The notes under the pieces: model-generated | What the model saw: the letters and a program-made list of their open reading frames with translations, nothing else | Databases searched by the model: none | Told to the model about the DNA's origin: nothing | Program-made: the position numbers and the translations under genes | NCBI GenBank assembly: GCA_025359945.1 | Contig: JANYDD010000059.1 | Location: 1 to 64,000 of the forward strand | Direction of reading: 5' to 3' | Length of the DNA stretch: 64,000 nucleotides | Origin: Bdellovibrio sp. | GTDB lineage: Bacteria; Bdellovibrionota; Bdellovibrionia; Bdellovibrionales; Bdellovibrionaceae | Shown: positions 1 to 64,000 of the stretch, piece after piece | How positions within the stretch are numbered: the first letter of the stretch is position 1 | Layout of the letters: each line of letters begins with the position of its first letter

Positions 1-1537
1 GTTCGATCAGTTTCTTGGCCTCGTCAAAAGCAGCAGCGGCTTTCAATTTCATTTCCACGTCGTTCCGGGTAATTTCTTTTTTTATCTGCGAGGTATTTCC
101 CTTTTTTGCAAAGTCACAGGCTTCTAAAGCTTGCTTTCTGATATTTTGATAAACGCGCAAGGCTTCAGGACGCTTTTCAATGGATTTTTCAGACCCCAAA
201 AATTTTAAAAATTCTTGTTCAACCACTGCGGGCGCATGGTCCCTAGTTCCGACAATTTGTGAAATCACATCGAACACTTCAAGTTTATTTTTACCCCGCA
301 GCTGATCGCTGATCCTCACTAACATTTTGTGTTTGGCCACGGGATCCTCAAGAACGGCCCTTTCTTTAAAGACCAAAATTCCCTTGGTGATTAATAAATG
401 GACCGCCTTCAAAAACGGTCCTTCCGAAAATTTTTTAAGGTCTAAGATTTGGTTTAAGTTCATTTCTGAAAGTAGGGTCGAGACAATTTCAGGTTGCGAT
501 TCGATAAGGGGTAATTTGAAAAATGCACTGTTGTCGGAAAAAAACGGGCCTCGCTGAAATTGATTTTCCCCCCACAACAAATAGTGATTCTTCAACCACT
601 GAGAGCTAATCTTCGAGGCTATCCAATCGTGCAAATACTGATTAAAGAGATCGCCATCAATAAAGGGTGAAGTTTTTTCGGTTTCCGCTTCGACAAAATT
701 AATTTTCAAATTTTGATCCACCAAAGTTTTTGCCAATCGAATATGGGTCTGAAGATTAATCACCACTTCCAAAGCATGCGGACTGATCATTGATCTTTGC
801 ACCAATCTAAACCCTAGTTTTTTCGGAGGGGTCTCGGGACTCTTGTTCAAGAACTCAAGATCCGCGGGATCAACAAAGCCTTGACCTAAAAGTAAATTTC
901 CTAAGTAAGTTTCTTGGTCTGGAATATCCACTTGAGTGATGCAACCTTGCGCAAAGGTGACACCAAAAATTTTGTCATCTTCTGTGGCGATATTTAAAAA
1001 GCCCGAAGCTTTTACATCGCAATAAAGGTTGTACAAAAACGGCAAATCAAAACCGTGCAATTCATCAACGGCCTCGATGGCCTTTCTTTTTTCACGATAA
1101 GATAATTTGCTTTGTGCGGCCAGCTGATACAGAAGCTTTCTGGGAGAGGCTTCAATCACAGCGCTTTCAGTTTGAACCAGTTTAAAAACTTCTTCTAAAT
1201 CAAAAGGCTTTTTCAAAAATGAAATCGCCTGGGTTTCGCGGACAGCGTCCTTCACAAACGCGGGGTCAGTGAAGACTCCGCTCATCATGACAACATCCAA
1301 AACCGTCGGCGGAAAGAGTCGGCGCATAGATTGAACCACTTCGACGCCGCTTTGAGTGGGCAAAAGACAATCGACAAATATTAGTCCTATAGGATTTTGC
1401 TCAACCAAAGTCTGGGCTTGACTGGGATTATCAGTGATATGAATTTTAATGTTTTTCTTTTCAAATGCCTTTGCCAAGCTTTCTAAAAGCTGGGCATCGT
1501 CGTCTAAAATAAGAACTTCATTCCTCTGTGAGGCCAT
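1..1537 (-). CDS. Response regulator with C-terminal DUF4388-like region (partial, runs off left edge)
   Basis: The reading frame is open from an ATG at 1535-1537 down to base 2 (512 codons, no stop), so the C-terminus lies outside the window. Residues 1-115 form a receiver domain: acidic pocket D12-D14, probable phospho-acceptor D56 (VDCLLP), S86 (MMSG) and K110 (FLKKPF). Residues ~150-350 look like a DUF4388/PATAN-type region of the kind found downstream of receiver domains in Myxococcota and Bdellovibrionota. No DNA-binding domain is visible in the part present, so signalling is probably through protein contacts. The receiver call is strong; the C-terminal assignment is by general resemblance. 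Confidence 0.85.
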   Translation of the reverse strand, partial: MASQRNEVLILDDDAQLLESLAKAFEKKNIKIHITDNPSQAQTLVEQNPIGLIFVDCLLPTQSGVEVVQSMRRLFPPTVLDVVMMSGVFTDPAFVKDAVRETQAISFLKKPFDLEEVFKLVQTESAVIEASPRKLLYQLAAQSKLSYREKRKAIEAVDELHGFDLPFLYNLYCDVKASGFLNIATEDDKIFGVTFAQGCITQVDIPDQETYLGNLLLGQGFVDPADLEFLNKSPETPPKKLGFRLVQRSMISPHALEVVINLQTHIRLAKTLVDQNLKINFVEAETEKTSPFIDGDLFNQYLHDWIASKISSQWLKNHYLLWGENQFQRGPFFSDNSAFFKLPLIESQPEIVSTLLSEMNLNQILDLKKFSEGPFLKAVHLLITKGILVFKERAVLEDPVAKHKMLVRISDQLRGKNKLEVFDVISQIVGTRDHAPAVVEQEFLKFLGSEKSIEKRPEALRVYQNIRKQALEACDFAKKGNTSQIKKEITRNDVEMKLKAAAAFDEAKKLIE

Positions 1538-1606
1538 TCAAGTTTTCCCTCTTGAATTCTCATCGGATCATTGGACAAAAGTCTTAAGGCGCGTCTCATT
1601 TTGAGA

Positions 1607-2089
1607 TTATTTCGAGACGGGAACGCCTAAGAATTTAAAATAGTTTTTTTCGATGACATCGAGCTCGGCGGTGGCCTGGCATTTTGGGCAAGGTAGTGTG
1701 GAGGATACTGTCACTTGAGTGTCGTTAAATTCTTTTCCTCTGGAAAATAAAACCGGAAATGACATATTACAAGGCTCGCAAAAATAGGGGGTGAAAAACG
1801 AATCTACCCTAGAATTTTTTAAAAGCTGCCCCACCATATTCATCTGATCCACTATGATCTTTGGACAGTGCATGTAAATGATCAATGACGATGGGTTGTA
1901 TTGAGTCGCCCATTTGATCCAAGTCCGCACACCCACCGAATTGATCGACAAGATTTTTCCAGTATCAAAAATAATTTCCTGATATTGGCTTCCGTCGATT
2001 TCAGGAAGAACAGCGTGTTCGTCAAAATGCCCATGCAAAATCAAACTGACGCGTTTCTCTTTTTCAATGACATCAACTTTAAATTTCAT
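1607..2089 (-). CDS. STAS-like protein with a C-terminal four-cysteine zinc site
   Basis: A 160-residue protein. The first ~95 residues resemble a STAS (anti-anti-sigma) fold: strand-rich start, then an IIFDTGKILSINSVGVRTW segment matching the usual phospho-acceptor loop. At the expected acceptor position there is S49 or S51. After it come two CxxC pairs (C104/C107 and C134/C137), which suggest a zinc ribbon. The frame stays open upstream as far as 2362, but that part lies antiparallel in frame to greB coding sequence and reads as low-quality protein, so the ATG at 2089 is preferred. It lies downstream of greB on the same strand. Role unknown; partner-switch regulation is possible. Confidence 0.7.
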   Translation of the reverse strand: MKFKVDVIEKEKRVSLILHGHFDEHAVLPEIDGSQYQEIIFDTGKILSINSVGVRTWIKWATQYNPSSLIIYMHCPKIIVDQMNMVGQLLKNSRVDSFFTPYFCEPCNMSFPVLFSRGKEFNDTQVTVSSTLPCPKCQATAELDVIEKNYFKFLGVPVSK

Positions 2090-2223
2090 CAAGTTAAGTG
2101 TAAGGGAAGTTTTCAGAGCGGACCAGATTCTTTTGCTGCTCTGTGTGTCAACTAGCCATAGGTGGTGATCCCTTAGGGACTTCTGGCATTGGTTTGCCCG
2201 ACGACTTACTTGAAGGGTTTGGG

Positions 2224-2700
2224 TCAAGAAATCTTTGTGATCACCAAAGTTTCTTGAAGGCCACCGGGTTTTTGCAGAGTCACCACATCGTCCACTTTTT
2301 TTCCTAGCAAGGCTTTTGCCAATGGCGAGGCCCACGATATTTTTTTCTCCAAAATATTCCATTCATCCTCACCGACAATTTGATAGGTCAAGGTTTCTCC
2401 CTGCTGGTTTTCGAAAGTCACCAAGGCTCCAAAAAAAACGACGTCCGACCGAATAGTTGACGGATCAACGACCTGAGCATTTTCCAACTTCTGGGCCAAA
2501 AAATGCAGGCGTTTGTCGATTTCGCGCAGTCGCCGTTTTCCGTAAATATAATCGGCGTTTTCTGACCTATCGCCGTTCCCGGCCGCCCAAGCGATGGTCT
2601 CGACAAGCTTAGGGCGTTCTTTATAAAAAAGATCCTGATATTCTTTTTTTAACTTTTGAAATCCATCGGGAGTGATGTAATTTTTTTTTCGCTGGTCCAT
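2224..2700 (-). CDS. greB: Transcription elongation factor GreB
   Basis: 158 residues, the normal GreA/GreB length. The N-terminal coiled coil (residues ~12-75) carries the acidic tip motif GNGDRSENADY, which reaches through the RNA polymerase secondary channel to stimulate cleavage of backtracked RNA. The following YGKRRLREIDKRLHFL is typical of the GreB subfamily. The C-terminal FKBP-like domain (~80-158) includes the SPLAKALLGKKVDDVV segment. It is divergent from the FecR-domain gene, with only 67 bases between the start codons. Confidence 0.93.
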   Translation of the reverse strand: MDQRKKNYITPDGFQKLKKEYQDLFYKERPKLVETIAWAAGNGDRSENADYIYGKRRLREIDKRLHFLAQKLENAQVVDPSTIRSDVVFFGALVTFENQQGETLTYQIVGEDEWNILEKKISWASPLAKALLGKKVDDVVTLQKPGGLQETLVITKIS

Positions 2701-2767
2701 AGCCTAGTCTTTGCCCGACTTGCCCCCGTAAATCATTCATTTTTATAAATAAATTCCGAAAAAGAAG

Positions 2768-4621
2768 ATGACGAGGTTTCTCTTGGATGCACTTAAAAAA
2801 GTTATAGTTGCGGCCCTAATTTCTTTGGGGATTTTTTTAGGCACTCAAGTTTGGTACGACCGAAATAAAATTCAAAACCATACCAGCGAAGAAAAGCCAA
2901 TGGCCTCGGCGTCGATCGTCGAGAGATCCGTTTTTAAAAAACCTTTGGATCGCCAAATTTGGCTAAATACGCAAAGCGGCGAAAATCTCTTTTCTGGAGA
3001 GGTGATCAAGACCGGGCACGAATCCAGTGTCAGTATTTATTTTATTCGTTCCGATCGGATCGTACAACTAGAGCCCGACAGCATGATTGTGCTGCAAGAA
3101 GAAACGGGATCGATCAAACTAGATTTAGTCAGCGGTGCTATGGATATTAAACCCAATAAAAATGCTACCGTATTCGGAGATCAGAAGATTCAACTTAAAT
3201 CTGAGAAAAATCAAATCGACCTTTCGCGATCGACCGCCAGCTTGAAACGCCAATCGAATCAAGAAATCAGCTTGCAAGTTCACGAAGGTTCAGCAGAATT
3301 AGTGGGCGACTCAAAAGAGAAAATAACGCTCACTTCAGGAGAAGAAGCCACCTTCGGTAACCAAAAAGCAACTCGCGTTGAAAACCCTGTGGAATTGATC
3401 GCTCCGGGTTTTGCATCGACCATGATCAAGAAATCCGGTCAAGCCGCAGCCGTACTGTTTCAGTGGAAAATAAAATCAAAAGAATTCGCCAACGCCCAAT
3501 CGCAACTTTTTGTCGGAGAAAAAAAATCTGAAATGAAGATGTTGGAGCAAGGCGATTTTTTGAGAACCAAAACCCAATTGCCTGATGGTGAATATTATTG
3601 GCAGGTCAAATTCTCGAAAAACGAGAAAATATTAGCGGAAAGCTCGGTCTCGCAATTTAAACTGATCTCATTGCCAGCACCGATTCTTTCGCAACCATCA
3701 CATCAACAGGTATTTCCATTGCGTGAAAAACAAAATATCAAATTTCAGTGGATCCTTCCTGCGGAAACTTCGCGCGGAAAATTCGAGCTTTTCAGCGATC
3801 CTAGCGGTCGCCAAACTCTTGTCGATAAGGACTTGCAACGCGAAACCAGTTTAGATCAAAACTTGACTCCCGGAAAATACTATTGGCGGGTGTCGGTCGA
3901 ATATCCGGAATTCAAAAAAACAATGACTTCCAGCTTGCTGAGTTTCGAGGTGGGTCCGCCGCCGCCGCCCAAAGCTTCGCCCATCGATGTGGTTTGGAAT
4001 TCCTTTCCGCTGACTTATGAAGTTCTTCGCCAGGTCAGCGTCCCAGTATCTTGGAAGGTCAGTCAGAAAAATAATTTAGCTTGGTCGCTTCAAGTGCAAC
4101 TCAAAGAAGAAAGTCCGTCGCTCAGAACGCCTGCAGCGGGAACGGCCGCACCCATTTTATTTTCGCCGCAGGGTCAGAACTATGTTTTGCAATTTAAAAA
4201 TCCAGGCCATTATGAAATTCAAGTTTTAGGAAGTGACCTGCAAAGAGTCGTAGCTTCGACCGTTCCATTAATCTTGGAGATCCAGGGCAAGCCGCTGTTA
4301 AATAATCCTAAGCTTTTGCCTGAGACGGGATCGCTGGAGGGCCAAGAATCGGGCGAAGTCCTATTAAAATGGGAAAGTATCTCGGGCGCCGAAAAGTACA
4401 AAGTGGTGATTGAAACTCCAGATCATCAGAAAAAAGAAATAACCACTAAAGAACATCAAACAAAAGTCAAAGGCCTGCCGCCGGGGACCTATTTGGTCAA
4501 AGTTTTTTCCATCGACGGACTAGAACGATCGTCGGGGCAAGTGCGCCCCAGAAATTTTGAAATTCCTGATCCAAATGGATTGCAAGCGCCAACCCTAAAA
4601 AAAATCAAGGTGCGAAAATGA
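2768..4621 (+). CDS. Membrane-anchored FecR-domain protein with Ig/FnIII-like repeats
   Basis: 617 residues. A single N-terminal hydrophobic segment (about 11-30) anchors or exports the protein. Residues ~60-200 show a FecR-like beta-rich pattern (LFSGEVIKTGHESSVSIYF, later GEEATFGNQ). The rest consists of repeated beta-sandwich-like units with recurrent YYWQV / YYWRV / YLVKV strands ending near GEYYW or GKYYW, resembling fibronectin-III or Ig modules. The stop overlaps the start of the adenylate cyclase by four bases (ATGA), so the two are translationally coupled. FecR domains usually sense or relay signals across the periplasm; here the likely partner is the cyclase. The ligand is unknown. 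Confidence 0.8.
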   Translation: MTRFLLDALKKVIVAALISLGIFLGTQVWYDRNKIQNHTSEEKPMASASIVERSVFKKPLDRQIWLNTQSGENLFSGEVIKTGHESSVSIYFIRSDRIVQLEPDSMIVLQEETGSIKLDLVSGAMDIKPNKNATVFGDQKIQLKSEKNQIDLSRSTASLKRQSNQEISLQVHEGSAELVGDSKEKITLTSGEEATFGNQKATRVENPVELIAPGFASTMIKKSGQAAAVLFQWKIKSKEFANAQSQLFVGEKKSEMKMLEQGDFLRTKTQLPDGEYYWQVKFSKNEKILAESSVSQFKLISLPAPILSQPSHQQVFPLREKQNIKFQWILPAETSRGKFELFSDPSGRQTLVDKDLQRETSLDQNLTPGKYYWRVSVEYPEFKKTMTSSLLSFEVGPPPPPKASPIDVVWNSFPLTYEVLRQVSVPVSWKVSQKNNLAWSLQVQLKEESPSLRTPAAGTAAPILFSPQGQNYVLQFKNPGHYEIQVLGSDLQRVVASTVPLILEIQGKPLLNNPKLLPETGSLEGQESGEVLLKWESISGAEKYKVVIETPDHQKKEITTKEHQTKVKGLPPGTYLVKVFSIDGLERSSGQVRPRNFEIPDPNGLQAPTLKKIKVRK

Positions 4622-6456
4622 GAATCCCCATTTTTGTCAAATTAATCACGCTGATTTTTTTATTCCTTATCGGAACTATTTTCTTTTTCTCTCAGCGAAC
4701 TGTCGGCGAGTTCACAACCCTGCTGACATTAAAAGAAGAAACCGCTAATACCAACGAGGCCCAAAGCAAACTAAAAGAAACTGAATTCACGGTTCAAAAT
4801 CTTATCGATAAAACTTCTGCGCTGGCCATGCCAATCGCCAAAAAACTTTTAGAACAGCAAAACCCCGACGACAATCCAGAATTGCGTGAATCTATTTTGC
4901 TAACACCCGATCTGCTAAGTCTTGAAATTCTTCGGTTGGGTCCCCAACAAGAATTGCTGCAAAGTTTTTTACTTACCAACGATGAAAGATTAGAAAAAAA
5001 TCAGTATCCAAAGACTTTTGTGGAGGATCTACGTCGGCAGGTGCCCTTTCCAGTGTTAGAGGTCTTTCGAAATCAAATGGAGATTCAAAATACAAGTTTA
5101 GCAAATAAATTTCCGGTACTCACTTTAGGACTTCCCCTGATCAAAGATCCGCAAACTAAGCAAGTGACCTCGATCGTGATGGCGAACTACCTTTTGGGAC
5201 CCGTGCAAAAAATCTTTTCACAGAAAAAAGATCGCCTGATTTATTTAGTGGACAGGCGCGGACAACTTTTATCTCACCCAAACGAGGCCTCAACGCTATC
5301 GCGAATTTCGTACGTCGGTTCGCCATTGATAGAAAAAGCCATCAGCAATCAATCACTTCCCAATTTTCAATTTGAGTTTTTCGACCCTGTTGAGCAGCGC
5401 CAATATATCGGTGCTTACGCGAAAAGTCCGATGGGATTTATCAGCGTCTCGCAAATTGAGAAGGAAAAAGTTTTAGAACCCGCCAGACAAGTTCGAAACG
5501 AAGCTGTACGCATCGCAGGGCAAGTTTTGGCTTTGGCCTTTTTTATTTCTTTCTTATTTTCACTGACATTAACCCAGCCCTTAGAAACCCTTTCTGAGCT
5601 GATTCAAAAGGTGTCGACGGGCAATTTCGGTATTCGAGCGCAAGTTTTTGTGCGGTCTTCGGACGAAGTCGGAGACCTGGCAAAAAATTTCGACCAAATG
5701 ACGGTGGGTTTGAGAGAGCGCGATAAAATGAAAAGCCTTTTTAACAAATTCCATGGGTCATCAATTGCAGAAGCTTTATTAAAAAAAGAGATCGGTGTCG
5801 GCGGCACAAACCAAGAAGTAACAATTTTTTTTAGCGACATCCGTGGTTTTACTTCGTTTAGCGAAAAGCATACGCCCGAACAGGTCGTCGAAATGCTGAA
5901 CGAGTATTTCTCGGTCATGGTCGGTATCATTAACAAACATCATGGCGTGGTCGACAAATTTATCGGCGACGCGATTATGGCCGTTTGGGGAGTACCAAAA
6001 AATTCTCCAGAGGACACACGACATGCCCTGCGTGCTTGTTTGGAAATGCGCCAAGCTTTAGAAGCTTTAAACAATCGTCGTCGCGAAAAAAATCAGCCGC
6101 CCATTTTGATAGGGATGGGGCTGCATTCAGGACTTGCGATCTCGGGCACGATCGGATCACAAGAAAGAATGGAATACACGGTCATTGGTGACACCGTGAA
6201 TTTAGCTTCTAGGATCGAGGCCTCGACAAAATCATTTGGCACTGATTTTTTAGTCAGTGATGAGGTCGTCAAAAAAGGCGGCGATCAATTCCGATTTGAT
6301 TTGGCTGGCGAAGTCAGCGCCAAGGGAAAAGAAAAACCTTTGCAGCTTCACCGCGTTCTGGCGATTAAAAAAGAAAACGGAGACTGGCGCGAAATCACCA
6401 CGATCTATTCATCCTATGAAGCGGAAAAATCTGAAAAAATAAAAACCGCGGCTTAA
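4618..6456 (+). CDS. Membrane class III adenylate cyclase with extracytoplasmic sensor and HAMP
   Basis: 612 residues in the order TM1 (~8-24), periplasmic sensor (~30-295, Cache-like with LIYLVDRRGQLLSHP), TM2 (~298-320), HAMP (~318-372), catalytic domain (~395-580). Metal-binding aspartates are D407 (FFSDIRGFT) and D451 (FIGDAIMAVWG). The purine-specificity pair K447 and D525 (IGDTVN) is the ATP-type pair, and N528/R532 supply the transition-state residues. All key residues are present, so it should be an active homodimeric cyclase making cAMP. Coupled to the upstream FecR-domain gene by overlap. Confidence 0.92.
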   Translation: MRIPIFVKLITLIFLFLIGTIFFFSQRTVGEFTTLLTLKEETANTNEAQSKLKETEFTVQNLIDKTSALAMPIAKKLLEQQNPDDNPELRESILLTPDLLSLEILRLGPQQELLQSFLLTNDERLEKNQYPKTFVEDLRRQVPFPVLEVFRNQMEIQNTSLANKFPVLTLGLPLIKDPQTKQVTSIVMANYLLGPVQKIFSQKKDRLIYLVDRRGQLLSHPNEASTLSRISYVGSPLIEKAISNQSLPNFQFEFFDPVEQRQYIGAYAKSPMGFISVSQIEKEKVLEPARQVRNEAVRIAGQVLALAFFISFLFSLTLTQPLETLSELIQKVSTGNFGIRAQVFVRSSDEVGDLAKNFDQMTVGLRERDKMKSLFNKFHGSSIAEALLKKEIGVGGTNQEVTIFFSDIRGFTSFSEKHTPEQVVEMLNEYFSVMVGIINKHHGVVDKFIGDAIMAVWGVPKNSPEDTRHALRACLEMRQALEALNNRRREKNQPPILIGMGLHSGLAISGTIGSQERMEYTVIGDTVNLASRIEASTKSFGTDFLVSDEVVKKGGDQFRFDLAGEVSAKGKEKPLQLHRVLAIKKENGDWREITTIYSSYEAEKSEKIKTAA

Positions 6457-6496
6457 GTTTCTAGACCCCACTTCATAGAAGTGTTATCTTTCCCAG

Positions 6497-7765
6497 ATGA
6501 CATCACCATCACAGCCGCCCCCTCAACGAGTTCGCGGCACCGAAGATTTGTATTTTGACGCCAGCGCGCTTTACCGTCGCATCGAAAATGAAAGTTTTCA
6601 GCTGGCAAGGACTTACGGCTTTGAAGAAATTAAAACTCCGATCTTTGAAAACAGCGAAATTTTCCATCGAAGCTTGGGCGACAGTTCGGATATTGTCTCG
6701 AAAGAAACCTACACTTTTATCGATCGCGGCGGAGACTCGATCACCTTGCGTCCTGAAGGCACTGCCGGAATCGCCCGCGCTTTTATTTCCAACGGCTTGA
6801 CTCAGCATCTGCCACTAAAATTTTATTATAGCGGACCGATGTTTCGCTATGAGCGACCGCAAAAAGGCCGCAACCGACAGTTTCACCAAATTGGCATCGA
6901 GATGTTGGGGTTTGACTCGTACTTAGCGGATCTTGAGGGAATTGCCTTGGCCCAGCATCTTTTAAAAAATCTTGGCGTGATGAAGAACACAACTTTGCTG
7001 ATCAACTCGCTGGGAGATCACGAATCCAGGCTGCTACATCGGAAAAAATTTGTGGACTACTTAACGCCCTTTAAAGCCGAACTTTCACACGACAGTCAGA
7101 AACGATTTGAAAAAAATCCCTTGCGGATTTTGGATTCGAAAGAACCTCAGGATCAAAAGTTAGTTCAGGATTCTCCCAAGTTAAAAGATTATCTGAATGA
7201 CGCTTCAAATTTATATTTCCAACAAACTCAAGCAGGATTGCAAGCCCTGGGCATTCCGTTTCAGGTGGAAGATCGTCTGGTGCGTGGAATTGATTATTAC
7301 ACACACACGGTTTTTGAATTTGTCTCCACCGACCTTGGGGCGCAGTCAACGTTACTGGCCGGCGGGCGCTACGATGGATTGGTTCAACAATTGGGTGGAC
7401 CTTCCACATCAGGTTTTGGTTGGGCTGCTGGCTTAGAGAGATTGATCCTTGTGGTGCAGGCCCAAACTTCAGCGACAACAAAACAAGATACTCCTGAGTT
7501 AATCGCACTGATTCCTCTGTCTGAAAATTTAAATTTGACTGGCTTGGTTTGGGCACAACGATTCCGGAATCAAAATAAGGCCGCCGAAGTTATCCTTACA
7601 GGAAATCTTTCTAAAAAAATGAAAAAAGCCGCTAAACAAAATGCACGCTGGGCCGTTATTTTCGGGGATCAAGAAATTCAGAAAAAAGTTTTCTCGGTGA
7701 AAGACTTGCGCACAGGGCAACAAACAGAATGCGTCGAAGCTGATCTATTAAATTTTATAAAATAA
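6497..7765 (+). CDS. hisS: Histidine--tRNA ligase
   Basis: 422 residues, standard length. It opens with the class II HisRS start PQRVRGTEDLYFD and contains the motif 2 region FRYERPQKGRNRQFHQIGIE, TLRPEGTAGIARAF, and the histidine-binding LVRGIDYYTHTVFEF. The C-terminal anticodon-binding domain follows from about residue 330. It charges tRNA-His in the cytoplasm. The start is the ATG at 6497; a small perfect hairpin (CACTTC-ATA-GAAGTG, 6469-6483) lies between the cyclase stop and this start and could be a weak terminator or leader structure. Convergent with lgt, 15 bases apart. Confidence 0.96.
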   Translation: MTSPSQPPPQRVRGTEDLYFDASALYRRIENESFQLARTYGFEEIKTPIFENSEIFHRSLGDSSDIVSKETYTFIDRGGDSITLRPEGTAGIARAFISNGLTQHLPLKFYYSGPMFRYERPQKGRNRQFHQIGIEMLGFDSYLADLEGIALAQHLLKNLGVMKNTTLLINSLGDHESRLLHRKKFVDYLTPFKAELSHDSQKRFEKNPLRILDSKEPQDQKLVQDSPKLKDYLNDASNLYFQQTQAGLQALGIPFQVEDRLVRGIDYYTHTVFEFVSTDLGAQSTLLAGGRYDGLVQQLGGPSTSGFGWAAGLERLILVVQAQTSATTKQDTPELIALIPLSENLNLTGLVWAQRFRNQNKAAEVILTGNLSKKMKKAAKQNARWAVIFGDQEIQKKVFSVKDLRTGQQTECVEADLLNFIK

Positions 7766-7780
7766 TTTTACGAGTGCTAT

Positions 7781-8845
7781 TTATCTGTTGCGGCCCAATT
7801 TAACATTTTGACCGCGATTCCATCCTGGAATTTTCTGAGCGTCTCGACGACTGAAATAAATTATAAATGCGATACCCAAGATTAACATCACGATGCTTAG
7901 CCATTGGCCACGAGTTAAGTTCAGCCATTGATAGCCCAGGTGTGCGTCCGGCATTCGGTAAGACTCGGTGATAATTCTTACGATTGCATATAAAACCACA
8001 AACGTAGATCCCACTACGCCGGTTTTCCGGGGCTTGTACCAAACGACTAATAGGACAATAAAAATAAATAGCCCTTCGCCTAAAGCCGCGTACAACTGAG
8101 ATGGATACCTAGCGGTCAAATGTGGCGCCAGCGCCAACTTCAAAGCTTGGTTCCCGTTTTGAATCTGTTCAATAATTTTTAAAATCGCATTTTCAACAAG
8201 GTCTCGGACCGAGCCATCGAATTTAAACCGGGTCATCCATTCCAACCATTGATCTTTTGTGTAACCTGGCATCAGCGGAACGACATCGGCAAGTTCCGAA
8301 AGTTTTTCGGGTTCGTAGGTCACCCAGTTCATCATATCTTGCGGGAACTTCACGCCCAAGGCGTAATTTTCCGGAGAAGGTCGACCCACTAATTCGCCAT
8401 TTATAAAATTCGCAATACGCCCAAAGAATATTCCCATGGGGCTGGCTAATGCGGCCAAATCAATAATGTACATTCGGTTCAAATGATGGCGATAAGCAAA
8501 AATGGAAATCCCAAGGACCAGGCCGATCATTCCTCCGTGAGAAGCCATTCCGCCCTCGTTGACGGCAAGAACTCCCCAAAAAGGAAATTGGCTTTTAAAT
8601 TTTAAAAACAAATCCGGAGCATAAAAAACACAGTAGCCTAAACGACCGCCCGCTAAAGTGCCGATGGCACCATAAGTGACAAGATCGCTGATCATTTCAG
8701 GATTTAATCCCTGATTTTGTTTTTTTGAGATCCAGCTGAAAAAAAAGAAAGCAAAAATAAAACCCATGAGGTACGAAAGTCCGTACCAACGAATGCCGAA
8801 CTCTCCAGAGATGCGCCACAAAAAAGGACTTAAGTCGTGAACCAT
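7781..8845 (-). CDS. lgt: Prolipoprotein diacylglyceryl transferase
   Basis: An inner-membrane enzyme that transfers diacylglycerol from phosphatidylglycerol to the lipobox cysteine of prolipoproteins. The signature elements are clear: GGMASHGGMIG (H103) and FGRIANFINGELVGR (R143, N146). At 354 residues it is longer than the usual ~270-290. The extra length sits at about residues 172-240, between the Lgt signature and the C-terminal membrane segments (RYPSQLYAALGEG), and probably forms an enlarged periplasmic domain. The 161-base gap upstream is shared with the divergent desaturase gene. Confidence 0.94.
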   Translation of the reverse strand: MVHDLSPFLWRISGEFGIRWYGLSYLMGFIFAFFFFSWISKKQNQGLNPEMISDLVTYGAIGTLAGGRLGYCVFYAPDLFLKFKSQFPFWGVLAVNEGGMASHGGMIGLVLGISIFAYRHHLNRMYIIDLAALASPMGIFFGRIANFINGELVGRPSPENYALGVKFPQDMMNWVTYEPEKLSELADVVPLMPGYTKDQWLEWMTRFKFDGSVRDLVENAILKIIEQIQNGNQALKLALAPHLTARYPSQLYAALGEGLFIFIVLLVVWYKPRKTGVVGSTFVVLYAIVRIITESYRMPDAHLGYQWLNLTRGQWLSIVMLILGIAFIIYFSRRDAQKIPGWNRGQNVKLGRNR

Positions 8846-9006
8846 AAAATGATGTTGGGGCCATAAGCATTTTCAGTCAAATTTAAATCTTAGTCGGTGC
8901 ACCTTGGTGAAATATCAAAATGGCGAAACGCTAACAAAAAAAGAAAGTGAACTATTTCTCATTTCAACTTATAGTACATGGGTCAAGAAAACAGGAGACT
9001 TAGGGC

Positions 9007-10065
9007 ATGAAGAAAATTGATTGGCCAGTGACGCTTTTTCTAATTTTAGTTCCACTTTTAGCTGTGATTTTAACGTCCATTTACTTTTGTTTTTTTACGG
9101 CCTCTACGGGTTTAGTGGTTTTTGCGATTGTGTTTTCTATTTTGACTGAGCTTGCGATTACCGCTGGATACCATCGATTATTTTCGCATCGCTCTTACGA
9201 AGCGATTGCTCCGTTGAAATGGCTTTTGGTTTTAGTTGGAACCTCAGCTTGGCAGGGATCTGTTTTTCAGTGGGTCACCGGTCATCGGCAGCACCACGCC
9301 CACGAAGACACTGACGATGACCCCTACTCTATCAACAAAGGTTTCTGGTATGCGCACATGGGCTGGATGTTGGTGAAACAGGAATTTAGGCTGGGAGCTT
9401 TAGATTTACAAAAAGATCCACTTTTGCGTTTTCAACATCAGCACTACGTTAGCGCTGCCCTTTTAACGGGATTTATGTTTCCTACTTGTGTCGGAGCGTT
9501 GATGGGAGACCCTTGGGGCGGATTGATTCTGGGGGGTTTTTTGCGAATAGCCGTCACCCAACACTTTACCTACTTTATCAATTCACTTTGCCATTCTTTC
9601 GGGCGGCAAACTTACTGCCAAAAAATTACGGCTCGAGACAGTTTTTTAGTGGCGGTTCTGACCCAGGGCGAAGGTTATCACAATTACCACCACCGGTTTC
9701 AAGCGGATTACAGAAATGGCGTAAAATGGTACCATTGGGATCCTACAAAATGGGCCATCCGCTTTTTTTGGCTTTTAGGATTAGCTCGGCGCTTAAGAAA
9801 AATGCCTCATCAAGAAATATTAAAAGCTCGTTTGCAGGTGGAAGCGGCCCGACTGAAAGCCCAAGGTTATTCGTTGGAAAAATTAGAGCTTCTGAAAAAT
9901 AAAATTTTTGCCCGTCAACATAACTTAAGAAAACTTCAAAGTGAATTTGCCAAAACCAAAATGAAAAATTTAAAATCAGAAATCGGCTTGGCCAAGTTAG
10001 AATTTGAATTTGAAATGAAACGTTGGAAACTTTTTAAAAAAAATCCAATCTTGCCAATTTCATAG
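9007..10065 (+). CDS. Acyl-CoA (delta-9 type) fatty acid desaturase with C-terminal coiled coil
   Basis: A membrane di-iron desaturase that introduces a cis double bond in fatty acyl chains and so tunes membrane fluidity. The three histidine boxes are intact: HRLFSH (56-61), HRQHH (93-97) and HNYHH (225-229). Four hydrophobic segments surround them. Residues ~285-350 are an extended Lys/Glu/Leu-rich helix predicted as coiled coil, beyond the usual desaturase end. Shine-Dalgarno AGGAGA at 8992-8997. A TATAGT at 8970-8975 could be its -10, with only a poor -35. Confidence 0.92.
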   Translation: MKKIDWPVTLFLILVPLLAVILTSIYFCFFTASTGLVVFAIVFSILTELAITAGYHRLFSHRSYEAIAPLKWLLVLVGTSAWQGSVFQWVTGHRQHHAHEDTDDDPYSINKGFWYAHMGWMLVKQEFRLGALDLQKDPLLRFQHQHYVSAALLTGFMFPTCVGALMGDPWGGLILGGFLRIAVTQHFTYFINSLCHSFGRQTYCQKITARDSFLVAVLTQGEGYHNYHHRFQADYRNGVKWYHWDPTKWAIRFFWLLGLARRLRKMPHQEILKARLQVEAARLKAQGYSLEKLELLKNKIFARQHNLRKLQSEFAKTKMKNLKSEIGLAKLEFEFEMKRWKLFKKNPILPIS

Positions 10066-10127
10066 AATTGATCTTAAAACAAAGTCTCCGCTTTAAATAA
10101 CGTTCCATTAAGTGAAAGGAATTTTCA

Positions 10128-10949
10128 ATGCATATTACTTTAAATACAAAGGTGTTGGCGCCCTTTGGGAAAATAATAGTCACCGCGATTGCTTTTTCAT
10201 TTCTTCATATTGGCAGTGCTAACGCTATCGCTTTAGATTCTAGAAGCTTCGAATATGGAACTGATCTAAAATTTGAGGGTTACCTGTCACAACCAGCGGT
10301 CAAATCAAAAAATAAAAAACTTCCTGGTCTCTTAGTTGTTCACAACTGGATGGGCGTGACCGCTGAAACCAAAAAGCAATCTGATCGCCTGGCACAGTTA
10401 GGATATTTGGTTTTTGCTGTCGATATTTATGGAAAGGGAGTCCGGCCTCAAAATCCAAAAGAAGCCGGCGAACTAGCCACCCAATATAAATCCAATCGAA
10501 AGATGTTTCGTGACCGCCTTAACTCGGGGTTAGCAGCACTTAGTTCACTTCCCAACGTCGACACGTCAAAAATTGTAGCTTTGGGTTACTGCTTTGGCGG
10601 TACCGGTGTGGTTGAATTGGCAAGAAGTGGCGCGGACGTCAAAGCGGTAATTAGTTTTCACGGAGGGCTTGACGGTCCAAAAACTGACGCCGGCAATTCT
10701 TGGAAAGCCAAAGTCCTTGCCTTTCACGGAGCGATAGACCCCTTCGTTCCTGAAAAAGATTTGTTAGCTTTCGAAGACGAAATGAAAAGAAATAAAGTTG
10801 ATTTTCAGCTTTTCAAGTTTGGGAACACTGTTCACTCTTTCACTGAGGAAAGCGCCGGAAACGATCCAACCAAAGGCTTCGCCTACAGTGCCTCATCCGA
10901 CAAGCGATCATTCGAAATCACTAAAAACTTTTTGGCAGAAATTTTATAG
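10128..10949 (+). CDS. Secreted dienelactone hydrolase-family protein
   Basis: 273 residues with a signal peptide (hydrophobic ~10-32, ANA cleavage region). The alpha/beta-hydrolase catalytic triad of the DLH family is visible: C155 in GYCFGG, D204 in HGAIDPF and H236 in NTVHSF. DLH proteins hydrolyse cyclic ester bonds, but the exported form suggests a general periplasmic hydrolase rather than chlorocatechol degradation, and no catabolic partners lie nearby. Shine-Dalgarno AAAGGAA precedes the start. Convergent with the methyltransferase gene, with 16 bases between stops. Confidence 0.88.
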   Translation: MHITLNTKVLAPFGKIIVTAIAFSFLHIGSANAIALDSRSFEYGTDLKFEGYLSQPAVKSKNKKLPGLLVVHNWMGVTAETKKQSDRLAQLGYLVFAVDIYGKGVRPQNPKEAGELATQYKSNRKMFRDRLNSGLAALSSLPNVDTSKIVALGYCFGGTGVVELARSGADVKAVISFHGGLDGPKTDAGNSWKAKVLAFHGAIDPFVPEKDLLAFEDEMKRNKVDFQLFKFGNTVHSFTEESAGNDPTKGFAYSASSDKRSFEITKNFLAEIL

Positions 10950-10965
10950 TTTTCTAAATCAGTGG

Positions 10966-12249
10966 CTAGGCTTTCTTCTTTAGCCTGGCCATAAAAAAAC
11001 CGTCGCCCGCGCCGGTCGCCTTAAATGGAAGAATTGTTTCCATTTCGTCTAAAGTAAAATCAGAATGTTGGGCCAAAAACCTATCCACTTGGCGTTGGTT
11101 TTCATTTGGAAAAATACTGCAGGTTGAATAAACCAAAAATCCGTCGGATCGCACGCACGCAGAAAAACTATCTAGCAACTGCGCTTGAGTATCTTCCATT
11201 TCGCGAACTCGCTGTAAGGTAATTTTCCATTTTGAATCAGGATTTCTTCTGATCACACCCGACCCCGAGCACGGCGAATCTACTAAAACCCGGTCGAATG
11301 AATTTTCAAGACGCTTTAAAGTTTTAGAGTTCTCGATGACTTTTGTCTCGATAAGATCCAGGCCATTTCTGGAAGCCCTACGACGAAGCTCATCCAACTT
11401 CCATTCGTGAATATCCATAGCTAAAATTTTTCCTTTATTTTTCATCAATGTGCCTAAGTGAAGAGTTTTCCCTCCCGCCCCTGCGCACGCATCCAAAACC
11501 CGCAAGCCCGCGGCGGGTTTTGTAAATAAAGCGACCTTTTGTGACGATCGGTCTTGAACCTCGAAAAATCCTTTTTTAAATTCTTCCAATTGAAATACGT
11601 TTTTTCTCTCGACCAACGTTAAACCCTCGGGCGCGCTGGAAATGGGTTCGGTTTCAACTTCGGCTTGAGACAAACGACCTTTCAGATCTTTCACTGAAAT
11701 TCTTAAAGTGTTCACGCGTAGATCTATTGGCGCCGGTAAATTAAGCTCTGCCAGAATATGCGCCCAAGTTTTTGGGGACAATTCGCCGCGGAAATGATCT
11801 TGAAAAAAATCATCCCTTTGAGAACAAAAATCGGTTTGCAAGTAATTATGAGTTTGTTCTAAAGCTTCAGCCAACCACCAGTCAGGAAACGATTGCAAAA
11901 CAGAAATATTATTTTGCTGCAAAAGCTGAATTTTTTTTTGCTGCATTTCTTTTTTTAAACCTTCGGGCAGCCAATCGGTGGTCACTTCTTTTCGAAGAAA
12001 CAAATCCAAACCAATCAAACTTGGAAAGTGATGCCGCGTGGGCTGGTCGATTTGCAAAAGCTCTAGATAGTACCGCCACCATCTGACACACGAGTAAACC
12101 GTTTCAGCAAACAGTTTACGGTCTCGCGATCCCCATTTTTTTTGCGACTTCAGATATTTCTCTATCACTTTATCGGCAAAGCGATTCTCGAAAAAAATCT
12201 CTTCCAGGGCTTGCGCTGTTTGATTCAAAATGACGGTATGAATTTTCAT
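10966..12249 (-). CDS. rsmB: RsmB-type 16S rRNA (cytosine-C5) methyltransferase
   Basis: 427 residues: an N-terminal NusB-like RNA-binding domain (~1-140, with WGSRDRKLFAETVYSCVRWWRYY) and a C-terminal SAM-dependent Rossmann domain. The SAM motif is DACAGAGGKT (253-262). The two catalytic cysteines are C327 (DSPCSGSG) and C377 (STCSI). The family includes RsmB (C967) and related NOP2/RsmF enzymes; the NusB-like N-terminus supports RsmB. A long inverted repeat separates it from the outer-membrane protein gene upstream. Confidence 0.88.
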   Translation of the reverse strand: MKIHTVILNQTAQALEEIFFENRFADKVIEKYLKSQKKWGSRDRKLFAETVYSCVRWWRYYLELLQIDQPTRHHFPSLIGLDLFLRKEVTTDWLPEGLKKEMQQKKIQLLQQNNISVLQSFPDWWLAEALEQTHNYLQTDFCSQRDDFFQDHFRGELSPKTWAHILAELNLPAPIDLRVNTLRISVKDLKGRLSQAEVETEPISSAPEGLTLVERKNVFQLEEFKKGFFEVQDRSSQKVALFTKPAAGLRVLDACAGAGGKTLHLGTLMKNKGKILAMDIHEWKLDELRRRASRNGLDLIETKVIENSKTLKRLENSFDRVLVDSPCSGSGVIRRNPDSKWKITLQRVREMEDTQAQLLDSFSACVRSDGFLVYSTCSIFPNENQRQVDRFLAQHSDFTLDEMETILPFKATGAGDGFFMARLKKKA

Positions 12250-12260
12250 GAATTCCTAAC

Positions 12261-12420
12261 AGGGTGCTTGAAAAGTATTTGTGGGTACGAAACTTTGTGA
12301 GAAAATTCTGGCCCAGGCATAAAGACAAGCCGTAGCCAGCAGCTATGGCGCCGACTGACAACGAAGTTCCACAAGCTTTTCACAAAATTTTTAGTCCCCC
12401 AGATACTTTTCAAACACCCT
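12261..12420. repeat. 160-bp imperfect palindromic element
   Basis: The two ends are inverted copies of each other. The outer 20 bases match at 18 positions (AGGGTGCTTGAAAAGTATTT from 12261 versus the reverse complement reading from 12420), and weaker similarity continues to about 50 bases per arm, including TTTGTGA. In the centre is a smaller hairpin, GCCGTAGC-CAGCA-GCTATGGC (about 12330-12350). The right end abuts the stop codon of the outer-membrane protein gene (12421-12423). No coding potential is apparent. It resembles a REP/MITE-like unit or a structured RNA; no second copy was found in the window. Confidence 0.7.
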
Positions 12421-13062
12421 CTAGAAATTAAAGACCGGGCCCAAAGTCACTTTCGATCCATTCAATTGCCCCTCAGACAAAAGATGCAAATGATTGGTCA
12501 TGCCATATTCAATAAAAAATCCAACTCCAGGCGAAATATCTAAAAAACGCGCCCCCATAATCAGCTGGTAATCAAAAGCTAAATTACTTTTATTCGGAAC
12601 CTGCTGAAAAAAAATCCCCAGCCCCGCAGAAATTCCAAAATAAAGCGGAAAGCGGGTCTCGGCCTTTGGAAAAGTGAGAAGCGGCAGGAACGACATTTTG
12701 CTGGCCTTCGTTCCGGACAGATCGTACTCGTTAAAATCGATGCGAAAGTTAACGTCAATGCCACTCCATTGATCAAACAAATAGGTCAAACCGTAAGTTT
12801 GCTGACCAACGTCCTCGACCTTGCCGATATCTTTCCAGTTGTAGGCAGAAGACTGCGTGAACTTTCCATAGTGAAGCATTAAAACATGATCAAAAGGATT
12901 GTCTGTGGCGGGGGAACGGGTCTCGGGTCCACCTTGAAAATAGGGTTCCGCAGCTTTGCGACCTACTTTAACATTTTTTCGAGAACCGGCTTCGGCAAAA
13001 AGATGAATTGTAGTAAGCGAGGTGAAAATAAAAATAAATAGTCTAACGAACAAAAATCGCAT
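12421..13062 (-). CDS. Probable outer-membrane beta-barrel protein (unknown function)
   Basis: 213 residues with an N-terminal signal peptide (~1-24, hydrophobic FVRLFIFIFTSLTTIHLFAEA). The mature part alternates hydrophobic and polar residues and ends in a phenylalanine (GPVFNF), as do many barrels recognised by BamA. Recurrent Tyr/Phe-Gly pairs (YFGISAGLGIFF, GVGFFIEYG) also fit beta strands. No enzyme motif is seen. It is transcribed toward rsmB, from which it is separated only by the palindromic element. Confidence 0.7.
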   Translation of the reverse strand: MRFLFVRLFIFIFTSLTTIHLFAEAGSRKNVKVGRKAAEPYFQGGPETRSPATDNPFDHVLMLHYGKFTQSSAYNWKDIGKVEDVGQQTYGLTYLFDQWSGIDVNFRIDFNEYDLSGTKASKMSFLPLLTFPKAETRFPLYFGISAGLGIFFQQVPNKSNLAFDYQLIMGARFLDISPGVGFFIEYGMTNHLHLLSEGQLNGSKVTLGPVFNF

Positions 13063-13104
13063 ATTTTTCCTACGGACCTTTTGACTTAACGCAGGATTAA
13101 AAAG

Positions 13105-13123
13105 GGGTCAAACCTTTTGACCC
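13105..13123. promoter_or_regulatory. Palindrome upstream of nrdR
   Basis: Perfect inverted repeat GGGTCAAA-CCT-TTTGACCC between the divergent outer-membrane protein gene and the nrdR operon, 42 bases before the nrdR start. Its right arm contains TTGACC, which could serve as a -35 for nrdR, so a bound protein or a hairpin could control initiation. It does not look like an NrdR box. Confidence 0.35.
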
Positions 13124-13164
13124 TGCTTGCGGTACTCTTCTATTTTAAAAGATGAGGTTTTTAA

Positions 13165-13617
13165 ATGAGGTGTCCATTTTGTGGCTCAACGGAAGATCGT
13201 GTTTTAGAAACGCGCGAACAAAAAGACGGCGAAGGAATTCGACGTCGCCGAGAATGCTTATCGTGCAAAGGACGTTTCTCGACCACTGAAATCCTAAGCC
13301 TCAATTATCCATTGATCATAAAAAAAGATGGCCGACGCGAGCCTTTCTCCAAAGAAAAAGTTCTGAAAGGAATTCAAGCCGCCTGCCAAAAGCGCCCCAT
13401 CAGCCTGAATCAATTGGACGAAATGGTCAGCCGAATTGCTAACTGGGTATTATCCAAAGGCGAAAAAGAAATCCCTTCTAAATTGATCGGGCTTCGGGTC
13501 ATGCAGGATTTGCGCCTTTTGGATGATGTTGCCTATGTGCGCTTTTCAAGCGTCTATCGGACCTTCAAGCATGTTCAAGAATTCGTCGAGACTCTAGAGG
13601 ACGAACTAGCACCATGA
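13165..13617 (+). CDS. nrdR: Transcriptional repressor NrdR
   Basis: 150 residues, the full NrdR length. The N-terminal zinc ribbon uses C3, C6, C31 and C34 (MRCPFCG and CLSCKGRF), followed by the conserved RRRREC and the ATP-cone domain from about residue 48 (IIKKDGRREPFSKEKVLKGI). NrdR senses ATP/dATP and represses ribonucleotide reductase genes. It is the first gene of a tightly packed operon; its stop overlaps the nusB start by four bases. Confidence 0.96.
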   Translation: MRCPFCGSTEDRVLETREQKDGEGIRRRRECLSCKGRFSTTEILSLNYPLIIKKDGRREPFSKEKVLKGIQAACQKRPISLNQLDEMVSRIANWVLSKGEKEIPSKLIGLRVMQDLRLLDDVAYVRFSSVYRTFKHVQEFVETLEDELAP

Positions 13618-14018
13618 GAAGACTTTCTAGAGAAATCGCATTGCAAGTTTTATTTCAGAGTGAATTCACGCTTCGAATTGCTCAAGAAGATTTTTTAGCG
13701 CTGCTAGAAGATCAAGTCGATACAGAAACCATCGACTACGCGAACACTTTGATCTCCGGAGTCCAAGAAAACCTGACGGGCATTGATCGCGACATCAGCG
13801 CTTACTCTCGCCATTGGAAGATTGAGCGCATGTCTTTAGTGGATAAAAACTTGTTGCGCATCGGAATTTTTGAAATGCAATACCTTCCAGAAAAGCTAAA
13901 GCCTGAAATCGTGATCAACGAAGTCATCGAGATCGCAAAAAAATTTGGAACAACGGATTCATCGGGTTTTGTGAACGGGATTCTTGATCCTATTGCACAA
14001 AAAATCAAAGCTGAATGA
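13614..14018 (+). CDS. nusB: Transcription antitermination factor NusB
   Basis: 134 residues, all-helical NusB fold: start RRLSREIALQVLFQSEF, C-terminal KLKPEIVINEVIEIAKKFGTTDSSGFVNGILDPI. NusB binds boxA RNA with S10/NusE and supports rRNA antitermination. It overlaps both nrdR upstream and the unknown gene downstream by four bases, so the four genes from 13165 to 15306 form one translationally coupled operon. Confidence 0.95.
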   Translation: MRRLSREIALQVLFQSEFTLRIAQEDFLALLEDQVDTETIDYANTLISGVQENLTGIDRDISAYSRHWKIERMSLVDKNLLRIGIFEMQYLPEKLKPEIVINEVIEIAKKFGTTDSSGFVNGILDPIAQKIKAE

Positions 14019-14476
14019 ACGCCCAGCTTCTGAAACCTCACCAGGCTTTCCAACCAGGCGCAGACCTTTGGATTGTTCCCGATGTTTTAGAATCTTCGTT
14101 TTGCACAAAATTAAATTGGTTGCTTAATTTTCAGCTTAGCCTTGCCGGCCTTCATCAAAAAAAAAAGATGTCCCCAGTTTTAAAAAAGATTTGCACAGAT
14201 GCAGATTTTCCGATTTTTTCATTTGAAAATAATGACGTAATGATGATCCCAACCAAAAATTACTTTCCCAACCAATACACGCTGATGATTCCGACTCGGA
14301 ATAATTTAGCAGTTTGGACAGAAAAATATTTACAAAGCTGGAGGGATTTGAACAGTCCTTCCATTCGGGTTTTTTTGCCCCGACTGATTTCCTATGAATC
14401 CTATTTTGATGTTTTTGAAAAATATCCGATCAAATCCAAAATAGCTTTTGTCAGCGAACAAGGAGTTCCCATTTGA
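14015..14476 (+). CDS. Unknown protein inside the nrdR-nusB-ppsR operon
   Basis: 153 residues, no family recognised. There is no signal peptide or membrane segment, and composition is ordinary for a soluble protein, with a few aromatic-rich strands (YFPNQYTLMIPTRNNLAVW). Its reality is supported by position: the start overlaps the nusB stop (ATGA) and the stop overlaps the next start (TTGA), the same spacing as its neighbours. It may be lineage-specific. Confidence 0.75.
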   Translation: MNAQLLKPHQAFQPGADLWIVPDVLESSFCTKLNWLLNFQLSLAGLHQKKKMSPVLKKICTDADFPIFSFENNDVMMIPTKNYFPNQYTLMIPTRNNLAVWTEKYLQSWRDLNSPSIRVFLPRLISYESYFDVFEKYPIKSKIAFVSEQGVPI

Positions 14477-15306
14477 GTTCTCAGTTCATTTACATTGTCT
14501 CGGATTCAACCGGAGAAACTGCGGCGACAATGATTCGCGCCGTACTGGTCCAGTACCCCGAGGTCGAATTTCAAATTTCTAGGTTTAAAAATATCCGCCA
14601 AGAGTCGCAATTGCCGTTGATCGTGGATGAAGCCAGTGAACGAAAAGCCTTAGTCATCCACACCATTGCAAGTCCCGACATTCGCTTAAAAATCGCCGAG
14701 CTCTGCCAGCAAAAAGGCACTCCAAGCGTAGATCTTTTGGGACCACTGATTCATGTTTTTGATACTTTTCTCAATCGAACTTCTAGCTCTCAGGTTGGGA
14801 TATTGCGTGCGGTGGACGAACAGTATTTTCGTCGGATCGAAGCCATCGAATACACCGTCAAACACGACGACGGAAAAACTTTTCATCAATTGGACAAAGC
14901 CGATATTGTTTTGGTCGGAATTAGCCGAACTAGTAAAACTCCTTTGTCGATTTTTCTTTCGCACAAAGGTTGGAAGGTCGCTAACATTCCGCTGGTTTTA
15001 GGAACGCCCTTGCCCGAAGAACTATTTAAAATTGATCAGCGCAAAGTCGTAGCTCTTATGATCGACATCGACAGTTTGCAACGAATCCGAAAAAGCCGAC
15101 TAGAAAAATTTGGACAAGATCCTGGGGGCGAGTACGCCAGCGCCGCGCACATCTTAGACGAGATCGATTACGCTCAGGATCTTTTTAAAAAGAATAAAAA
15201 ATGGCCGGTTTTCAATGTCACTGACCGGGCTCTGGAAGAAACAGCATCGGAAATTGTCAAAATTGTTTCGGCAAGAATGGGCTATCCAGAATCAGCGTTA
15301 TTTTAA
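14473..15306 (+). CDS. ppsR: PEP synthase / pyruvate phosphate dikinase regulatory protein (DUF299)
   Basis: 277 residues, full length. It is a bifunctional serine/threonine kinase and Pi-dependent pyrophosphorylase acting on PEP synthetase or pyruvate phosphate dikinase. Seen here: N-terminal YIVSDSTGETAATM, the P-loop-like GISRTSKT (149-156), and C-terminal VTDRALEETASEIVKIV. The start is a TTG at 14473, chosen because it gives the family N-terminus directly and overlaps the preceding stop. The presence of a target PpsA/PpdK cannot be judged from this window. Confidence 0.92.
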   Translation: MSSQFIYIVSDSTGETAATMIRAVLVQYPEVEFQISRFKNIRQESQLPLIVDEASERKALVIHTIASPDIRLKIAELCQQKGTPSVDLLGPLIHVFDTFLNRTSSSQVGILRAVDEQYFRRIEAIEYTVKHDDGKTFHQLDKADIVLVGISRTSKTPLSIFLSHKGWKVANIPLVLGTPLPEELFKIDQRKVVALMIDIDSLQRIRKSRLEKFGQDPGGEYASAAHILDEIDYAQDLFKKNKKWPVFNVTDRALEETASEIVKIVSARMGYPESALF

Positions 15307-15894
15307 GGCGCAGGATTCTTTCGCCTTTGCAGCAATCGCGTCTTGTAAATAATCAATCTTGTAAGGATTTATTTTTTTCGAAAGGCTTGGGTTATCAACA
15401 AAGGGTTTGGCTAATCCATGACCTCGAGAAAAACTGATAAATTGATCTTTTTGACAAGTATAGAACTGCGCTTTTGTTTCAATATATTCTTCGCGAATTC
15501 CAGAATCAAAACCCTTTTCACACGAACAGAATTCGCCCAAACCGGCCACATACCCATCATTGTATCTTTGTCGATCCCAAGAAACACCAAGTGCGGCGCA
15601 GTCTTTTTTCCAAAAGTCCCAACGTTGACCCAAACGTTGGCCCTCTTGACCATCTTTTAGACCCATCTGGTGAACATCCATCTCCTGACATCGATTTTTT
15701 GTCACTGGCGGTAAAGGAATTAAAGAGCAAGAAAGATTGAAGATGCCAGCAATAAGGAAAATAAAAATACCAAAAAAAGTTCTAACTTTTTTCTTGCGCT
15801 TGCAGCGATTGATAAAACACGTCCACCAATCTGGTGTCGTTAGTTTTTTTATAATAGTAGAAAAAATCAATCCCATAGCTAAAATCCTTAACAT
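15298..15894 (-). CDS. DUF2799-like cysteine-rich envelope protein
   Basis: Up to 198 residues; the start is uncertain because the first ~37 codons overlap the LysR gene and no ATG fits better. A hydrophobic stretch ending FNLSC (C56) resembles a lipoprotein signal, but the lipobox is imperfect. The mature part has the DUF2799 pattern of spaced Cys, Gly and aromatic residues (GLKDGQEGQRLG, DCAALG, YNDGYVAGLGEFCSCEKGFDSG). The family has no established function. The 3' end overlaps the ppsR 3' end by nine bases, convergently. Confidence 0.7.
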   Translation of the reverse strand: MLRILAMGLIFSTIIKKLTTPDWWTCFINRCKRKKKVRTFFGIFIFLIAGIFNLSCSLIPLPPVTKNRCQEMDVHQMGLKDGQEGQRLGQRWDFWKKDCAALGVSWDRQRYNDGYVAGLGEFCSCEKGFDSGIREEYIETKAQFYTCQKDQFISFSRGHGLAKPFVDNPSLSKKINPYKIDYLQDAIAAKAKESCALK

Positions 15895-16684
15895 GGATCT
15901 TGTTCAATCGCCCCATGCGCACCTGTTTTTTCACCGATAACGACGGTAGAAATCCCCATCCCAATCCAGATTCAATCACGCGTTTCAAAGTGCCCACATT
16001 CTGAGACTCGAAGTTAGGCTCAACATTCACGTGAGCTTTCACCAAAGCTTTGCCAAAAAGATCATTAAATTGTGGAAACTCTTTTGTAAACCCCACAAAC
16101 GGATACCTATTAATTTCTGAAAGCTGAATCTGTTGCGGCATTTCGGTGTCTTTACCCGATCCCACCAACCAAAGTTCTTCTTTCAGCAAAAATTTCTTTT
16201 CAACATCGCCTAAGTTTTGACCAAATTGGCGTTCGACTTCGGGAATAATCAAAACGTCCAGCGTTCCGCGTTTGAATTCGCGAATCAGTTCGTCACCCAG
16301 GCCATAGTCTATCCGAATACTTAATTTTGGATTGTGTTTCAAAAGTCGACCCACGATCGGGCTCATCAAATGAATTCCCAAAGTGTTCAAGGTTCCAACG
16401 CTTAGTTTTCCTCGCAACTCGGCGCCCATGGCGCGCACAGAGATTTCAGCTTGTTGCCCTAACTGCAAAATTCTTTTGGCGTAATCGTAAAGAACTTCAC
16501 CCTGCAAAGTGGGCTTGATCTGCCTAACGCCACGCACCAGTAGCTCCACACCAAGCTCTTCTTCCAAATTTCTAATTTGTTGGCTGATCGCGGGTTGAGT
16601 CAGATTTAGTTTGTCGGCGGCGGCTGTCATGCTGCCTTCGCTTAGAACAGTTACAAATGATTGGACTTGGTACAGATTCAACAT
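15782..16684 (-). CDS. LysR-family transcriptional regulator
   Basis: 300 residues. The N-terminal winged helix-turn-helix (~1-60) has the typical SMTAAADKLNLTQPAISQQIRNLEEELG segment, and the C-terminal periplasmic-binding-protein-like effector domain spans ~90-300. LysR regulators usually act on a divergent gene and themselves; here the divergent gene encodes a secreted, membrane-anchored protein starting at 16809. The 124-base gap contains GATG-N10-CATC dyads that could be LysR sites. The effector is unknown. Confidence 0.92.
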   Translation of the reverse strand: MLNLYQVQSFVTVLSEGSMTAAADKLNLTQPAISQQIRNLEEELGVELLVRGVRQIKPTLQGEVLYDYAKRILQLGQQAEISVRAMGAELRGKLSVGTLNTLGIHLMSPIVGRLLKHNPKLSIRIDYGLGDELIREFKRGTLDVLIIPEVERQFGQNLGDVEKKFLLKEELWLVGSGKDTEMPQQIQLSEINRYPFVGFTKEFPQFNDLFGKALVKAHVNVEPNFESQNVGTLKRVIESGLGWGFLPSLSVKKQVRMGRLNKIHVKDFSYGIDFFYYYKKTNDTRLVDVFYQSLQAQEKS

Positions 16685-16808
16685 CCCTCAAAGTTAAACT
16701 AGTTTCAGAAAATGAACAAGGTTTTGAGGAAAAAACATGATTGATGTCGGAGTCAGCATCCTTCATCATAAAGTCTAAGATGCGACAACCAAGTTGGAGA
16801 AAACATCA

Positions 16809-17558
16809 ATGACCAAAACGCGTTCTATACAACTTAGATTTCTTTTCGTTCTAGGACTTTTTTTCTTTCTCCCTTTAGTTCAAGCAAAAACCTTTAAAAA
16901 TGCCTACATTAGCTTTGAATTGCCGCAAAACTGGAACTGCAAACTAGAAAATACCGACTGGGTTTGCAGAGTGGACAACGAAAAAGAATTTAAAGAGGCC
17001 ATTATCGTTTTTACGGCTAAAGAAACCGGGCCCACTGATACCATCGATCAGTATGTTAGCCACTTGGGGACGCCCCAACCTACTGCATTTAAAGGTTCGC
17101 AAGGATCGGTGTCCAAAGTGATTTACCAGCCCCAAAAATCACCCATCAACAATCAAATGTGGATCGACGGTCTGCACATGAGTAGCGAGGTCAACAATTA
17201 CTACACCCGGTATTTGGCGACGATCAAAGATAGAATTGCAATCCTGATTACTTTCAGCGCTCATAAAGATTTTTACACCAAATACAATTCTGATTTTTTT
17301 AAATCCGTAAGCTCGTTGCAAGTGATTGCCACAAAAAATTTATTTGACGGCGGAGCTATTGGCGGAACCCGTTCCGGCAGCGAACAGTTGGGACCGCCTA
17401 TTGCCAGCGGCGCTTTCAGCGATCTTGACCCTTCGCTGACGGCCCCAGAAGCAAGAACAGGATCCGGCAGCGGCGGTAAATTAAAATTTCTTTTTTTAGG
17501 AATAGCGTTTTTGTTAGCTGCGGTGGGCGGGTATGTGTACTGGAAATCCAGCAACTAG
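16809..17558 (+). CDS. Secreted protein with C-terminal membrane anchor, unknown function
   Basis: 249 residues from the ATG at 16809, chosen because GGAG at 16796-16799 is well spaced for it; an in-frame TTG 15 bases upstream is less likely. A signal peptide (~1-26, ending VQA) is followed by a globular region (FKNAYISFELPQNWNCKLENTDW) reminiscent of domains in lipid- or surface-associated secreted proteins. Then comes a Gly/Ser-rich linker (GSGSGG) and a terminal transmembrane helix (~225-245). Divergent from the LysR gene, which may control it. Confidence 0.7.
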   Translation: MTKTRSIQLRFLFVLGLFFFLPLVQAKTFKNAYISFELPQNWNCKLENTDWVCRVDNEKEFKEAIIVFTAKETGPTDTIDQYVSHLGTPQPTAFKGSQGSVSKVIYQPQKSPINNQMWIDGLHMSSEVNNYYTRYLATIKDRIAILITFSAHKDFYTKYNSDFFKSVSSLQVIATKNLFDGGAIGGTRSGSEQLGPPIASGAFSDLDPSLTAPEARTGSGSGGKLKFLFLGIAFLLAAVGGYVYWKSSN

Positions 17559-17562
17559 TTTA

Positions 17563-18930
17563 TTATTTCACTTGAATCACTTGAAGGGGAAGGCCCAAAG
17601 ACCTGAGTTGGGCCTCTACAGCCGCACCATCTGAATAAACAGTGATATTAGTTTCCCGCTTCAGATTTTCGGCCAAGGCTTGGTTGACCTCTTTAAGGCT
17701 CACTTTTTCGTAATTTGCTGGAAAATCTGCCAAGTAACTTAATGGCAAATTTTCACTCATAAGATTTTCCAAAAACAGGCTGATTTGATCTGCGGTTTGA
17801 ATCGCCGATGGAAACTGAGTCGCAAAATAAGTTTGCGCTTCCTGTTTTTCGCTTTCCAAGACCCCTTCATTTCGTACAACGTCGACTAATTTTAAAATTT
17901 CAGAAATGGTCTCTTTGACTTTTTCATGCCTAGTCGAGGTCGAAATTTTAAGCACTCCACTCTGTGCCCTAGATTCAATTGATGAAGAAATCGAATAAGT
18001 TAAGCCCAAATCATTTCGAATTCTTTGCATCAGCCGGCTAGACATTGGCCCACCCAAAGCGTAAAGCCCCAGCCGAAATGGAATAAACTCCGAGCTCTGG
18101 CGATTCACAGAGCGATGTGAAATTCGAATTTGTGTCTGGGCCAATCCTTTTTTACTATAAAGAATAATCTTTGAAGGCCCATTTTCTAAAGGGACCAGTC
18201 GTTGAAGAATTGGTCCGCTTGATTTTTTCCAAGAACCAAAAAGTTTTTTTATAGTTTCAATTGTCTTATCGGTGACGTCCCCAGAAACAAATAGGGCCGC
18301 TCTGTCTGGGGAAAATATCTTGGGGTAAAAATCAACGATGTCTTTTCTAGAGATTTTTTTTAATGTTTGCGCTGTACCCAAGCCCAGCATTCCATAAGGA
18401 TGATTTGGAAATAGGGTCTCGTCAGACTTCCACGCCACAAACGTTCCGGGCTGATCTTGCACCCTTTGCAGCGATGCTAAAGCCTCAGACCTCAGTCGAT
18501 CAATTTCTTTTTGCGGAAAGCTGGGCTGAAACAAAACTTCTGCATACAATTTCAGGAGAGGTTCTTGATCCTTGCTTAACGCCGAAAACGAGACCGTGCT
18601 AGAATCCATACCCGGACTTTGACTGAGCTCACTTCCATAAAAATTAAATTCATCCGAAATTTGTTCTGCGGTTTTTGATCGGGTTCCCTGATCCAAGGCT
18701 GACATCATCATTGAATTTAATCCCGATAGTTCCGCTGGGTCCGATGCCGAACCTGACTTGAGAAGTAAGGCGACCGAAAGCCTTGGTAAGCTTGAATCTC
18801 TGATGGCGTAAATCTCTAAACCGTTTTCCAAAGAATATCTTTCGAAAGGAATCGGCTCGAAATTATTTTTAACTGGGGCACTTTTGCACGAAAATAAAAA
18901 AAGCAAACAACTATAAAATAAATATTTCAT
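17563..18930 (-). CDS. M16 peptidase-like lipoprotein, catalytically inactive subunit
   Basis: 455 residues from the ATG at 18930, which overlaps the stop of the active M16 gene (ATGA). It begins with a lipoprotein signal ending LFSC. The insulinase/pitrilysin fold is recognisable, but the zinc motif HxxEH is absent: the equivalent position reads GLNSMMMSALDQGT. The C-terminal half keeps the RNDLGLTYSISSS segment typical of non-catalytic partner subunits. With the upstream gene it should form an active/inactive M16B heterodimer, probably anchored to the outer membrane. Confidence 0.88.
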   Translation of the reverse strand: MKYLFYSCLLFLFSCKSAPVKNNFEPIPFERYSLENGLEIYAIRDSSLPRLSVALLLKSGSASDPAELSGLNSMMMSALDQGTRSKTAEQISDEFNFYGSELSQSPGMDSSTVSFSALSKDQEPLLKLYAEVLFQPSFPQKEIDRLRSEALASLQRVQDQPGTFVAWKSDETLFPNHPYGMLGLGTAQTLKKISRKDIVDFYPKIFSPDRAALFVSGDVTDKTIETIKKLFGSWKKSSGPILQRLVPLENGPSKIILYSKKGLAQTQIRISHRSVNRQSSEFIPFRLGLYALGGPMSSRLMQRIRNDLGLTYSISSSIESRAQSGVLKISTSTRHEKVKETISEILKLVDVVRNEGVLESEKQEAQTYFATQFPSAIQTADQISLFLENLMSENLPLSYLADFPANYEKVSLKEVNQALAENLKRETNITVYSDGAAVEAQLRSLGLPLQVIQVK

Positions 18931-20303
18931 TGAATCCTCGCGCTGGTCGCCATGGCCGTAACTTCCGGCAATAGATAAACAGTTCTCAATCGTTCGGGCC
19001 GCAAATATTTTTGACAAACTTTCTGAACTTGGATTGGAGTTACCGCATTGATCTTCAGAATTTGCTGATACAAATGCTGGTAGTCACCGTAAAGAATTTC
19101 ACTGGACGCCAACAAGCGGGCACGCCCTTCGAAGGTTTGTAAGGAATCGACAAAACCTTTTAGATAGCTGTTCTTCACTTTTTGCAATTCCCTTGCGGAA
19201 ATGGCGTTTTTTTGCAGCTGAGCCACCTCTTTAAGGATTAGCGCTTTTGCTTTTTGCGAAGTCCCCAAATCTTCAGACGAGGGTTTCAACGTGACAAAAA
19301 AACCAAACACGCCCTCTTTTTTTAATCCCGTTTGAAATCCTGAAGCCGACAGTGCAATTTGTTTTTTCAAAACCAATACTTTATGCAATCGACTAGAGCT
19401 TGAACCGCCTAAAACTTCTTCCAAAACTTCAAAAGCATCTGAATCTGGATGATCTAGCGCTACGGTTTTATACCCCATGATGAGCGAAGGCGATTGGATA
19501 TTTTTCTTCACTTGGATTTCCAAACTTTTCATCGGCTCGGGCTCAGTCACGTCAGCAGTGTTAAAGATCGCGCCAGCAGGGATCGCCGAATAATATTTTT
19601 CAATCTGAGCCCGTGTCTCTTTTAAGTCAAAATCACCCGCCAAAACTAAAACCGCGTTGTTAGGTAAATAAAAATTCTGATGAAAAAAATTAAGTTTTTC
19701 AGGATTATATGCTTGGATATCCTTCATCCAGCCAATGATCGGCCATCGATAATTCGCCTGCGTAAATATTAGTTCAAAAAAAGCCTCGTAAGCAAAAGCC
19801 TGGGGATTGTTTTCAACCCGCATGCGACGCTCTTCACCCACCACCTGTAATTCAGAATTTAAACTGTCTTTCAGAACTCGAAGTTGGCTCATTCTGTCGA
19901 CTTCAATTTTCATCATCTCTGTCAGCAAATGACTGGGCAGGGTTTCGAAGAATCCGGTATAATCTTGAGTCGTAAAAGCATTATAGGTGATTCCGTTTTT
20001 CTGAAAAAATTTTTTAAATTCGGTCTCAGAATAATTTTTTGACCCCTTAAACATCATATGTTCCAGCATATGAGCCGCCCCAGTCACACCCGGAGACTCG
20101 TTTCTAGAGCCCACTTTATACCATGTTTGATAACTGACCAGCGGAACCCGATGATCGGACGCCAACAGCACCGTCAGCCCATTCTTTAAAATAAATTTTT
20201 CAACCGGAAATTGAATCTTCAAAGGCTCTTCGGCAAATGCTGGAAAAGCTAAGAAAGACAATGACGACAAACATGCGACCGCAAAATTTTTTATATTTTT
20301 CAT
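18927..20303 (-). CDS. M16 zinc metallopeptidase, active subunit
   Basis: 458 residues from the ATG at 20303; an in-frame TTG at 20330 is an alternative. Signal peptide ~1-24 (ending AFA). The inverted zinc motif HMLEH lies at 78-82, with the distal glutamate at E157/E158 (VVGEERRMR), so it should be an active periplasmic peptidase of the pitrilysin/PqqL-like group. Coupled by overlap to the inactive partner downstream. Confidence 0.93.
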   Translation of the reverse strand: MKNIKNFAVACLSSLSFLAFPAFAEEPLKIQFPVEKFILKNGLTVLLASDHRVPLVSYQTWYKVGSRNESPGVTGAAHMLEHMMFKGSKNYSETEFKKFFQKNGITYNAFTTQDYTGFFETLPSHLLTEMMKIEVDRMSQLRVLKDSLNSELQVVGEERRMRVENNPQAFAYEAFFELIFTQANYRWPIIGWMKDIQAYNPEKLNFFHQNFYLPNNAVLVLAGDFDLKETRAQIEKYYSAIPAGAIFNTADVTEPEPMKSLEIQVKKNIQSPSLIMGYKTVALDHPDSDAFEVLEEVLGGSSSSRLHKVLVLKKQIALSASGFQTGLKKEGVFGFFVTLKPSSEDLGTSQKAKALILKEVAQLQKNAISARELQKVKNSYLKGFVDSLQTFEGRARLLASSEILYGDYQHLYQQILKINAVTPIQVQKVCQKYLRPERLRTVYLLPEVTAMATSARIQ

Positions 20304-20347
20304 GATCTTTAGTCTAAAGCGTTTGGACAAATAGACAACGCATTTTA

Positions 20348-20367
20348 ACTTTATTGAACAATAAAGT
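20348..20367. repeat. Short inverted repeat at the fliL 3' end
   Basis: ACTTTATTG-AA-CAATAAAGT, a perfect 9-bp inverted repeat covering the fliL stop codon. It could be a weak AT-rich transcript-end hairpin between fliL and the M16 genes; there is no strong T tract. Confidence 0.3.
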
Positions 20368-20866
20368 CCGAAAAAAAAACCTCTTTGACCACACCTTGGT
20401 AGAGCAGATTATTAATCTCGCTGGTGATTTGATCTTTTAAAAAAAGTTTTCCCTGAATGCTTTCAATTTCGCTATAATTTTTATTATTGAGGATCTGCAA
20501 AATCTTGTCGCGCGCCCTGGTCTTGACGTCGGGGTTCATCACTTCCTCGAATCCGTCTTTGCTGAGCATTTCTAAATTAACTTCCAAACGAATCATCCGG
20601 GCGGGTTCACCACTTAAATTCACCGTGAACTTGTCCATCGTGTAAAGAAGCGGAACGTGAAGTTCATTTTTCTCCATTTCAGCTTTTGATGCCAAATCTT
20701 CTTCGGTAATTTTAGGGGCATGCCATCCCAAGGTGGAAGCGTAAGTCAAATAGGCTCCTAAACTAACCAACGCAAGGTTGACGCCCATAAATCCAAAAAG
20801 CATCAGCGCCTTGAGATCCGGTTTTTTCTTTTTGTCTGCGCCTTCGTTTTTTTTGTCGTCCGCCAT
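20351..20866 (-). CDS. fliL: Flagellar basal body-associated protein FliL
   Basis: 171 residues: a Lys-rich cytoplasmic N-terminus, one transmembrane helix (~20-42), then a periplasmic stomatin-like domain with YTMDKFTVNLSGEPARMIRLEVNLEM and a C-terminal VKEVFFSDFIVQ typical of FliL. FliL surrounds the stator units and raises torque. It stands alone here, without other flagellar genes. Shine-Dalgarno AAGGGG lies just upstream. Confidence 0.9.
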   Translation of the reverse strand: MADDKKNEGADKKKKPDLKALMLFGFMGVNLALVSLGAYLTYASTLGWHAPKITEEDLASKAEMEKNELHVPLLYTMDKFTVNLSGEPARMIRLEVNLEMLSKDGFEEVMNPDVKTRARDKILQILNNKNYSEIESIQGKLFLKDQITSEINNLLYQGVVKEVFFSDFIVQ

Positions 20867-20983
20867 TTTGACCCCTTATCAAATTACTTAACGGTCAACG
20901 GGTCAAAAGTCTTAAGACCAAAGTGGGGGGAAAAGCGGAGACAATTTTTCAGATGGTAAAAATTTAGACGTTTTGATCAGGAT

Positions 20984-21013
20984 TTGATTTAACCAGCTTT
21001 CTGCCTATACAAT
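20984..21013 (+). promoter_or_regulatory. Candidate sigma-70-type promoter for the L,D-transpeptidase gene
   Basis: TTGATT at 20984-20989 and TACAAT at 21008-21013, separated by 18 bases and 39 bases before the start codon. Both hexamers match the consensus at four or five positions. Confidence 0.45.
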
Positions 21014-21052
21014 AGAAATGGTATAGCAACGTATTGGAAGAACAGCGGCTTT

Positions 21053-22024
21053 ATGAATAGTTTGCATTTTTTTCGAGTTTTTATCGGATTATCCACTGCG
21101 ATAATTTTTTCCGGTAAATCTATATTTGCTGCATCTCAGATTGAGAAACCTTTCTTGCCCGAAGGTTTGATTCATTTTTCCAGTTCGCCAAGCCTATCGC
21201 AAACCTATCTAGTGGTCGACAAAAACCAAAGACTTTTAAGGATTTACGAGGTCAAAAATTCCAACCTTGAATTAGTGGCCGAGCACCCTACTGATATTGG
21301 AAAACGCGCAGGGGACAAAGAAAAAGAAAACGACTATCGAACCCCAGTTGGGATTTATTTTTTGCAAAAAAAAATGTCGCCGCCAGAAATTCCATTTGAT
21401 CTTTACGGAAGCGTTGCATTCACCACTGACTATCCAAATATTTTTGACAAACGCAGTTCAAAATCAGGATCAGGAATTTGGTTGCATGCCATTCCAGATA
21501 CAGTGCCGCTCACTCGCGGTTCTCGTGGGTGTGTTGTCGTCCGAGACAATGTCATTCAGAATATGGATCCTTTTATAAAACTGGGGCAAACTCCGCTGCT
21601 GATTTTTGAAGATGTTAAATTAATTTCACGGGCCGAATTTAAAGATCAGCAACAAAAATTTCTAAATCATTTCGAAGCTTGGCGAAAGGCCTGGGAGACC
21701 AGTGACGTCGACCAGTATATTCAGTTTTATGATCCGACATTTAGAAACGACCAAATGGATTACAACCAGTGGTATCGACACAAAAGAAAACTCAAAAAGC
21801 TTTATCAATCCATCCATGTCGAATTGGGCGATCCGGTGATTCTTAAAAATAAAGACCAGGTCGTGATCCGCACCCTACAAAAATACACATCCAATCTTCA
21901 CTCTGATTTTGGTGAAAAAACAATTCACGCACATTATTCGACAGAAGTAGGATTTAAAATTATTCGCGAAGACTGGAAACGCATCAGTCCTCAAATTCAA
22001 ATTTCAGAGAAAATGGTCTACTGA
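21053..22024 (+). CDS. L,D-transpeptidase (YkuD) with C-terminal NTF2-like domain
   Basis: 323 residues with an N-terminal signal peptide (~1-27). The YkuD domain (~50-195) has the catalytic H145 (WLHAIPDT) and C160 (RGSRGCVVV). Residues ~215-320 (FEAWRKAWETSDVDQYIQFY) form an NTF2/SnoaL-like domain, an arrangement found in several Gram-negative Ldt proteins where it is thought to bind substrate. It would make or remodel 3-3 peptidoglycan cross-links or attach proteins to the wall. In predatory bacteria such enzymes also modify prey wall; whether this one does is unknown. Confidence 0.92.
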   Translation: MNSLHFFRVFIGLSTAIIFSGKSIFAASQIEKPFLPEGLIHFSSSPSLSQTYLVVDKNQRLLRIYEVKNSNLELVAEHPTDIGKRAGDKEKENDYRTPVGIYFLQKKMSPPEIPFDLYGSVAFTTDYPNIFDKRSSKSGSGIWLHAIPDTVPLTRGSRGCVVVRDNVIQNMDPFIKLGQTPLLIFEDVKLISRAEFKDQQQKFLNHFEAWRKAWETSDVDQYIQFYDPTFRNDQMDYNQWYRHKRKLKKLYQSIHVELGDPVILKNKDQVVIRTLQKYTSNLHSDFGEKTIHAHYSTEVGFKIIREDWKRISPQIQISEKMVY

Positions 22025-22206
22025 ATCGCTTCGCCGTTGCCTGATTGTGCAGTATTTTTATCTTCCATCAGAACCAATGCAGAGCAATCTGCAACACTCT
22101 GAAGGTTTTGTTTAATTTCTTCCGGAGTCACTAAACCATGGTTCAAATTAAATTCAGTCATTCGAGTATCAAATTTTAACTTTTCGTTGGCTTTAGCTAG
22201 TGACAT
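22018..22206 (-). CDS. Small conserved-looking protein of unknown function (62 aa)
   Basis: A short soluble, mildly acidic protein with no family recognised. It is called real because AAGGAG lies at the right distance from its ATG at 22206, and it fills the gap between its neighbours, overlapping the transpeptidase stop by only seven bases. The single cysteine lies in VADCSALVLME. Confidence 0.6.
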   Translation of the reverse strand: MSLAKANEKLKFDTRMTEFNLNHGLVTPEEIKQNLQSVADCSALVLMEDKNTAQSGNGEAIQ

Positions 22207-22258
22207 AAAGTGGGCTCCTTTAAAAAAACACCATAGCTTTTCAAAAAGTGAGAATCAA

Positions 22259-23011
22259 TCAATTCCAGTATTTAGGTCCCTTTTTTGAATCTTCGGTGTT
22301 GTCCACGACCAGTTTCAAATTTCGGTTTCGTTTTTTAGTTTTTTTGCGCCACTCGTGTTGCAAATAAGCATTCCAAGCTTTTAGCGATAAATACCCCGAA
22401 GCCAATCCCCCAAGATGCGCCAAATAAGCGACTTCGCTGCCCATTACCCCACCTGAAACCAACGACAGAAATTCGATTCCGCCAAGGATCATCACAAAGT
22501 ATTTGGCCTTCATCGGAAATAGCATCATAAAATGCAGCATTCGATCCCCAAATAAAATCCCATAGGCCATCATCAAACCATAAATTGCGCCCGAAGCCCC
22601 TAAAACCGGAGTTCTTAAAGCCGAAGTGCCACCAAAAATCAGATGGTAACTGGATACCCCTAAAATATAGATCAATCCCGCACCCACCGCCGAAACCAAA
22701 TAAAAAATTAAAAAGCTTCGGCTTCCCCAACGGTTTTCAAGCTCGGTTCCTATAAACCATAGGGTTAGTAGGTTAAATAAAAGATGCCCAATGGACTGAA
22801 TTGAATGCAAAAATGAATAGGTCACCAACTGCCAAACGGCCCCTTCGAACAGAACTTTCCCTGGATACAACGCGAAATACTGAGTGAAGGGCATCTTTAT
22901 ATAACCCTCGAAAATCACCTGAAATAAAAACCAAACGACGACGTTAATAATTATTAGGTATTTAACCATTTTAGAAATTTGAAACTGGGCCATTGGGTTT
23001 TGCGATCGCAT
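22259..23011 (-). CDS. Rhomboid-family intramembrane serine protease
   Basis: 250 residues with six hydrophobic helices. The catalytic dyad is S140 in VLGASGAIYG and H199 in YLAHLGGLASG; N80 in the HLLFN helix supports the oxyanion hole. It cleaves transmembrane segments inside the inner membrane. The C-terminal tail (~215-250) is basic and cytoplasmic. It is the last gene of a minus-strand run after rpsA, sppA and HIT. The start could instead be the ATG at 22993. Confidence 0.92.
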   Translation of the reverse strand: MRSQNPMAQFQISKMVKYLIIINVVVWFLFQVIFEGYIKMPFTQYFALYPGKVLFEGAVWQLVTYSFLHSIQSIGHLLFNLLTLWFIGTELENRWGSRSFLIFYLVSAVGAGLIYILGVSSYHLIFGGTSALRTPVLGASGAIYGLMMAYGILFGDRMLHFMMLFPMKAKYFVMILGGIEFLSLVSGGVMGSEVAYLAHLGGLASGYLSLKAWNAYLQHEWRKKTKKRNRNLKLVVDNTEDSKKGPKYWN

Positions 23012-23036
23012 TTGGCTTTCCGTGCTTTGAAATAAA

Positions 23037-23627
23037 TTATTGTAGGTCGAAATATTCCTTCATTCGATCATAAGTTTGCTTCAATGTTTCAACAACCACT
23101 TTTGTCTCGGCCAGCAAAGGAAAAAAATTTAAATCCCCCAACCATCTGGGAACCAAATGGTAATGTAAATGATCTGGCAGACCTGCACCGGCCACTTTGC
23201 CTAGGTTCATTCCCAAATTCACAGCTTGTGGGTCGTAAAGCTCCTTAACAGCAGTTAGGGCTTTTCGAAGGACAAGATGAAGATCTTGAAATTCGACGTC
23301 TGACAAAGCGATCAAGTTACCTTGATGGGCTTTGGGCAAAACCAAGATATGCCCTGAATTGTAAGGAAATTTATTAATCAAGATCTGCGAATGATCACTT
23401 TGAAAAACGCAAAGATTGTCAAAACTGGGCTGTCCCGCCAGGGACTCACAAAAAACGCAAAGCTTGGCCTGCCTCTTGGGCCCTTTCACATACTGGTATC
23501 GATCAGGACGAAATAGAACTCTTTTAACAAGCTGGTCCTTTGCGAATGCTGCTGACAATGGACTCTGAGGTTTGTTTTTTTTGGACTTAGACTTTGTTTT
23601 TTTAGAGAGGCTTTTTGCCGCCATCAC
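23037..23627 (-). CDS. HIT-family nucleotide hydrolase/phosphorylase
   Basis: 196 residues. The histidine triad lies at 153-157 (HLHYH, in GAGLPDHLHYHLVPRW), and a CxxC pair (C57, C60; LCVFC) matches the zinc-binding branch of HIT proteins related to Ap4A phosphorylase. The first ~30 residues are a Lys/Ser-rich extension not required by the fold. It probably cleaves dinucleoside polyphosphates or adenylated compounds. Confidence 0.9.
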   Translation of the reverse strand: MMAAKSLSKKTKSKSKKNKPQSPLSAAFAKDQLVKRVLFRPDRYQYVKGPKRQAKLCVFCESLAGQPSFDNLCVFQSDHSQILINKFPYNSGHILVLPKAHQGNLIALSDVEFQDLHLVLRKALTAVKELYDPQAVNLGMNLGKVAGAGLPDHLHYHLVPRWLGDLNFFPLLAETKVVVETLKQTYDRMKEYFDLQ

Positions 23628-23646
23628 AACCTCTGAATTTTCGCGA

Positions 23647-24579
23647 TCAGTACGAGCCTGGCATTAAAAAAAGCGGCTTTCCAACAAGTTGAACTTTCGA
23701 TATTTTCAGCAGCTGCTGAACCAAATCTTTTTCAGTGGTGTAATCGTCTTCGTCATTTCCAGAAATCAATTCCATAATCCCCGGGCGTTTTTTTGGCGGT
23801 TCGTAGATTTCGTAATTCTTTCCCAAATGCGCCATTTCTGCAGCTTTATCGAAAGCGCTTTGAACTGATCCAACTTCGTCGATAAAACCAATTTTTTTAG
23901 CTTGCTCGCCGGTAAAAATTCGACCGTCAGCGTACGGTGTGACCTGATCCAACTTAAGCTTTCGCCCATCCGCGACCGCTTGTTTGAACTGACCTAAAAC
24001 ATTATCCATCAAATCTTGAAATAATTTTCGCTCGTCATCGCGCATACCCCGGTATTCAGCGCCCGAGTCTTTGTACTTGCCGGTGTTAATCGAATATCTA
24101 GAAATTTTAGCCCACGCATAGAGCTTTTCAAGATTTGTGAATTCCATAATTACTCCGATGGATCCCACCAAAGTTCCTGGCGCAGCGATCACGTAGTCTG
24201 CGCCCATAGCGGCGTAAAATGCACCGCTGGCAATCAACGACGTGGAAACCACCACCACAGGAATTTTAAATTCTTCCCTAGTTCTTTTAATTTCGTAATA
24301 CAGTTCCTGAGAAGGACCCACGACCCCACCGGGTGAGTTCACTTCTATAACAACGGCCTTGATGTATGGATCTTTTCTATATTTTTGAAGGGGCTTTAAA
24401 AATCTTTTGCCATCTAGAATCACTCCCTGAAGCTCTAAATGCAAAATCGAATTTTTAGGACTAATCCGGACGGGAGAGTCCCCAAACAGAGATATTGTGG
24501 TAGAACCTAACAAGAAAACAGACAAAGTCCCAAAGATGAAAATCAGCACGAAGAAAGTCAGCCAAGGACTTTTATTCAT
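23647..24579 (-). CDS. sppA: Signal peptide peptidase SppA (short form)
   Basis: 310 residues, the single-domain (36K) form. An N-terminal transmembrane segment (~8-30) anchors it with the active site in the periplasm. The serine nucleophile is S118 (SLIASGAFYAA) and the lysine base lies in NTGKYKD (K168/K170), as in the Ser-Lys dyad of the family. It degrades residual signal peptides in the membrane. Starts 13 bases after the rpsA stop. Confidence 0.93.
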   Translation of the reverse strand: MNKSPWLTFFVLIFIFGTLSVFLLGSTTISLFGDSPVRISPKNSILHLELQGVILDGKRFLKPLQKYRKDPYIKAVVIEVNSPGGVVGPSQELYYEIKRTREEFKIPVVVVSTSLIASGAFYAAMGADYVIAAPGTLVGSIGVIMEFTNLEKLYAWAKISRYSINTGKYKDSGAEYRGMRDDERKLFQDLMDNVLGQFKQAVADGRKLKLDQVTPYADGRIFTGEQAKKIGFIDEVGSVQSAFDKAAEMAHLGKNYEIYEPPKKRPGIMELISGNDEDDYTTEKDLVQQLLKISKVQLVGKPLFLMPGSY

Positions 24580-24591
24580 TTTCTATAAACC

Positions 24592-26388
24592 CTAATTCTT
24601 TTCAGTTTTTGTGGCGCCCTTGAGTTGATCACCGAAGACATCACCCAAACTTGTTTTGGAAGTCGAGCTTGCTTTTTTAGCATAGTCTTCAACGTCAGCC
24701 TTAGACTCGCGAAGCTTCACAAGCTTATGACTTAAACCAATTTTTCGGGCTTCTTTATCGATTGAGATCACTTCAGCCTTGATCATATCGCCCACTTTGA
24801 CTACGTCTTCTGGCTTTGCAATCCGATCAGTTGAAAGCTCACTAATGTGGATCATTCCTTCGATATCACTTTCAAGCTCAACGAAAGCACCAAAATCAGC
24901 TGTTTTTACAACTTTAACTGAATGCTGAGAGCCGATTCCGTATTTAGTATCGATATTTGACCAAGGATCAGATTCCAACTGTTTAATACCTAATGAGAAT
25001 CTCTCGTTATCCACATCAACACCTAAGACTACCGCGCGTACTTTTTGGCCTTTTTGATACATTTCGCTTGGGTGATTGATTCGTTTTGTCCACGAGAAAT
25101 CTGAAACGTGAACTAATCCGTCGATGCCTTCCTCGACGCTTACGAAAATTCCAAATTCGGTGATCGATTTAATCTCGCCTTCGATAATTGTTCCTGGAGA
25201 ATAGGATGATTTAAGTTCCAACCAAGGATTTGGCTGAAGCTGTTTCATTCCCAAACTGATGCGTCGGTTTTGAATGTCTACATCCAAAACCATCACATTC
25301 ACTTCATCACCCACATTACACAATTGAGATGGATGTTTTACTCGCTTAGCCCAAGACATTTCTGATACGTGGATCAAACCTTCTACAGATTCGCCCAGGT
25401 CAACAAAGGCACCGTAATCCACCAAGGAAACGATCTTTCCGGATAACTTGGTCCCTTTTGGATACTTCGCAGTCGCGCTTTCCCACGGATCTGGGGTCAT
25501 TTGTTTTAAACCCAAGCTTACGCGTTCTTTTTCGGTGTCGTACTTTAGAACTTTTACTTGGATATCGTCGCCCACTTTAATGACTTCAGAAGGATGTTTG
25601 ATTCTAGACCAGCTCATATCTGTAATATGAAGAAGTCCGTCCATTCCGCCTAAATCAACGAAAGCACCGTAATCTGTAATGTTTTTAACCAATCCAGTAA
25701 CGATAGAACCCTCTTTAATCGCGTCGATAGTTTGGTTTTTCAAACTTTCACGCTCTTGCTCAAGGATGGCTCGTCGAGAAAGCACGATATTCCCGCGTTT
25801 CTTATTAAACTTGATCACTTTAAATTTATATTTTTTACCTAAATAGACATCCATGTTTCGGACAGGTCGAAGATCAATCTGAGATCCTGGCAAAAACGCG
25901 GTCACGCCGATATCTACGCTTAAACCGCCCTTAACTTTGGCAGTCACAGTCCCTTCGATCACTTCTTCATTCTCGGCCGCTTTGGAAATGTCGGTCCAAG
26001 CGCGCATCATGTCCGCTTTATTTTTAGATAAAACGATCATTCCATTTTCGTTTTCAATTCGATCGATCAAAACTTCAATTTTATCACCAACGTTGATCTG
26101 TCGAACGCCGTCCATTTCTCGGAATTCGTGAATTGGGATCATTCCTTCAGATTTGTAATTGATATCTACAAGAACATAATCGGTCTGAACTTCAACAACT
26201 GATCCAGTGACTACGTCGCCCACTTGAAAATTCTGCTCTTGAACGGATTGTTCAAAAAGCTTGGCGAAGTCCCCAGCAATTTTTAGCGAATTAAAACCAG
26301 GATTTGCTGGAACAGCAAGATCGGCTTGATCTAAAAATGCCAACACTTTTTCCTTTTCAAGCTGGGATTTATTTAAATTTTTACTCAT
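24592..26388 (-). CDS. rpsA: Small ribosomal subunit protein bS1
   Basis: 598 residues from the ATG at 26388, which has AGGAGG upstream; an in-frame TTG seven codons earlier lies inside that ribosome site. Six S1/OB RNA-binding repeats follow one another (for example IVTGLVKNITDYGAFVDL, LSGKIVSLVDYGAFVDL, IIEGEIKSITEFGIFVSV), with the usual four C-terminal canonical repeats. It recruits structured mRNAs to the 30S subunit. Confidence 0.97.
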   Translation of the reverse strand: MSKNLNKSQLEKEKVLAFLDQADLAVPANPGFNSLKIAGDFAKLFEQSVQEQNFQVGDVVTGSVVEVQTDYVLVDINYKSEGMIPIHEFREMDGVRQINVGDKIEVLIDRIENENGMIVLSKNKADMMRAWTDISKAAENEEVIEGTVTAKVKGGLSVDIGVTAFLPGSQIDLRPVRNMDVYLGKKYKFKVIKFNKKRGNIVLSRRAILEQERESLKNQTIDAIKEGSIVTGLVKNITDYGAFVDLGGMDGLLHITDMSWSRIKHPSEVIKVGDDIQVKVLKYDTEKERVSLGLKQMTPDPWESATAKYPKGTKLSGKIVSLVDYGAFVDLGESVEGLIHVSEMSWAKRVKHPSQLCNVGDEVNVMVLDVDIQNRRISLGMKQLQPNPWLELKSSYSPGTIIEGEIKSITEFGIFVSVEEGIDGLVHVSDFSWTKRINHPSEMYQKGQKVRAVVLGVDVDNERFSLGIKQLESDPWSNIDTKYGIGSQHSVKVVKTADFGAFVELESDIEGMIHISELSTDRIAKPEDVVKVGDMIKAEVISIDKEARKIGLSHKLVKLRESKADVEDYAKKASSTSKTSLGDVFGDQLKGATKTEKN

Positions 26389-26419
26389 ATACAAAGAAAA
26401 CCTCCTCAAAGATTTACCG

Positions 26420-26448
26420 GTTTTAGATGGTTAATCTGTGACTGTCAA
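26420..26448 (-). promoter_or_regulatory. Candidate promoter for rpsA
   Basis: Reading on the minus strand: TTGACA (26448-26443), 17 bases, TAAAAC (26425-26420), about 30 bases before the rpsA start. The -35 is a perfect consensus match. Confidence 0.55.
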
Positions 26449-26479
26449 AAAAAAAGGAAAAAAGAACAACAATGGATTT

Positions 26480-26818
26480 CTAAATTTCATCGCTAGACTT
26501 TTTAGGTGCGGATTTCTTTTTCGTCTTTGAATTCTGCTTTTTTTTGCCGGCCGTCGTCGCCAACAATTCGTTCGCTTTCTTTTTCATCGACGGGTTAGGT
26601 GCGGCCAACGTTCCAAGTTCTTCTGCGGCAGAGTTACGCATGATTTGATCCTCAGGAGCCTGGTGACCCATTGAACTTTCGGCCTTATCCTGCGCCATAT
26701 TTTGCCGGGGATGTTTTTGAGCGTGCGCCAAGCTAAAAGCCATCGAAGAAATAATGGCCCCCACCAGCCATGCATACCGGCTTATTTTTCGTCTATTTAT
26801 AGTATTTGAAAATTTCAT
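26480..26818 (-). CDS. Small secreted Lys-rich protein, unknown function
   Basis: 112 residues with a signal peptide (~12-33, ending AHA). The mature part is hydrophilic and ends in a strongly basic, low-complexity tail (KKKQNSKTKKKSAPKKSS). No family is recognised. Its start lies 26 bases inside the nitroreductase 3' end, with GAGG nearby, which supports a coupled gene. Confidence 0.6.
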   Translation of the reverse strand: MKFSNTINRRKISRYAWLVGAIISSMAFSLAHAQKHPRQNMAQDKAESSMGHQAPEDQIMRNSAAEELGTLAAPNPSMKKKANELLATTAGKKKQNSKTKKKSAPKKSSDEI

Positions 26819-27446
26819 TTTTTGAAAACCTCACTTTTTTGGCCGTGGCCAGTTTGTCTTCAGCGGACCTGTAACCACAAGCCACTGCTGCAACTGTTTG
26901 ATACGCAGAATCCGTTAACTTTAAAATTTCATCGTACTTTTTGGGATCAAGTCCTTCTAGCGGACAAGTGTCGACATTGATCAATGCCGCGGCGTTCATA
27001 AGATTCCCCATGGCGATATAAGTTTGCCTTTGCGCCCACCAGCTAATCACTTCGCTGCGCGGGCCTTGGACCACGTCTTGCACCATCACATCTTGATAAC
27101 CCTTCAAAGATTCTGCGGGAACACCGCGCACCTCCGCGATCGACTGGACGAAGTGCTTCACATAGTCTTCGGAGACTTTTTTCAACGTGGCTAGTACGAC
27201 AAAGTGTGATGCATCCGTCACTTGCGTCTGGTTCCAAGACGCTTCTCGAAGCTTTTTACGAACGTCCTGGCTTTCGATGACCAGAAAGTTCCATGGTTGC
27301 AATCCATACGAAGACGGCGACAAACGCAAAGACTCTTCTAAAAAAGCCCACTCCCCAGAGGAGATTTTTTTCTGTGAATCAAATTTTTTAACCGCGTATC
27401 GCCAATTAAGATGTTCTAGAATTTTTTCTTTATTAAAGGGTTCCAT
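26793..27446 (-). CDS. NAD(P)H-dependent nitroreductase
   Basis: 217 residues, flavin-dependent nitroreductase/oxidoreductase family (NfsB/YdjA-like). Seen: LNWRYAVKKFD near the start, the FMN-contact LRLSPSSYGLQPWNFLVIES, and C-terminal AYQTVAAVACGYRSAEDKLATAKKVRF. It probably reduces nitro compounds or quinones using FMN. The substrate is unknown. It lies between cmk and the small secreted protein in the minus-strand run. Confidence 0.9.
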   Translation of the reverse strand: MEPFNKEKILEHLNWRYAVKKFDSQKKISSGEWAFLEESLRLSPSSYGLQPWNFLVIESQDVRKKLREASWNQTQVTDASHFVVLATLKKVSEDYVKHFVQSIAEVRGVPAESLKGYQDVMVQDVVQGPRSEVISWWAQRQTYIAMGNLMNAAALINVDTCPLEGLDPKKYDEILKLTDSAYQTVAAVACGYRSAEDKLATAKKVRFSKNEIFKYYK

Positions 27447-27539
27447 TACTTATCAGCTCCATTCTTCGTTCTCCACTGTTTTAAAATACTTTCTCAAACA
27501 TTTCGATGCTCAACAACTATGAGCGCTTAAAAAATTTTG

Positions 27540-28214
27540 TCAATGACCGACGATTCCAAGCTTTGAGCTAATGTGCTCGGAAAGTCTTTTAATCACCTGC
27601 TCGAAAGTCAGCGCCGATGTATCCACGACTAAGGCGTGTTCTGGAATTTGCAAAGGTGCCGCTTTTCTTTGCGTATCTGCTTGGTCGCGCTGGGCTTGAA
27701 CCTCTTGCATTTTTTTTTCGTCGACGCCTAACTCAAGAGCGCGTCGTTGCGCACGGTCTTCTTGCCTAGCGGTAAGATAAATTTTAACCAGGGCCTGGGG
27801 AAAAATGACGGTCCCGCAGTCACGACCTTCGGCGATCAACCCGGAAACCCCTTTCAAGCAATCGCGTTGGGGTTGCAGGAGCGCGTGCCTGACCTTGGAA
27901 TACTGAGAAACTTTACTTGCGGCCAAACCAACTTGGGTCGCCCCTAGAGAATTAGTAAAGTCTTTTTCGCGATAGAAAAAAAGGGTTTGTTCCGAGGCCA
28001 TTTTGACTTGCCAAATTGGAGATAACGCTAAATCAACCAAAGGATCCTCGCTATTTAAATCGAGACCCTCCTTCAACGCTACGAGAGAAAGTCCTCGATA
28101 GAACGTGCCTGTTGAAACCCAAGACCATGAAAAATGGTTTGCCAAAGCCCGGCTGACCGAAGTTTTTCCCGATGCCGCTGGACCATCGATCGTGACCAAA
28201 TATTTCGCAGTCAT
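27540..28214 (-). CDS. cmk: Cytidylate kinase
   Basis: 224 residues. The P-loop GPAASGKTSVSRAL begins at about residue 10, and ISGLIAEGRDCGTVIFP and LTARQEDRAQRRALELG match the CMP-binding and LID regions. It phosphorylates CMP and dCMP. It overlaps the hisC-like gene by four bases (ATGA); the order hisC-cmk-rpsA is a common bacterial arrangement, here with a nitroreductase and a small gene inserted. Confidence 0.95.
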   Translation of the reverse strand: MTAKYLVTIDGPAASGKTSVSRALANHFSWSWVSTGTFYRGLSLVALKEGLDLNSEDPLVDLALSPIWQVKMASEQTLFFYREKDFTNSLGATQVGLAASKVSQYSKVRHALLQPQRDCLKGVSGLIAEGRDCGTVIFPQALVKIYLTARQEDRAQRRALELGVDEKKMQEVQAQRDQADTQRKAAPLQIPEHALVVDTSALTFEQVIKRLSEHISSKLGIVGH

Positions 28215-29383
28215 CTAGGGGATCCGCCAGATATTCCTAGCTGACTAAAAACTTGCTGCAGACCCTGAATGGCCAGCTGGTTTTCTGCAGGCAACCCTAT
28301 CGAAAACCGCATATGTCTTGGCAGTCCATAGTTTTGTACGGGACGTAAAATAATCCCTTTTTGCAAAAGCAAAGGATGGATTTTCATTGATTCGACGGGA
28401 GTTTCAAACAAAACAAAATTTCCTTGCGACGGAGTTACATTTAGACCCATTTCAGTTAATTTCTGGGTCACGAATTGAAGTCCCTGATCATTGATCGTCT
28501 TTGATTTTTTTAGAAACTCGTGGTCGTCCAAAGTCGCTAAGGCCACTTCTTGGGCCAAAAAATTAATGTTAAATGGGTTTCGAACACGGTGGAAATAATT
28601 TAAAATATCGGGATGGGCGACCATCGCGCCCAAACGAAATCCGCCCATTCCATAAATTTTCGAAAACGTGCGTAAAACCACGACTTGTGGAAAATCGGAC
28701 ATATATTTGATGGCGCTTTCGTAATCCGATGAATTCACATAGTCGTGATAGGCTTCGTCGAAAACAAAAAGCAAATTTGGTACCGACGCATATTTTTCTA
28801 AAAAAACGCGTACTTCTTTTTTTCGTAAGGCCACCCCGGTTGGATTATTGGGGTTGGGTAAAAAAACGATCCGAACAGTTTTCAAATTTTTATCCAGCAA
28901 ATCCGCTAGCTGATTCCAATCGACTTCGAACCCCGCTTTAGCAAAAGATTCTGGGGAAGAAGGCTCTAAAACCGATACCCGGGCCGCCTGCGCACAAACC
29001 CGATACGCCACAAAGGCAACGGGCGTCGTCAAAATGGCCTCATTCGGCTCGCAAAAAATTCGAACTATCAAATCAATCAATTCGTTTGAGCCATTTCCGA
29101 AAGCCAAGTTCTCAGGCGCTACTCCCCAAATCGGCGCTAGTTTTTTAGCCAGCTGTAAACACGAGGGATCCGGATAGCGATGGGCTTCTGATAATTTATC
29201 GCTGATCATTTTGCTCGCCAGGGGACTCATCCCCAGTGGATTTTCGTTGCTGGCCAGTTTCGTGACCTGGGATAGACTAAATTCCCGCTTGGTTTCACCA
29301 ATGGGTTTACCTGGTTGGTAGGGAATTAAATTCTTAATAGAAGCTGAAACTTTAAAATGAAGAGCCTTTGGATTTTCGGTCAT
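28211..29383 (-). CDS. hisC: HisC-like histidinol-phosphate / aromatic aminotransferase
   Basis: 390 residues from the ATG at 29383. PLP fold type I class II aminotransferase: LASNENPLGMSP, FGNGSNELIDLI, NPNNPTG, and the PLP-lysine region LRTFSKIYGMGGFRLG. No other his genes are nearby, and the position before cmk-rpsA is where hisC/aromatic aminotransferases sit in the tyrA-aroA-cmk cluster, so it may make tyrosine/phenylalanine instead of histidine. The longer frame to 29566 would overlap the divergent gene and is rejected. Confidence 0.88.
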   Translation of the reverse strand: MTENPKALHFKVSASIKNLIPYQPGKPIGETKREFSLSQVTKLASNENPLGMSPLASKMISDKLSEAHRYPDPSCLQLAKKLAPIWGVAPENLAFGNGSNELIDLIVRIFCEPNEAILTTPVAFVAYRVCAQAARVSVLEPSSPESFAKAGFEVDWNQLADLLDKNLKTVRIVFLPNPNNPTGVALRKKEVRVFLEKYASVPNLLFVFDEAYHDYVNSSDYESAIKYMSDFPQVVVLRTFSKIYGMGGFRLGAMVAHPDILNYFHRVRNPFNINFLAQEVALATLDDHEFLKKSKTINDQGLQFVTQKLTEMGLNVTPSQGNFVLFETPVESMKIHPLLLQKGIILRPVQNYGLPRHMRFSIGLPAENQLAIQGLQQVFSQLGISGGSPR

Positions 29384-29492
29384 ATTTATTTGAATCGGGT
29401 TTTCACATTCCTTTGTCCAGACATGAGTCTTTGAGTCAAACATCGATTTTAACAGATTGATTAAATCTTCGAAACTGAATAGTTTATTTCCG

Positions 29493-30989
29493 ATGTCTAT
29501 AGTTGTGGGCCTGCAGATCGGCCATTCTTTTTTTGAAATCATCGCTCGACTGCAATCCGAGACCAAAAAAACTAAAAGCCCGCCCTTTATTTTTTTTCAA
29601 AGATTTTATTTGTCCCAAACAAATTTGGAAACGGGCCTGAAAAAAAGTTTTCAAATCTTAGCAGAGCTTCACCCACAAATTGCGGTTTCAGAACTGCGTG
29701 CGTCGTCTTACTTGTTCGAAAAAATTTTCGAAACTAGGCTTGGCGGATCAGTAGCCCAATTGGTGACCGAGGGCTTTCAGGATTGGCTAAGATTACGCCA
29801 GCCCGTACAGCAGTCCTATTACGACACGATGGCATCCCGCTTCGAAGCCTTGGGGTCACAGGAAAATATTTACCCGATCAAAGAAAGAATTTCGGCCGGT
29901 GGGAAAGTTTTAGAAGCTTTGGACAAAACTCAGATTTTAGATTTAGTGCCCTTGCTGAAAGACAAAAAGATCGAAAAAGTTTGTTTGAATTTTTTATTTT
30001 CAAATCTTAATTCCGATCATCTCCTGCGGGCTAAAGACATTTTAGAAACCGCCGGATTTCAGGTTTTTATGACGGCCCCCCGTTCGCAGCAGGACCCGCG
30101 CGAAGATGAAGCACCCCAGTGGCGAAAAAATGTTTTAAATGCGTGCTTGTCCGGAAGTTTTCAAGAGCAAAAAGCGGAGATTTTAAAGGGCTGCGAGGGC
30201 TACCTTCAACCCGATCAAGTTTTTTATTTTGACGGAACTCGCCCGCAAGTCGTTGGCTCGCCATCGATCAGTTTGGCAGATTCTTTATTTGCATCAACGT
30301 CGCTTTTAAACCAGTTCTATTCCGATCAAAGCGAAGTCTTGTTTTTGGGTTTGGAAAAATGGTTTATCAGCCGTCCAAAAAATTTATTGCCTCAGTGGAA
30401 TTCCATTTGGGGCGCCATGGAAGGTCCAGTCCCCGAAACCCGCCAATTGGAATTGCAGCCCACTGTCTTGCTTAGAAAATCTCCCTTAGGAGAGCTGACT
30501 TTCTCGGGCGATAAATCAGGTTTTGAACCCGGTCCCATGATTTTTGGAAAATCACTTCGGCCTACCTTGATTGATTTGATCGTGCAGCACAAGGGGTTGG
30601 ATTTTTTAAAAACCTGGTCGCCGGCGGCGGGCCTTGGGCGTTTTGAAAATACACTTTTGTCCTACGCCAAAGAGATCCCCGATTTACGAAAAAAAAATAT
30701 TTCTGAAATAAAGACCGAACTCTACGAGCATTTTTTAGATCTTTTGAGTTTTGAAATTGCGCTAAAAATCTCAAAGGAGGAAAAAGATGCCGGTAAGAAA
30801 ATCATGCTGACCGGAGTTTTCGCCCCCGTTTTGATCCACGATATTCAGAAACGATTTCAACAAACCAACTCTGCCGCAGTTCAGTTTGTCCTGTGCAAAA
30901 ACTCGCAAGAAATTTCGGCACTAACTCATGTGATGGCTCATGTGATGACCCATGTCCTCGGTCAGCCTACGGAGACCTCCATTGGATAA
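29493..30989 (+). CDS. Degenerate hydantoinase A / N-methylhydantoinase-like protein
   Basis: 498 residues from the ATG at 29493, against ~650-700 for HyuA. The N-terminus (VVGLQIGHSFFEII) occupies the place of the ASKHA phosphate-binding loop but lacks the DxGGTxxD residues. The C-terminal part (FEPGPMIFGKSLRPTLIDLIVQHKG, FEIALKISKEEK) keeps the HyuA outline. Assignment rests partly on the overlapping HyuB-like gene downstream. It could be an ATP-independent or inactive partner. Confidence 0.6.
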   Translation: MSIVVGLQIGHSFFEIIARLQSETKKTKSPPFIFFQRFYLSQTNLETGLKKSFQILAELHPQIAVSELRASSYLFEKIFETRLGGSVAQLVTEGFQDWLRLRQPVQQSYYDTMASRFEALGSQENIYPIKERISAGGKVLEALDKTQILDLVPLLKDKKIEKVCLNFLFSNLNSDHLLRAKDILETAGFQVFMTAPRSQQDPREDEAPQWRKNVLNACLSGSFQEQKAEILKGCEGYLQPDQVFYFDGTRPQVVGSPSISLADSLFASTSLLNQFYSDQSEVLFLGLEKWFISRPKNLLPQWNSIWGAMEGPVPETRQLELQPTVLLRKSPLGELTFSGDKSGFEPGPMIFGKSLRPTLIDLIVQHKGLDFLKTWSPAAGLGRFENTLLSYAKEIPDLRKKNISEIKTELYEHFLDLLSFEIALKISKEEKDAGKKIMLTGVFAPVLIHDIQKRFQQTNSAAVQFVLCKNSQEISALTHVMAHVMTHVLGQPTETSIG

Positions 30990-32424
30990 TCCACTTTCTA
31001 CCCTGCACCGGCTTTGCAAAGAGCTTGTAAATGATTTTGACGCTGCAAGTTTAGTCACCGACGAAGGTGAGACTCTGCATATCAAGTACGAAACCCTGGG
31101 CGATATCGGAACCTTGTCGTCGGCAGCCCAGACAGTTTTGAAATATTACCCTTTAAAGATAGACGAATTTGTTTTGCTGAACGATCCCTACAGTGGTGGA
31201 ACTCTTTTATCTTCGATCACGTTGGTGACTCCACTTTATGAACACCCCGTCACTTATTCGCGGATTTTTTTGGTGGCCAGAAGCGGGTTTCGGCCCAGGA
31301 TTTCGCTAGCGCATAGCCTTGAGGAAGAAGGTCTTCGGATTCCTCCCACGCCGATTGCACAGCACAATATTTTAAATGAAACCATCATGGAAGCTATCCT
31401 TCAGCACCCTCAATGCCCTGAAAACTTTGAAACTAAAGTTCGCGGGCTGTTGCAAAAAATGCTCGAGAAAAAATCTAATTTAGATCGCATTTCGGGTTCG
31501 GTTCAAAAGTTGTTTTCGAAAAGCGTGTTGAATCGTTGGTTTATGGCCTCAAAAGACACCTTTCAAAATGTACTGGCGGAACTTCCCAGCGGAGATATTA
31601 AAGTCGAAAATAAACTCGAGACCGGAGAAATCTTACGCCTAAAGCTTGAGGTCAGTCCTGACAAATTAAGTTTTGATTTTTCCAATACCTCGACATCCAA
31701 AAAAGTTTGCCTGACCGATGCGGCGACTTTTGGCGCTTGTGTGGGAGCCGTTTGCGCATTTCTTCGCGAGCCTTTTTTTATGAACTCGGGATCCATTTCT
31801 TTGTTCGGGGTTGAAACGCCCTTGGGTTCGATGCTGAATGCAAAATATCCATTGCCTACGTTCCGCGGAATGACTGAAGGGGTCGTACGAGTGGCCGGCC
31901 TGGTCTTGCGAGCTTTGTCCGAATTAAGCCCCAAAAGAGCAATGAGTTTTTCTTCGCAAAATCCGGTGCAGCTGCAGTTTCAATTTGGCCCGCAGAAACA
32001 TTTTTACGAATCTTTGCCTGGTGGGATCTCGGCAAATATCCAAAAAACCGGTGCCGAAGCCCTGCACTTTTGGACGCGCAACCAGCTTCGTTCATCGGTG
32101 CAAGAAATCGAAGTCCGATTTCCTTTGCGCATTTTACACGTTGGCGCGCGAAAAAATTCAGGCGGAGCCGGGCAATTTCGCGGTGGCGATGGCCTGATTA
32201 AAAAATACCAAATTCTTGAAGACGCCGAATTCCATTGGATAGCAGAACTGCGCAGAGAATCTGGGGCGAACTGTGGCCAACCCACGGAAATTAAGATTCA
32301 AAAACTGAAAGGTGATTTACAAACGATTAAAAACACTGAAGGTCACTTAAAACTAAGTGCTGGTGATGAAGTTCACGTGCATACGGCCGGTGGGCCCGGA
32401 ATCAGCCCAACGACACGTGAATAA
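30982..32424 (+). CDS. Hydantoinase B / oxoprolinase-like protein
   Basis: 480 residues from a TTG at 30982 preceded by GGAG (30971-30974); an ATG at 30952 in frame is the alternative. Family features: VLLNDPYSGGTLLSS (HyuB NDPxxGG), LPTFRGMTEGVVRVA, RKNSGGAGQFRGGDGL, and the C-terminal AGDEVHVHTAGGPG. With its HyuA-like neighbour it would hydrolyse 5-oxoproline, hydantoin or a related cyclic amide, but the degenerate partner leaves activity doubtful. Confidence 0.8.
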   Translation: MDNPLSTLHRLCKELVNDFDAASLVTDEGETLHIKYETLGDIGTLSSAAQTVLKYYPLKIDEFVLLNDPYSGGTLLSSITLVTPLYEHPVTYSRIFLVARSGFRPRISLAHSLEEEGLRIPPTPIAQHNILNETIMEAILQHPQCPENFETKVRGLLQKMLEKKSNLDRISGSVQKLFSKSVLNRWFMASKDTFQNVLAELPSGDIKVENKLETGEILRLKLEVSPDKLSFDFSNTSTSKKVCLTDAATFGACVGAVCAFLREPFFMNSGSISLFGVETPLGSMLNAKYPLPTFRGMTEGVVRVAGLVLRALSELSPKRAMSFSSQNPVQLQFQFGPQKHFYESLPGGISANIQKTGAEALHFWTRNQLRSSVQEIEVRFPLRILHVGARKNSGGAGQFRGGDGLIKKYQILEDAEFHWIAELRRESGANCGQPTEIKIQKLKGDLQTIKNTEGHLKLSAGDEVHVHTAGGPGISPTTRE

Positions 32425-32429
32425 TTCAA

Positions 32430-33644
32430 CTACAAAATTTTATTCACGTGTTTGCTAAGAGTTTCGCAAATCGCCTGAACGTGGTCTTGATTGCGGGTTT
32501 CTAAAACAAAATTAATTTGGGTTTCGCGCAAAAAGAGGCCCTTGGAAACTCGGTCGTGGTGAACTTGCAAGATATTTGCTTTTTCCTGCGCCAAGATTTG
32601 AGTCAATCGACTTAAATTTCCCGGAAGATCATCAACCACTACAGAAAGCTCGGCCAGTCGGCCTTTTTTAATTTGGCCTCGGTCGATAATTCTTGCCATC
32701 ATATTTAAATCAATATTTCCGCCGCACAAAAGCACGCAAGTTTCGGGACCCAGATCTATTTTTCGATTCAAAACCGCAGCGAGGCCAGCGGCGCCCGAAC
32801 CTTCGACCACGGATTTGGCACGCTCTAAAAGCAGAAAAATGGCCTCGGAAATTTCATCGTCGTTGACGGTCACGATGTCGTCCACATATTTGCAGATAAA
32901 CTGATCGTAGATTCTTTGGCTGGGCTTTTTAATGGCAATACCATCAGCAATTGTGGTGATTTTTTTTGGCATTTCAATTTGGTTAAGCTGACGTTTGTGG
33001 TGGGCCATCTGATACATGCCACACGCCTGATTGGATTGAACTCCGATGATGCGTATGGAGGGTTTTAGATGCTTGGCCGCCACTGCAATCCCGGTGATCA
33101 GTCCCCCTCCGCCGATGGGCACGACGATCGAATCTAGGCTTGAAATTTTCTCTAGGATTTCTAGAGCTATAGTTCCCTGCCCGGCCATAACCAAAGGGTC
33201 GTCGTAAGGGTGAATAAAGGTCAGGTTTTTTTCTTTTTCGATTTTTTGGGCGTGCTCGAAACATTCGTCGTAAACCTCGCCAAATAAAACGACTTCAGCG
33301 CCATACCCCACGGTGGCTTCGACTTTAATCAGTGGGGCGTGAACCGGCATCACAATGGTGGACTGGATTTTGTAAATTCTAGCGCTTAGGGCAACACCTT
33401 GCGCATGATTTCCAGCACTACTGGCAATGACGCCGCGGGATTTTTGATCCGGCGTTAGTGATGCCATTTTATTTAAAGCGCCGCGAAATTTGAAACTGCC
33501 GGTGAACTGCTGATTTTCAAATTTCAAATAGACTTTTCGCCCGACAAGATCAGAAATGGAGTGGCTAAGATCTAGTTCGGTGGAACGAATGTGTGGAGCT
33601 ATGATTTTTCGCGCGTTCAGGATGTCTTGAAATTCTAATTTCAT
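32430..33644 (-). CDS. Threonine ammonia-lyase with ACT-like domain
   Basis: 404 residues from the ATG at 33644. PLP-dependent serine/threonine dehydratase (TdcB/IlvA family): PLP lysine in GSFKFRGALNKM, SSAGNHAQGVA, GGGGLITGIAVAAK, LLCGGNIDLN. The C-terminal ~75 residues (LAELSVVVDDLPGNLSRLTQIL) form an ACT-like regulatory module. It converts threonine to 2-oxobutanoate and ammonia, for isoleucine synthesis or catabolism. Convergent with the HyuB-like gene, with five bases between stops. Confidence 0.92.
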   Translation of the reverse strand: MKLEFQDILNARKIIAPHIRSTELDLSHSISDLVGRKVYLKFENQQFTGSFKFRGALNKMASLTPDQKSRGVIASSAGNHAQGVALSARIYKIQSTIVMPVHAPLIKVEATVGYGAEVVLFGEVYDECFEHAQKIEKEKNLTFIHPYDDPLVMAGQGTIALEILEKISSLDSIVVPIGGGGLITGIAVAAKHLKPSIRIIGVQSNQACGMYQMAHHKRQLNQIEMPKKITTIADGIAIKKPSQRIYDQFICKYVDDIVTVNDDEISEAIFLLLERAKSVVEGSGAAGLAAVLNRKIDLGPETCVLLCGGNIDLNMMARIIDRGQIKKGRLAELSVVVDDLPGNLSRLTQILAQEKANILQVHHDRVSKGLFLRETQINFVLETRNQDHVQAICETLSKHVNKIL

Positions 33645-33686
33645 CTTTCGATGATGAATTAAAATTGAAAGTTCTGGCAAGTCAAT

Positions 33687-33962
33687 TTAGCTCTCGTCCC
33701 AATAGAAACTCAAACCCAAGATCGGGCGCGGGTGATCGAAAACCGGAACCGAAAAATAAGGTTCATTGGCTTCAACAAACGGAATTTTCTTCTCATCGTA
33801 GAAAAAGAAATCAGCAAAGTGCTTTTTGCAGTGGCTGCAACGTTCGCACGGTTGACTAGATTCAGATTCATTCAGTGTCCCACAGACATGACACCGACGA
33901 TAATGTTTAAAGTTACGTCGGCTCATATATCTATGGTAAGGGCATTGAGCGCAAAAAACCAT
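33687..33962 (-). CDS. Small Cys-rich putative zinc-binding protein (91 aa)
   Basis: CxxC pairs C24/C27 (CHVCG) and C39/C42/C45 (CERCSHCKKHF), preceded by C4/C7, suggest one or two zinc sites. The C-terminal half (PYFSVPVFDHPRPILGLSFYW) is aromatic-rich. No known family is recognised. The start may instead be the internal ATG at 33926 (MSRRNFKHYRRCHVCG). Neither has a strong ribosome site. Confidence 0.6.
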   Translation of the reverse strand: MVFCAQCPYHRYMSRRNFKHYRRCHVCGTLNESESSQPCERCSHCKKHFADFFFYDEKKIPFVEANEPYFSVPVFDHPRPILGLSFYWDES

Positions 33963-34069
33963 TGTGACAGAAAGGGCACTCAGCCCGCGTCAAGTCTGCT
34001 GATTTGCAGCGATTCTCAATATGAAAAACATGTTCGCAGCTGTCTAAGACTGAGTCGCCGAACTTTTAG

Positions 34070-34108
34070 GCATGTGAGTTTTTTCTCCACTTCTTGTGGC
34101 GTGTACTA
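34070..34108 (+). repeat. Direct repeat, copy 1
   Basis: 39 bases beginning GCATGTGAGTTTTTTCTCCA and containing CCAC-TTCTT-GTGG, a small hairpin. It matches copy 2 at 33 of 39 positions without gaps. Confidence 0.6.
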
Positions 34109-34345
34109 GATTGATCATTTCAATCTGAAGATCGCTCGGGATCCCTAAGCTCAAATGACCACTGAGTCTGTAGGATCGTAGCGGCAATATGCCTTCGAGA
34201 ACCGCTCAAATCAACTGCAACCTTTTAAACAGTTGCATAACACTTACAGACCACGGCTTCAAGTTAGGGGACCTGTCCATAAAACGAACAATTCGAAATA
34301 TCTTACTTTCGGAGAGCTAAGAAGAAATTTGGATGACCGAATTCT

Positions 34346-34384
34346 GCATGTGATTTTTTTCTCCACATCTAGTGCAGTGTCCTA
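34346..34384 (+). repeat. Direct repeat, copy 2
   Basis: 39 bases beginning GCATGTGATTTTTTTCTCCA, 276 bases downstream of copy 1 and only 13 bases before the tatD start, so it may lie in the tatD leader. The hairpin of copy 1 is weakened to CAC-ATCTA-GTG. Confidence 0.6.
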
Positions 34385-34397
34385 TAACTTAAGCTTT

Positions 34398-35192
34398 ATG
34401 CCGTCGGAAAATTCGAAATTAAAATGGATCGATATTCACACTCATTTGGATGGACTTGAGCAATCCCCTGCCGACGCTTTGGCTTTAGCTCAAGGCGCCG
34501 GCGTCGAAAGGCTGGTGACCATTGGGACCGAGGAAAAAGATTTGCCCGTTGTTTTGGGCCTAAGCCAACAATTTGCGCCGCATGTTTTCTGTACGCTGGG
34601 AATTCACCCACATTATGGCAAGACTTGGAGTGAATCGACCAGGCAATTTTTGCGGACCCATCTTTCTAACCCGCGGGTGATTGCCGTCGGAGAAATCGGC
34701 TTGGATTATTTTTATAAAAATTCGGAAAGCACTGATCAGAAAGAAACTTTTCGCCATCAGATGCAGATCGCCCAAGAATTTGGACTGCCCGTTGAAATCC
34801 ATACGCGCGATGCCGAAGCCGACACTTTTGAAATCTTGAATGAGTTTAAATCAAAAGTATTTGGTGTGATCCATTGTTTTACCTCGTCGGCTGATTTGGC
34901 CAAAAAGTGTTTGGACTTGGGATATGATATTTCTTTCAGCGGTATTGTGACTTTTAAAAATGCCAATGACCTTCGACAAGTTTGCCAGGATTTGGTGCCG
35001 CTGGATCGCCTGCATATTGAAACTGATTCGCCTTTTTTAAGCCCTGTTCCTGTGCGTGGTAAAAAAAATACTCCGGCTCACATCGTTCATACAGCACAGT
35101 TTGTTGCGGACTTAAAGAAAATCACTTTGGCCCAACTTTCTGAGCAAACTCGAAAAAATGCCGATCGACTTTTTCCGAAATTGACAGCCTAA
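34398..35192 (+). CDS. tatD: TatD-family metal-dependent hydrolase
   Basis: 264 residues from the ATG at 34398, which gives the family N-terminus KWIDIHTHLD with the metal ligands H14 and H16. Also present: GIHPHYG, GEIGLDYFY, EIHTRDAEADTFEIL, GVIHCFT, and ETDSPFLSP. TatD proteins are deoxyribonucleases or esterases acting in the cytoplasm. The frame is open upstream to 34233, but that part is not TatD-like. Confidence 0.93.
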   Translation: MPSENSKLKWIDIHTHLDGLEQSPADALALAQGAGVERLVTIGTEEKDLPVVLGLSQQFAPHVFCTLGIHPHYGKTWSESTRQFLRTHLSNPRVIAVGEIGLDYFYKNSESTDQKETFRHQMQIAQEFGLPVEIHTRDAEADTFEILNEFKSKVFGVIHCFTSSADLAKKCLDLGYDISFSGIVTFKNANDLRQVCQDLVPLDRLHIETDSPFLSPVPVRGKKNTPAHIVHTAQFVADLKKITLAQLSEQTRKNADRLFPKLTA

Positions 35193-35275
35193 AATTTTAT
35201 ATTTGGTGAGGACAAGAATTTTCTTTTGGGCATGACCATCCCTTTTTTCTGAAGTCGCCGCACCTGCTAGTTAAG

Positions 35276-35289
35276 GGCAAGAACTTGCC
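35276..35289. promoter_or_regulatory. Inverted repeat upstream of the gap operon
   Basis: GGCAAG-AA-CTTGCC, a perfect 6-bp dyad 45 bases before the gap start, in the likely promoter region of the glycolytic operon. A possible operator for a sugar- or energy-sensing regulator; this is inference from position alone. Confidence 0.35.
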
Positions 35290-35334
35290 AAGAACTTTTA
35301 ACGATGCCAAAACCAAATCTTTAAGGAGTTGTAA

Positions 35335-36339
35335 ATGGAAAAACTACGAGTTGGCATCAATGGTTTTGGTCGAATTGGTCGCGTTCTTTTTCGCGCGGGT
35401 TTCGAAAACGTAGATATCGTCGGAATTAACAATCTGGATTCTGTCGAAGGTTCCGCTCACTTACTGAAATATGATTCCGCCCACGGAACTTACGCGTATG
35501 ACGTTCAAGCCGACGGTCAGGCGATGATTGTTAACGGACGAAAAATTCCCATGAGCAGCTGCAAGAACCCGTCAGAAATTCCGTGGAAAGATTGGCAAGT
35601 GGACTTGGTTTTAGAATGCACCGGAGCTTTTAAGAAAAAAGAAGAATTTATGCTGCACGTGAAAGCCGGCGCCAAGAGGGTTATGGTTTCCGCTCCAGCC
35701 GACGGCGCTGATCAGACTTTTGTTTATGGCGTCAACCACCAGGCTTACGATCCTTCGAAACATTTTGTAATTAGCAATGCCTCGTGCACTACCAATTGTT
35801 TGGCTCCTTTGGCGAAAGTGCTGCATCAAAATTTTGAAATTTTAAATGGGACCATGTTGACGATTCATTCGTACACCAACGATCAGCGGATTTTGGATGC
35901 TCCACATAAAGATCTTCGCAGGGCAAGGTCAGCCGCTGTCTCGATGATCCCCACGACTACGGGCGCCGCCAAAGCTGTGGGTTTGGTTTTACCCGATCTT
36001 AAGGGAAAAATTGACGGGCTTTCGATTCGTGTGCCAACTCCCAACGTCAGTCTGGTGGATTTTACGTTTAATACTCAAAAAGATGTCAGCATTGAAAAAA
36101 TAAACCAAGCTTTGATCGAAGCTTCGCTAGGGCCTCTGAAAAATATTTTAGGCTGCGAGAAAAAAGAATTAGTCAGCATTGATTATAACGGCAATACCCT
36201 TTCGTCGGTGGTTGATTTGGCGTCGACAATGACCGTAGGCCCGCGAATGGCAAAAGTCCTTGCCTGGTACGATAACGAAACCGGATTTTCACACCGCATG
36301 ATCGACCTGGCCTTATTTATGAATAAAAAAGGAATTTAA
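35335..36339 (+). CDS. gap: Glyceraldehyde-3-phosphate dehydrogenase
   Basis: 334 residues. The Rossmann start VGINGFGRIGRVLFR binds NAD(P), and the catalytic cysteine is C151 in SNASCTTNCLAPL, with the histidine in TIHSYTNDQ. It forms 1,3-bisphosphoglycerate from glyceraldehyde 3-phosphate. Shine-Dalgarno AAGGAG lies seven bases upstream. First gene of a glycolytic operon; its TAA stop overlaps the pgk ATG by one base. Confidence 0.97.
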   Translation: MEKLRVGINGFGRIGRVLFRAGFENVDIVGINNLDSVEGSAHLLKYDSAHGTYAYDVQADGQAMIVNGRKIPMSSCKNPSEIPWKDWQVDLVLECTGAFKKKEEFMLHVKAGAKRVMVSAPADGADQTFVYGVNHQAYDPSKHFVISNASCTTNCLAPLAKVLHQNFEILNGTMLTIHSYTNDQRILDAPHKDLRRARSAAVSMIPTTTGAAKAVGLVLPDLKGKIDGLSIRVPTPNVSLVDFTFNTQKDVSIEKINQALIEASLGPLKNILGCEKKELVSIDYNGNTLSSVVDLASTMTVGPRMAKVLAWYDNETGFSHRMIDLALFMNKKGI

Positions 36340-37556
36340 TGGCGCGCGGTTTGAAGGGCATAAAAACGATCAAGGATTTTGAACTTTTTGAAAAAGCTGT
36401 TTTCTTGCGGTTGGATTTAAACGTGCCGTTAAAAGCGGGCCCTTCGGGAATGCAAATTACCGATGAAACTAGAATCACGGCCAGTCTTCCAACCATTAGA
36501 TACGCTTTGGAAAAAGGGGCTTACTTGGTTTTAGCCTCTCATTTAGGAAGACCCAAATCCAGTAGTGATAAAATCTGTTCGCTTGAACCCGTGGGCGCAA
36601 GATTAAGTGAAATTTTAAAAACAGATGTGCTTTTGGTCGAGGACGCTGAATCTGATGCTTTGAAGGCCCTTCTGGCGGGCATGAAAAAAGGGCAAATTCT
36701 TTTACTGGAAAATTTGCGTTTCAATGCCGGAGAAATTAAAAACTCCACAGAATTAGCGCAAAAGTTAGCTGAAAATATGGATATTTATATCAACGATGCT
36801 TTCGGAGCTTCCCACCGCGCCCATGCGTCGATTGAAGCGCTTCCGTCGTTAATGAAAAACAAAGGGATCGGTTTTTTGATTGAAAAAGAAATTCAAATGC
36901 TGGATCGCCTTTTAGATCAACCCGCCAAACCTTACTACGCTATTTTGGGTGGATCGAAAGTCAGCGACAAAATTGGCGTACTGGAAAAATTGATCGATGT
37001 CGTCGATGGGTTTATTATCGGCGGCGCGATGTCTTACACTTTCCTGCAGGCGCAAGGGGTTAAAGTTGGCAAATCTCTGGTTGAAAAAGATCAGTTGAAT
37101 TACTGCCGCGAGATGATTGAACGCTTAAAAAGCCGCAAAAAATTATTACTACTTCCCGTGGATCATTTGATTGCAGCGGATTTCAACTCTGCAGAATTTA
37201 AAGTAACACCCGGGGCCACCATCGAAGAAAACTTTTTGGGATTGGATATTGGACCTAAAACTATTGCGCTGTACGCCGAAGCTTTAGCTTCGGCCCAAAC
37301 TCTATTTTGGAACGGACCGATGGGTGTTTTCGAGAATCCTAAATACGAAAAAGGCACTTTCGCAGTAGCCAGAGCTTTAGCCGAAAACACCGGTTTAAAA
37401 ATTGTGGGCGGCGGAGATTCTGCGGCGGCTTGCGAAGCTTCTGGCTACGCAGATAAGATGACGCATATCTCGACCGGAGGCGGAGCCTCGTTAGAATACT
37501 TGCAGGGTGACCCATTGCCAGGAATTGAAATATTAAGACAAAAAATCCGAGACTAA
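36339..37556 (+). CDS. pgk: Phosphoglycerate kinase
   Basis: 405 residues, monomeric PGK. Landmarks are FLRLDLNVPL, LASHLGRPK, ENLRFNAGE, INDAFGASHRAHAS, AILGGSKVSDKI, and the C-terminal GGGDSAAACEASG and STGGGASLEYLQG. It transfers phosphate from 1,3-bisphosphoglycerate to ADP. It is directly coupled to gap (stop/start overlap) and followed after 28 bases by a small secreted-protein gene. Confidence 0.97.
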   Translation: MARGLKGIKTIKDFELFEKAVFLRLDLNVPLKAGPSGMQITDETRITASLPTIRYALEKGAYLVLASHLGRPKSSSDKICSLEPVGARLSEILKTDVLLVEDAESDALKALLAGMKKGQILLLENLRFNAGEIKNSTELAQKLAENMDIYINDAFGASHRAHASIEALPSLMKNKGIGFLIEKEIQMLDRLLDQPAKPYYAILGGSKVSDKIGVLEKLIDVVDGFIIGGAMSYTFLQAQGVKVGKSLVEKDQLNYCREMIERLKSRKKLLLLPVDHLIAADFNSAEFKVTPGATIEENFLGLDIGPKTIALYAEALASAQTLFWNGPMGVFENPKYEKGTFAVARALAENTGLKIVGGGDSAAACEASGYADKMTHISTGGGASLEYLQGDPLPGIEILRQKIRD

Positions 37557-37584
37557 CAAGTCTTATCAACAAGGGGGAATTTTT

Positions 37585-38034
37585 ATGACCAACGAAGCAA
37601 AGCGACCAAGAACTTTGGTAAGGTTTTCAGTTAAATTTTCGGCTATGATTTTAGTGTGCGTTTTTTCAACGCTTGCAAAGGCAAACACATCGCCAATTGC
37701 GGCGGGGACCTACGATTGCGAAACTTTGCAAAATAACGGGTCCTATACTTTTAAAGCGCACCAGAAGTTTGCTCTCTATTACGTCAATTTAACAACTCAA
37801 GATAACGCGGTCATTGAATCACCTTATGTTTTTCGCGAATGGCAATCCGAAACCAGCGAGAATGGTCAAGTCACCAAAGATGCATCTTATGTTCAGCAAG
37901 GGTTTGCCGATCTGATGTTTATGGAAGACGGAAATATTTTACTGCAAATGGGCGGTGCCCAATACAGAACGGTCGCCAACTTTCGAAAAGACGGGACGAT
38001 TGTCAGCTTAGCCGGTGTCTGCACCAAAAAATGA
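37585..38034 (+). CDS. Small secreted protein between pgk and tpiA, unknown function
   Basis: 149 residues. A signal peptide (~14-33, ending AKA) is followed by a ~115-residue mature domain with two cysteines (C44 in TYDCETLQ and C146 in GVCTKK) placed to form a disulfide linking the ends. No family is recognised. Its stop overlaps the tpiA start (ATGA), and GGGG lies upstream of its ATG, so it is expressed with the glycolytic enzymes although it should be exported. Confidence 0.75.
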   Translation: MTNEAKRPRTLVRFSVKFSAMILVCVFSTLAKANTSPIAAGTYDCETLQNNGSYTFKAHQKFALYYVNLTTQDNAVIESPYVFREWQSETSENGQVTKDASYVQQGFADLMFMEDGNILLQMGGAQYRTVANFRKDGTIVSLAGVCTKK

Positions 38035-38771
38035 CGAAATATCTTTTCGGAAACTGGAAGCTTTTTAAAACGCCCCGGCAAACTGAGGACTTTCTAAGCG
38101 CGATGTTAGAAAAAATAAAAAGCGGGCCAAAGCTTTCTTTGGAGCTTGCGATTTTCCCTCAAAATATTAGTTTAACTGCGGCGGCTAAAATTTCGAAAGG
38201 ATCACCCATCTCGATTGGGGCACAGAATATCGGGCCTCAGACCGAAGGCGCTTTCACGGGTGAAACTTCTGTTTTAGCTTGCAGCGAGCTTGGATTAAAA
38301 TACATTTTGTTAGGGCATAGTGAGCGCCGCCATATTTTTTTGGAATCAGACGAGATGATTTCAAAAAAAATGCCATTGGTAGTGGATCAAAAAATGATCC
38401 CAGTTTTATGCCTTGGGGAAAAACTGGAGGAGCGAAAGTCCGAACAAACCTTCAAAGTCCTGGAAAGTCAGCTTAGCAAGGCTTTGGCAAACCAGGGTCA
38501 GGCAGATTTTATTTTAGCTTATGAACCCGTCTGGGCCATTGGTAACGGGGTCGTCGCATCACCCGAACGAGTGCTGGAAGTGCATCAATGGATCAAATCT
38601 TGGCTGAAAAAAAATGGGTTTCAACAAGCAACTCCGGTTTTATATGGCGGCAGTGTTAAACCCGATAATATAAAAAAGCTTAGCGAATTGCCGGCGGTCG
38701 ATGGTTTTTTGGTCGGAGGCGCTTCACTGGAAATCGAAAGTTTCTGTCAACTGATTCAACAAATTTCTTAA
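38031..38771 (+). CDS. tpiA: Triose-phosphate isomerase
   Basis: 246 residues from the ATG at 38031. Catalytic residues are K10 (FGNWKLFK), H96 (LGHSERRH) and E165 (AYEPVWAIG), with the phosphate-binding YGGSVKPDN loop. The frame is open upstream within the preceding gene, but only this start gives the family N-terminus. Last gene of the gap-pgk-X-tpiA operon. Confidence 0.97.
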   Translation: MTKYLFGNWKLFKTPRQTEDFLSAMLEKIKSGPKLSLELAIFPQNISLTAAAKISKGSPISIGAQNIGPQTEGAFTGETSVLACSELGLKYILLGHSERRHIFLESDEMISKKMPLVVDQKMIPVLCLGEKLEERKSEQTFKVLESQLSKALANQGQADFILAYEPVWAIGNGVVASPERVLEVHQWIKSWLKKNGFQQATPVLYGGSVKPDNIKKLSELPAVDGFLVGGASLEIESFCQLIQQIS

Positions 38772-38817
38772 AGGGTGTGTTGATCACCTGGGTTTTTAAG
38801 GGTTCATTTCCCCAAAC

Positions 38818-38846
38818 TTGATTCGTTGTTGGGTGTCAGCTACTTT
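38818..38846 (+). promoter_or_regulatory. Candidate promoter for the Dps-like gene
   Basis: TTGATT (38818-38823), 17 bases, TACTTT (38841-38846), followed by AAGGAGA at 38854-38860 and the ATG at 38865. The leader would be very short. Confidence 0.45.
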
Positions 38847-38864
38847 CAAAGCCAAGGAGACTTT

Positions 38865-39335
38865 ATGCAAAAAATGGACACAGGAATTTCAGAGGCCGAT
38901 CGAAAAGAAATCGTTCGTGGTCTTTCAAAACTTTTGGCAGACACCTACACGCTTTATCTTAAAACCCATAATTACCACTGGAATGTCACCGGGCCGCAGT
39001 TTCAGACGCTGCATTTAATGTTCGAGGCCCAATACAATGAACTAGCTTTGGCGGTGGACTTGATCGCTGAAAGAATTCGAGCTTTGGGACATCCCGCTCC
39101 AGGAACCTACGAGGAATTCAAAGAACTAAGTTCAATCACCGAGGAACGCGGCCCCCTCAACGCCCAGCTGATGATCCAAAATCTAATTAAGGGCCAAGAA
39201 ACCGTCGTTCGAACCGCACGTGTTTTATTTCCTAGCCTAGAGAAAGCCCACGACGAAGTTTCGGCGGATCTACTGACCCAGAGAATGCAAATCCACGAAA
39301 AAACCGCTTGGATGCTTCGTTCTTTATTAGAATAA
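38865..39335 (+). CDS. dps: Dps/ferritin-like DNA-binding stress protein
   Basis: 156 residues from the ATG at 38865, chosen for its AAGGAGA ribosome site. Four-helix Dps fold with the intersubunit ferroxidase region [20 protein letters not shown] (residues 35-54) and a following acidic residue set ([13 protein letters not shown]). Dps dodecamers oxidise and store iron and shield DNA from peroxide. It probably has its own promoter rather than being read from the glycolytic operon. Confidence 0.93.
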
Positions 39336-39337
39336 TC

Positions 39338-40321
39338 TTAGTTCAAAAATAAAATTTCAGTGGCCATCAGTGGGTCTCGGGTGGATTGCAGGCTTTGCTC
39401 CCACTGGAATACTTTTTGGATGCGGTCGCGCAGGCTGATGACGTCAGGCTTTGCTTCGGCCGATACTGATAGAAGTTCTTTCGTTAAATCGGGGTTTAGC
39501 AACTGCGACTCGACCGAAGTTGTGTCGGACGCTGCGCCTGGGCCGCCCTGTAAGACAGAAAGATCTCGCAAAAAAGATAAAAAATATTTTGAAAGATCCA
39601 TCAGCGAATCTCGGTCTTTGAAAGTGTCTCGGACCAAAGGGTCTTTGATCGACTGGGGGTCTTCCATCCAGCGCCGAAAATCACTAAAAGCGTGCAGTCG
39701 ATATTTTGTCTGTTGAGGGTCGTTCATTTGCAAAAGCCTTTCTACACTGCCCTGACTGGCGCGCAGGGCCCAATCTGGAAAATCGCCCAATTCTTTCAGC
39801 TGATCCACAGACAAAGGATAAAATAAAATCATCTGCAATCTAGACAGCAAGGTCGGTAAAATTTGTTGCGGACTGGGCGAAATAAAAATAAATAAAACAT
39901 CTGGCGGGGGTTCTTCTAGCACTTTTAAAATAGAATTCGCCGCCGATGGATTAAGCTTTTGCGCCTGATCTAAAATAACAATTCTATACTTTGAAATCGC
40001 TCGTAAGTTTAAAAACTGATGAATGGGTTGAACGTCTTCGAGCTTCATCTGAAGATCATCGGTGGCTATCCACAAAACGGATTCTGAATTTCCGCCAAAT
40101 ATTCGGTGGCATGACCCGCAGACCCCGCATGCCGGCAGCATTTCCGAGGAGACAGGATTTTCGCAAAGAAGACTTTGCGCCAAGGTCTTGGCCACTTTTG
40201 ATTTTCCGATGCCGTTCAGGCCCGCAAATAAATATCCCGTTGGGATTCTTATTCCTTTGAGTGAATGCGACAGCACGGAAAGCTGCCGGCGATGACCGAT
40301 GATTTTTTCTAGGGAAGCCAC
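39338..40321 (-). CDS. holB: DNA polymerase III subunit delta'
   Basis: 327 residues. Walker A GLNGIGKS begins at about residue 34, a four-cysteine zinc module follows (CENP...CGVCGSCHRI), and KLNPSAANSILKVLEEPPPDVLFIFIS is the delta'/gamma motif including the SRC-sensor region. It is part of the clamp loader. Its start overlaps the tmk stop by 13 bases; the tmk-holB order is widespread. Confidence 0.93.
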   Translation of the reverse strand: MASLEKIIGHRRQLSVLSHSLKGIRIPTGYLFAGLNGIGKSKVAKTLAQSLLCENPVSSEMLPACGVCGSCHRIFGGNSESVLWIATDDLQMKLEDVQPIHQFLNLRAISKYRIVILDQAQKLNPSAANSILKVLEEPPPDVLFIFISPSPQQILPTLLSRLQMILFYPLSVDQLKELGDFPDWALRASQGSVERLLQMNDPQQTKYRLHAFSDFRRWMEDPQSIKDPLVRDTFKDRDSLMDLSKYFLSFLRDLSVLQGGPGAASDTTSVESQLLNPDLTKELLSVSAEAKPDVISLRDRIQKVFQWEQSLQSTRDPLMATEILFLN

Positions 40322-40944
40322 TGCAGACCTTTAAGATGATTTTGCAACTGCGCGGTCAGAATTCCAAGCTCTAGACTTGCGTCCAAGATCAGCCACTGAT
40401 GCGGATTCTTATGAGCTTGATCCAAGAAAGACCGACGCACTTTTTGGTGAAAGTGATCGGCTTCGGACTCCATCCGATCGGCCACTTTTCCTGAAAAGGA
40501 TTCGCGCTTTTGGCGACGGCGCTGGCTTTCCTGGACCGATAAATCCAATAAAACCGTCAAATCGGGTGTCAGGTCCTGCGTCGCAAAGCGATTTAGTTTT
40601 TCAACCCATTCTTCGGCGATTTCACGACCCCCCGCCTGAAAGGCAATCGAGCTTGCCGTGAATCGATCGCACAGGACCCAAAAATTCTTTTCTAAATGGG
40701 GGCGAATAACCAAATCCACGTGTTGGGATCGACTGGCTTCATAGAGCAAAAGTTCTGTCCTTGGAGTGGGTGCTTGTCCATGAGATCGCAAAATCAACTC
40801 GCGAATTTCATCGCCCAATGGCGTGCCGCCGGGCTCGCGAGTTTTAAGAACTTGAATCTTTTTAGACCGAAGCTCTTGCTCTAAGGTGGACATCAAAGAG
40901 CTTTTACCCGAGCCATCTAGGCCCTCAAAAACTACAAATCGCAT
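40309..40944 (-). CDS. tmk: Thymidylate kinase
   Basis: 211 residues from the ATG at 40944, preceded by GGGAG; an in-frame GTG five codons upstream is less likely. P-loop EGLDGSGKSS near the start, DR motif CDRFTASSIAFQAGGR, and the LID region RRRQKRESFSGKVADRME. It phosphorylates dTMP to dTDP. Confidence 0.95.
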   Translation of the reverse strand: MRFVVFEGLDGSGKSSLMSTLEQELRSKKIQVLKTREPGGTPLGDEIRELILRSHGQAPTPRTELLLYEASRSQHVDLVIRPHLEKNFWVLCDRFTASSIAFQAGGREIAEEWVEKLNRFATQDLTPDLTVLLDLSVQESQRRRQKRESFSGKVADRMESEADHFHQKVRRSFLDQAHKNPHQWLILDASLELGILTAQLQNHLKGLQWLP

Positions 40945-41076
40945 CAATTCTCCCAACACTCAAAAAAACACTCAAGACAACATTGTCCGCACAGACCTAC
41001 CTAAGCAATAACAGAAATTTCTTTTTTTATTTGTCTCATTTTTGTCGGAGTTCCACTTTTTTTTTCAAAAATGTCA

Positions 41077-41982
41077 TCACTCGATACACAAGGTATCAGC
41101 ACTTAAACAATGTTGCGGGTCTTTTAGCGCAAAGGCTTTTCCCGATTCGTAGTTCAGCGGCACTTTTGAAAGTAGTTTTGCATCGATCAGCTGTTGTAAT
41201 GAAACGGGTTTTTTGTGCCATTCAGCAGAAAAAACTTGGCCTGCCACTTGGATTTGCAGACGCCCCAAATGAGAAACCTGGGATCGCATAAATCGAATAT
41301 CGTTCTGGGTCCAAAGTGCAGAAGCCCTTTCTTGATCCTTGGGCTGACTTAAAGGCTGCTTTTTTAACAGGCTTTCGACCGACTGATAAATATTTTTTTG
41401 CAGTTGCGAAACCAGCCAAGACACGCGGCGTTCATCGGCCTGCGGTAGAAACTTTCGTAGTTCGAACAAAACGACACGGTCCACCGGCCACAAAGACTTA
41501 AAGCGCAAAAGTGAATTCAATTCAGTGCGATTCCACGGCGATTTTTGATCGCGCTTTTGCAAGTCTAAATCGATGGCCTGAAGAATTGATTCTTGAGCTT
41601 TTTGGCACCAATCCAATCCGCTTCGACTGGACTCTTCGAATATAAAAACCGCGATCATCGCAGACAGAAGTTCGAACCGCTGATAGGTTTTGCCCGAGCT
41701 TTGACTTTTTTGAGCCCTTGAAATTAGCTGCTTGAAAAAATCAGTGATCATTTGGGCTTGAGCTGGGTCGGAAAGTTCTCCAGAGACAAAGCCGCTGGCG
41801 CTAGCATTTCCGGCCTCGAGCAGTTGAAAAAAATTTTCCGCCTGGGTCACATCCGATTTAGTTTTTTGTGACCACTCGAAAAGACTGATTTTAGGTTTTC
41901 TTGTTTGGGAATATTCCCGCGCTACAGAGCCTTGGCTTACGAAGGCTGTGAGAGACAAAATCAAAAAAAATTTGGAAAGCAT
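41077..41982 (-). CDS. Secreted helical protein of unknown function
   Basis: 301 residues with a signal peptide (~1-21, ending SVA). The mature protein is mostly helical and basic, with no motif recognised. Four cysteines are spread through it; two (CLSADTLCIE) lie close to the C-terminus and may pair. It lies upstream of tmk with a 132-base gap, so it is probably a separate transcription unit. Confidence 0.65.
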   Translation of the reverse strand: MLSKFFLILSLTAFVSQGSVAREYSQTRKPKISLFEWSQKTKSDVTQAENFFQLLEAGNASASGFVSGELSDPAQAQMITDFFKQLISRAQKSQSSGKTYQRFELLSAMIAVFIFEESSRSGLDWCQKAQESILQAIDLDLQKRDQKSPWNRTELNSLLRFKSLWPVDRVVLFELRKFLPQADERRVSWLVSQLQKNIYQSVESLLKKQPLSQPKDQERASALWTQNDIRFMRSQVSHLGRLQIQVAGQVFSAEWHKKPVSLQQLIDAKLLSKVPLNYESGKAFALKDPQHCLSADTLCIE

Positions 41983-42069
41983 GGTGCTAGGTTACCAGGA
42001 CTTTTTTTAGTCAGGCAGAAAGTTTTCCCCGAGCGGGAGCAAATGCTTTGCGTTAGATAGTGCTTTGTC

Positions 42070-42104
42070 TTTCCATCAGTTTTAGAAAATAAAACTGATG
42101 GAAA
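42070..42104 (+). promoter_or_regulatory. Perfect 15-bp hairpin enclosing the secG start codon
   Basis: Arms TTTCCATCAGTTTTA (42070-42084) and TAAAACTGATGGAAA (42090-42104) are exact reverse complements with a GAAAA loop. The secG ATG (42098-42100) lies inside the right arm, and no Shine-Dalgarno is seen. Folding of the mRNA would hide the start codon, so it may regulate SecG translation. Confidence 0.6.
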
Positions 42105-42472
42105 CATTTATTTCGATTGTACATATTTTGGTGGCGTTTTTATTGATCGTTTTAGTTTTGATCCAAGATTCCAAAGGGGGCTCCATGGGTGGTGCTTTCG
42201 GTGGCGGAAATTCAAATTCTGTATTTGGCCCAATGGGTGCTGCGACCTTGGCACAACAAATGACTAGATACATTGCGATCTTGTTTGCTGTGACTTGTGT
42301 GTATTTGACGATTTTAGCCACCCATTCGAATAAAAGTGTGATTGAAAATACTCCGATTCCTGTCGAAGCAACGGCGCCTGCTACTCCAGCGGCACCCGCA
42401 GCTGGTCCTGCTGCTCCTGAAGCTGCTTCTGAAGCTGTTCCTAAAGCTGTTCCGGCTGCGCCCGCCAAATAA
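42098..42472 (+). CDS. secG: Preprotein translocase subunit SecG
   Basis: 124 residues. Two transmembrane helices (~5-25 and ~58-76) flank the cytoplasmic loop KGGSMGGAFGGGNSNSVFG, a SecG signature. SecG assists SecYEA in protein export. The C-terminal ~40 residues are a low-complexity Ala/Pro-rich tail (TPAAPAAGPAAPEAASEA), longer than in most SecG. Start in a strong hairpin. Confidence 0.93.
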   Translation: METFISIVHILVAFLLIVLVLIQDSKGGSMGGAFGGGNSNSVFGPMGAATLAQQMTRYIAILFAVTCVYLTILATHSNKSVIENTPIPVEATAPATPAAPAAGPAAPEAASEAVPKAVPAAPAK

Positions 42473-42478
42473 AGCGTT

Positions 42479-42997
42479 TTGAACTCTGGAAAAAACCGAT
42501 ATTTTATTTTAATTCTGATGGGACTAGGAATCGCCTTTTTAGGGATTTCGTTTTTTTTAGGAATTGACGACACAAAAATACTTAAAAAAAAAGATCCCAT
42601 CTCCACCAACGAAAACTTGGAAAGTTCTGCAGAGCCCCCCTTTAAAAGTAATCCCCAACCACCTCCGAATAATTCTTCAAATGATTCTCCAATTGAGGCC
42701 ACCGCCGAAAATCCTGATCAACCGATGAATTTGGCCTTGTCTCAGCTGAACTCAAAAAAGAAAGAATTTGTGAAGTGTTATAATCAAGCTTTGCAAAAAA
42801 ACCCAAAGCTAAAGGGCGAATTAAAACTGGAATTTTCGGTACTGCCCAGTGGAAAACTTGAAAGTCCGCAAGTCAAAAGCACAACGATTCGCGATCAAAG
42901 TTTTTTCCAGTGCTTGCAGAACACTGTTGTTCGAATCCAACTAAGACCATTTCTTGGCGATCCCTTCCTTATGGTTCTACCCTTAAGTTTCGAGTGA
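42479..42997 (+). CDS. Inner-membrane protein with AgmX/PglI-like C-terminal tail
   Basis: 172 residues from a TTG at 42479, seven bases after secG. One N-terminal transmembrane helix (~8-27), a Pro/Asn/Ser-rich periplasmic linker (~35-80), then a ~75-residue AgmX/PglI-type domain (VKCYNQALQKNP, GELKLEFSVLPSG, FFQCLQNTV, ending LPLSFE) with the two characteristic cysteines. The layout is TonB-like. AgmX-type proteins are linked to gliding and envelope machines in myxobacteria; the role here is unknown. Confidence 0.8.
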   Translation: MNSGKNRYFILILMGLGIAFLGISFFLGIDDTKILKKKDPISTNENLESSAEPPFKSNPQPPPNNSSNDSPIEATAENPDQPMNLALSQLNSKKKEFVKCYNQALQKNPKLKGELKLEFSVLPSGKLESPQVKSTTIRDQSFFQCLQNTVVRIQLRPFLGDPFLMVLPLSFE

Positions 42998-43032
42998 TCG
43001 AAAAAAAGGTGTTCAAAAAAACAAGAAAACCT

Positions 43033-44106
43033 TTAGCGGTAATCGTGAATATAATCGACGCGCTTTTGGATCCAGTCCTCGAACTGACCCTCTAACTGAA
43101 TGACTTGATTGTTTTCCACCAAAGATTCGGCAAGCACAGTGTACGGAGATTGATAGGCAGCAGGAAAAAGCCCCTTCTCGGTCAAAAACGGAATCAACTG
43201 TGCCACACTCTTTTGGCCCAAAAGTTTTCTTCGCAGCAAATCTTCAAAGCTTCGTAAAATCTCGTCAGGTGTAAACCCGTAATTGTAAATCATATCTGTC
43301 GCTACAGCAGCCACACCCTCGGCGTTGACCCGCAGATCTTGAAACAGGTCGACCGCCATTTGAAAGGCATTGTAGGTCGGAAGCGTTCTACGCCCAAACT
43401 TTAAGTAGTAATCAGTGTCGGTATCTACTGCCAAATTGATATAAATTTTTTTGACCGGGTCCATCTCGGGGACCAGCGACTGAAGATTAAGTATTTGATC
43501 GATCTGATCGTAGGTCACATTTAAACTGCGAAGCACGCTTCGAAGTTCTTGCGGGCCAATTCGGCGCGCGCAGATATCTGAATAAAGATTATAAATCACC
43601 GCATCGGATTCGCTATCGTCGCCAAAAAGGGATTGCTTTACTTCAGGGTGCAGTTTCAACCTTAGCTGCAACAGAGCTTGAATCTTATAGCCCACTTGTT
43701 TGTTCAGTCGCCACAGCCGTTGAGGGTGCAAGTTTTTAAGGTTGTCTTTATAAAAGCTTCCGAAGGGTTTCATTTCGTCGAAAGAAAATTTTTCCGAAAT
43801 TCGCTCTTCCATTTGCGGCGGGCTAGCAGTGATAAAATAAAGTGGCAATTGGGTGTGAAAATCTTTTTTCCAGGAATGAGATAAAGCCAATAAGAGGGCT
43901 TTTGTTCCGGGCACATTTTTTTTGTTAAACGCGCGCTCGACAACGGTGCGAATCAGCGATGACAAGCTATCAAAAGTAGTGTCCAGATAGGTTTTGTCCA
44001 GATCCCAAACAAAAACTTCTTTCATCACCATTTCGGTTTCTTTGGCGGCGTAACGAAAGTAAACGACGTCTCCGTCGATCAAAGCTCTTTCTTTCCAACT
44101 GGCCAT
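43033..44106 (-). CDS. DUF2183 (App1-like) phosphatase-domain protein
   Basis: 357 residues. An HAD-like DUF2183 domain of the yeast App1 phosphatidate phosphatase type: VWDLDKTYLDT (DxDxT), YFITASPPQM, and LFGDDSESD are the three conserved motifs. Residues ~195-357 are helical and unassigned. It is cytoplasmic by the absence of a signal. Lipid-phosphate hydrolysis is the likely activity, the substrate being inferred only from the family. Divergent from the next gene. Confidence 0.82.
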   Translation of the reverse strand: MASWKERALIDGDVVYFRYAAKETEMVMKEVFVWDLDKTYLDTTFDSLSSLIRTVVERAFNKKNVPGTKALLLALSHSWKKDFHTQLPLYFITASPPQMEERISEKFSFDEMKPFGSFYKDNLKNLHPQRLWRLNKQVGYKIQALLQLRLKLHPEVKQSLFGDDSESDAVIYNLYSDICARRIGPQELRSVLRSLNVTYDQIDQILNLQSLVPEMDPVKKIYINLAVDTDTDYYLKFGRRTLPTYNAFQMAVDLFQDLRVNAEGVAAVATDMIYNYGFTPDEILRSFEDLLRRKLLGQKSVAQLIPFLTEKGLFPAAYQSPYTVLAESLVENNQVIQLEGQFEDWIQKRVDYIHDYR

Positions 44107-44219
44107 CGTGTTTACCCTCGCCTTCTTTACACTAGCTCTGGATTCTGGTTTTTTTAAGTAAGAAACTTATTCTTAGAAAGTTGACGCCAAGCGAGCGAAC
44201 ACGATAGTCCTGTCCACGA

Positions 44220-45035
44220 ATGAAACTTATTCCTGAATCACAATGTGACAAATCCTTGGCTAGTTCACTAAAGACTTTTTGGCCCAAGCAAGTTCCCGGC
44301 GTTTCTATTAACGGACTAGTGCTGATCGGATTTGAACAAGAGCTTTTCTTTGATCACCAATCTTCGACCCAGGATATTGAGCTGGCGGCCCAAGAAATTT
44401 CTGAACTTTATCAATCCTTGTACCCTCAGCCCACGTTTGTTGAGCTTGCCATTTTAGCAAAAAAACGAAAGCCTTGGTTTCCTTTCGAAAGAATTTGTAG
44501 CGATTTTCATTTTAACTGGACGCCCACGGAACAGGCTTTAAGTGAAATCTTAGTGTCAGCGCCTCAGACATTTCAAAACTGGTGCTTTGAGAGAAAAGTG
44601 TTTCAAGGTGATTTGAAACCGCTGCTGTTACTTAAAGATCCTCAAATTTTTTTCTCGGCGTTTTCTGATTTTTCATTTTCTAAAAGCGATGGCTGCCAGG
44701 TTATCGAACTTTCGGTGGATCTTATCCTAAGGGATGAAAAATTTTTGGTTCATTTGAAAAGTCTTTTTGAAAAGCCCTCAGATCTTTTACCGGCTTTACG
44801 AAAATTAAAAAATCCCCTGTCCGCCAAACAAGACGAGATTTGGGATCAGAAACTGTCTCTGATTCCAAACTCATCTTTGCAAAAAATTAGATGGCTTAGG
44901 CAGGGCGATCAAAAAGGACTTGAAATTCGATTTTTTGTTTCGCATCCCAAAGATCTTTCAAAACACCGGCAAGCCCTTCAAGAGCTTGAGACCTCGTTGT
45001 TGGACCTGAAAGGAACGCCTTGGAAGATCAATTAA
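44220..45035 (+). CDS. Unknown protein overlapping the radical SAM lyase gene
   Basis: 271 residues, no family recognised, soluble, Phe- and Lys-rich. TTGACG-N16-GATAGT at 44181-44208 is a possible promoter that would give a nearly leaderless mRNA, in keeping with the missing Shine-Dalgarno. Its 3' end overlaps the radical SAM gene by 16 bases in another frame, so the products are probably made together and may act together. Confidence 0.7.
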   Translation: MKLIPESQCDKSLASSLKTFWPKQVPGVSINGLVLIGFEQELFFDHQSSTQDIELAAQEISELYQSLYPQPTFVELAILAKKRKPWFPFERICSDFHFNWTPTEQALSEILVSAPQTFQNWCFERKVFQGDLKPLLLLKDPQIFFSAFSDFSFSKSDGCQVIELSVDLILRDEKFLVHLKSLFEKPSDLLPALRKLKNPLSAKQDEIWDQKLSLIPNSSLQKIRWLRQGDQKGLEIRFFVSHPKDLSKHRQALQELETSLLDLKGTPWKIN

Positions 45036-46324
45036 AATTTTCCGAAGTTTTTATCGACAAAAAAAGTTTGGGTACTGAATTGGCTGATCGCATGATTCGA
45101 CAATACCCCAATTACCAAGTTTTCACAGAAAACGTTCCGCCGGCGGTTAGGCCTGTTCACTCGGAAAAAACTTACGAAGTGCTGGGAGCGAATAAATTGA
45201 ATGAAGTCGCTCGAACCAACCAAATCACAGGTTTATATAGCGCCGACAAAATAAGTCAAATCAATGAAACCGACCAAATCGATAAACTCGATGAAGTGAG
45301 TGGAATCACCGGAACCAATCGCTTCAACCCACCCGATGAGTTCATCCAAAGAAAATCGCGCTTGGTGGTGCGACCGTTTCAAGGCCAGTTTTTTAAACGA
45401 TGTCCGGGGGCTTCCCAAAAAAAAGCACTGCCTTGCTGCAATTATTACGTTTTGAATTTAGGTAGCGGCTGCCCTTTCGATTGTTCTTATTGTTATTTGC
45501 AAAGTTATTTAGGACCGTCTGACACCACTATTTATTCCAATCTTGATTCTGCGATTGATGAACTTCAAGAAATGGCCGATCAATTTGGGCACTTGCCCTA
45601 CCGAATCGGCACCGGCGAAATTATCGATAGCCTTGCATTGGACCCGCTGACTTTGTTTTCAAGAAACCTGATTTCTTTTTTTAAAAAATATCCGGCGTGG
45701 ACTCTTGAGTTTAAAACTAAATCCGATCGCGTGGTTCAATTTTTGGACTGCGAACACTCTAACAATGTTGTCGTCAGTTGGTCGATCAATCCACCATCGA
45801 TAGTGGATTCAGAAGAACACGGGACCGCTAGTCTTTCTCAAAGACTAAAAGCTGCGCAAAAATGCGTTCAAGCTGGATTTCCTGTGGCCTTTCATATCGA
45901 CCCCATGATTTACACCGCAGATTGGAAAGAAAATTATAGTGAATTGGTTCAAATGGTGACTTCGATTTTTTCACCGTCGCAGGTTTCTGTGATCAGCTTG
46001 GGCGCACTTCGATTTCAACCCGAACAAAAATGGACGATGAAAAAACGCTTTGGTGCAAAGAGTATAGTGAACCAGAGTGAGATGTGGCCATCGACTTCCG
46101 GAAAACTAAGATACGACCAAGATTTGCGGTCTCAGATGTTTCAGTTTGTGATCGAGCAGTTTAAAAATCAAAGTCCAGATTGGAAAATATTTCTTTGCAT
46201 GGAAACACCCGAGGTCTGGCTAAGCACGACGGGATCTTTTCCATCGCAGAATGATCAGATTAAAAATCTATTTAGACCCCTTCCGGAATCTCGACCCATT
46301 GCTCAAACTTTGGAAACGACTTAG
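45020..46324 (+). CDS. Radical SAM protein of the spore photoproduct lyase family
   Basis: 434 residues. The 4Fe-4S SAM motif CPFDCSYCY (CxxxCxxC) follows CPGASQKKALPCCNYYVLNLGSG; EFKTKSD, VSWSINPP and SLGALRFQP match the SPL core barrel. In spore formers SPL repairs the 5-thyminyl-dihydrothymine spore photoproduct; a DNA-photolesion role is possible here, but nothing suggests sporulation. Residues ~58-105 are a low-complexity insert with recurring NQI/SQI/DQI steps, absent from the standard family. It partners with the overlapping gene upstream. Confidence 0.83.
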   Translation: MEDQLKFSEVFIDKKSLGTELADRMIRQYPNYQVFTENVPPAVRPVHSEKTYEVLGANKLNEVARTNQITGLYSADKISQINETDQIDKLDEVSGITGTNRFNPPDEFIQRKSRLVVRPFQGQFFKRCPGASQKKALPCCNYYVLNLGSGCPFDCSYCYLQSYLGPSDTTIYSNLDSAIDELQEMADQFGHLPYRIGTGEIIDSLALDPLTLFSRNLISFFKKYPAWTLEFKTKSDRVVQFLDCEHSNNVVVSWSINPPSIVDSEEHGTASLSQRLKAAQKCVQAGFPVAFHIDPMIYTADWKENYSELVQMVTSIFSPSQVSVISLGALRFQPEQKWTMKKRFGAKSIVNQSEMWPSTSGKLRYDQDLRSQMFQFVIEQFKNQSPDWKIFLCMETPEVWLSTTGSFPSQNDQIKNLFRPLPESRPIAQTLETT

Positions 46325-47126
46325 GACGGGCTTCGGTTTTCTCGGCCTGTTTTAGATAGCAAACAAAAGCTGCAATCAAGGCTTCGAAAGAATTAATACT
46401 CTCGACTAAGCTTTTAAAATCTTGATGGTAAATAAACACGTGAAATTTTTCGCCAAACGCTTGCAAGAATTGTGATCTGGCTTGTTGGCCACCCACACTG
46501 TTTCGGTAAACTCTTAATCCCGACTTGGGCAATTTTAGCTGCAAACCCAAACGCCAGACGGCGACCCGGGCCGATACTTCAATGACCGGAAAGTTCAAAC
46601 GCCTTCGGATAAACAAAGCCCTTGCCGTCACCGGAGCCAAGTTAGCTCCTAATGCAGGAGGAATTTCCAAGGCGTCTTTGGTCAGTTGGGCCAAATAAGA
46701 ATCCGCACAACGAACCAAATACGGCGAAAAAATTTTTGTCGGTTTCTTTTTATCGGTGCGGGATTCTGCCTGGTTTTTTAACCATTTGATCTCGGGCTCT
46801 TGGCAGGTTTCGTATCCTGGGCAGGGTAAAGTACAACGCAAACATTTGGGTAAACTTAAAGGGACATCAAAACCAACAAATTTTAAACCTTGCTGATGCT
46901 GATTGATCACTTCGTGAACTTTTAAGTCCGAAGAAATAAATTCTTCGGCTTTAATTCTATCAACTAAGTGAGACAAAAAAATCTTATGCGGCGACTGGTA
47001 ATGCTCTAAAATCGCCAATGCAGTTTTGTCGGATTTGGCGCCAGAAAGTGAAACACCTATAAATCGGGACGGCGCAATCGCGGTTGGGGATGTGCGTTCA
47101 GGACTTGGAACCCTTCTTTTTGACAT
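46272..47126 (-). CDS. DUF429 (RNase H-like) domain protein
   Basis: 284 residues from the ATG at 47126, which overlaps the GHMP kinase end by 70 bases; no nearer start fits. The DUF429 outline is seen: FIGVSLSGAKSDKTALAIL, KFVGFDVPLSLP, a Cys-rich loop (CLRCTLPCPGYETC), FPVIEVSARVAVWRLG, and SFEALIAAFVCY. The family is predicted to have an RNase H-like fold, function unknown. Its 3' end overlaps the convergent radical SAM gene by 53 bases. Confidence 0.75.
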   Translation of the reverse strand: MSKRRVPSPERTSPTAIAPSRFIGVSLSGAKSDKTALAILEHYQSPHKIFLSHLVDRIKAEEFISSDLKVHEVINQHQQGLKFVGFDVPLSLPKCLRCTLPCPGYETCQEPEIKWLKNQAESRTDKKKPTKIFSPYLVRCADSYLAQLTKDALEIPPALGANLAPVTARALFIRRRLNFPVIEVSARVAVWRLGLQLKLPKSGLRVYRNSVGGQQARSQFLQAFGEKFHVFIYHQDFKSLVESINSFEALIAAFVCYLKQAEKTEARPKSFPKFEQWVEIPEGV

Positions 47127-48058
47127 GCTTGAACCACGCTTTCTCGCTGCGAAGGTTGAACCCAAATTAATGTGCAGCCGCCGCCGCCAGCTCCGCAAAT
47201 CTTAACAGCTTCGGCCCCAGCTCGCAAGGCAAGCCCCCGAAGTTTTTCGATCACTGGTGCACCGAACGATGGTTCAAGTTCGACCCGTGCTTTATATTCT
47301 TGCTCGAAAAGGGCGGGCAACAGCGAATATTTTTTCTGTTTTACAGCCCGATAAACCTGATCCGAGATTTCTTTCAGCTGGTTTAATGCGCCCAAGGTTT
47401 GCGGCTTTCGAGCTACTGCGTTTTTCAATACTTCAAAATTATTAATTCCGGAATGATGAGCCTGGCCAGTGTAAACGACTAGCATTTTTTCCTGCAATAC
47501 TTTTCGCGAAAATGGAATCGATCGCGCGACAACTCCCGTTGCGGAATACTGCAAGCATTGAAGCCCACCCGAAATCGCCGGAAAATAATCTTGAGTTCCA
47601 GTCGGAGTGTTAAGAATTTCGGCTTCCAGGTTTGACGCCACCATCACCAATTGCGCCACAGACCATTTAATTTTTTTCCACTTTCGAATCACTTTCAAAA
47701 GGCTGATGGTTAGGGATGAACTGCCGCCAAGCCCCCCGCCGACCGGGCTTTCAGATCGCGTTTGCAAGTGAAACCCACTAGAAATTTCAAAAAACTTAAA
47801 CACCTTTTGAACTAAGAGAAGCTGCCGGTCCGGGCAGTCGACAAATTCTTTAAAATTTTTAAATTTTTTCTCATAATTTAAATCTAAGGAATGGATCAGG
47901 ACCTCTTTACTTTTCAACGGCTCCAGTCGAACGTGCGTCCAAATATCGATGGCTAAATTGATTGTGCAGGCCCCACCGACAAACATGTAAAGGGGCCAAA
48001 GATCTAAAGTTCCACCAGCTAAATCGACTCGGGTGGGACTGCGCGATTCAAAAATCAC
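47057..48058 (-). CDS. GHMP-family sugar kinase (heptose/galactose kinase-like)
   Basis: 333 residues. Substrate region RSPTRVDLAGGTLDLW, ATP loop SPVGGGLGGSSSLT, and motif 3 KICGAGGGGCTLIW are all intact. It is close in layout to D-glycero-D-manno-heptose 7-phosphate kinase (HddA) and archaeal-type sugar kinases. A role in LPS core heptose or in salvage is plausible. Its ATG overlaps the DUF4340 stop (ATGA), placing it in the ABC exporter operon. Confidence 0.85.
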   Translation of the reverse strand: MIFESRSPTRVDLAGGTLDLWPLYMFVGGACTINLAIDIWTHVRLEPLKSKEVLIHSLDLNYEKKFKNFKEFVDCPDRQLLLVQKVFKFFEISSGFHLQTRSESPVGGGLGGSSSLTISLLKVIRKWKKIKWSVAQLVMVASNLEAEILNTPTGTQDYFPAISGGLQCLQYSATGVVARSIPFSRKVLQEKMLVVYTGQAHHSGINNFEVLKNAVARKPQTLGALNQLKEISDQVYRAVKQKKYSLLPALFEQEYKARVELEPSFGAPVIEKLRGLALRAGAEAVKICGAGGGGCTLIWVQPSQRESVVQACQKEGFQVLNAHPQPRLRRPDL

Positions 48059-49479
48059 GGCGATTTTTTTTCGTCAACAAGAGGTGCGATTTTAACTTCG
48101 GGTTCTAAATCATGAAAATAGATTTTTTCAAATTCAACCTTTGGCACAAAAAAGGAAACTTTGGATTGCGAGGTCTTCACTAAAAAACCCTCGGAGGCCG
48201 CACCGTTGATGGTTTTTGTTAGCATCGGACTCCAGGATAATTCGAAAATTAATTTCTTTTGATCGTCCATCAATCGAAGATGGTTTTTTATTTTTTGCTG
48301 CTCCTTAAGCGACAAAGTCTCTAGATACTCACCCACTTTTTGGGCGGATACCCTGGCAAAGACCTGATCGATTTTTCCTGTTTTCAATTTAGATTCTTCT
48401 GAAGTTGGAACCTCTTTTTTAGGATCGGGCCTCTCCTCCGTCCACGCGTCTTTTTCTTTTGACCAAGAATATTCGGCTTGGCCCACTACCGCCAAAACAT
48501 ATCTTTTTATTTTAGTGGCATCGAAGGTGAATGGTTGTGTTTTGCTGAGAAAATCTTCTTTTCTTAAATTAGAGAATTTTTCCGCGTCGGAAGATCTGAC
48601 CTTCAAAATAAATTCTGGCTTAGAAGTTTTCAGGTAAGGCTCTTTTTTGGGGTCGACACCTAGGATCGCGCTCCATTTGGTTTTATCTGAAAATCCGACT
48701 GAAATCTGTGCCGTTGGCTTTTGAAACCCATATTTTTTTAAGTCTATTTTTTCACCGGTTGACGAAGAAATGTAGTCTTCGACTTCTGAATAATTTAAAA
48801 GCTGCGACAATTCTTGTACGTGTGCGGGATCAAAATTAGTTAGCGTAGGATTTTCCATGACCCAATTGCCATCCCTTTTTACCAATGAAAAACTGCCCTG
48901 AGCATTGGTGATTTGGAATTGACTTAAGTCCGTCAGATCAAACCGCATCCAGCGTTTGTCGCGGAAATCTAAACTTTTTTTATTCTGGCGGGCCGTCCAT
49001 TCCGATGAAACTAAATAGACCTTATTCTCTTCGTTTTTTCTTAAATAGAGTTCCCCCTGAAAATTACTGATCGACGAAACTTTTAGGGTCACGGTCTGCG
49101 GTGTGGCCAAGGTGACCTCGAAAACAGCGGCAGGGTTTTCCAGACCAAAAATTTTCCAATCGACGGTGCCGCTGTCCTGAACGATTTCGATATATTTGCT
49201 ATTGATAATTCCGCTGACGAACTCTTGCACGTTTCCTTGTTCGGCACGTTCCTGGATGGGCTGGGTCAACATCCACGAGTCTTTGTCTTTTTTAAGACTC
49301 AAAATACTGGTGCCTTTGGTCATGGTGACACCCGTGACTTGCCCCATGGACGCAGCAATCAAAACGGATTCTAGGTCTTTTCTTTTTTCAGACTTTTCTT
49401 TATTTTTGTAGTCATAAATGACGTACGTCACAAATAAAAATACAATCCCGGCAAAAAGCCATAGACCTTTATTTTTCAT
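48055..49479 (-). CDS. DUF4340 domain protein of the GldG-type exporter
   Basis: 474 residues with one N-terminal transmembrane helix (~7-25). The body is made of repeated beta-rich DUF4340 units (SWMLTQPIQERAEQGNV, GNWVMENPTLTNFDP, DAWTEERPD), each with the Trp-x-x-x-x-P pattern. Proteins of this kind follow ABC-2 permease and GldG-like genes in many bacteria. It starts where the GldG-like gene stops. A role in the exporter's periplasmic part is inferred. Confidence 0.85.
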   Translation of the reverse strand: MKNKGLWLFAGIVFLFVTYVIYDYKNKEKSEKRKDLESVLIAASMGQVTGVTMTKGTSILSLKKDKDSWMLTQPIQERAEQGNVQEFVSGIINSKYIEIVQDSGTVDWKIFGLENPAAVFEVTLATPQTVTLKVSSISNFQGELYLRKNEENKVYLVSSEWTARQNKKSLDFRDKRWMRFDLTDLSQFQITNAQGSFSLVKRDGNWVMENPTLTNFDPAHVQELSQLLNYSEVEDYISSSTGEKIDLKKYGFQKPTAQISVGFSDKTKWSAILGVDPKKEPYLKTSKPEFILKVRSSDAEKFSNLRKEDFLSKTQPFTFDATKIKRYVLAVVGQAEYSWSKEKDAWTEERPDPKKEVPTSEESKLKTGKIDQVFARVSAQKVGEYLETLSLKEQQKIKNHLRLMDDQKKLIFELSWSPMLTKTINGAASEGFLVKTSQSKVSFFVPKVEFEKIYFHDLEPEVKIAPLVDEKKSP

Positions 49480-51011
49480 CAGGCGTTTCTCCTGCGGTAC
49501 CAGGTCACGCCACTAGCCAAGAATAACAGAATGGGGATGGGTAAAAGAAGACCAAAAATGATGATCGTCCAGCTGGATTGGGTCAGAAGCATATTGGTTC
49601 GCCCCACTTCTTTGGGAGAAATGCTAATCAAGTTTTCTTCTTTAGATAAAAACGCAAAACTATTTAAAGCTAGGTCTCGGTTTAAACCTTGGTGAAAAAG
49701 TTGGTCACTGATGAAACTTGAACTTCCTAGCAAAACTAGATTGAACTCTTTGCCCGCTTTTGATTCCGGCCACTGACCCTTGATGACCATAGCTAAGGTA
49801 AATGGGCCCACGGGACCGGGTTTATCAAATTTTAATTCCGTAAATGCCATTGACTGAGAATTTGCTTTTACAAATTCATCGACACTGACGCCCTCGACAA
49901 TTTGAGATTTTTTTAGAGCCTGAGGTAAACTAAAATAGGTCGAGTCTTCTTTCGCAAATGGTTTGGTGATTTGATGCCCCGAGAAAACATTTCCCTGAAC
50001 GATCCTAGGTTCCAATCGATATGTGCCCAGCTGATTTACGGCAGTGATCACAAAATTATTTTCAACTTGGACTCCCACTTTCTTAAGCAAAGGGTCTAGG
50101 CCGTGTCTGGTTTTGGGATCCAAAACTAAAACTAACGAGCCCCCGTTTTTCAGGTAGTCCTCAAGACTTTGTCTCTTAGTTTCAAGAAAATCTTGTTTGG
50201 GAGATACCACCACAAACATATCGGCATCTTTTGGGATCTCGATGGTTTGCGACAATTGAAATGGCCTGACATTATAGCGGTTGCCTTCAAGTGATTTTTT
50301 AAGCTCGGAAATACTTTGCCCATCTGGTGAGGCCTCTAACGGCAGTTCCCCTTGACCTTGAGAAATGTAGATATTTCGGGTCACATCCTTGGTGACTTTC
50401 ACTATGGCCGAAGTCAGTTCTTGCTCCTCGATTTTTTCGATGCGTGAATCTTTCCCTTGGTAGTCTAAAACTACGGCTTCAACACCCGACGAAATTTTGT
50501 ACTTTGCAGTTAGATCGGGTCTTGAGTTCATATCCACAAACTCAAGCTTAATTTTTGAAGACTGATCCTGGTATTTTTGAATCAGCTCAATAAAGACGGC
50601 CTTCCGCTGATCGATGCCCTCGCTTCCTTTTTTATAAAAATAGTTAACAATCAGATCTTCTTTAAGACTTTTCACCACTTTGATTGACTGATCTGAAAGC
50701 GAGTTCAGTTGGGCTTGCGAAAAATCGAAAGTCTTCACTTTCTGTGCGGCCATAAAATTAACAGCCCCCAGCAGAACCAACGAAAGCAGAATCATCATGC
50801 CCATGCTCATTCCACTTTTGGTCGTCTTTAAAGTAAAAAATTCACTGTAGAAGATTCGGTCCACCGCAACAGCGCCGGCCAAGCTGCCCACCATCAGAGC
50901 TACGGCAACCCAAAGGTATGGGACCCATCCTTTGGCCAAAAACCAAATGACCGAAAACGAAAGAAAAAACATTAAGAATAAAATTAAAAAAACTTTTCCC
51001 CATTTACTCAT
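49479..51011 (-). CDS. GldG-like ABC transporter auxiliary protein
   Basis: 510 residues. N-terminal transmembrane helices (~6-28, 32-50, 70-90), a large periplasmic domain of the ABC_transp_aux/GldG type (VDMNSRPDLTAKYKIS, YNVRPFQLSQTIEIPKDADMFVVVSPKQDF), and a C-terminal helix (~480-500). In Bacteroidota GldF/GldG form a gliding-associated ABC complex; in proteobacteria-like genomes the module has unknown cargo. Five bases separate it from the permease. Confidence 0.87.
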   Translation of the reverse strand: MSKWGKVFLILFLMFFLSFSVIWFLAKGWVPYLWVAVALMVGSLAGAVAVDRIFYSEFFTLKTTKSGMSMGMMILLSLVLLGAVNFMAAQKVKTFDFSQAQLNSLSDQSIKVVKSLKEDLIVNYFYKKGSEGIDQRKAVFIELIQKYQDQSSKIKLEFVDMNSRPDLTAKYKISSGVEAVVLDYQGKDSRIEKIEEQELTSAIVKVTKDVTRNIYISQGQGELPLEASPDGQSISELKKSLEGNRYNVRPFQLSQTIEIPKDADMFVVVSPKQDFLETKRQSLEDYLKNGGSLVLVLDPKTRHGLDPLLKKVGVQVENNFVITAVNQLGTYRLEPRIVQGNVFSGHQITKPFAKEDSTYFSLPQALKKSQIVEGVSVDEFVKANSQSMAFTELKFDKPGPVGPFTLAMVIKGQWPESKAGKEFNLVLLGSSSFISDQLFHQGLNRDLALNSFAFLSKEENLISISPKEVGRTNMLLTQSSWTIIIFGLLLPIPILLFLASGVTWYRRRNA

Positions 51012-51016
51012 TGATA

Positions 51017-51790
51017 TTACCTCCAGCGAGACGCTTCGACGACCCGCTCAGTTAAAAACACAAAAAAGGCGATGACACTTAAGAAAAAAATCAAACTGCT
51101 TGTTCGAATCGTCCCCTCAATTAAAGAAGACATATGCTGGCTTAGTGAAATATGTTCGAACACCTGCCTAGCCGTCGAACTATCCACCACTTGAACGGCC
51201 GATCCCACCAACCAAACAGAAACATTTAAAATCACGGCCAATACAAAGGCCACAATGGCAGATTCGGTTAATGCCGAACAAAATAAATTCATGGCCACGT
51301 AAAAAGACGCCACCAGAAAAATTCCCAGAAAAGCCACAATCAGCATGGGCCAACTAAATTCGGCAAACATGCGATTGAAAGCCGGATACAAAAGCGCCAA
51401 AGAAATGATCGCCAAAAGCGAAAATAGTCCGGCTAAAAATTTGCCAATCACGATTTGTGCCGAAGTTACCGGAAGGGTCAAAAGTAGGTCATAAGTTTTC
51501 ATTTTTTTTTCTTCTGATAAAAGCTTCATAGTTAAAGCTGGCACCGCAAAAATTAAAATTAAATTCAAAATCGACAGGTGACCAAAAAATACTCCGTAAT
51601 GGATATTCATCGCCTTTTGGTTGACCCCACCCATCATCATTCGATTATTCAAACTTTCCGCGAACAGATACAGACCTTCGAAATATTTTAGGCTAAGGAT
51701 CGCCGTCGTGATTCCGCAGATCAATAAAAAACCCGGACTAAAAACAAAGCCCTTTAATTCTTTTTTGAAGATCGTCATGATGGCCTTCAT
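51017..51790 (-). CDS. ABC-2 type permease (GldF-like)
   Basis: 257 residues with six predicted membrane helices and the ABC-2 signature region MKLLSEEKKMKTYDLLLTLPVTSAQIVIGKFLAG. The N-terminus (IMTIFKKELKGFVFSPGFLL) is typical of GldF-like permeases. It overlaps the ATPase gene by four bases, giving ATPase-permease-GldG-DUF4340 on one transcript. Confidence 0.92.
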   Translation of the reverse strand: MKAIMTIFKKELKGFVFSPGFLLICGITTAILSLKYFEGLYLFAESLNNRMMMGGVNQKAMNIHYGVFFGHLSILNLILIFAVPALTMKLLSEEKKMKTYDLLLTLPVTSAQIVIGKFLAGLFSLLAIISLALLYPAFNRMFAEFSWPMLIVAFLGIFLVASFYVAMNLFCSALTESAIVAFVLAVILNVSVWLVGSAVQVVDSSTARQVFEHISLSQHMSSLIEGTIRTSSLIFFLSVIAFFVFLTERVVEASRWR

Positions 51791-52746
51791 AGATTAAGCT
51801 CCTTTTTTTCTCTTTTCTCGGCGGCACTTCCGTAGGTCAAATTTATAAAAATTTCTTCAAGGTTTTGTTTTTCAGAGCTGATTTCTAAAAGCCCCAGTTG
51901 CTTCTGAATGACTAATTGAGCCAATTTCTCGATCATTTCCTCGCCCAGAGTAGTTTCAATCTTCCATTCCGTTGCACTTTCACCAGGGTCAACGCGCTTC
52001 ACTCCGTCAACGGTGGCTAGCAACTGGGCCAAATGGGGCTCGAGTTTTTTAATTTTCAGATTTATTTTCAAAAGCCCAGACCGTCGAGTCGCCAAATTTT
52101 TAATGGTGTCTTCGGCGACAATCTTTCCCTTGTTAATAATAATAATTTTTTCACACGTGGCTTGAACTTCGCTGAGCACGTGGGTGGAAAGAATTATTGT
52201 GTGTTTGCCTTTTAGCTCCTGAATTAGGTCGCGAATCTCGGCGACTTGTTTGGGGTCTAATCCTACCGTGGGTTCGTCCAAAATTAAAACTTCAGGATCT
52301 GACACCAAGGCCTGAGCGATTCCGACCCTTTGCTTAAAACCTTTGGATAGGTTTTGAATCAACCGCTTGCGAACGCCTTGCAAATTTGTCTTTTCGATCG
52401 CGTAGTCCACTGATGACGCCAACTTTTCAGCGGAAACCCCTTTTAGTTCAGCGACAAAACGTAAATAATCTTGCACATACATGTCTCCGTAAACCGGAGG
52501 CGTTTCGGGCAAATATCCTATTTTGCGTTTGACCTCGATGGGGTTTTCAAACACGTCGATTCCACCCACCAAGGCTTGGCCCGACGACGGCGACATAAAT
52601 CCAGTAATGATTTTCATCGTAGTGGATTTGCCGGCCCCGTTGGGTCCCAGAAAACCGACGACTTCGCCTTTGTTAATTTTAAAACTAAGATGATCTATGG
52701 CCAGGTTGGGCCCATAGGACTTCGTGAGGTTTTTAACTTCGATCAT
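51787..52746 (-). CDS. ABC transporter ATP-binding protein (GldA-like)
   Basis: 319 residues: Walker A GPNGAGKSTTMK, the signature NLSKGFKQRVGIAQAL (a LSKGF variant of LSGGQ), Walker B VLILDEPTVGLDP, and the switch STHVLSE. The C-terminal ~90 residues match the extension of GldA/CcmA-type ATPases. First gene of the exporter operon; the upstream gap of 113 bases separates it from the NFACT gene. Confidence 0.95.
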   Translation of the reverse strand: MIEVKNLTKSYGPNLAIDHLSFKINKGEVVGFLGPNGAGKSTTMKIITGFMSPSSGQALVGGIDVFENPIEVKRKIGYLPETPPVYGDMYVQDYLRFVAELKGVSAEKLASSVDYAIEKTNLQGVRKRLIQNLSKGFKQRVGIAQALVSDPEVLILDEPTVGLDPKQVAEIRDLIQELKGKHTIILSTHVLSEVQATCEKIIIINKGKIVAEDTIKNLATRRSGLLKINLKIKKLEPHLAQLLATVDGVKRVDPGESATEWKIETTLGEEMIEKLAQLVIQKQLGLLEISSEKQNLEEIFINLTYGSAAEKREKKELNL

Positions 52747-52859
52747 AAAGACCTCCAGTTATATTTGGACAATGATATTTGTCTTGAACTCTGCGGTGTA
52801 TTTTCGCACAGGCTTTTGGGGTCGTCAAAAAAAAACTCTCGAAGGCGGGCGCTTTCTTT

Positions 52860-54146
52860 TTAAAAATTGACTACGAAAACTTTTTCCCCAGTCAAACTGA
52901 CTGTGCCTGGCTTTGCGCCTTTCAATGGCCGAACATGTCGACACTCAGTCCATAAAATTTCAAAGCGGCCCAAAAGCGGTTTATTTTTTTTGAGTGACTG
53001 CTGGATCAAGTACCGCCCCGCTTCCCGAAGTTCAGAATCCGTCACGGGTTTACCTTTTTCTCGCACCAAGATACCGTAGGCGCCGGGTTGATCTCGCAAA
53101 TGAAGGAAGTAATCCCAAGCCCTGGAGGCCCTGAGAATTTTAAGATTATCTAATGCGGACTTGCCAACGATGATTTCTACTTTCGGGGAAATTTGTTTTT
53201 TTCGTCCTGAACTTTCTGCGTGGTTCATCAGGGCTGCTGCTGTGCTTGGTTTTTCTGAAGTTAAATTTGATTCTGGCCAGTCTTCAATTTCTTTTTTCAA
53301 AATCGAAATCCGCTCTTGTAGGCCACGATTCCTAACAACAGTTTTTTTGGCCAGATCAAAAAACTTTTGCGAGTTTTGAATACGCGATACCAGAGGATTC
53401 AAAAGTTTTGTTTCATCAAGAGTCAACGGCTGATCGTATTTTAGTTTTTCTGCCAGAACCTGGTAGCGACTATTTAATTGCTTCTGCAATACCAATTCTA
53501 GCTTGACTAATAGGTCCTTTTTTTTTCCCAGACTTGGGGTCTTTATCGAATTGGGTGTAATGCTGCTTTTTACCAAAGCGCCGGCTGAAGTTTGCAGAAA
53601 GAATTGCTGATGTAAGGTTTGGCAATACTGCTGCCAGTAATCATCAACTTGGTGCGGGTCTTCGGGAAAATCATGCGGGCCTTCTGGGGGGTCCTGCAGC
53701 AAAAGTTCTTTGGGCTGATTCCATGCGATACTTTTTTCCTCTAAGACTTTTCTGACAATAATATTGGGCTGACCCGGGATTAAAATAATTTCAATTTCCA
53801 CAGGAGATGCAGTTGCGGAAAAATAAAGATCTACGACCCGACCCTTTCGCGGCTGGCAGACGACGCCTGATAAAAATTTATTCTTCGCGTGGGCGTTGAG
53901 AAATAACGACACTGGCTTTTTAATTTTTTTCTGTATTGGGCTAGCTTCGGTCAGGAAAAGACACGGCATTTTGGGCTTTAAGCAAATGACTAAAAAAAAT
54001 TCCCGGTATTTATAGAATTGAAACGCCAAAAAATATTCATCGCAATCAATCTGTTGCAGCTGCGCATTTTCAAGCTGACGAAAAATCCACTGGCTAAGAC
54101 TTTTCAGCGCGAAGTGATCCAGTGATTTATTTTCAATAGGATTCAT
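52860..54146 (-). CDS. NFACT-family RNA-binding protein (RqcH/FbpA-like, shortened)
   Basis: 428 residues, shorter than typical bacterial RqcH (~550-570). A divergent NFACT-N region (~15-150), a central coiled coil (~215-305), and a well-kept C-terminal NFACT-R domain (GKSALDNLKILRASRAWDYFLHLRDQPGAYGIL, PLKGAKPGTVSLTGEKVFVV). RqcH binds obstructed 50S subunits and recruits tRNA-Ala for Ala-tailing. The weak N-terminus makes this role uncertain. It follows sixA on the minus strand. Confidence 0.8.
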   Translation of the reverse strand: MNPIENKSLDHFALKSLSQWIFRQLENAQLQQIDCDEYFLAFQFYKYREFFLVICLKPKMPCLFLTEASPIQKKIKKPVSLFLNAHAKNKFLSGVVCQPRKGRVVDLYFSATASPVEIEIILIPGQPNIIVRKVLEEKSIAWNQPKELLLQDPPEGPHDFPEDPHQVDDYWQQYCQTLHQQFFLQTSAGALVKSSITPNSIKTPSLGKKKDLLVKLELVLQKQLNSRYQVLAEKLKYDQPLTLDETKLLNPLVSRIQNSQKFFDLAKKTVVRNRGLQERISILKKEIEDWPESNLTSEKPSTAAALMNHAESSGRKKQISPKVEIIVGKSALDNLKILRASRAWDYFLHLRDQPGAYGILVREKGKPVTDSELREAGRYLIQQSLKKNKPLLGRFEILWTECRHVRPLKGAKPGTVSLTGEKVFVVNF

Positions 54147-54156
54147 GGGGCATTCC

Positions 54157-54657
54157 TTATTTTAATGCTGGCTGCAATAGCCAGCTTAAGGAAGCCATTC
54201 CGGGTTGAATCAAGCTTAGGTTTTCGATTTCCAGCGAAAGCATACCGCTTTTTTTTAAATTTATAAAGCTTTCCGAAGCGCCCGACAGACACCAGCTGGC
54301 AAACGTCGACAGGTGGGGCTCGTGCCCCACACACAAAATACTGGTGTGACTTTGCCCTGCGGTTTTTAGCCAGTGAGCTAAAGCTGACGCCGGCGCTGAA
54401 GGGACAAGCTCCACAATTTCATTATAGTTTGGAAGTTTACAAACTTGTTTAAGCAGTTCTGCCGTTTGGATGGAACGCATGTAGGGAGAGCTTAAAATCA
54501 GCGAAATTTCGGGGACCATTCCGCGCAATTTTTTTCCCATGATTTTAGTTTTTTCTTTGCCCTTCAGGGTCAACGGCCGAAGCGAATCATCTTTTTTAGA
54601 TTTTTTGTAAGACTCGCGCTCGACCGCCTGACCATGTCGAAAAAGAATCAAATTCAT
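54157..54657 (-). CDS. sixA: Phosphohistidine phosphatase SixA-like
   Basis: 166 residues, histidine phosphatase superfamily. The RHG motif FRHGQAV (R7, H8, G9), second Arg in SSPYMRSIQTAE, and the late GHEPHLS (catalytic His) are intact. SixA removes phosphate from histidine on phosphotransfer proteins. It follows ppk1 by 10 bases, an order that recurs in other bacteria. Confidence 0.88.
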   Translation of the reverse strand: MNLILFRHGQAVERESYKKSKKDDSLRPLTLKGKEKTKIMGKKLRGMVPEISLILSSPYMRSIQTAELLKQVCKLPNYNEIVELVPSAPASALAHWLKTAGQSHTSILCVGHEPHLSTFASWCLSGASESFINLKKSGMLSLEIENLSLIQPGMASLSWLLQPALK

Positions 54658-54667
54658 TTTGGGGCCC

Positions 54668-56851
54668 TCACTGACCTTTGGTTTCGGTGGCTTGGTTTTT
54701 TTGTCGAGTCAAAATTTGCAGTTGCTCCTGCACGCCAGGATCGGGCCCTTTTTCTAAATTTTTTCTTTGCGTGTATTCGCCATTCGAATTCATATCCCAA
54801 GTTTGCCTTGAATCTCGGACGTACAGCTGAATGATTTCCCAAAGTTTTTCTTTCAAGGGTCGATCTAAGATGGGCACAATACACTCGATACGGGCATGAA
54901 GATTTCGATACATCCAATCCGCAGATCCAATGTAGAAATCACCATCCACTGGATCCGCCTGACCGATGCGAAAATAAAAAAGTCGCGAATGCTCCAAGTA
55001 ACGACCGATGCACGAAAAAACTCGAATTCGCTCTGACAACCCTTGGAGGTGAGGCTTCAGACAGCAAAAACCCCTGACCGACATATCGACCAAAACGCCT
55101 TTTTTCGAGGCCTCGTAAAGCGCCAAAGAAATATCGTTTTCTTCCATATTGTTCATCTTGGCAAAAATATAAGCGGGCTTTCCGGCTTTGGCGTTTTCGC
55201 CTTCACGTTCGATCATAAACTTAAAACGCTGAAACATATTGACTGGTGCCACTAACAATTTTTCATAATTAGATTTTAGCGATCGGCCTGTCAAATAATG
55301 AAAGAACTCGACAAGCTCTGACGTAATTTCCTCGCGACAAGTTAGCAAGCCTAGGTCGGTGTAAAATCGCGAGGTCGTCACATTATAATTGCCGGTTCCA
55401 ATGTGCGCGTAGGTCCGCATCACGTCGCCTTCTTGCCTAACCACCAACGCCGTTTTGGCGTGCGTTTTTAAACCCACGATTCCGTAAACGACGTGAACGC
55501 CGGCGTTTTCAAGTTCTTGCGCCCAGTAGATATTTCTCTCTTCGTCGAATCGCGCTTTTAGCTCGACTAAACAGACGACTTGTTTGTCCATCTCGGCAGC
55601 GCGAATCAAGGATTTGATAAACGGGGAATTGTCGCCGGTTCGATAAAGACTCATTTTAATCGCGACCACCTGCGGGTCTTCGCAAGAAATTCGAATAAAC
55701 TTTTCGACGGTCTTTTCAAAATTCTCGTAAGGGTGATGCAACAGTTGATCTTGCTCGCGGATCAAATTGAAATACGAAACGGGATTGTCATCTTGGAAAA
55801 CCAGCGGCACAGCGGAAGGCCAAGTTTCGTACCGCAGTTCTGGGATTTTTAAATCCGCGATGGCGCCAAGGCCTCGGTAGTCTAAAAGCTCCGGAAGCTC
55901 AAAAACATCGTCATCAGCAATTTCAAGTTCTTTGATTAAAAATTGTAACATCCATGGGTCGGGACTGGGACCGTGCTCAAGGCGAACGACCTCGGCGAAT
56001 CTGCGCATGCGTAATTCTTCTTCGATATGCGCCAACAAATCCTCGGCATCTTCGTCATCGCGAGAAATATCGGCGTTTCGAGTCAGCCTAAAAGCCATCA
56101 CTTTAAGAACTTGCATCGATGGAAAAAGATCGGCCAAGTTTTCGCGAATCAGATCGATCAAGCTGACGTACCGATAATCGGCGTGGCTGGAAACGCCGGC
56201 ACGGCTAGCTTCGATCCGGATCCACTGCGGTAAAACTTGCGGGATTTTGACTCTGGCAAAAAGTGGGTCATTGCCGCGTTCGGGATGCTTTAACGTGACA
56301 CCCAATGAAGTTGATAGATTTGAAATAAACGGAAAAGGATGGCCTGGATCCACCGAAAGCGGCGTCAAAACTGGGAAAACATTTTTCATGTAGTACTGAT
56401 GAAGCCTGGCGATTTCTTCTTTCGTAAGCTCGGACCATTTCAGAAGAAAAATTTTCTTTTCCTTTAAACCTGGCACCAGAGATTTACTAAATGCCAGAGC
56501 TTGCGCCTGAACCATTTCAGACACCATCGCGCGCACGAGCTTCAATTGCTGAATCGGCGTCTTTCCATCCGAAGATTTAGCGGTAATGCCGTACGCAAGT
56601 TGGCGCTTCAAACCGCCGACCCGTTTCATAAAAAATTCGTCTAAATTAGAATTGCATATACTTAAAAACCGCAAACGCTCTAGCATGGGCGTTCGGTGAT
56701 CCTCGGCCTCGAAAAGCACGCGACGGTTAAAATGCAGCCACCCTAATTCGCGATTAGTAAAAAATTGTTCTGAAGAATGCGGATGCTCGATGATTCTAGG
56801 CTTTGATTTAGATTTTCTTTTTGATGAACCTTCAGGTTTCTTGCTTGTCAT
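54668..56851 (-). CDS. ppk1: Polyphosphate kinase 1
   Basis: 727 residues. N-terminal domain with NRELGWLHFNRRVL and NSNLDEFFMKRVGGL; phospholipase D-like catalytic domains with the phosphorylated histidine in TYAHIGTGNYN, plus SLYRTGDNSPF and VELKARFDEERNI. It makes polyphosphate reversibly from ATP. Head of a ppk1-sixA-NFACT run; divergent from the PilZ gene. Confidence 0.96.
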   Translation of the reverse strand: MTSKKPEGSSKRKSKSKPRIIEHPHSSEQFFTNRELGWLHFNRRVLFEAEDHRTPMLERLRFLSICNSNLDEFFMKRVGGLKRQLAYGITAKSSDGKTPIQQLKLVRAMVSEMVQAQALAFSKSLVPGLKEKKIFLLKWSELTKEEIARLHQYYMKNVFPVLTPLSVDPGHPFPFISNLSTSLGVTLKHPERGNDPLFARVKIPQVLPQWIRIEASRAGVSSHADYRYVSLIDLIRENLADLFPSMQVLKVMAFRLTRNADISRDDEDAEDLLAHIEEELRMRRFAEVVRLEHGPSPDPWMLQFLIKELEIADDDVFELPELLDYRGLGAIADLKIPELRYETWPSAVPLVFQDDNPVSYFNLIREQDQLLHHPYENFEKTVEKFIRISCEDPQVVAIKMSLYRTGDNSPFIKSLIRAAEMDKQVVCLVELKARFDEERNIYWAQELENAGVHVVYGIVGLKTHAKTALVVRQEGDVMRTYAHIGTGNYNVTTSRFYTDLGLLTCREEITSELVEFFHYLTGRSLKSNYEKLLVAPVNMFQRFKFMIEREGENAKAGKPAYIFAKMNNMEENDISLALYEASKKGVLVDMSVRGFCCLKPHLQGLSERIRVFSCIGRYLEHSRLFYFRIGQADPVDGDFYIGSADWMYRNLHARIECIVPILDRPLKEKLWEIIQLYVRDSRQTWDMNSNGEYTQRKNLEKGPDPGVQEQLQILTRQKNQATETKGQ

Positions 56852-56922
56852 TCATCAAAAATTACCAGGTTCCCTGAAGGGGTCACCTTGCAAGAAGTCA
56901 TATTGATTTTTTTCTTTTTTCG

Positions 56923-56952
56923 CCGATAGGAAATAGAATGAATTCCTATCGG
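56923..56952 (+). promoter_or_regulatory. Hairpin holding the ribosome site and start codon of the PilZ gene
   Basis: CCGATAGGAA (56923-56932) and TTCCTATCGG (56943-56952) are exact inverted repeats around a 10-base loop. The AGGAA Shine-Dalgarno lies in the 5' arm and the ATG (56938-56940) in the loop. Folding would hide the ribosome site, a layout suited to translational control. Confidence 0.55.
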
Positions 56953-57396
56953 ACCCTACCTAAATACTTACCTCGGTCAGCACGTTATATTTTAAAAACG
57001 GACGGATCGTTTCGCGACCAGACTTTGGTCCGATTGGCGGGGCCGCACCAAGATCCTTGGGAAGAAACAACACAAATTCTTAATATTTCTTTGACTGGGC
57101 TTTCGTTTTTGGCCCCCCAGGATCTATCTCCGATCGTCGGCGAAATGATTCGGGTTGAGTTTGAAATTCCCGGCGGACCCACCACCGCTTGCTGGGCCCA
57201 GGTGATTCAAATCCGCGATATGCTGGTTGGCGTAAGGTTTATTAAAATCACTTCCGCACAAAAAAAGCAGCTGCAGCAAGCGCTTCAGACAAAACAACAA
57301 GGGGACTGGAAAACCCGATGGGGAATTCTGCGCTTTCTTCCTTTGGCGTTTTTGCTTTTGTGGGCGCTATCGATTTGGCTGCTGCAAAAATTTTAA
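56938..57396 (+). CDS. PilZ-domain membrane protein
   Basis: 152 residues. A PilZ-type domain (~15-115) has ILNISLTGLSFL, the [D/N]xSxxG c-di-GMP motif, and a following barrel (IRVEFEIPGGPTTACWAQVIQI, VGVRFIKI). An arginine-rich element preceding the barrel (RSARYILKTDGSFRDQTLVRL) is only a partial RxxxR match, so c-di-GMP binding is likely but not proven. A transmembrane helix (~130-148) ends it. Confidence 0.8.
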   Translation: MNSYRTLPKYLPRSARYILKTDGSFRDQTLVRLAGPHQDPWEETTQILNISLTGLSFLAPQDLSPIVGEMIRVEFEIPGGPTTACWAQVIQIRDMLVGVRFIKITSAQKKQLQQALQTKQQGDWKTRWGILRFLPLAFLLLWALSIWLLQKF

Positions 57397-57473
57397 ATAA
57401 AAGTTTGTGGTCATTTGAAAGTTCTGCCGCTAAAAGTTCTCCATGGCCTGCGCCCTAGCTTGGAGATTTTTTG

Positions 57474-58361
57474 ATGAAGTCTTACTTAGAAATAAATTCT
57501 TTTTATCCCAAAGCTTCGGGTCTGCGAACCTTTTTCGAGGATCAATTTGCAGATCCAAGATCTTTAAATCCCAAGCGTTTTGTTTGGGACTACTGGCACG
57601 TGCCACAGCAGTACGCGCATCTTCGAACGCCTGCCTATCACTACTTTCCGAAAACCATGTATCAGCATTTTCATTCTTATTTGGTTCATTGGACTCGGCG
57701 CGAACTGGGATGTTGGGATATTTCGCCGCCTTGGCTTAGCTACTATGTCGATGGATGTTTTCAGAATGTGCATTCGGATCATCCGCACGGGCCATGGGCC
57801 TATGTTTTTTCGCTGACCGTAAATCCCAAAAATTTTCAAGGTGGCGAGACTTTTATTTTTCGAAAAGAAGCGCTTAGCTACTGGAAATCATCTCAGCAAA
57901 ATTATTTTGAGGACTCGCATTTTTTAAAAAAACTTTCGCCCCGGTTTAACAAATTAATTTTGTTCGACCCTAGAATTCCGCACGGAGTAACGCCGGTTTC
58001 GGGCGTCAGTGATCCGTTGAAAGCACGCTTGGTTATTCACGGATGGCTGAGTCATCCAAAAACATTTGTCGATGGCTTTTTGCCGGCGAAATTAGTCGAG
58101 CGAAATTTGAACAAAGCCTTTCAAAAAGTAGAAGCGCTCAGTTCTTCAGGACCCGCACTTCAGGGCGTTTGCAGTTTGTCTTTGCACGTGGCTACCACTG
58201 GAAAGATCAAGAAAGCCCAGTTTAAAACTTGCTCTGTCTTGGATTCATCAGGTGAAATTCCAAAAAGATTTTTAAAACAAGTTTTAAAATTTTACTCTGA
58301 GCTGCAGTTTCCCGTGGCTCGAGGCAACAGTCAGATTACAATTCCACTTTTATTTTCTTGA
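57474..58361 (+). CDS. 2-oxoglutarate/Fe(II) oxygenase fused to an AgmX/PglI-like tail
   Basis: 295 residues from the ATG at 57474, preceded by GGAG at 57462-57465. Residues ~60-200 form the oxygenase core: iron ligands H100 and D102 (NVHSDHPHG), distal H170 (RIPHGVTPV), and 2OG-binding R185 (ARLVIHGW). Residues ~230-295 (GVCSLSLHVATTGKIKKAQF... ending IPLLFS) follow the AgmX tail layout also seen at 42479-42997. No signal peptide is visible. It probably hydroxylates a protein or small molecule; substrate unknown. Confidence 0.8.
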   Translation: MKSYLEINSFYPKASGLRTFFEDQFADPRSLNPKRFVWDYWHVPQQYAHLRTPAYHYFPKTMYQHFHSYLVHWTRRELGCWDISPPWLSYYVDGCFQNVHSDHPHGPWAYVFSLTVNPKNFQGGETFIFRKEALSYWKSSQQNYFEDSHFLKKLSPRFNKLILFDPRIPHGVTPVSGVSDPLKARLVIHGWLSHPKTFVDGFLPAKLVERNLNKAFQKVEALSSSGPALQGVCSLSLHVATTGKIKKAQFKTCSVLDSSGEIPKRFLKQVLKFYSELQFPVARGNSQITIPLLFS

Positions 58362-58729
58362 GGGGTTGGAAATTCCAACCAATCACTTTTTACCAACGGG
58401 CGAAGACCGTGCGCGCGGCGGGCTTCATCGCAACGCTGTTGGTGAATTCCATTTTCAAACGAAGCCTGAAATGCGCGACACGGGCTAGGCCGCAAATCGT
58501 AAATCGAGCAACCAGCGTTTTCACCGATCTTTCCCTTCAATGCCACGCACTTGGGTCGGTGTTTTTTCTCGGTGCCTTTCATCGCGCGTTGCATGGGGGT
58601 TAGCTCGACAAAATGATCCTGGGGCACGGCCGACGCATGGTCGGAGGGCTCGGCCTCGCGCCAATAAAACGCCACCCGAAAGTACGCGCAACATGCTCCG
58701 CAATCTAAACATGGATTGGGTTTCGCCAT
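58331..58729 (-). CDS. YkgJ-family zinc/iron-chelating protein
   Basis: 132 residues. The cluster CLDCGACC (C7, C10, C13, C14) opens the protein, with further cysteines at CSIYDLRPSPCRAF and CDEARR, the eight-Cys pattern of the YkgJ/UPF0153 family (zinc- or iron-chelating, function unclear). Convergent with the oxygenase gene, overlapping its 3' end by 31 bases. Confidence 0.88.
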   Translation of the reverse strand: MAKPNPCLDCGACCAYFRVAFYWREAEPSDHASAVPQDHFVELTPMQRAMKGTEKKHRPKCVALKGKIGENAGCSIYDLRPSPCRAFQASFENGIHQQRCDEARRAHGLRPLVKSDWLEFPTPQENKSGIVI

Positions 58730-58839
58730 GCATAAAGTTTAAATTTTTTTCGTAGTTGGCCGCTACTGACCAAAGGTCTGGTGTTTCGCGGCCCTCCGGC
58801 CCGAACGATTTTTTAGCATTGAATCGCTGCAAATTTAAA

Positions 58840-59946
58840 TTAGATATCTATGAGTATTCTGCAGCTTAAGCTTTGCAAGACGGACCCTTGAGACGCTGAG
58901 AAATACACTTTATTGTCGGTCACCTGTCGGTCAAACAAGAAATTCATTTTTTGAGGAAGTGAGTTTCGCAGATCGATTCTCCATTCTCGAGTACCCGAAA
59001 TGCTGGGCTTAAGAAAGTCTTCTATGCTTCCTGAAAACATGTCTTTGCCAAGAACGTATTTCTGCAGGCCAATCACATAAAATTTATTCACTTTGGTAGG
59101 GATTAAAATCAGACCCTCGATAAGATCTGAAGACTCTGAGAGAAAGAAATCAAAGTCGTAACTGTTACACCAGATCTGCTTTCCCGGGCCCAGAAGCTGA
59201 TCTAAATTGACAAATTGATAACCGCTCATCGCCAGTCCAACGGCGCGACGAACACGGCGTGAATCCACTTCAGGGCTTTGATCGCGTAAAAATTTGTAAA
59301 AAGCTTCATGTACAACTGCGGCTGCTTTATTGGTATTGTCCATGCGATCCCATAAGTCTTCATTCAATAAAATTTTAGGTGTTAACGAATTGTCGTTGTA
59401 AACCATCAGCTGGTGGACTTGACCGTCCGCTGGCCGGGCTTGCTCGAAGGAATCCGGAACCTCCTGAAGTTCAGTGCCGCTCAGCCTTAGAATATCTTCG
59501 TGGACTTTTAAAAGAAATGGTTCGCTCAAAGAGAAAAGCCAATCGTAGATTATGGTTTTAGATTTCGGGCCTTCTCGCCAGTCGAAATTCATCGAATTTT
59601 TGATATTTTTGAATGCCCGCTGGACCTGAACTTCTACCGAATCTGGGGAATACTGGATGGTCCGCTGAAAAATAATCTTGGCTTCCCACAGATCTAACAC
59701 CTCGACAGAGGTGATCTGACCCATTTCGCCTTACGTATGCACATGACGCCACCTACCTGTCGTGTTCGACTGGAGCGCATTCAAGTCGACAATATTCGAC
59801 AAGGCGAATTTGCTGGCGTCATGTGCATAGGTAGGCATTTCGCCGTTACGAACAACGACCTTCCCGCCGCCGCCACTGATGGCGCCGTCCATCGCAAGGC
59901 CATTGCAGGCGAACGTCAAAATCAAAATGCTAAATACTTTTTTCAT
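58840..59946 (-). pseudogene. Secreted-protein gene interrupted by a miniature insertion
   Basis: The N-terminal part starts at the ATG at 59946 with AGGAGG upstream and encodes a signal peptide (MKKVFSILILTFACNGLAM) and GGGGKVVVRNGEM. A 114-base insertion, counting one target copy, then adds 37 foreign codons and a TAA (59731-59733). The original frame resumes in the same register as MGQITSVEVLDLWEAK and runs to 58840 (294 residues). Without the insertion the product would be ~330 residues. The downstream part could be re-initiated at the ATG at 59724 but would not be exported. No enzymatic motif is seen. The original role is unknown. Confidence 0.75.
59722..59850. mobile_element. Miniature inverted-repeat element with flanking direct repeats
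   Basis: Flanking direct repeats: CATTTCGCCTTACG (59722-59735) and CATTTCGCCGTTACG (59836-59850), differing by one base. Between them lie exactly 100 bases with a perfect 16-bp inverted repeat: TATGCACATGACGCCA (59736-59751) and TGGCGTCATGTGCATA (59814-59829), plus CCTACC / GGTAGG copies. The layout fits a MITE with a target-site duplication. It encodes no transposase. Confidence 0.65.
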
Positions 59947-59990
59947 ACCCCTCCTTTTTGGCACAAAAATAATCTTTGTGTCTTTAAAAA

Positions 59991-60070
59991 AGAATGTATC
60001 AGCAGTCGTCGACGAGGACATTCTTAGTTTATAAAATAAGTCCTTATAATTTTATATTTTGTAAACTAAG
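59991..60070. promoter_or_regulatory. Divergent control region with two inverted repeats
   Basis: Between the broken secreted-protein gene and the TIGR02147 regulator lie two dyads. CTTAGTTTATAAAAT (60023-60037) pairs with ATTTTGTAAACTAAG (60056-60070) at 14 of 15 positions, ending 9 bases before the regulator start. AGAATGT (59991-59997) pairs with ACATTCT (60018-60024), with CGTCGACG between them. These are likely binding sites for the regulator or for hairpins. Confidence 0.55.
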
Positions 60071-60079
60071 TTGTGAACT

Positions 60080-60895
60080 ATGAAACCCATTTTTGAATTC
60101 AACGACTACAAAAGTTTTCTGACATCTATTTTTGGTGGAGCTCGAACACGGACAGGTTTGCGCTCTCAGTTCTCGAAAAGCACCGGCTGTAGCCCCAGTT
60201 TAGTCTCGCAAATTTTGGGCGGCGACCGCGAGCTAAGCTTAGAGCAGGCCCACGCTGCGACTCAGTTTTTACAACTCAATAAGGACGAATCGCATTTCTT
60301 TCTTTTGTTAGTCCAAAAAAGCCGGGCCGGAAGTTTCAATTTGAAAAATTATTTTGAACATCAACTAGAAGAAGAAAGGACAAAGCGCCTCAGCCTAAAG
60401 AATCGCCTGGATGCAAAAGACTGTTTTTCAGAAAACTTTCAGTCGAAGTATTATAGCTCTTGGATTTATGCCGCGGTCCACGTTTCGGTTTCTGCTTCAC
60501 AGCTGTCAAGCGTTGATTCCATCTCGAAATATTTAAACGCGCCGGCAAGTCAGGTTTCAAAGGTCATTGAATTTCTTGTCGACGCTGGATTGGTGAAAAC
60601 TAGAAACGGTCAACTTAGCCTAGGAAAAAAACATATCCATTTGGGAAACGATTCGGAAAATATAATTAAGCACCATTCGAATTGGCGAACGCAGGCACTT
60701 CAATCTTTAGATTTAGAAGGTCGTCATGACCTGCACTATTCATCGGCCGTGACGATTTCGAAAGTAGACCAAGAAATTATTAAAAACCACTTAATGTCCT
60801 GTATTGAATCTACAAACAAAATAATTTCAACCTCGCCTGAGGAAGAAGTTTATAGCTTCAATCTGGATTTTTTCAGCTTAAGTAGAAAGCGCTAA
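60080..60895 (+). CDS. TIGR02147 (DUF4423) family regulator
   Basis: 271 residues. The N-terminus (FEFNDYKSFLTSIF) and the helix-turn-helix region (TGCSPSLVSQILGGDRELSLEQA) match TIGR02147, a family frequent in Fibrobacterota and Bdellovibrionota. A second winged-helix-like part follows (LNAPASQVSKVIEFLVDAGLVKTRNGQLSLG), then a DUF4423 region. It probably controls itself and the divergent gene through the palindromes upstream. Confidence 0.85.
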   Translation: MKPIFEFNDYKSFLTSIFGGARTRTGLRSQFSKSTGCSPSLVSQILGGDRELSLEQAHAATQFLQLNKDESHFFLLLVQKSRAGSFNLKNYFEHQLEEERTKRLSLKNRLDAKDCFSENFQSKYYSSWIYAAVHVSVSASQLSSVDSISKYLNAPASQVSKVIEFLVDAGLVKTRNGQLSLGKKHIHLGNDSENIIKHHSNWRTQALQSLDLEGRHDLHYSSAVTISKVDQEIIKNHLMSCIESTNKIISTSPEEEVYSFNLDFFSLSRKR

Positions 60896-60977
60896 ATTAC
60901 CTCAAACCCAACGCCTCAAAGTTGAGATCAAAGTTTTTAAATAGTTTGAAAATAAAAGCTCAAAACAAATTTTAAAA

Positions 60978-61409
60978 TTAAGTTCGATTGTGCACTAAAG
61001 TTTTCAGTTCATCGGCGAACAAGACTTCGATTTTTTCGGAAAAAATTGTTTTCACAACCCCCAAGCCAAATTTGGAATGCCTTAACTTTTGATTGGCTGA
61101 AAATTTTTCGCGAATGGAAAATGGAAATTCTGGTTGGCCTGAAAGATTTTGTAGGGCTTCTGCGTATTCTTCCTGGTGTTTAAGTAAACCTTTTGAAATT
61201 TTTGGACCTGACCCGCTGGTGGATTTTTTGACCGCAGTCGATTTCCCAGAAGTAGCTATAGAAAATGTTTTTTTGGAGTGGCAGACCTCACATTCCACTT
61301 TGGCGGAGGTCGATGATGTATGCGCCAAAACCCGATGGTAACGGTCAACGCCGCATTTACGACAAGGGGTATGAACAGATTTTGCAACGGGGGGTAGAAT
61401 ATTTTCCAT
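60978..61409 (-). CDS. Zinc-ribbon protein with C-terminal barrel, unknown function
   Basis: 143 residues. CxxC pairs C16/C19 (CRKCGVDRYH) and C40/C43 (CEVCHSKK) form a zinc ribbon. A Ser/Lys-rich linker is followed by LRHSKFGLGVVKTIFSEKIEVLFADELKTLVHNR, which resembles the small Tudor/SH3-like barrel at the C-terminus of UvrD-type helicases and other polymerase-contacting proteins. A transcription or DNA-repair accessory role is possible. Confidence 0.7.
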   Translation of the reverse strand: MENILPPVAKSVHTPCRKCGVDRYHRVLAHTSSTSAKVECEVCHSKKTFSIATSGKSTAVKKSTSGSGPKISKGLLKHQEEYAEALQNLSGQPEFPFSIREKFSANQKLRHSKFGLGVVKTIFSEKIEVLFADELKTLVHNRT

Positions 61410-61448
61410 TCCGATCTTTTATTTTCTTTTCGCTGACATAGCAACAAA

Positions 61449-62348
61449 TCAAATCGGTTGATAGACGATCAGCGGTTCCGTCAATTTTTTCTCCGCAAGG
61501 TCAAAGGGGCTTAGAAAAAAAGGCCCCTGTCCAGCAATTATTTTTTGGTGCAGGTCGATCATCGTTTGATTGTTTTTAGGATCGACGACATTCGACGTAT
61601 CTTTGTATTTACTCAAAAACTGTAAATCTTTTTCCTTTGAAAAAAATAAACTCCACACTGCCGTATCTACTTGCGATCGATATGTCACTGAATGAGCGTG
61701 CGAATGAACCGGAGTAAAAGAAGTCACGACTTGCAAATGGCCAAAATGCGCATGAAGCTTCAATGCGGGATTTCCCCATTGAGTAACCCCGCAGCAGGTG
61801 ACAACGTTTGCATACCACAAACCAAAGGCCTTGGATAAAAAACCCAGACCATACATACGATCACTTTCACCAACTAACGAATTGATCGCGCACAAGTTGT
61901 GGGCAATCCATTCTCCGGGCATCATCGAAGGAATCATAATAAACAACGAAAGAGGCGTCCATTCTTTGGAGGGGTCGTGGCGCATCACTTTTTTAATACC
62001 TTCAGGTAGATGGGATGTTTTCATTGCAAATCCCGCCACAAATCCCGGCAGCACGCCACAATCGTAAAATACCCATCTGGGAATGGGCATGGCTTGCGGA
62101 CCAAACGCTGTATTTTCTAAATGTAAAATCTGTTCAGCAAATTCTAAATTGTCTAGGTCCAATGGATTCAAATTAATCGGTGCCCAGGGGAACCAGTCGC
62201 ATTTGTGCAAATGACCCGGACGTTTAATTTGATTTTCGGGGCGCAAATAAACGTAGGGTTTAATTATTCCTGTTTCGGCAAGCTCTAGCCACTGGGCTTT
62301 TTGTTTAAGCTTTTCAAGGCTAACTTTAGAATTTTTTTTTCCAAACAT
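61449..62348 (-). CDS. Unknown protein coupled to fumC
   Basis: 299 residues, no family recognised. It is Trp-, Phe- and His-rich (HLHKCDWFPWAPINLNPLDLDNLEFAEQ; HAHFGHLQVVTSFTPVHSHAHS) without a signal peptide. It has several cysteines, including DCGVLPG and VVTCCGVTQW. The ATG lies one base after the fumC stop, so it is translated with fumarase. Confidence 0.75.
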   Translation of the reverse strand: MFGKKNSKVSLEKLKQKAQWLELAETGIIKPYVYLRPENQIKRPGHLHKCDWFPWAPINLNPLDLDNLEFAEQILHLENTAFGPQAMPIPRWVFYDCGVLPGFVAGFAMKTSHLPEGIKKVMRHDPSKEWTPLSLFIMIPSMMPGEWIAHNLCAINSLVGESDRMYGLGFLSKAFGLWYANVVTCCGVTQWGNPALKLHAHFGHLQVVTSFTPVHSHAHSVTYRSQVDTAVWSLFFSKEKDLQFLSKYKDTSNVVDPKNNQTMIDLHQKIIAGQGPFFLSPFDLAEKKLTEPLIVYQPI

Positions 62349-62349
62349 T

Positions 62350-63762
62350 TTATTTTGAACCCTTCAGTGGGCCAATAAGTGGGCCAATCATTTCTTCGGG
62401 TCGAACATATTCGTCAAATTTTTCGGCGGTTAAAAGACCAAGCTTGATGGATTCTTCTTTCAAAGTAGTCCCATTCTTATGTGCGGTCTTTGCGATCAGC
62501 GCGGCCTTGTCGTAACCGATGTATGGATTGAGTGCTGTGACCAGCATCAATGAGTTTTCTAGATGCCTTTTAATTTGTTCCTCGTTGGCTTCGATGCCTT
62601 CCAAACAATTTTTTTGAAAACTTTCGCAAGCGTCAGACAACAAACGAATGGAATTTAAAACGTTAAATAAAATAACTGGCTTAAAAACATTGAGCTGGAA
62701 ATGCCCATTCATGCCACCCACTGAAACCGCAACGTCGTTACCGATGACCTGAGCGCAAACCATAGTCATGGCCTCACTTTGGGTGGGGTTAACCTTTCCA
62801 GGCATAATCGAACTGCCTGGTTCATTTTCCGGCAAATGAATTTCGCCAATTCCGCATCTGGGACCACTGGCCAACAGCCGTATGTCGTTGGCAATTTTCA
62901 TTAGACTAACGGCGATGGATTTCAAAGCGCCGCTGACTTCGACCATAGCATCGTGGGTGCCCAAGGCCTCGAATTTATTTTCTGCAGTAACAAACGCAAT
63001 TTTGGTTTCTTGAGCAATCAGTTGGGCCGCTTTTTCAGGGAAACGCGGATCGGTATTCAAGCCCGTTCCCACAGCCGTTCCACCCAAAGCAAGCTCGTGC
63101 AGGTGGGGCAAAGTGTTTTTCAATCTTTGAATTGAGTGTTTAATTTGAGTCGTAAATCCCGAAAATTCTTGTCCCAATGTCAATGGTGTTGCGTCCATCA
63201 AATGAGTGCGACCAATTTTTACTATTTTTTTAAATTCATCCGATTTTTTTGCAAAAGCTTTTTCCAGCGATTCAAGCGCTGGCAACAGCCTTTGATACAA
63301 CTGATCGGCAGTTGCAATATGCATTGCTGTTGGAAATGTATCGTTGGAACTTTGCCCCTTGTTGACGTCGTCGTTGGGATGAATTTCTTTCGCTGGCAGC
63401 GGCAGCCCCATGATTTGTTGCGCGCGATTGGCAATGACTTCGTTGGCATTCATATTGGTTTGCGTGCCAGACCCTGTTTGCCAAACCACCAAGGGAAAGT
63501 GATCGTCCAAATTTCCATCGATCACTTCTTGGCAAGCTTTCACAATCAAATCTTTTTTTCCGGCCGGCAGAAGCCCCAGTTCTGAATTCGCCAACGCACA
63601 AGCTTTTTTTAAAGTGCCCAAAGCTTTGATCATCTCGCGCGGAAATCGATCGCCGCCAATTTTAAAATTTTCGCGCGATCTTTGAGTTTGGGCTCCCCAC
63701 AAACGATCAGCGGGAACTTCGACATTTCCCATGGTGTCTTTTTCTATTCTGAATGGGCTCAT
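62350..63762 (-). CDS. fumC: Fumarate hydratase class II
   Basis: 470 residues, full length. Signature [13 protein letters not shown], plus [45 protein letters not shown], and TATALVG-equivalent [10 protein letters not shown]. It interconverts fumarate and malate in the TCA cycle, oxygen-stable and iron-independent. Its ATG overlaps the stop of the short-chain dehydrogenase gene. Confidence 0.97.
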
Positions 63763-64000
63763 TGCGGTCCTTTTGTTTGGGTGCGGTGAACTTGCCCCAC
63801 GTGCGCCTGGTCGGTGGGATAAATCACAAGCTCTTGAATATTAACGTGGGCTGGTCGTTCCAACGTCCAAACTATGGTCTCAGCAATATCTTTTGGAGTC
63901 AGCGGATTCATTCCTTGATAGACCGCATTGGCTTTTTCTTTCGAACCCAATCGGACAATCGAAAATTCGCTTTCGACCATTCCGGGCTCGATATTGGTCA
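63759..64000 (-). CDS. Short-chain dehydrogenase/reductase, C-terminal part (cut by right edge)
   Basis: Only the last ~80 residues are inside the window. The end reads [16 protein letters not shown], then [33 protein letters not shown], which is the C-terminal pattern of YdfG-like NADP-dependent 3-hydroxy acid dehydrogenases in the SDR family (the PG loop closes over the cofactor). The N-terminus with the Rossmann motif and catalytic Tyr/Lys lies beyond base 64000. Confidence 0.85.

Follow-up and report, generated by a model that had tools for sequence, protein, structure and literature searches.

A 106-bp miniature inverted-repeat element, probably mobilised by an IS1595-family transposase, interrupts a secreted-protein gene in a Bdellovibrionota genome

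Introduction

Prokaryotic miniature inverted-repeat elements (MITEs) are recognised as elements of less than about 400 bp that lack a transposase gene, carry terminal inverted repeats, occur in many dispersed copies with target duplications, and share their ends with an autonomous insertion sequence (IS). An IS1595-associated MITE of this kind, related to ISHwa6 and flanked by 8-bp duplications, is known from Haloquadratum walsbyi (PMC3852290). IS1595-family elements generate 8-bp target duplications (PMC8101967, PMC12561309), and those of the IS1595-family member ISApl4 are A/T-rich (PMC12561309). In-frame fusions of MITEs are also known, above all for the Rickettsia palindromic elements (PMC10969869).

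Here we analysed a 64,000-nucleotide stretch of DNA (the window) in which a 106-bp MITE interrupts a secreted-protein gene. The MITE resembles that of Haloquadratum walsbyi in its IS1595 type and its 8-bp duplications, the inverted repeats of the latter being about 25 bp long; compared by description, the Haloquadratum element differs in having an archaeal host, in being longer (165 bp, compared with 106 bp here), and in its lower copy number (7, compared with 41 full-length copies here) (PMC3852290). It shares 8-bp duplications and A/T-rich targets with the ISXO2-like members of the IS1595 family such as ISApl4, whereas the ends of ISApl4 read GGGG... (PMC12561309) and those of the MITE CCTACC..., and the MITE contains no transposase. 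Like the Rickettsia palindromic elements, it is a short palindromic element that lies in open reading frames (ORFs) and is sometimes read through in frame. However, the Rickettsia elements are about 150 bp long and are very often fused in frame (PMC10969869), whereas the in-frame excess of the MITE is weak and statistically doubtful, and the clear 8-bp duplications of the MITE point to IS1595-type transposition. IS1595-type MITEs are already known from Haloquadratum, and the present MITE is a fresh example of a well-known element type; our literature searches did not find a report of a MITE for Bdellovibrionota.

Results

The genome containing the window (G000) is a 2.74-Mb Bdellovibrionota draft assembly of 106 contigs. 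The perfect 16-bp inverted repeat TATGCACATGACGCCA that the original prediction had reported within 59722-59850 was confirmed at 59736-59751 and 59814-59829. Since the left tip CTTACG and the right tip GGTAGG were common to nearly all copies while the flanks varied, the element was determined to be 106 bp long rather than 100 bases as first proposed, and the 16-bp repeat forms the core of imperfect terminal inverted repeats of about 22 bp (Table 1). The extended arms of the inverted repeat were 20 bp in length and were separated by 62 bp. As had been supposed, the element had no gene of its own, and its sole ORF was a short open frame. A hairpin, which is attributable to the inverted repeats, was indicated at the locus by a fold z-score of -5.65, and neither an Rfam search nor a search of phage records with the locus gave a match.

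An exact 8-bp duplication flanked 35 of the 41 full-length copies and a 7-bp duplication one more. The duplicated targets were A-rich and then T-rich, and the sites were unrelated. The 14/15-base target copies originally described were rejected because no copy had a duplication exceeding 8 bp; the longer appearance arose because the element tip CTTACG resembles the host sequence CGTTACG by chance. The element and its duplication amount to 106 + 8 = 114 bp, or 38 codons, and insertion therefore never shifts the frame. This divisibility by three, and not the loss of a base from one flank as had been suggested, kept the host register in the window, and neither flank was short of a base.

Table 1 Features of the interrupted gene and of the inserted element in the window.
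Feature	Position	Strand	Remarks
5' part of interrupted secreted-protein gene	59836..59946	-	Signal peptide, GGGGK motif; matches L068 residues 36-69
3' part of interrupted gene	58840..59724	-	Matches L068 residues 72-313, E 5e-27
In-frame TAA from element tip	59731..59733	-	
Target site duplication CATTTCGC, left copy	59722..59729	.	Exact 8-bp repeat on both sides
Target site duplication CATTTCGC, right copy	59836..59843	.	Exact 8-bp repeat on both sides
MITE, 106 bp	59730..59835	.	Ends set by comparing 41 copies whose flanks differ
Left terminal inverted repeat, 22 bp	59730..59751	+	20/22 match to the right repeat; 16-bp core perfect
Right terminal inverted repeat, 22 bp	59814..59835	-	Inward reading CCTACCTATGCACATGACGCCA

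Copy numbers were taken from search matches and retrieved sequence stretches. The genome contained 41 full-length copies, 14 of which were identical to the copy in the window, whereas 16 differed from it at one position, 8 at two, and 3 at four to seven; accordingly, 38 of the 41 had at most two differences, and none showed a net change in length. A search with the 15-base core of the ends gave 94 matches, compared with 0 for a reversed control pattern, and further copies were located at contig ends or were split by an IS. The copy number, the excess over the control pattern, and the fold z-score all greatly exceed chance levels. The original prediction had suggested that many copies may exist in the genome and had named the absence of any other copy as an outcome against it, and the 41 near-identical copies agree with the suggestion. 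From this near-identity, we infer that the amplification of the MITE was recent. Two copies on contig C26 had no duplication, and the matching 8 bp were found at the ends of contigs C57 (AAGGATTG) and C63 (GAAATCTC); this suggests that the assembly was joined at repeats. In another copy (C13:741-846, L043), the outer tips were exchanged relative to the inner part, as recombination between its two inverted repeats would give, and the duplication matched at 7 of 8 positions.

We then compared the interrupted gene with its homologues. A minus-strand ORF beginning at 59946 enters the element and ends at the TAA at 59733-59731, after which the frame resumes at 59724 and continues to 58840; the unbroken gene would encode about 355 amino acids. 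Homologues of the 3' part were present in 29 of 60 related genomes, and both parts lay side by side in single proteins of relatives (L068, L069, L071, and L078). In the last three of these, nothing lay between the two except the final residues of the 5' part, which had no match. The single in-frame TAA, the resumption of the host frame in register, and the breakage of a secreted-protein gene by one stop were thus as originally described. The empty site, the consistent absence of which had been named as an outcome against the prediction, was found, although only in divergent homologues with contiguous halves and not in a sister strain. A Pfam search with the interrupted gene gave no family match. 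We infer that the gene in the window is no longer functional.

The interrupted gene and a TIGR02147-family gene on the plus strand (60080-60895) are divergently oriented. A similar divergent pair was found in the same four relatives, and the pairing looks conserved. The divergent promoter region contains, at 60023-60070, a 16-bp inverted repeat, CTTAGTTTATAAAATA, with 94% complementarity, which is possibly an operator.

Subsequently, the ends of the MITE were compared with those of autonomous elements. The related genome G029 contains a complete IS, about 952 bp long, encoding an IS1595-family transposase with a DDE_Tnp_IS1595 domain (PF12762, E 3.4e-19) and a zinc ribbon (PF12760, E 5e-9). 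Its ends, CCTACCTATGCAC[C/T]TGACGCCGGTAAA, were identical to the right end of the MITE at 20 of 22 positions, and the IS1595 ends of the MITE's own genome at 19 of 22; the end sequence is thus common to the MITE and the IS1595-family elements of both genomes. By blastn, the IS1595 end in L092 gave a 29-bp match (E 5e-6). The inner part of the MITE did not match the IS. When genome_contigs was scanned with the motif CCNACCTATGCACNTGACGC, matches were found in three Bdellovibrionota assemblies only, either beside an IS1595 transposase or inside a MITE, and the end motif was not found in viral contigs. In the own assembly, a complete IS1595 element was not found; only terminal transposase fragments were present, located at contig ends (three identical 3' ends and a single 5' end), as expected because short-read assembly collapses repeats. 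A degenerate IS1595 transposase fragment was also observed on contig C40 (L039:756-935), about 270 bp from a MITE copy.

One of the six frames of the element was open and the other five contained stops. Among 19 insertions into long ORFs (18 in the own genome and one in the bin G060), seven were in the open frame, adding about 38 residues without a stop (L013, L010, L008, L032, L038, L044, and L087). They include a TIGR02147/DUF4423 protein (L008) and a 289-residue secreted protein (L087).

An IS630-family element, complete in contig C100 (DDE_3, E 2.9e-27), was inserted into four MITE copies, on contigs C20, C41, C57, and C96 (L058, L060, L061, and L064). These represent four of the eight IS630 sites found, and three of the four were at a TA at position 25 of the MITE. 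As the MITE occupies 0.18% of the genome, the probability of this clustering was about 7e-10, or about 3e-6 if only an assumed non-coding 12% of the genome is open to IS630 insertion. Both target neutrality and sequence preference may contribute.

Two MITE copies with 99-100% identity were found in the bin JANXMF (G060), which represents another organism, its fumarase being 73% identical. One contig of this bin (L088) carries at its end the 5' side of an IS1595 insertion, the 3' side of which is the contig C47 (L049) of the own genome. The two contigs share the duplication GTAAAAAT, and the signal-peptide frame appears to continue across them; the insertion lies where another GGGG-motif gene encodes its signal peptide. 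Moreover, the tested flanks of L087, L088, and L090 were absent from the own genome. Because of this divided IS1595 insertion and these absent flanks, misbinning is a simpler explanation than horizontal transfer, and the MITE contigs of G060 may be misbinned contigs of the organism of the window. Spread of the MITE to another species was not adopted.

Discussion

The data are best accounted for by a 106-bp non-autonomous MITE mobilised in trans by an IS1595-family transposase, a reading to which we assign a probability of roughly 0.85. An IS1595-type transposase is the likely mover, judging from the likeness of the ends and the 8-bp duplications, the latter being those of the IS1595 family. 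The DDE transposase would bind and cut the inverted repeats of about 22 bp in trans and would insert the MITE at A/T-centred sites by means of a cut staggered by 8 bp. The consequence for a gene would then depend solely on the frame, among the six of the element, that is read.

Alternatively, the MITE could have been moved by a transposase from a different family with 8-bp duplications, the likeness of its ends to IS1595 ends being due to chance or convergence. The own assembly indeed has no complete IS1595 element and the end match is imperfect (19-20 of 22), but we regard this as unlikely in view of the 29-bp match to an IS1595 end, the confinement of the end motif to Bdellovibrionota assemblies in the company of an IS1595 transposase or a MITE, and the A/T-centred duplications that fit the family. 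Far less probable still is that the segment represents a palindrome with a structural or regulatory role (REP-like, a terminator, or an RNA element) spread by means other than transposition. Its strong hairpin and the location of about half of the copies outside long ORFs would suit such a palindrome; however, the hairpin is explained by the inverted repeats, Rfam gave no match, and exact 8-bp duplications occur at unrelated sites, about half of them inside long ORFs.

The open frame raises the question of whether the MITE is a frame-preserving protein invader of the kind seen in the Rickettsia palindromic elements, retained because it adds about 38 residues. The element and its duplication are divisible by three, and the open frame is both present and used in 7 of 19 long-ORF insertions. 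On the other hand, the excess has a P value of 0.037 (7/20) or 0.082 (6/19), depending on the count chosen, and the prior for divisibility of the length by three is 1/3. Furthermore, chance alone would be expected to yield an open frame, because one or more were present in 71% of shuffled elements, and the copy in the window itself introduces a stop. We therefore consider such retention improbable; the bias toward open-frame insertions is weak, and selection for the open frame is not claimed. It is likewise doubtful that the MITE family is both a protein invader, with 38-residue insertions tolerated and enriched, and an IS630 landing pad at one TA.

Taken together, these findings document an IS1595-type MITE that was recently amplified in a member of Bdellovibrionota. 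They otherwise represent ordinary mobile-element biology, and the effects on the interrupted gene are ordinary as well. The approximately 40 young insertions provide a natural set for asking how coding DNA tolerates palindromic inserts.
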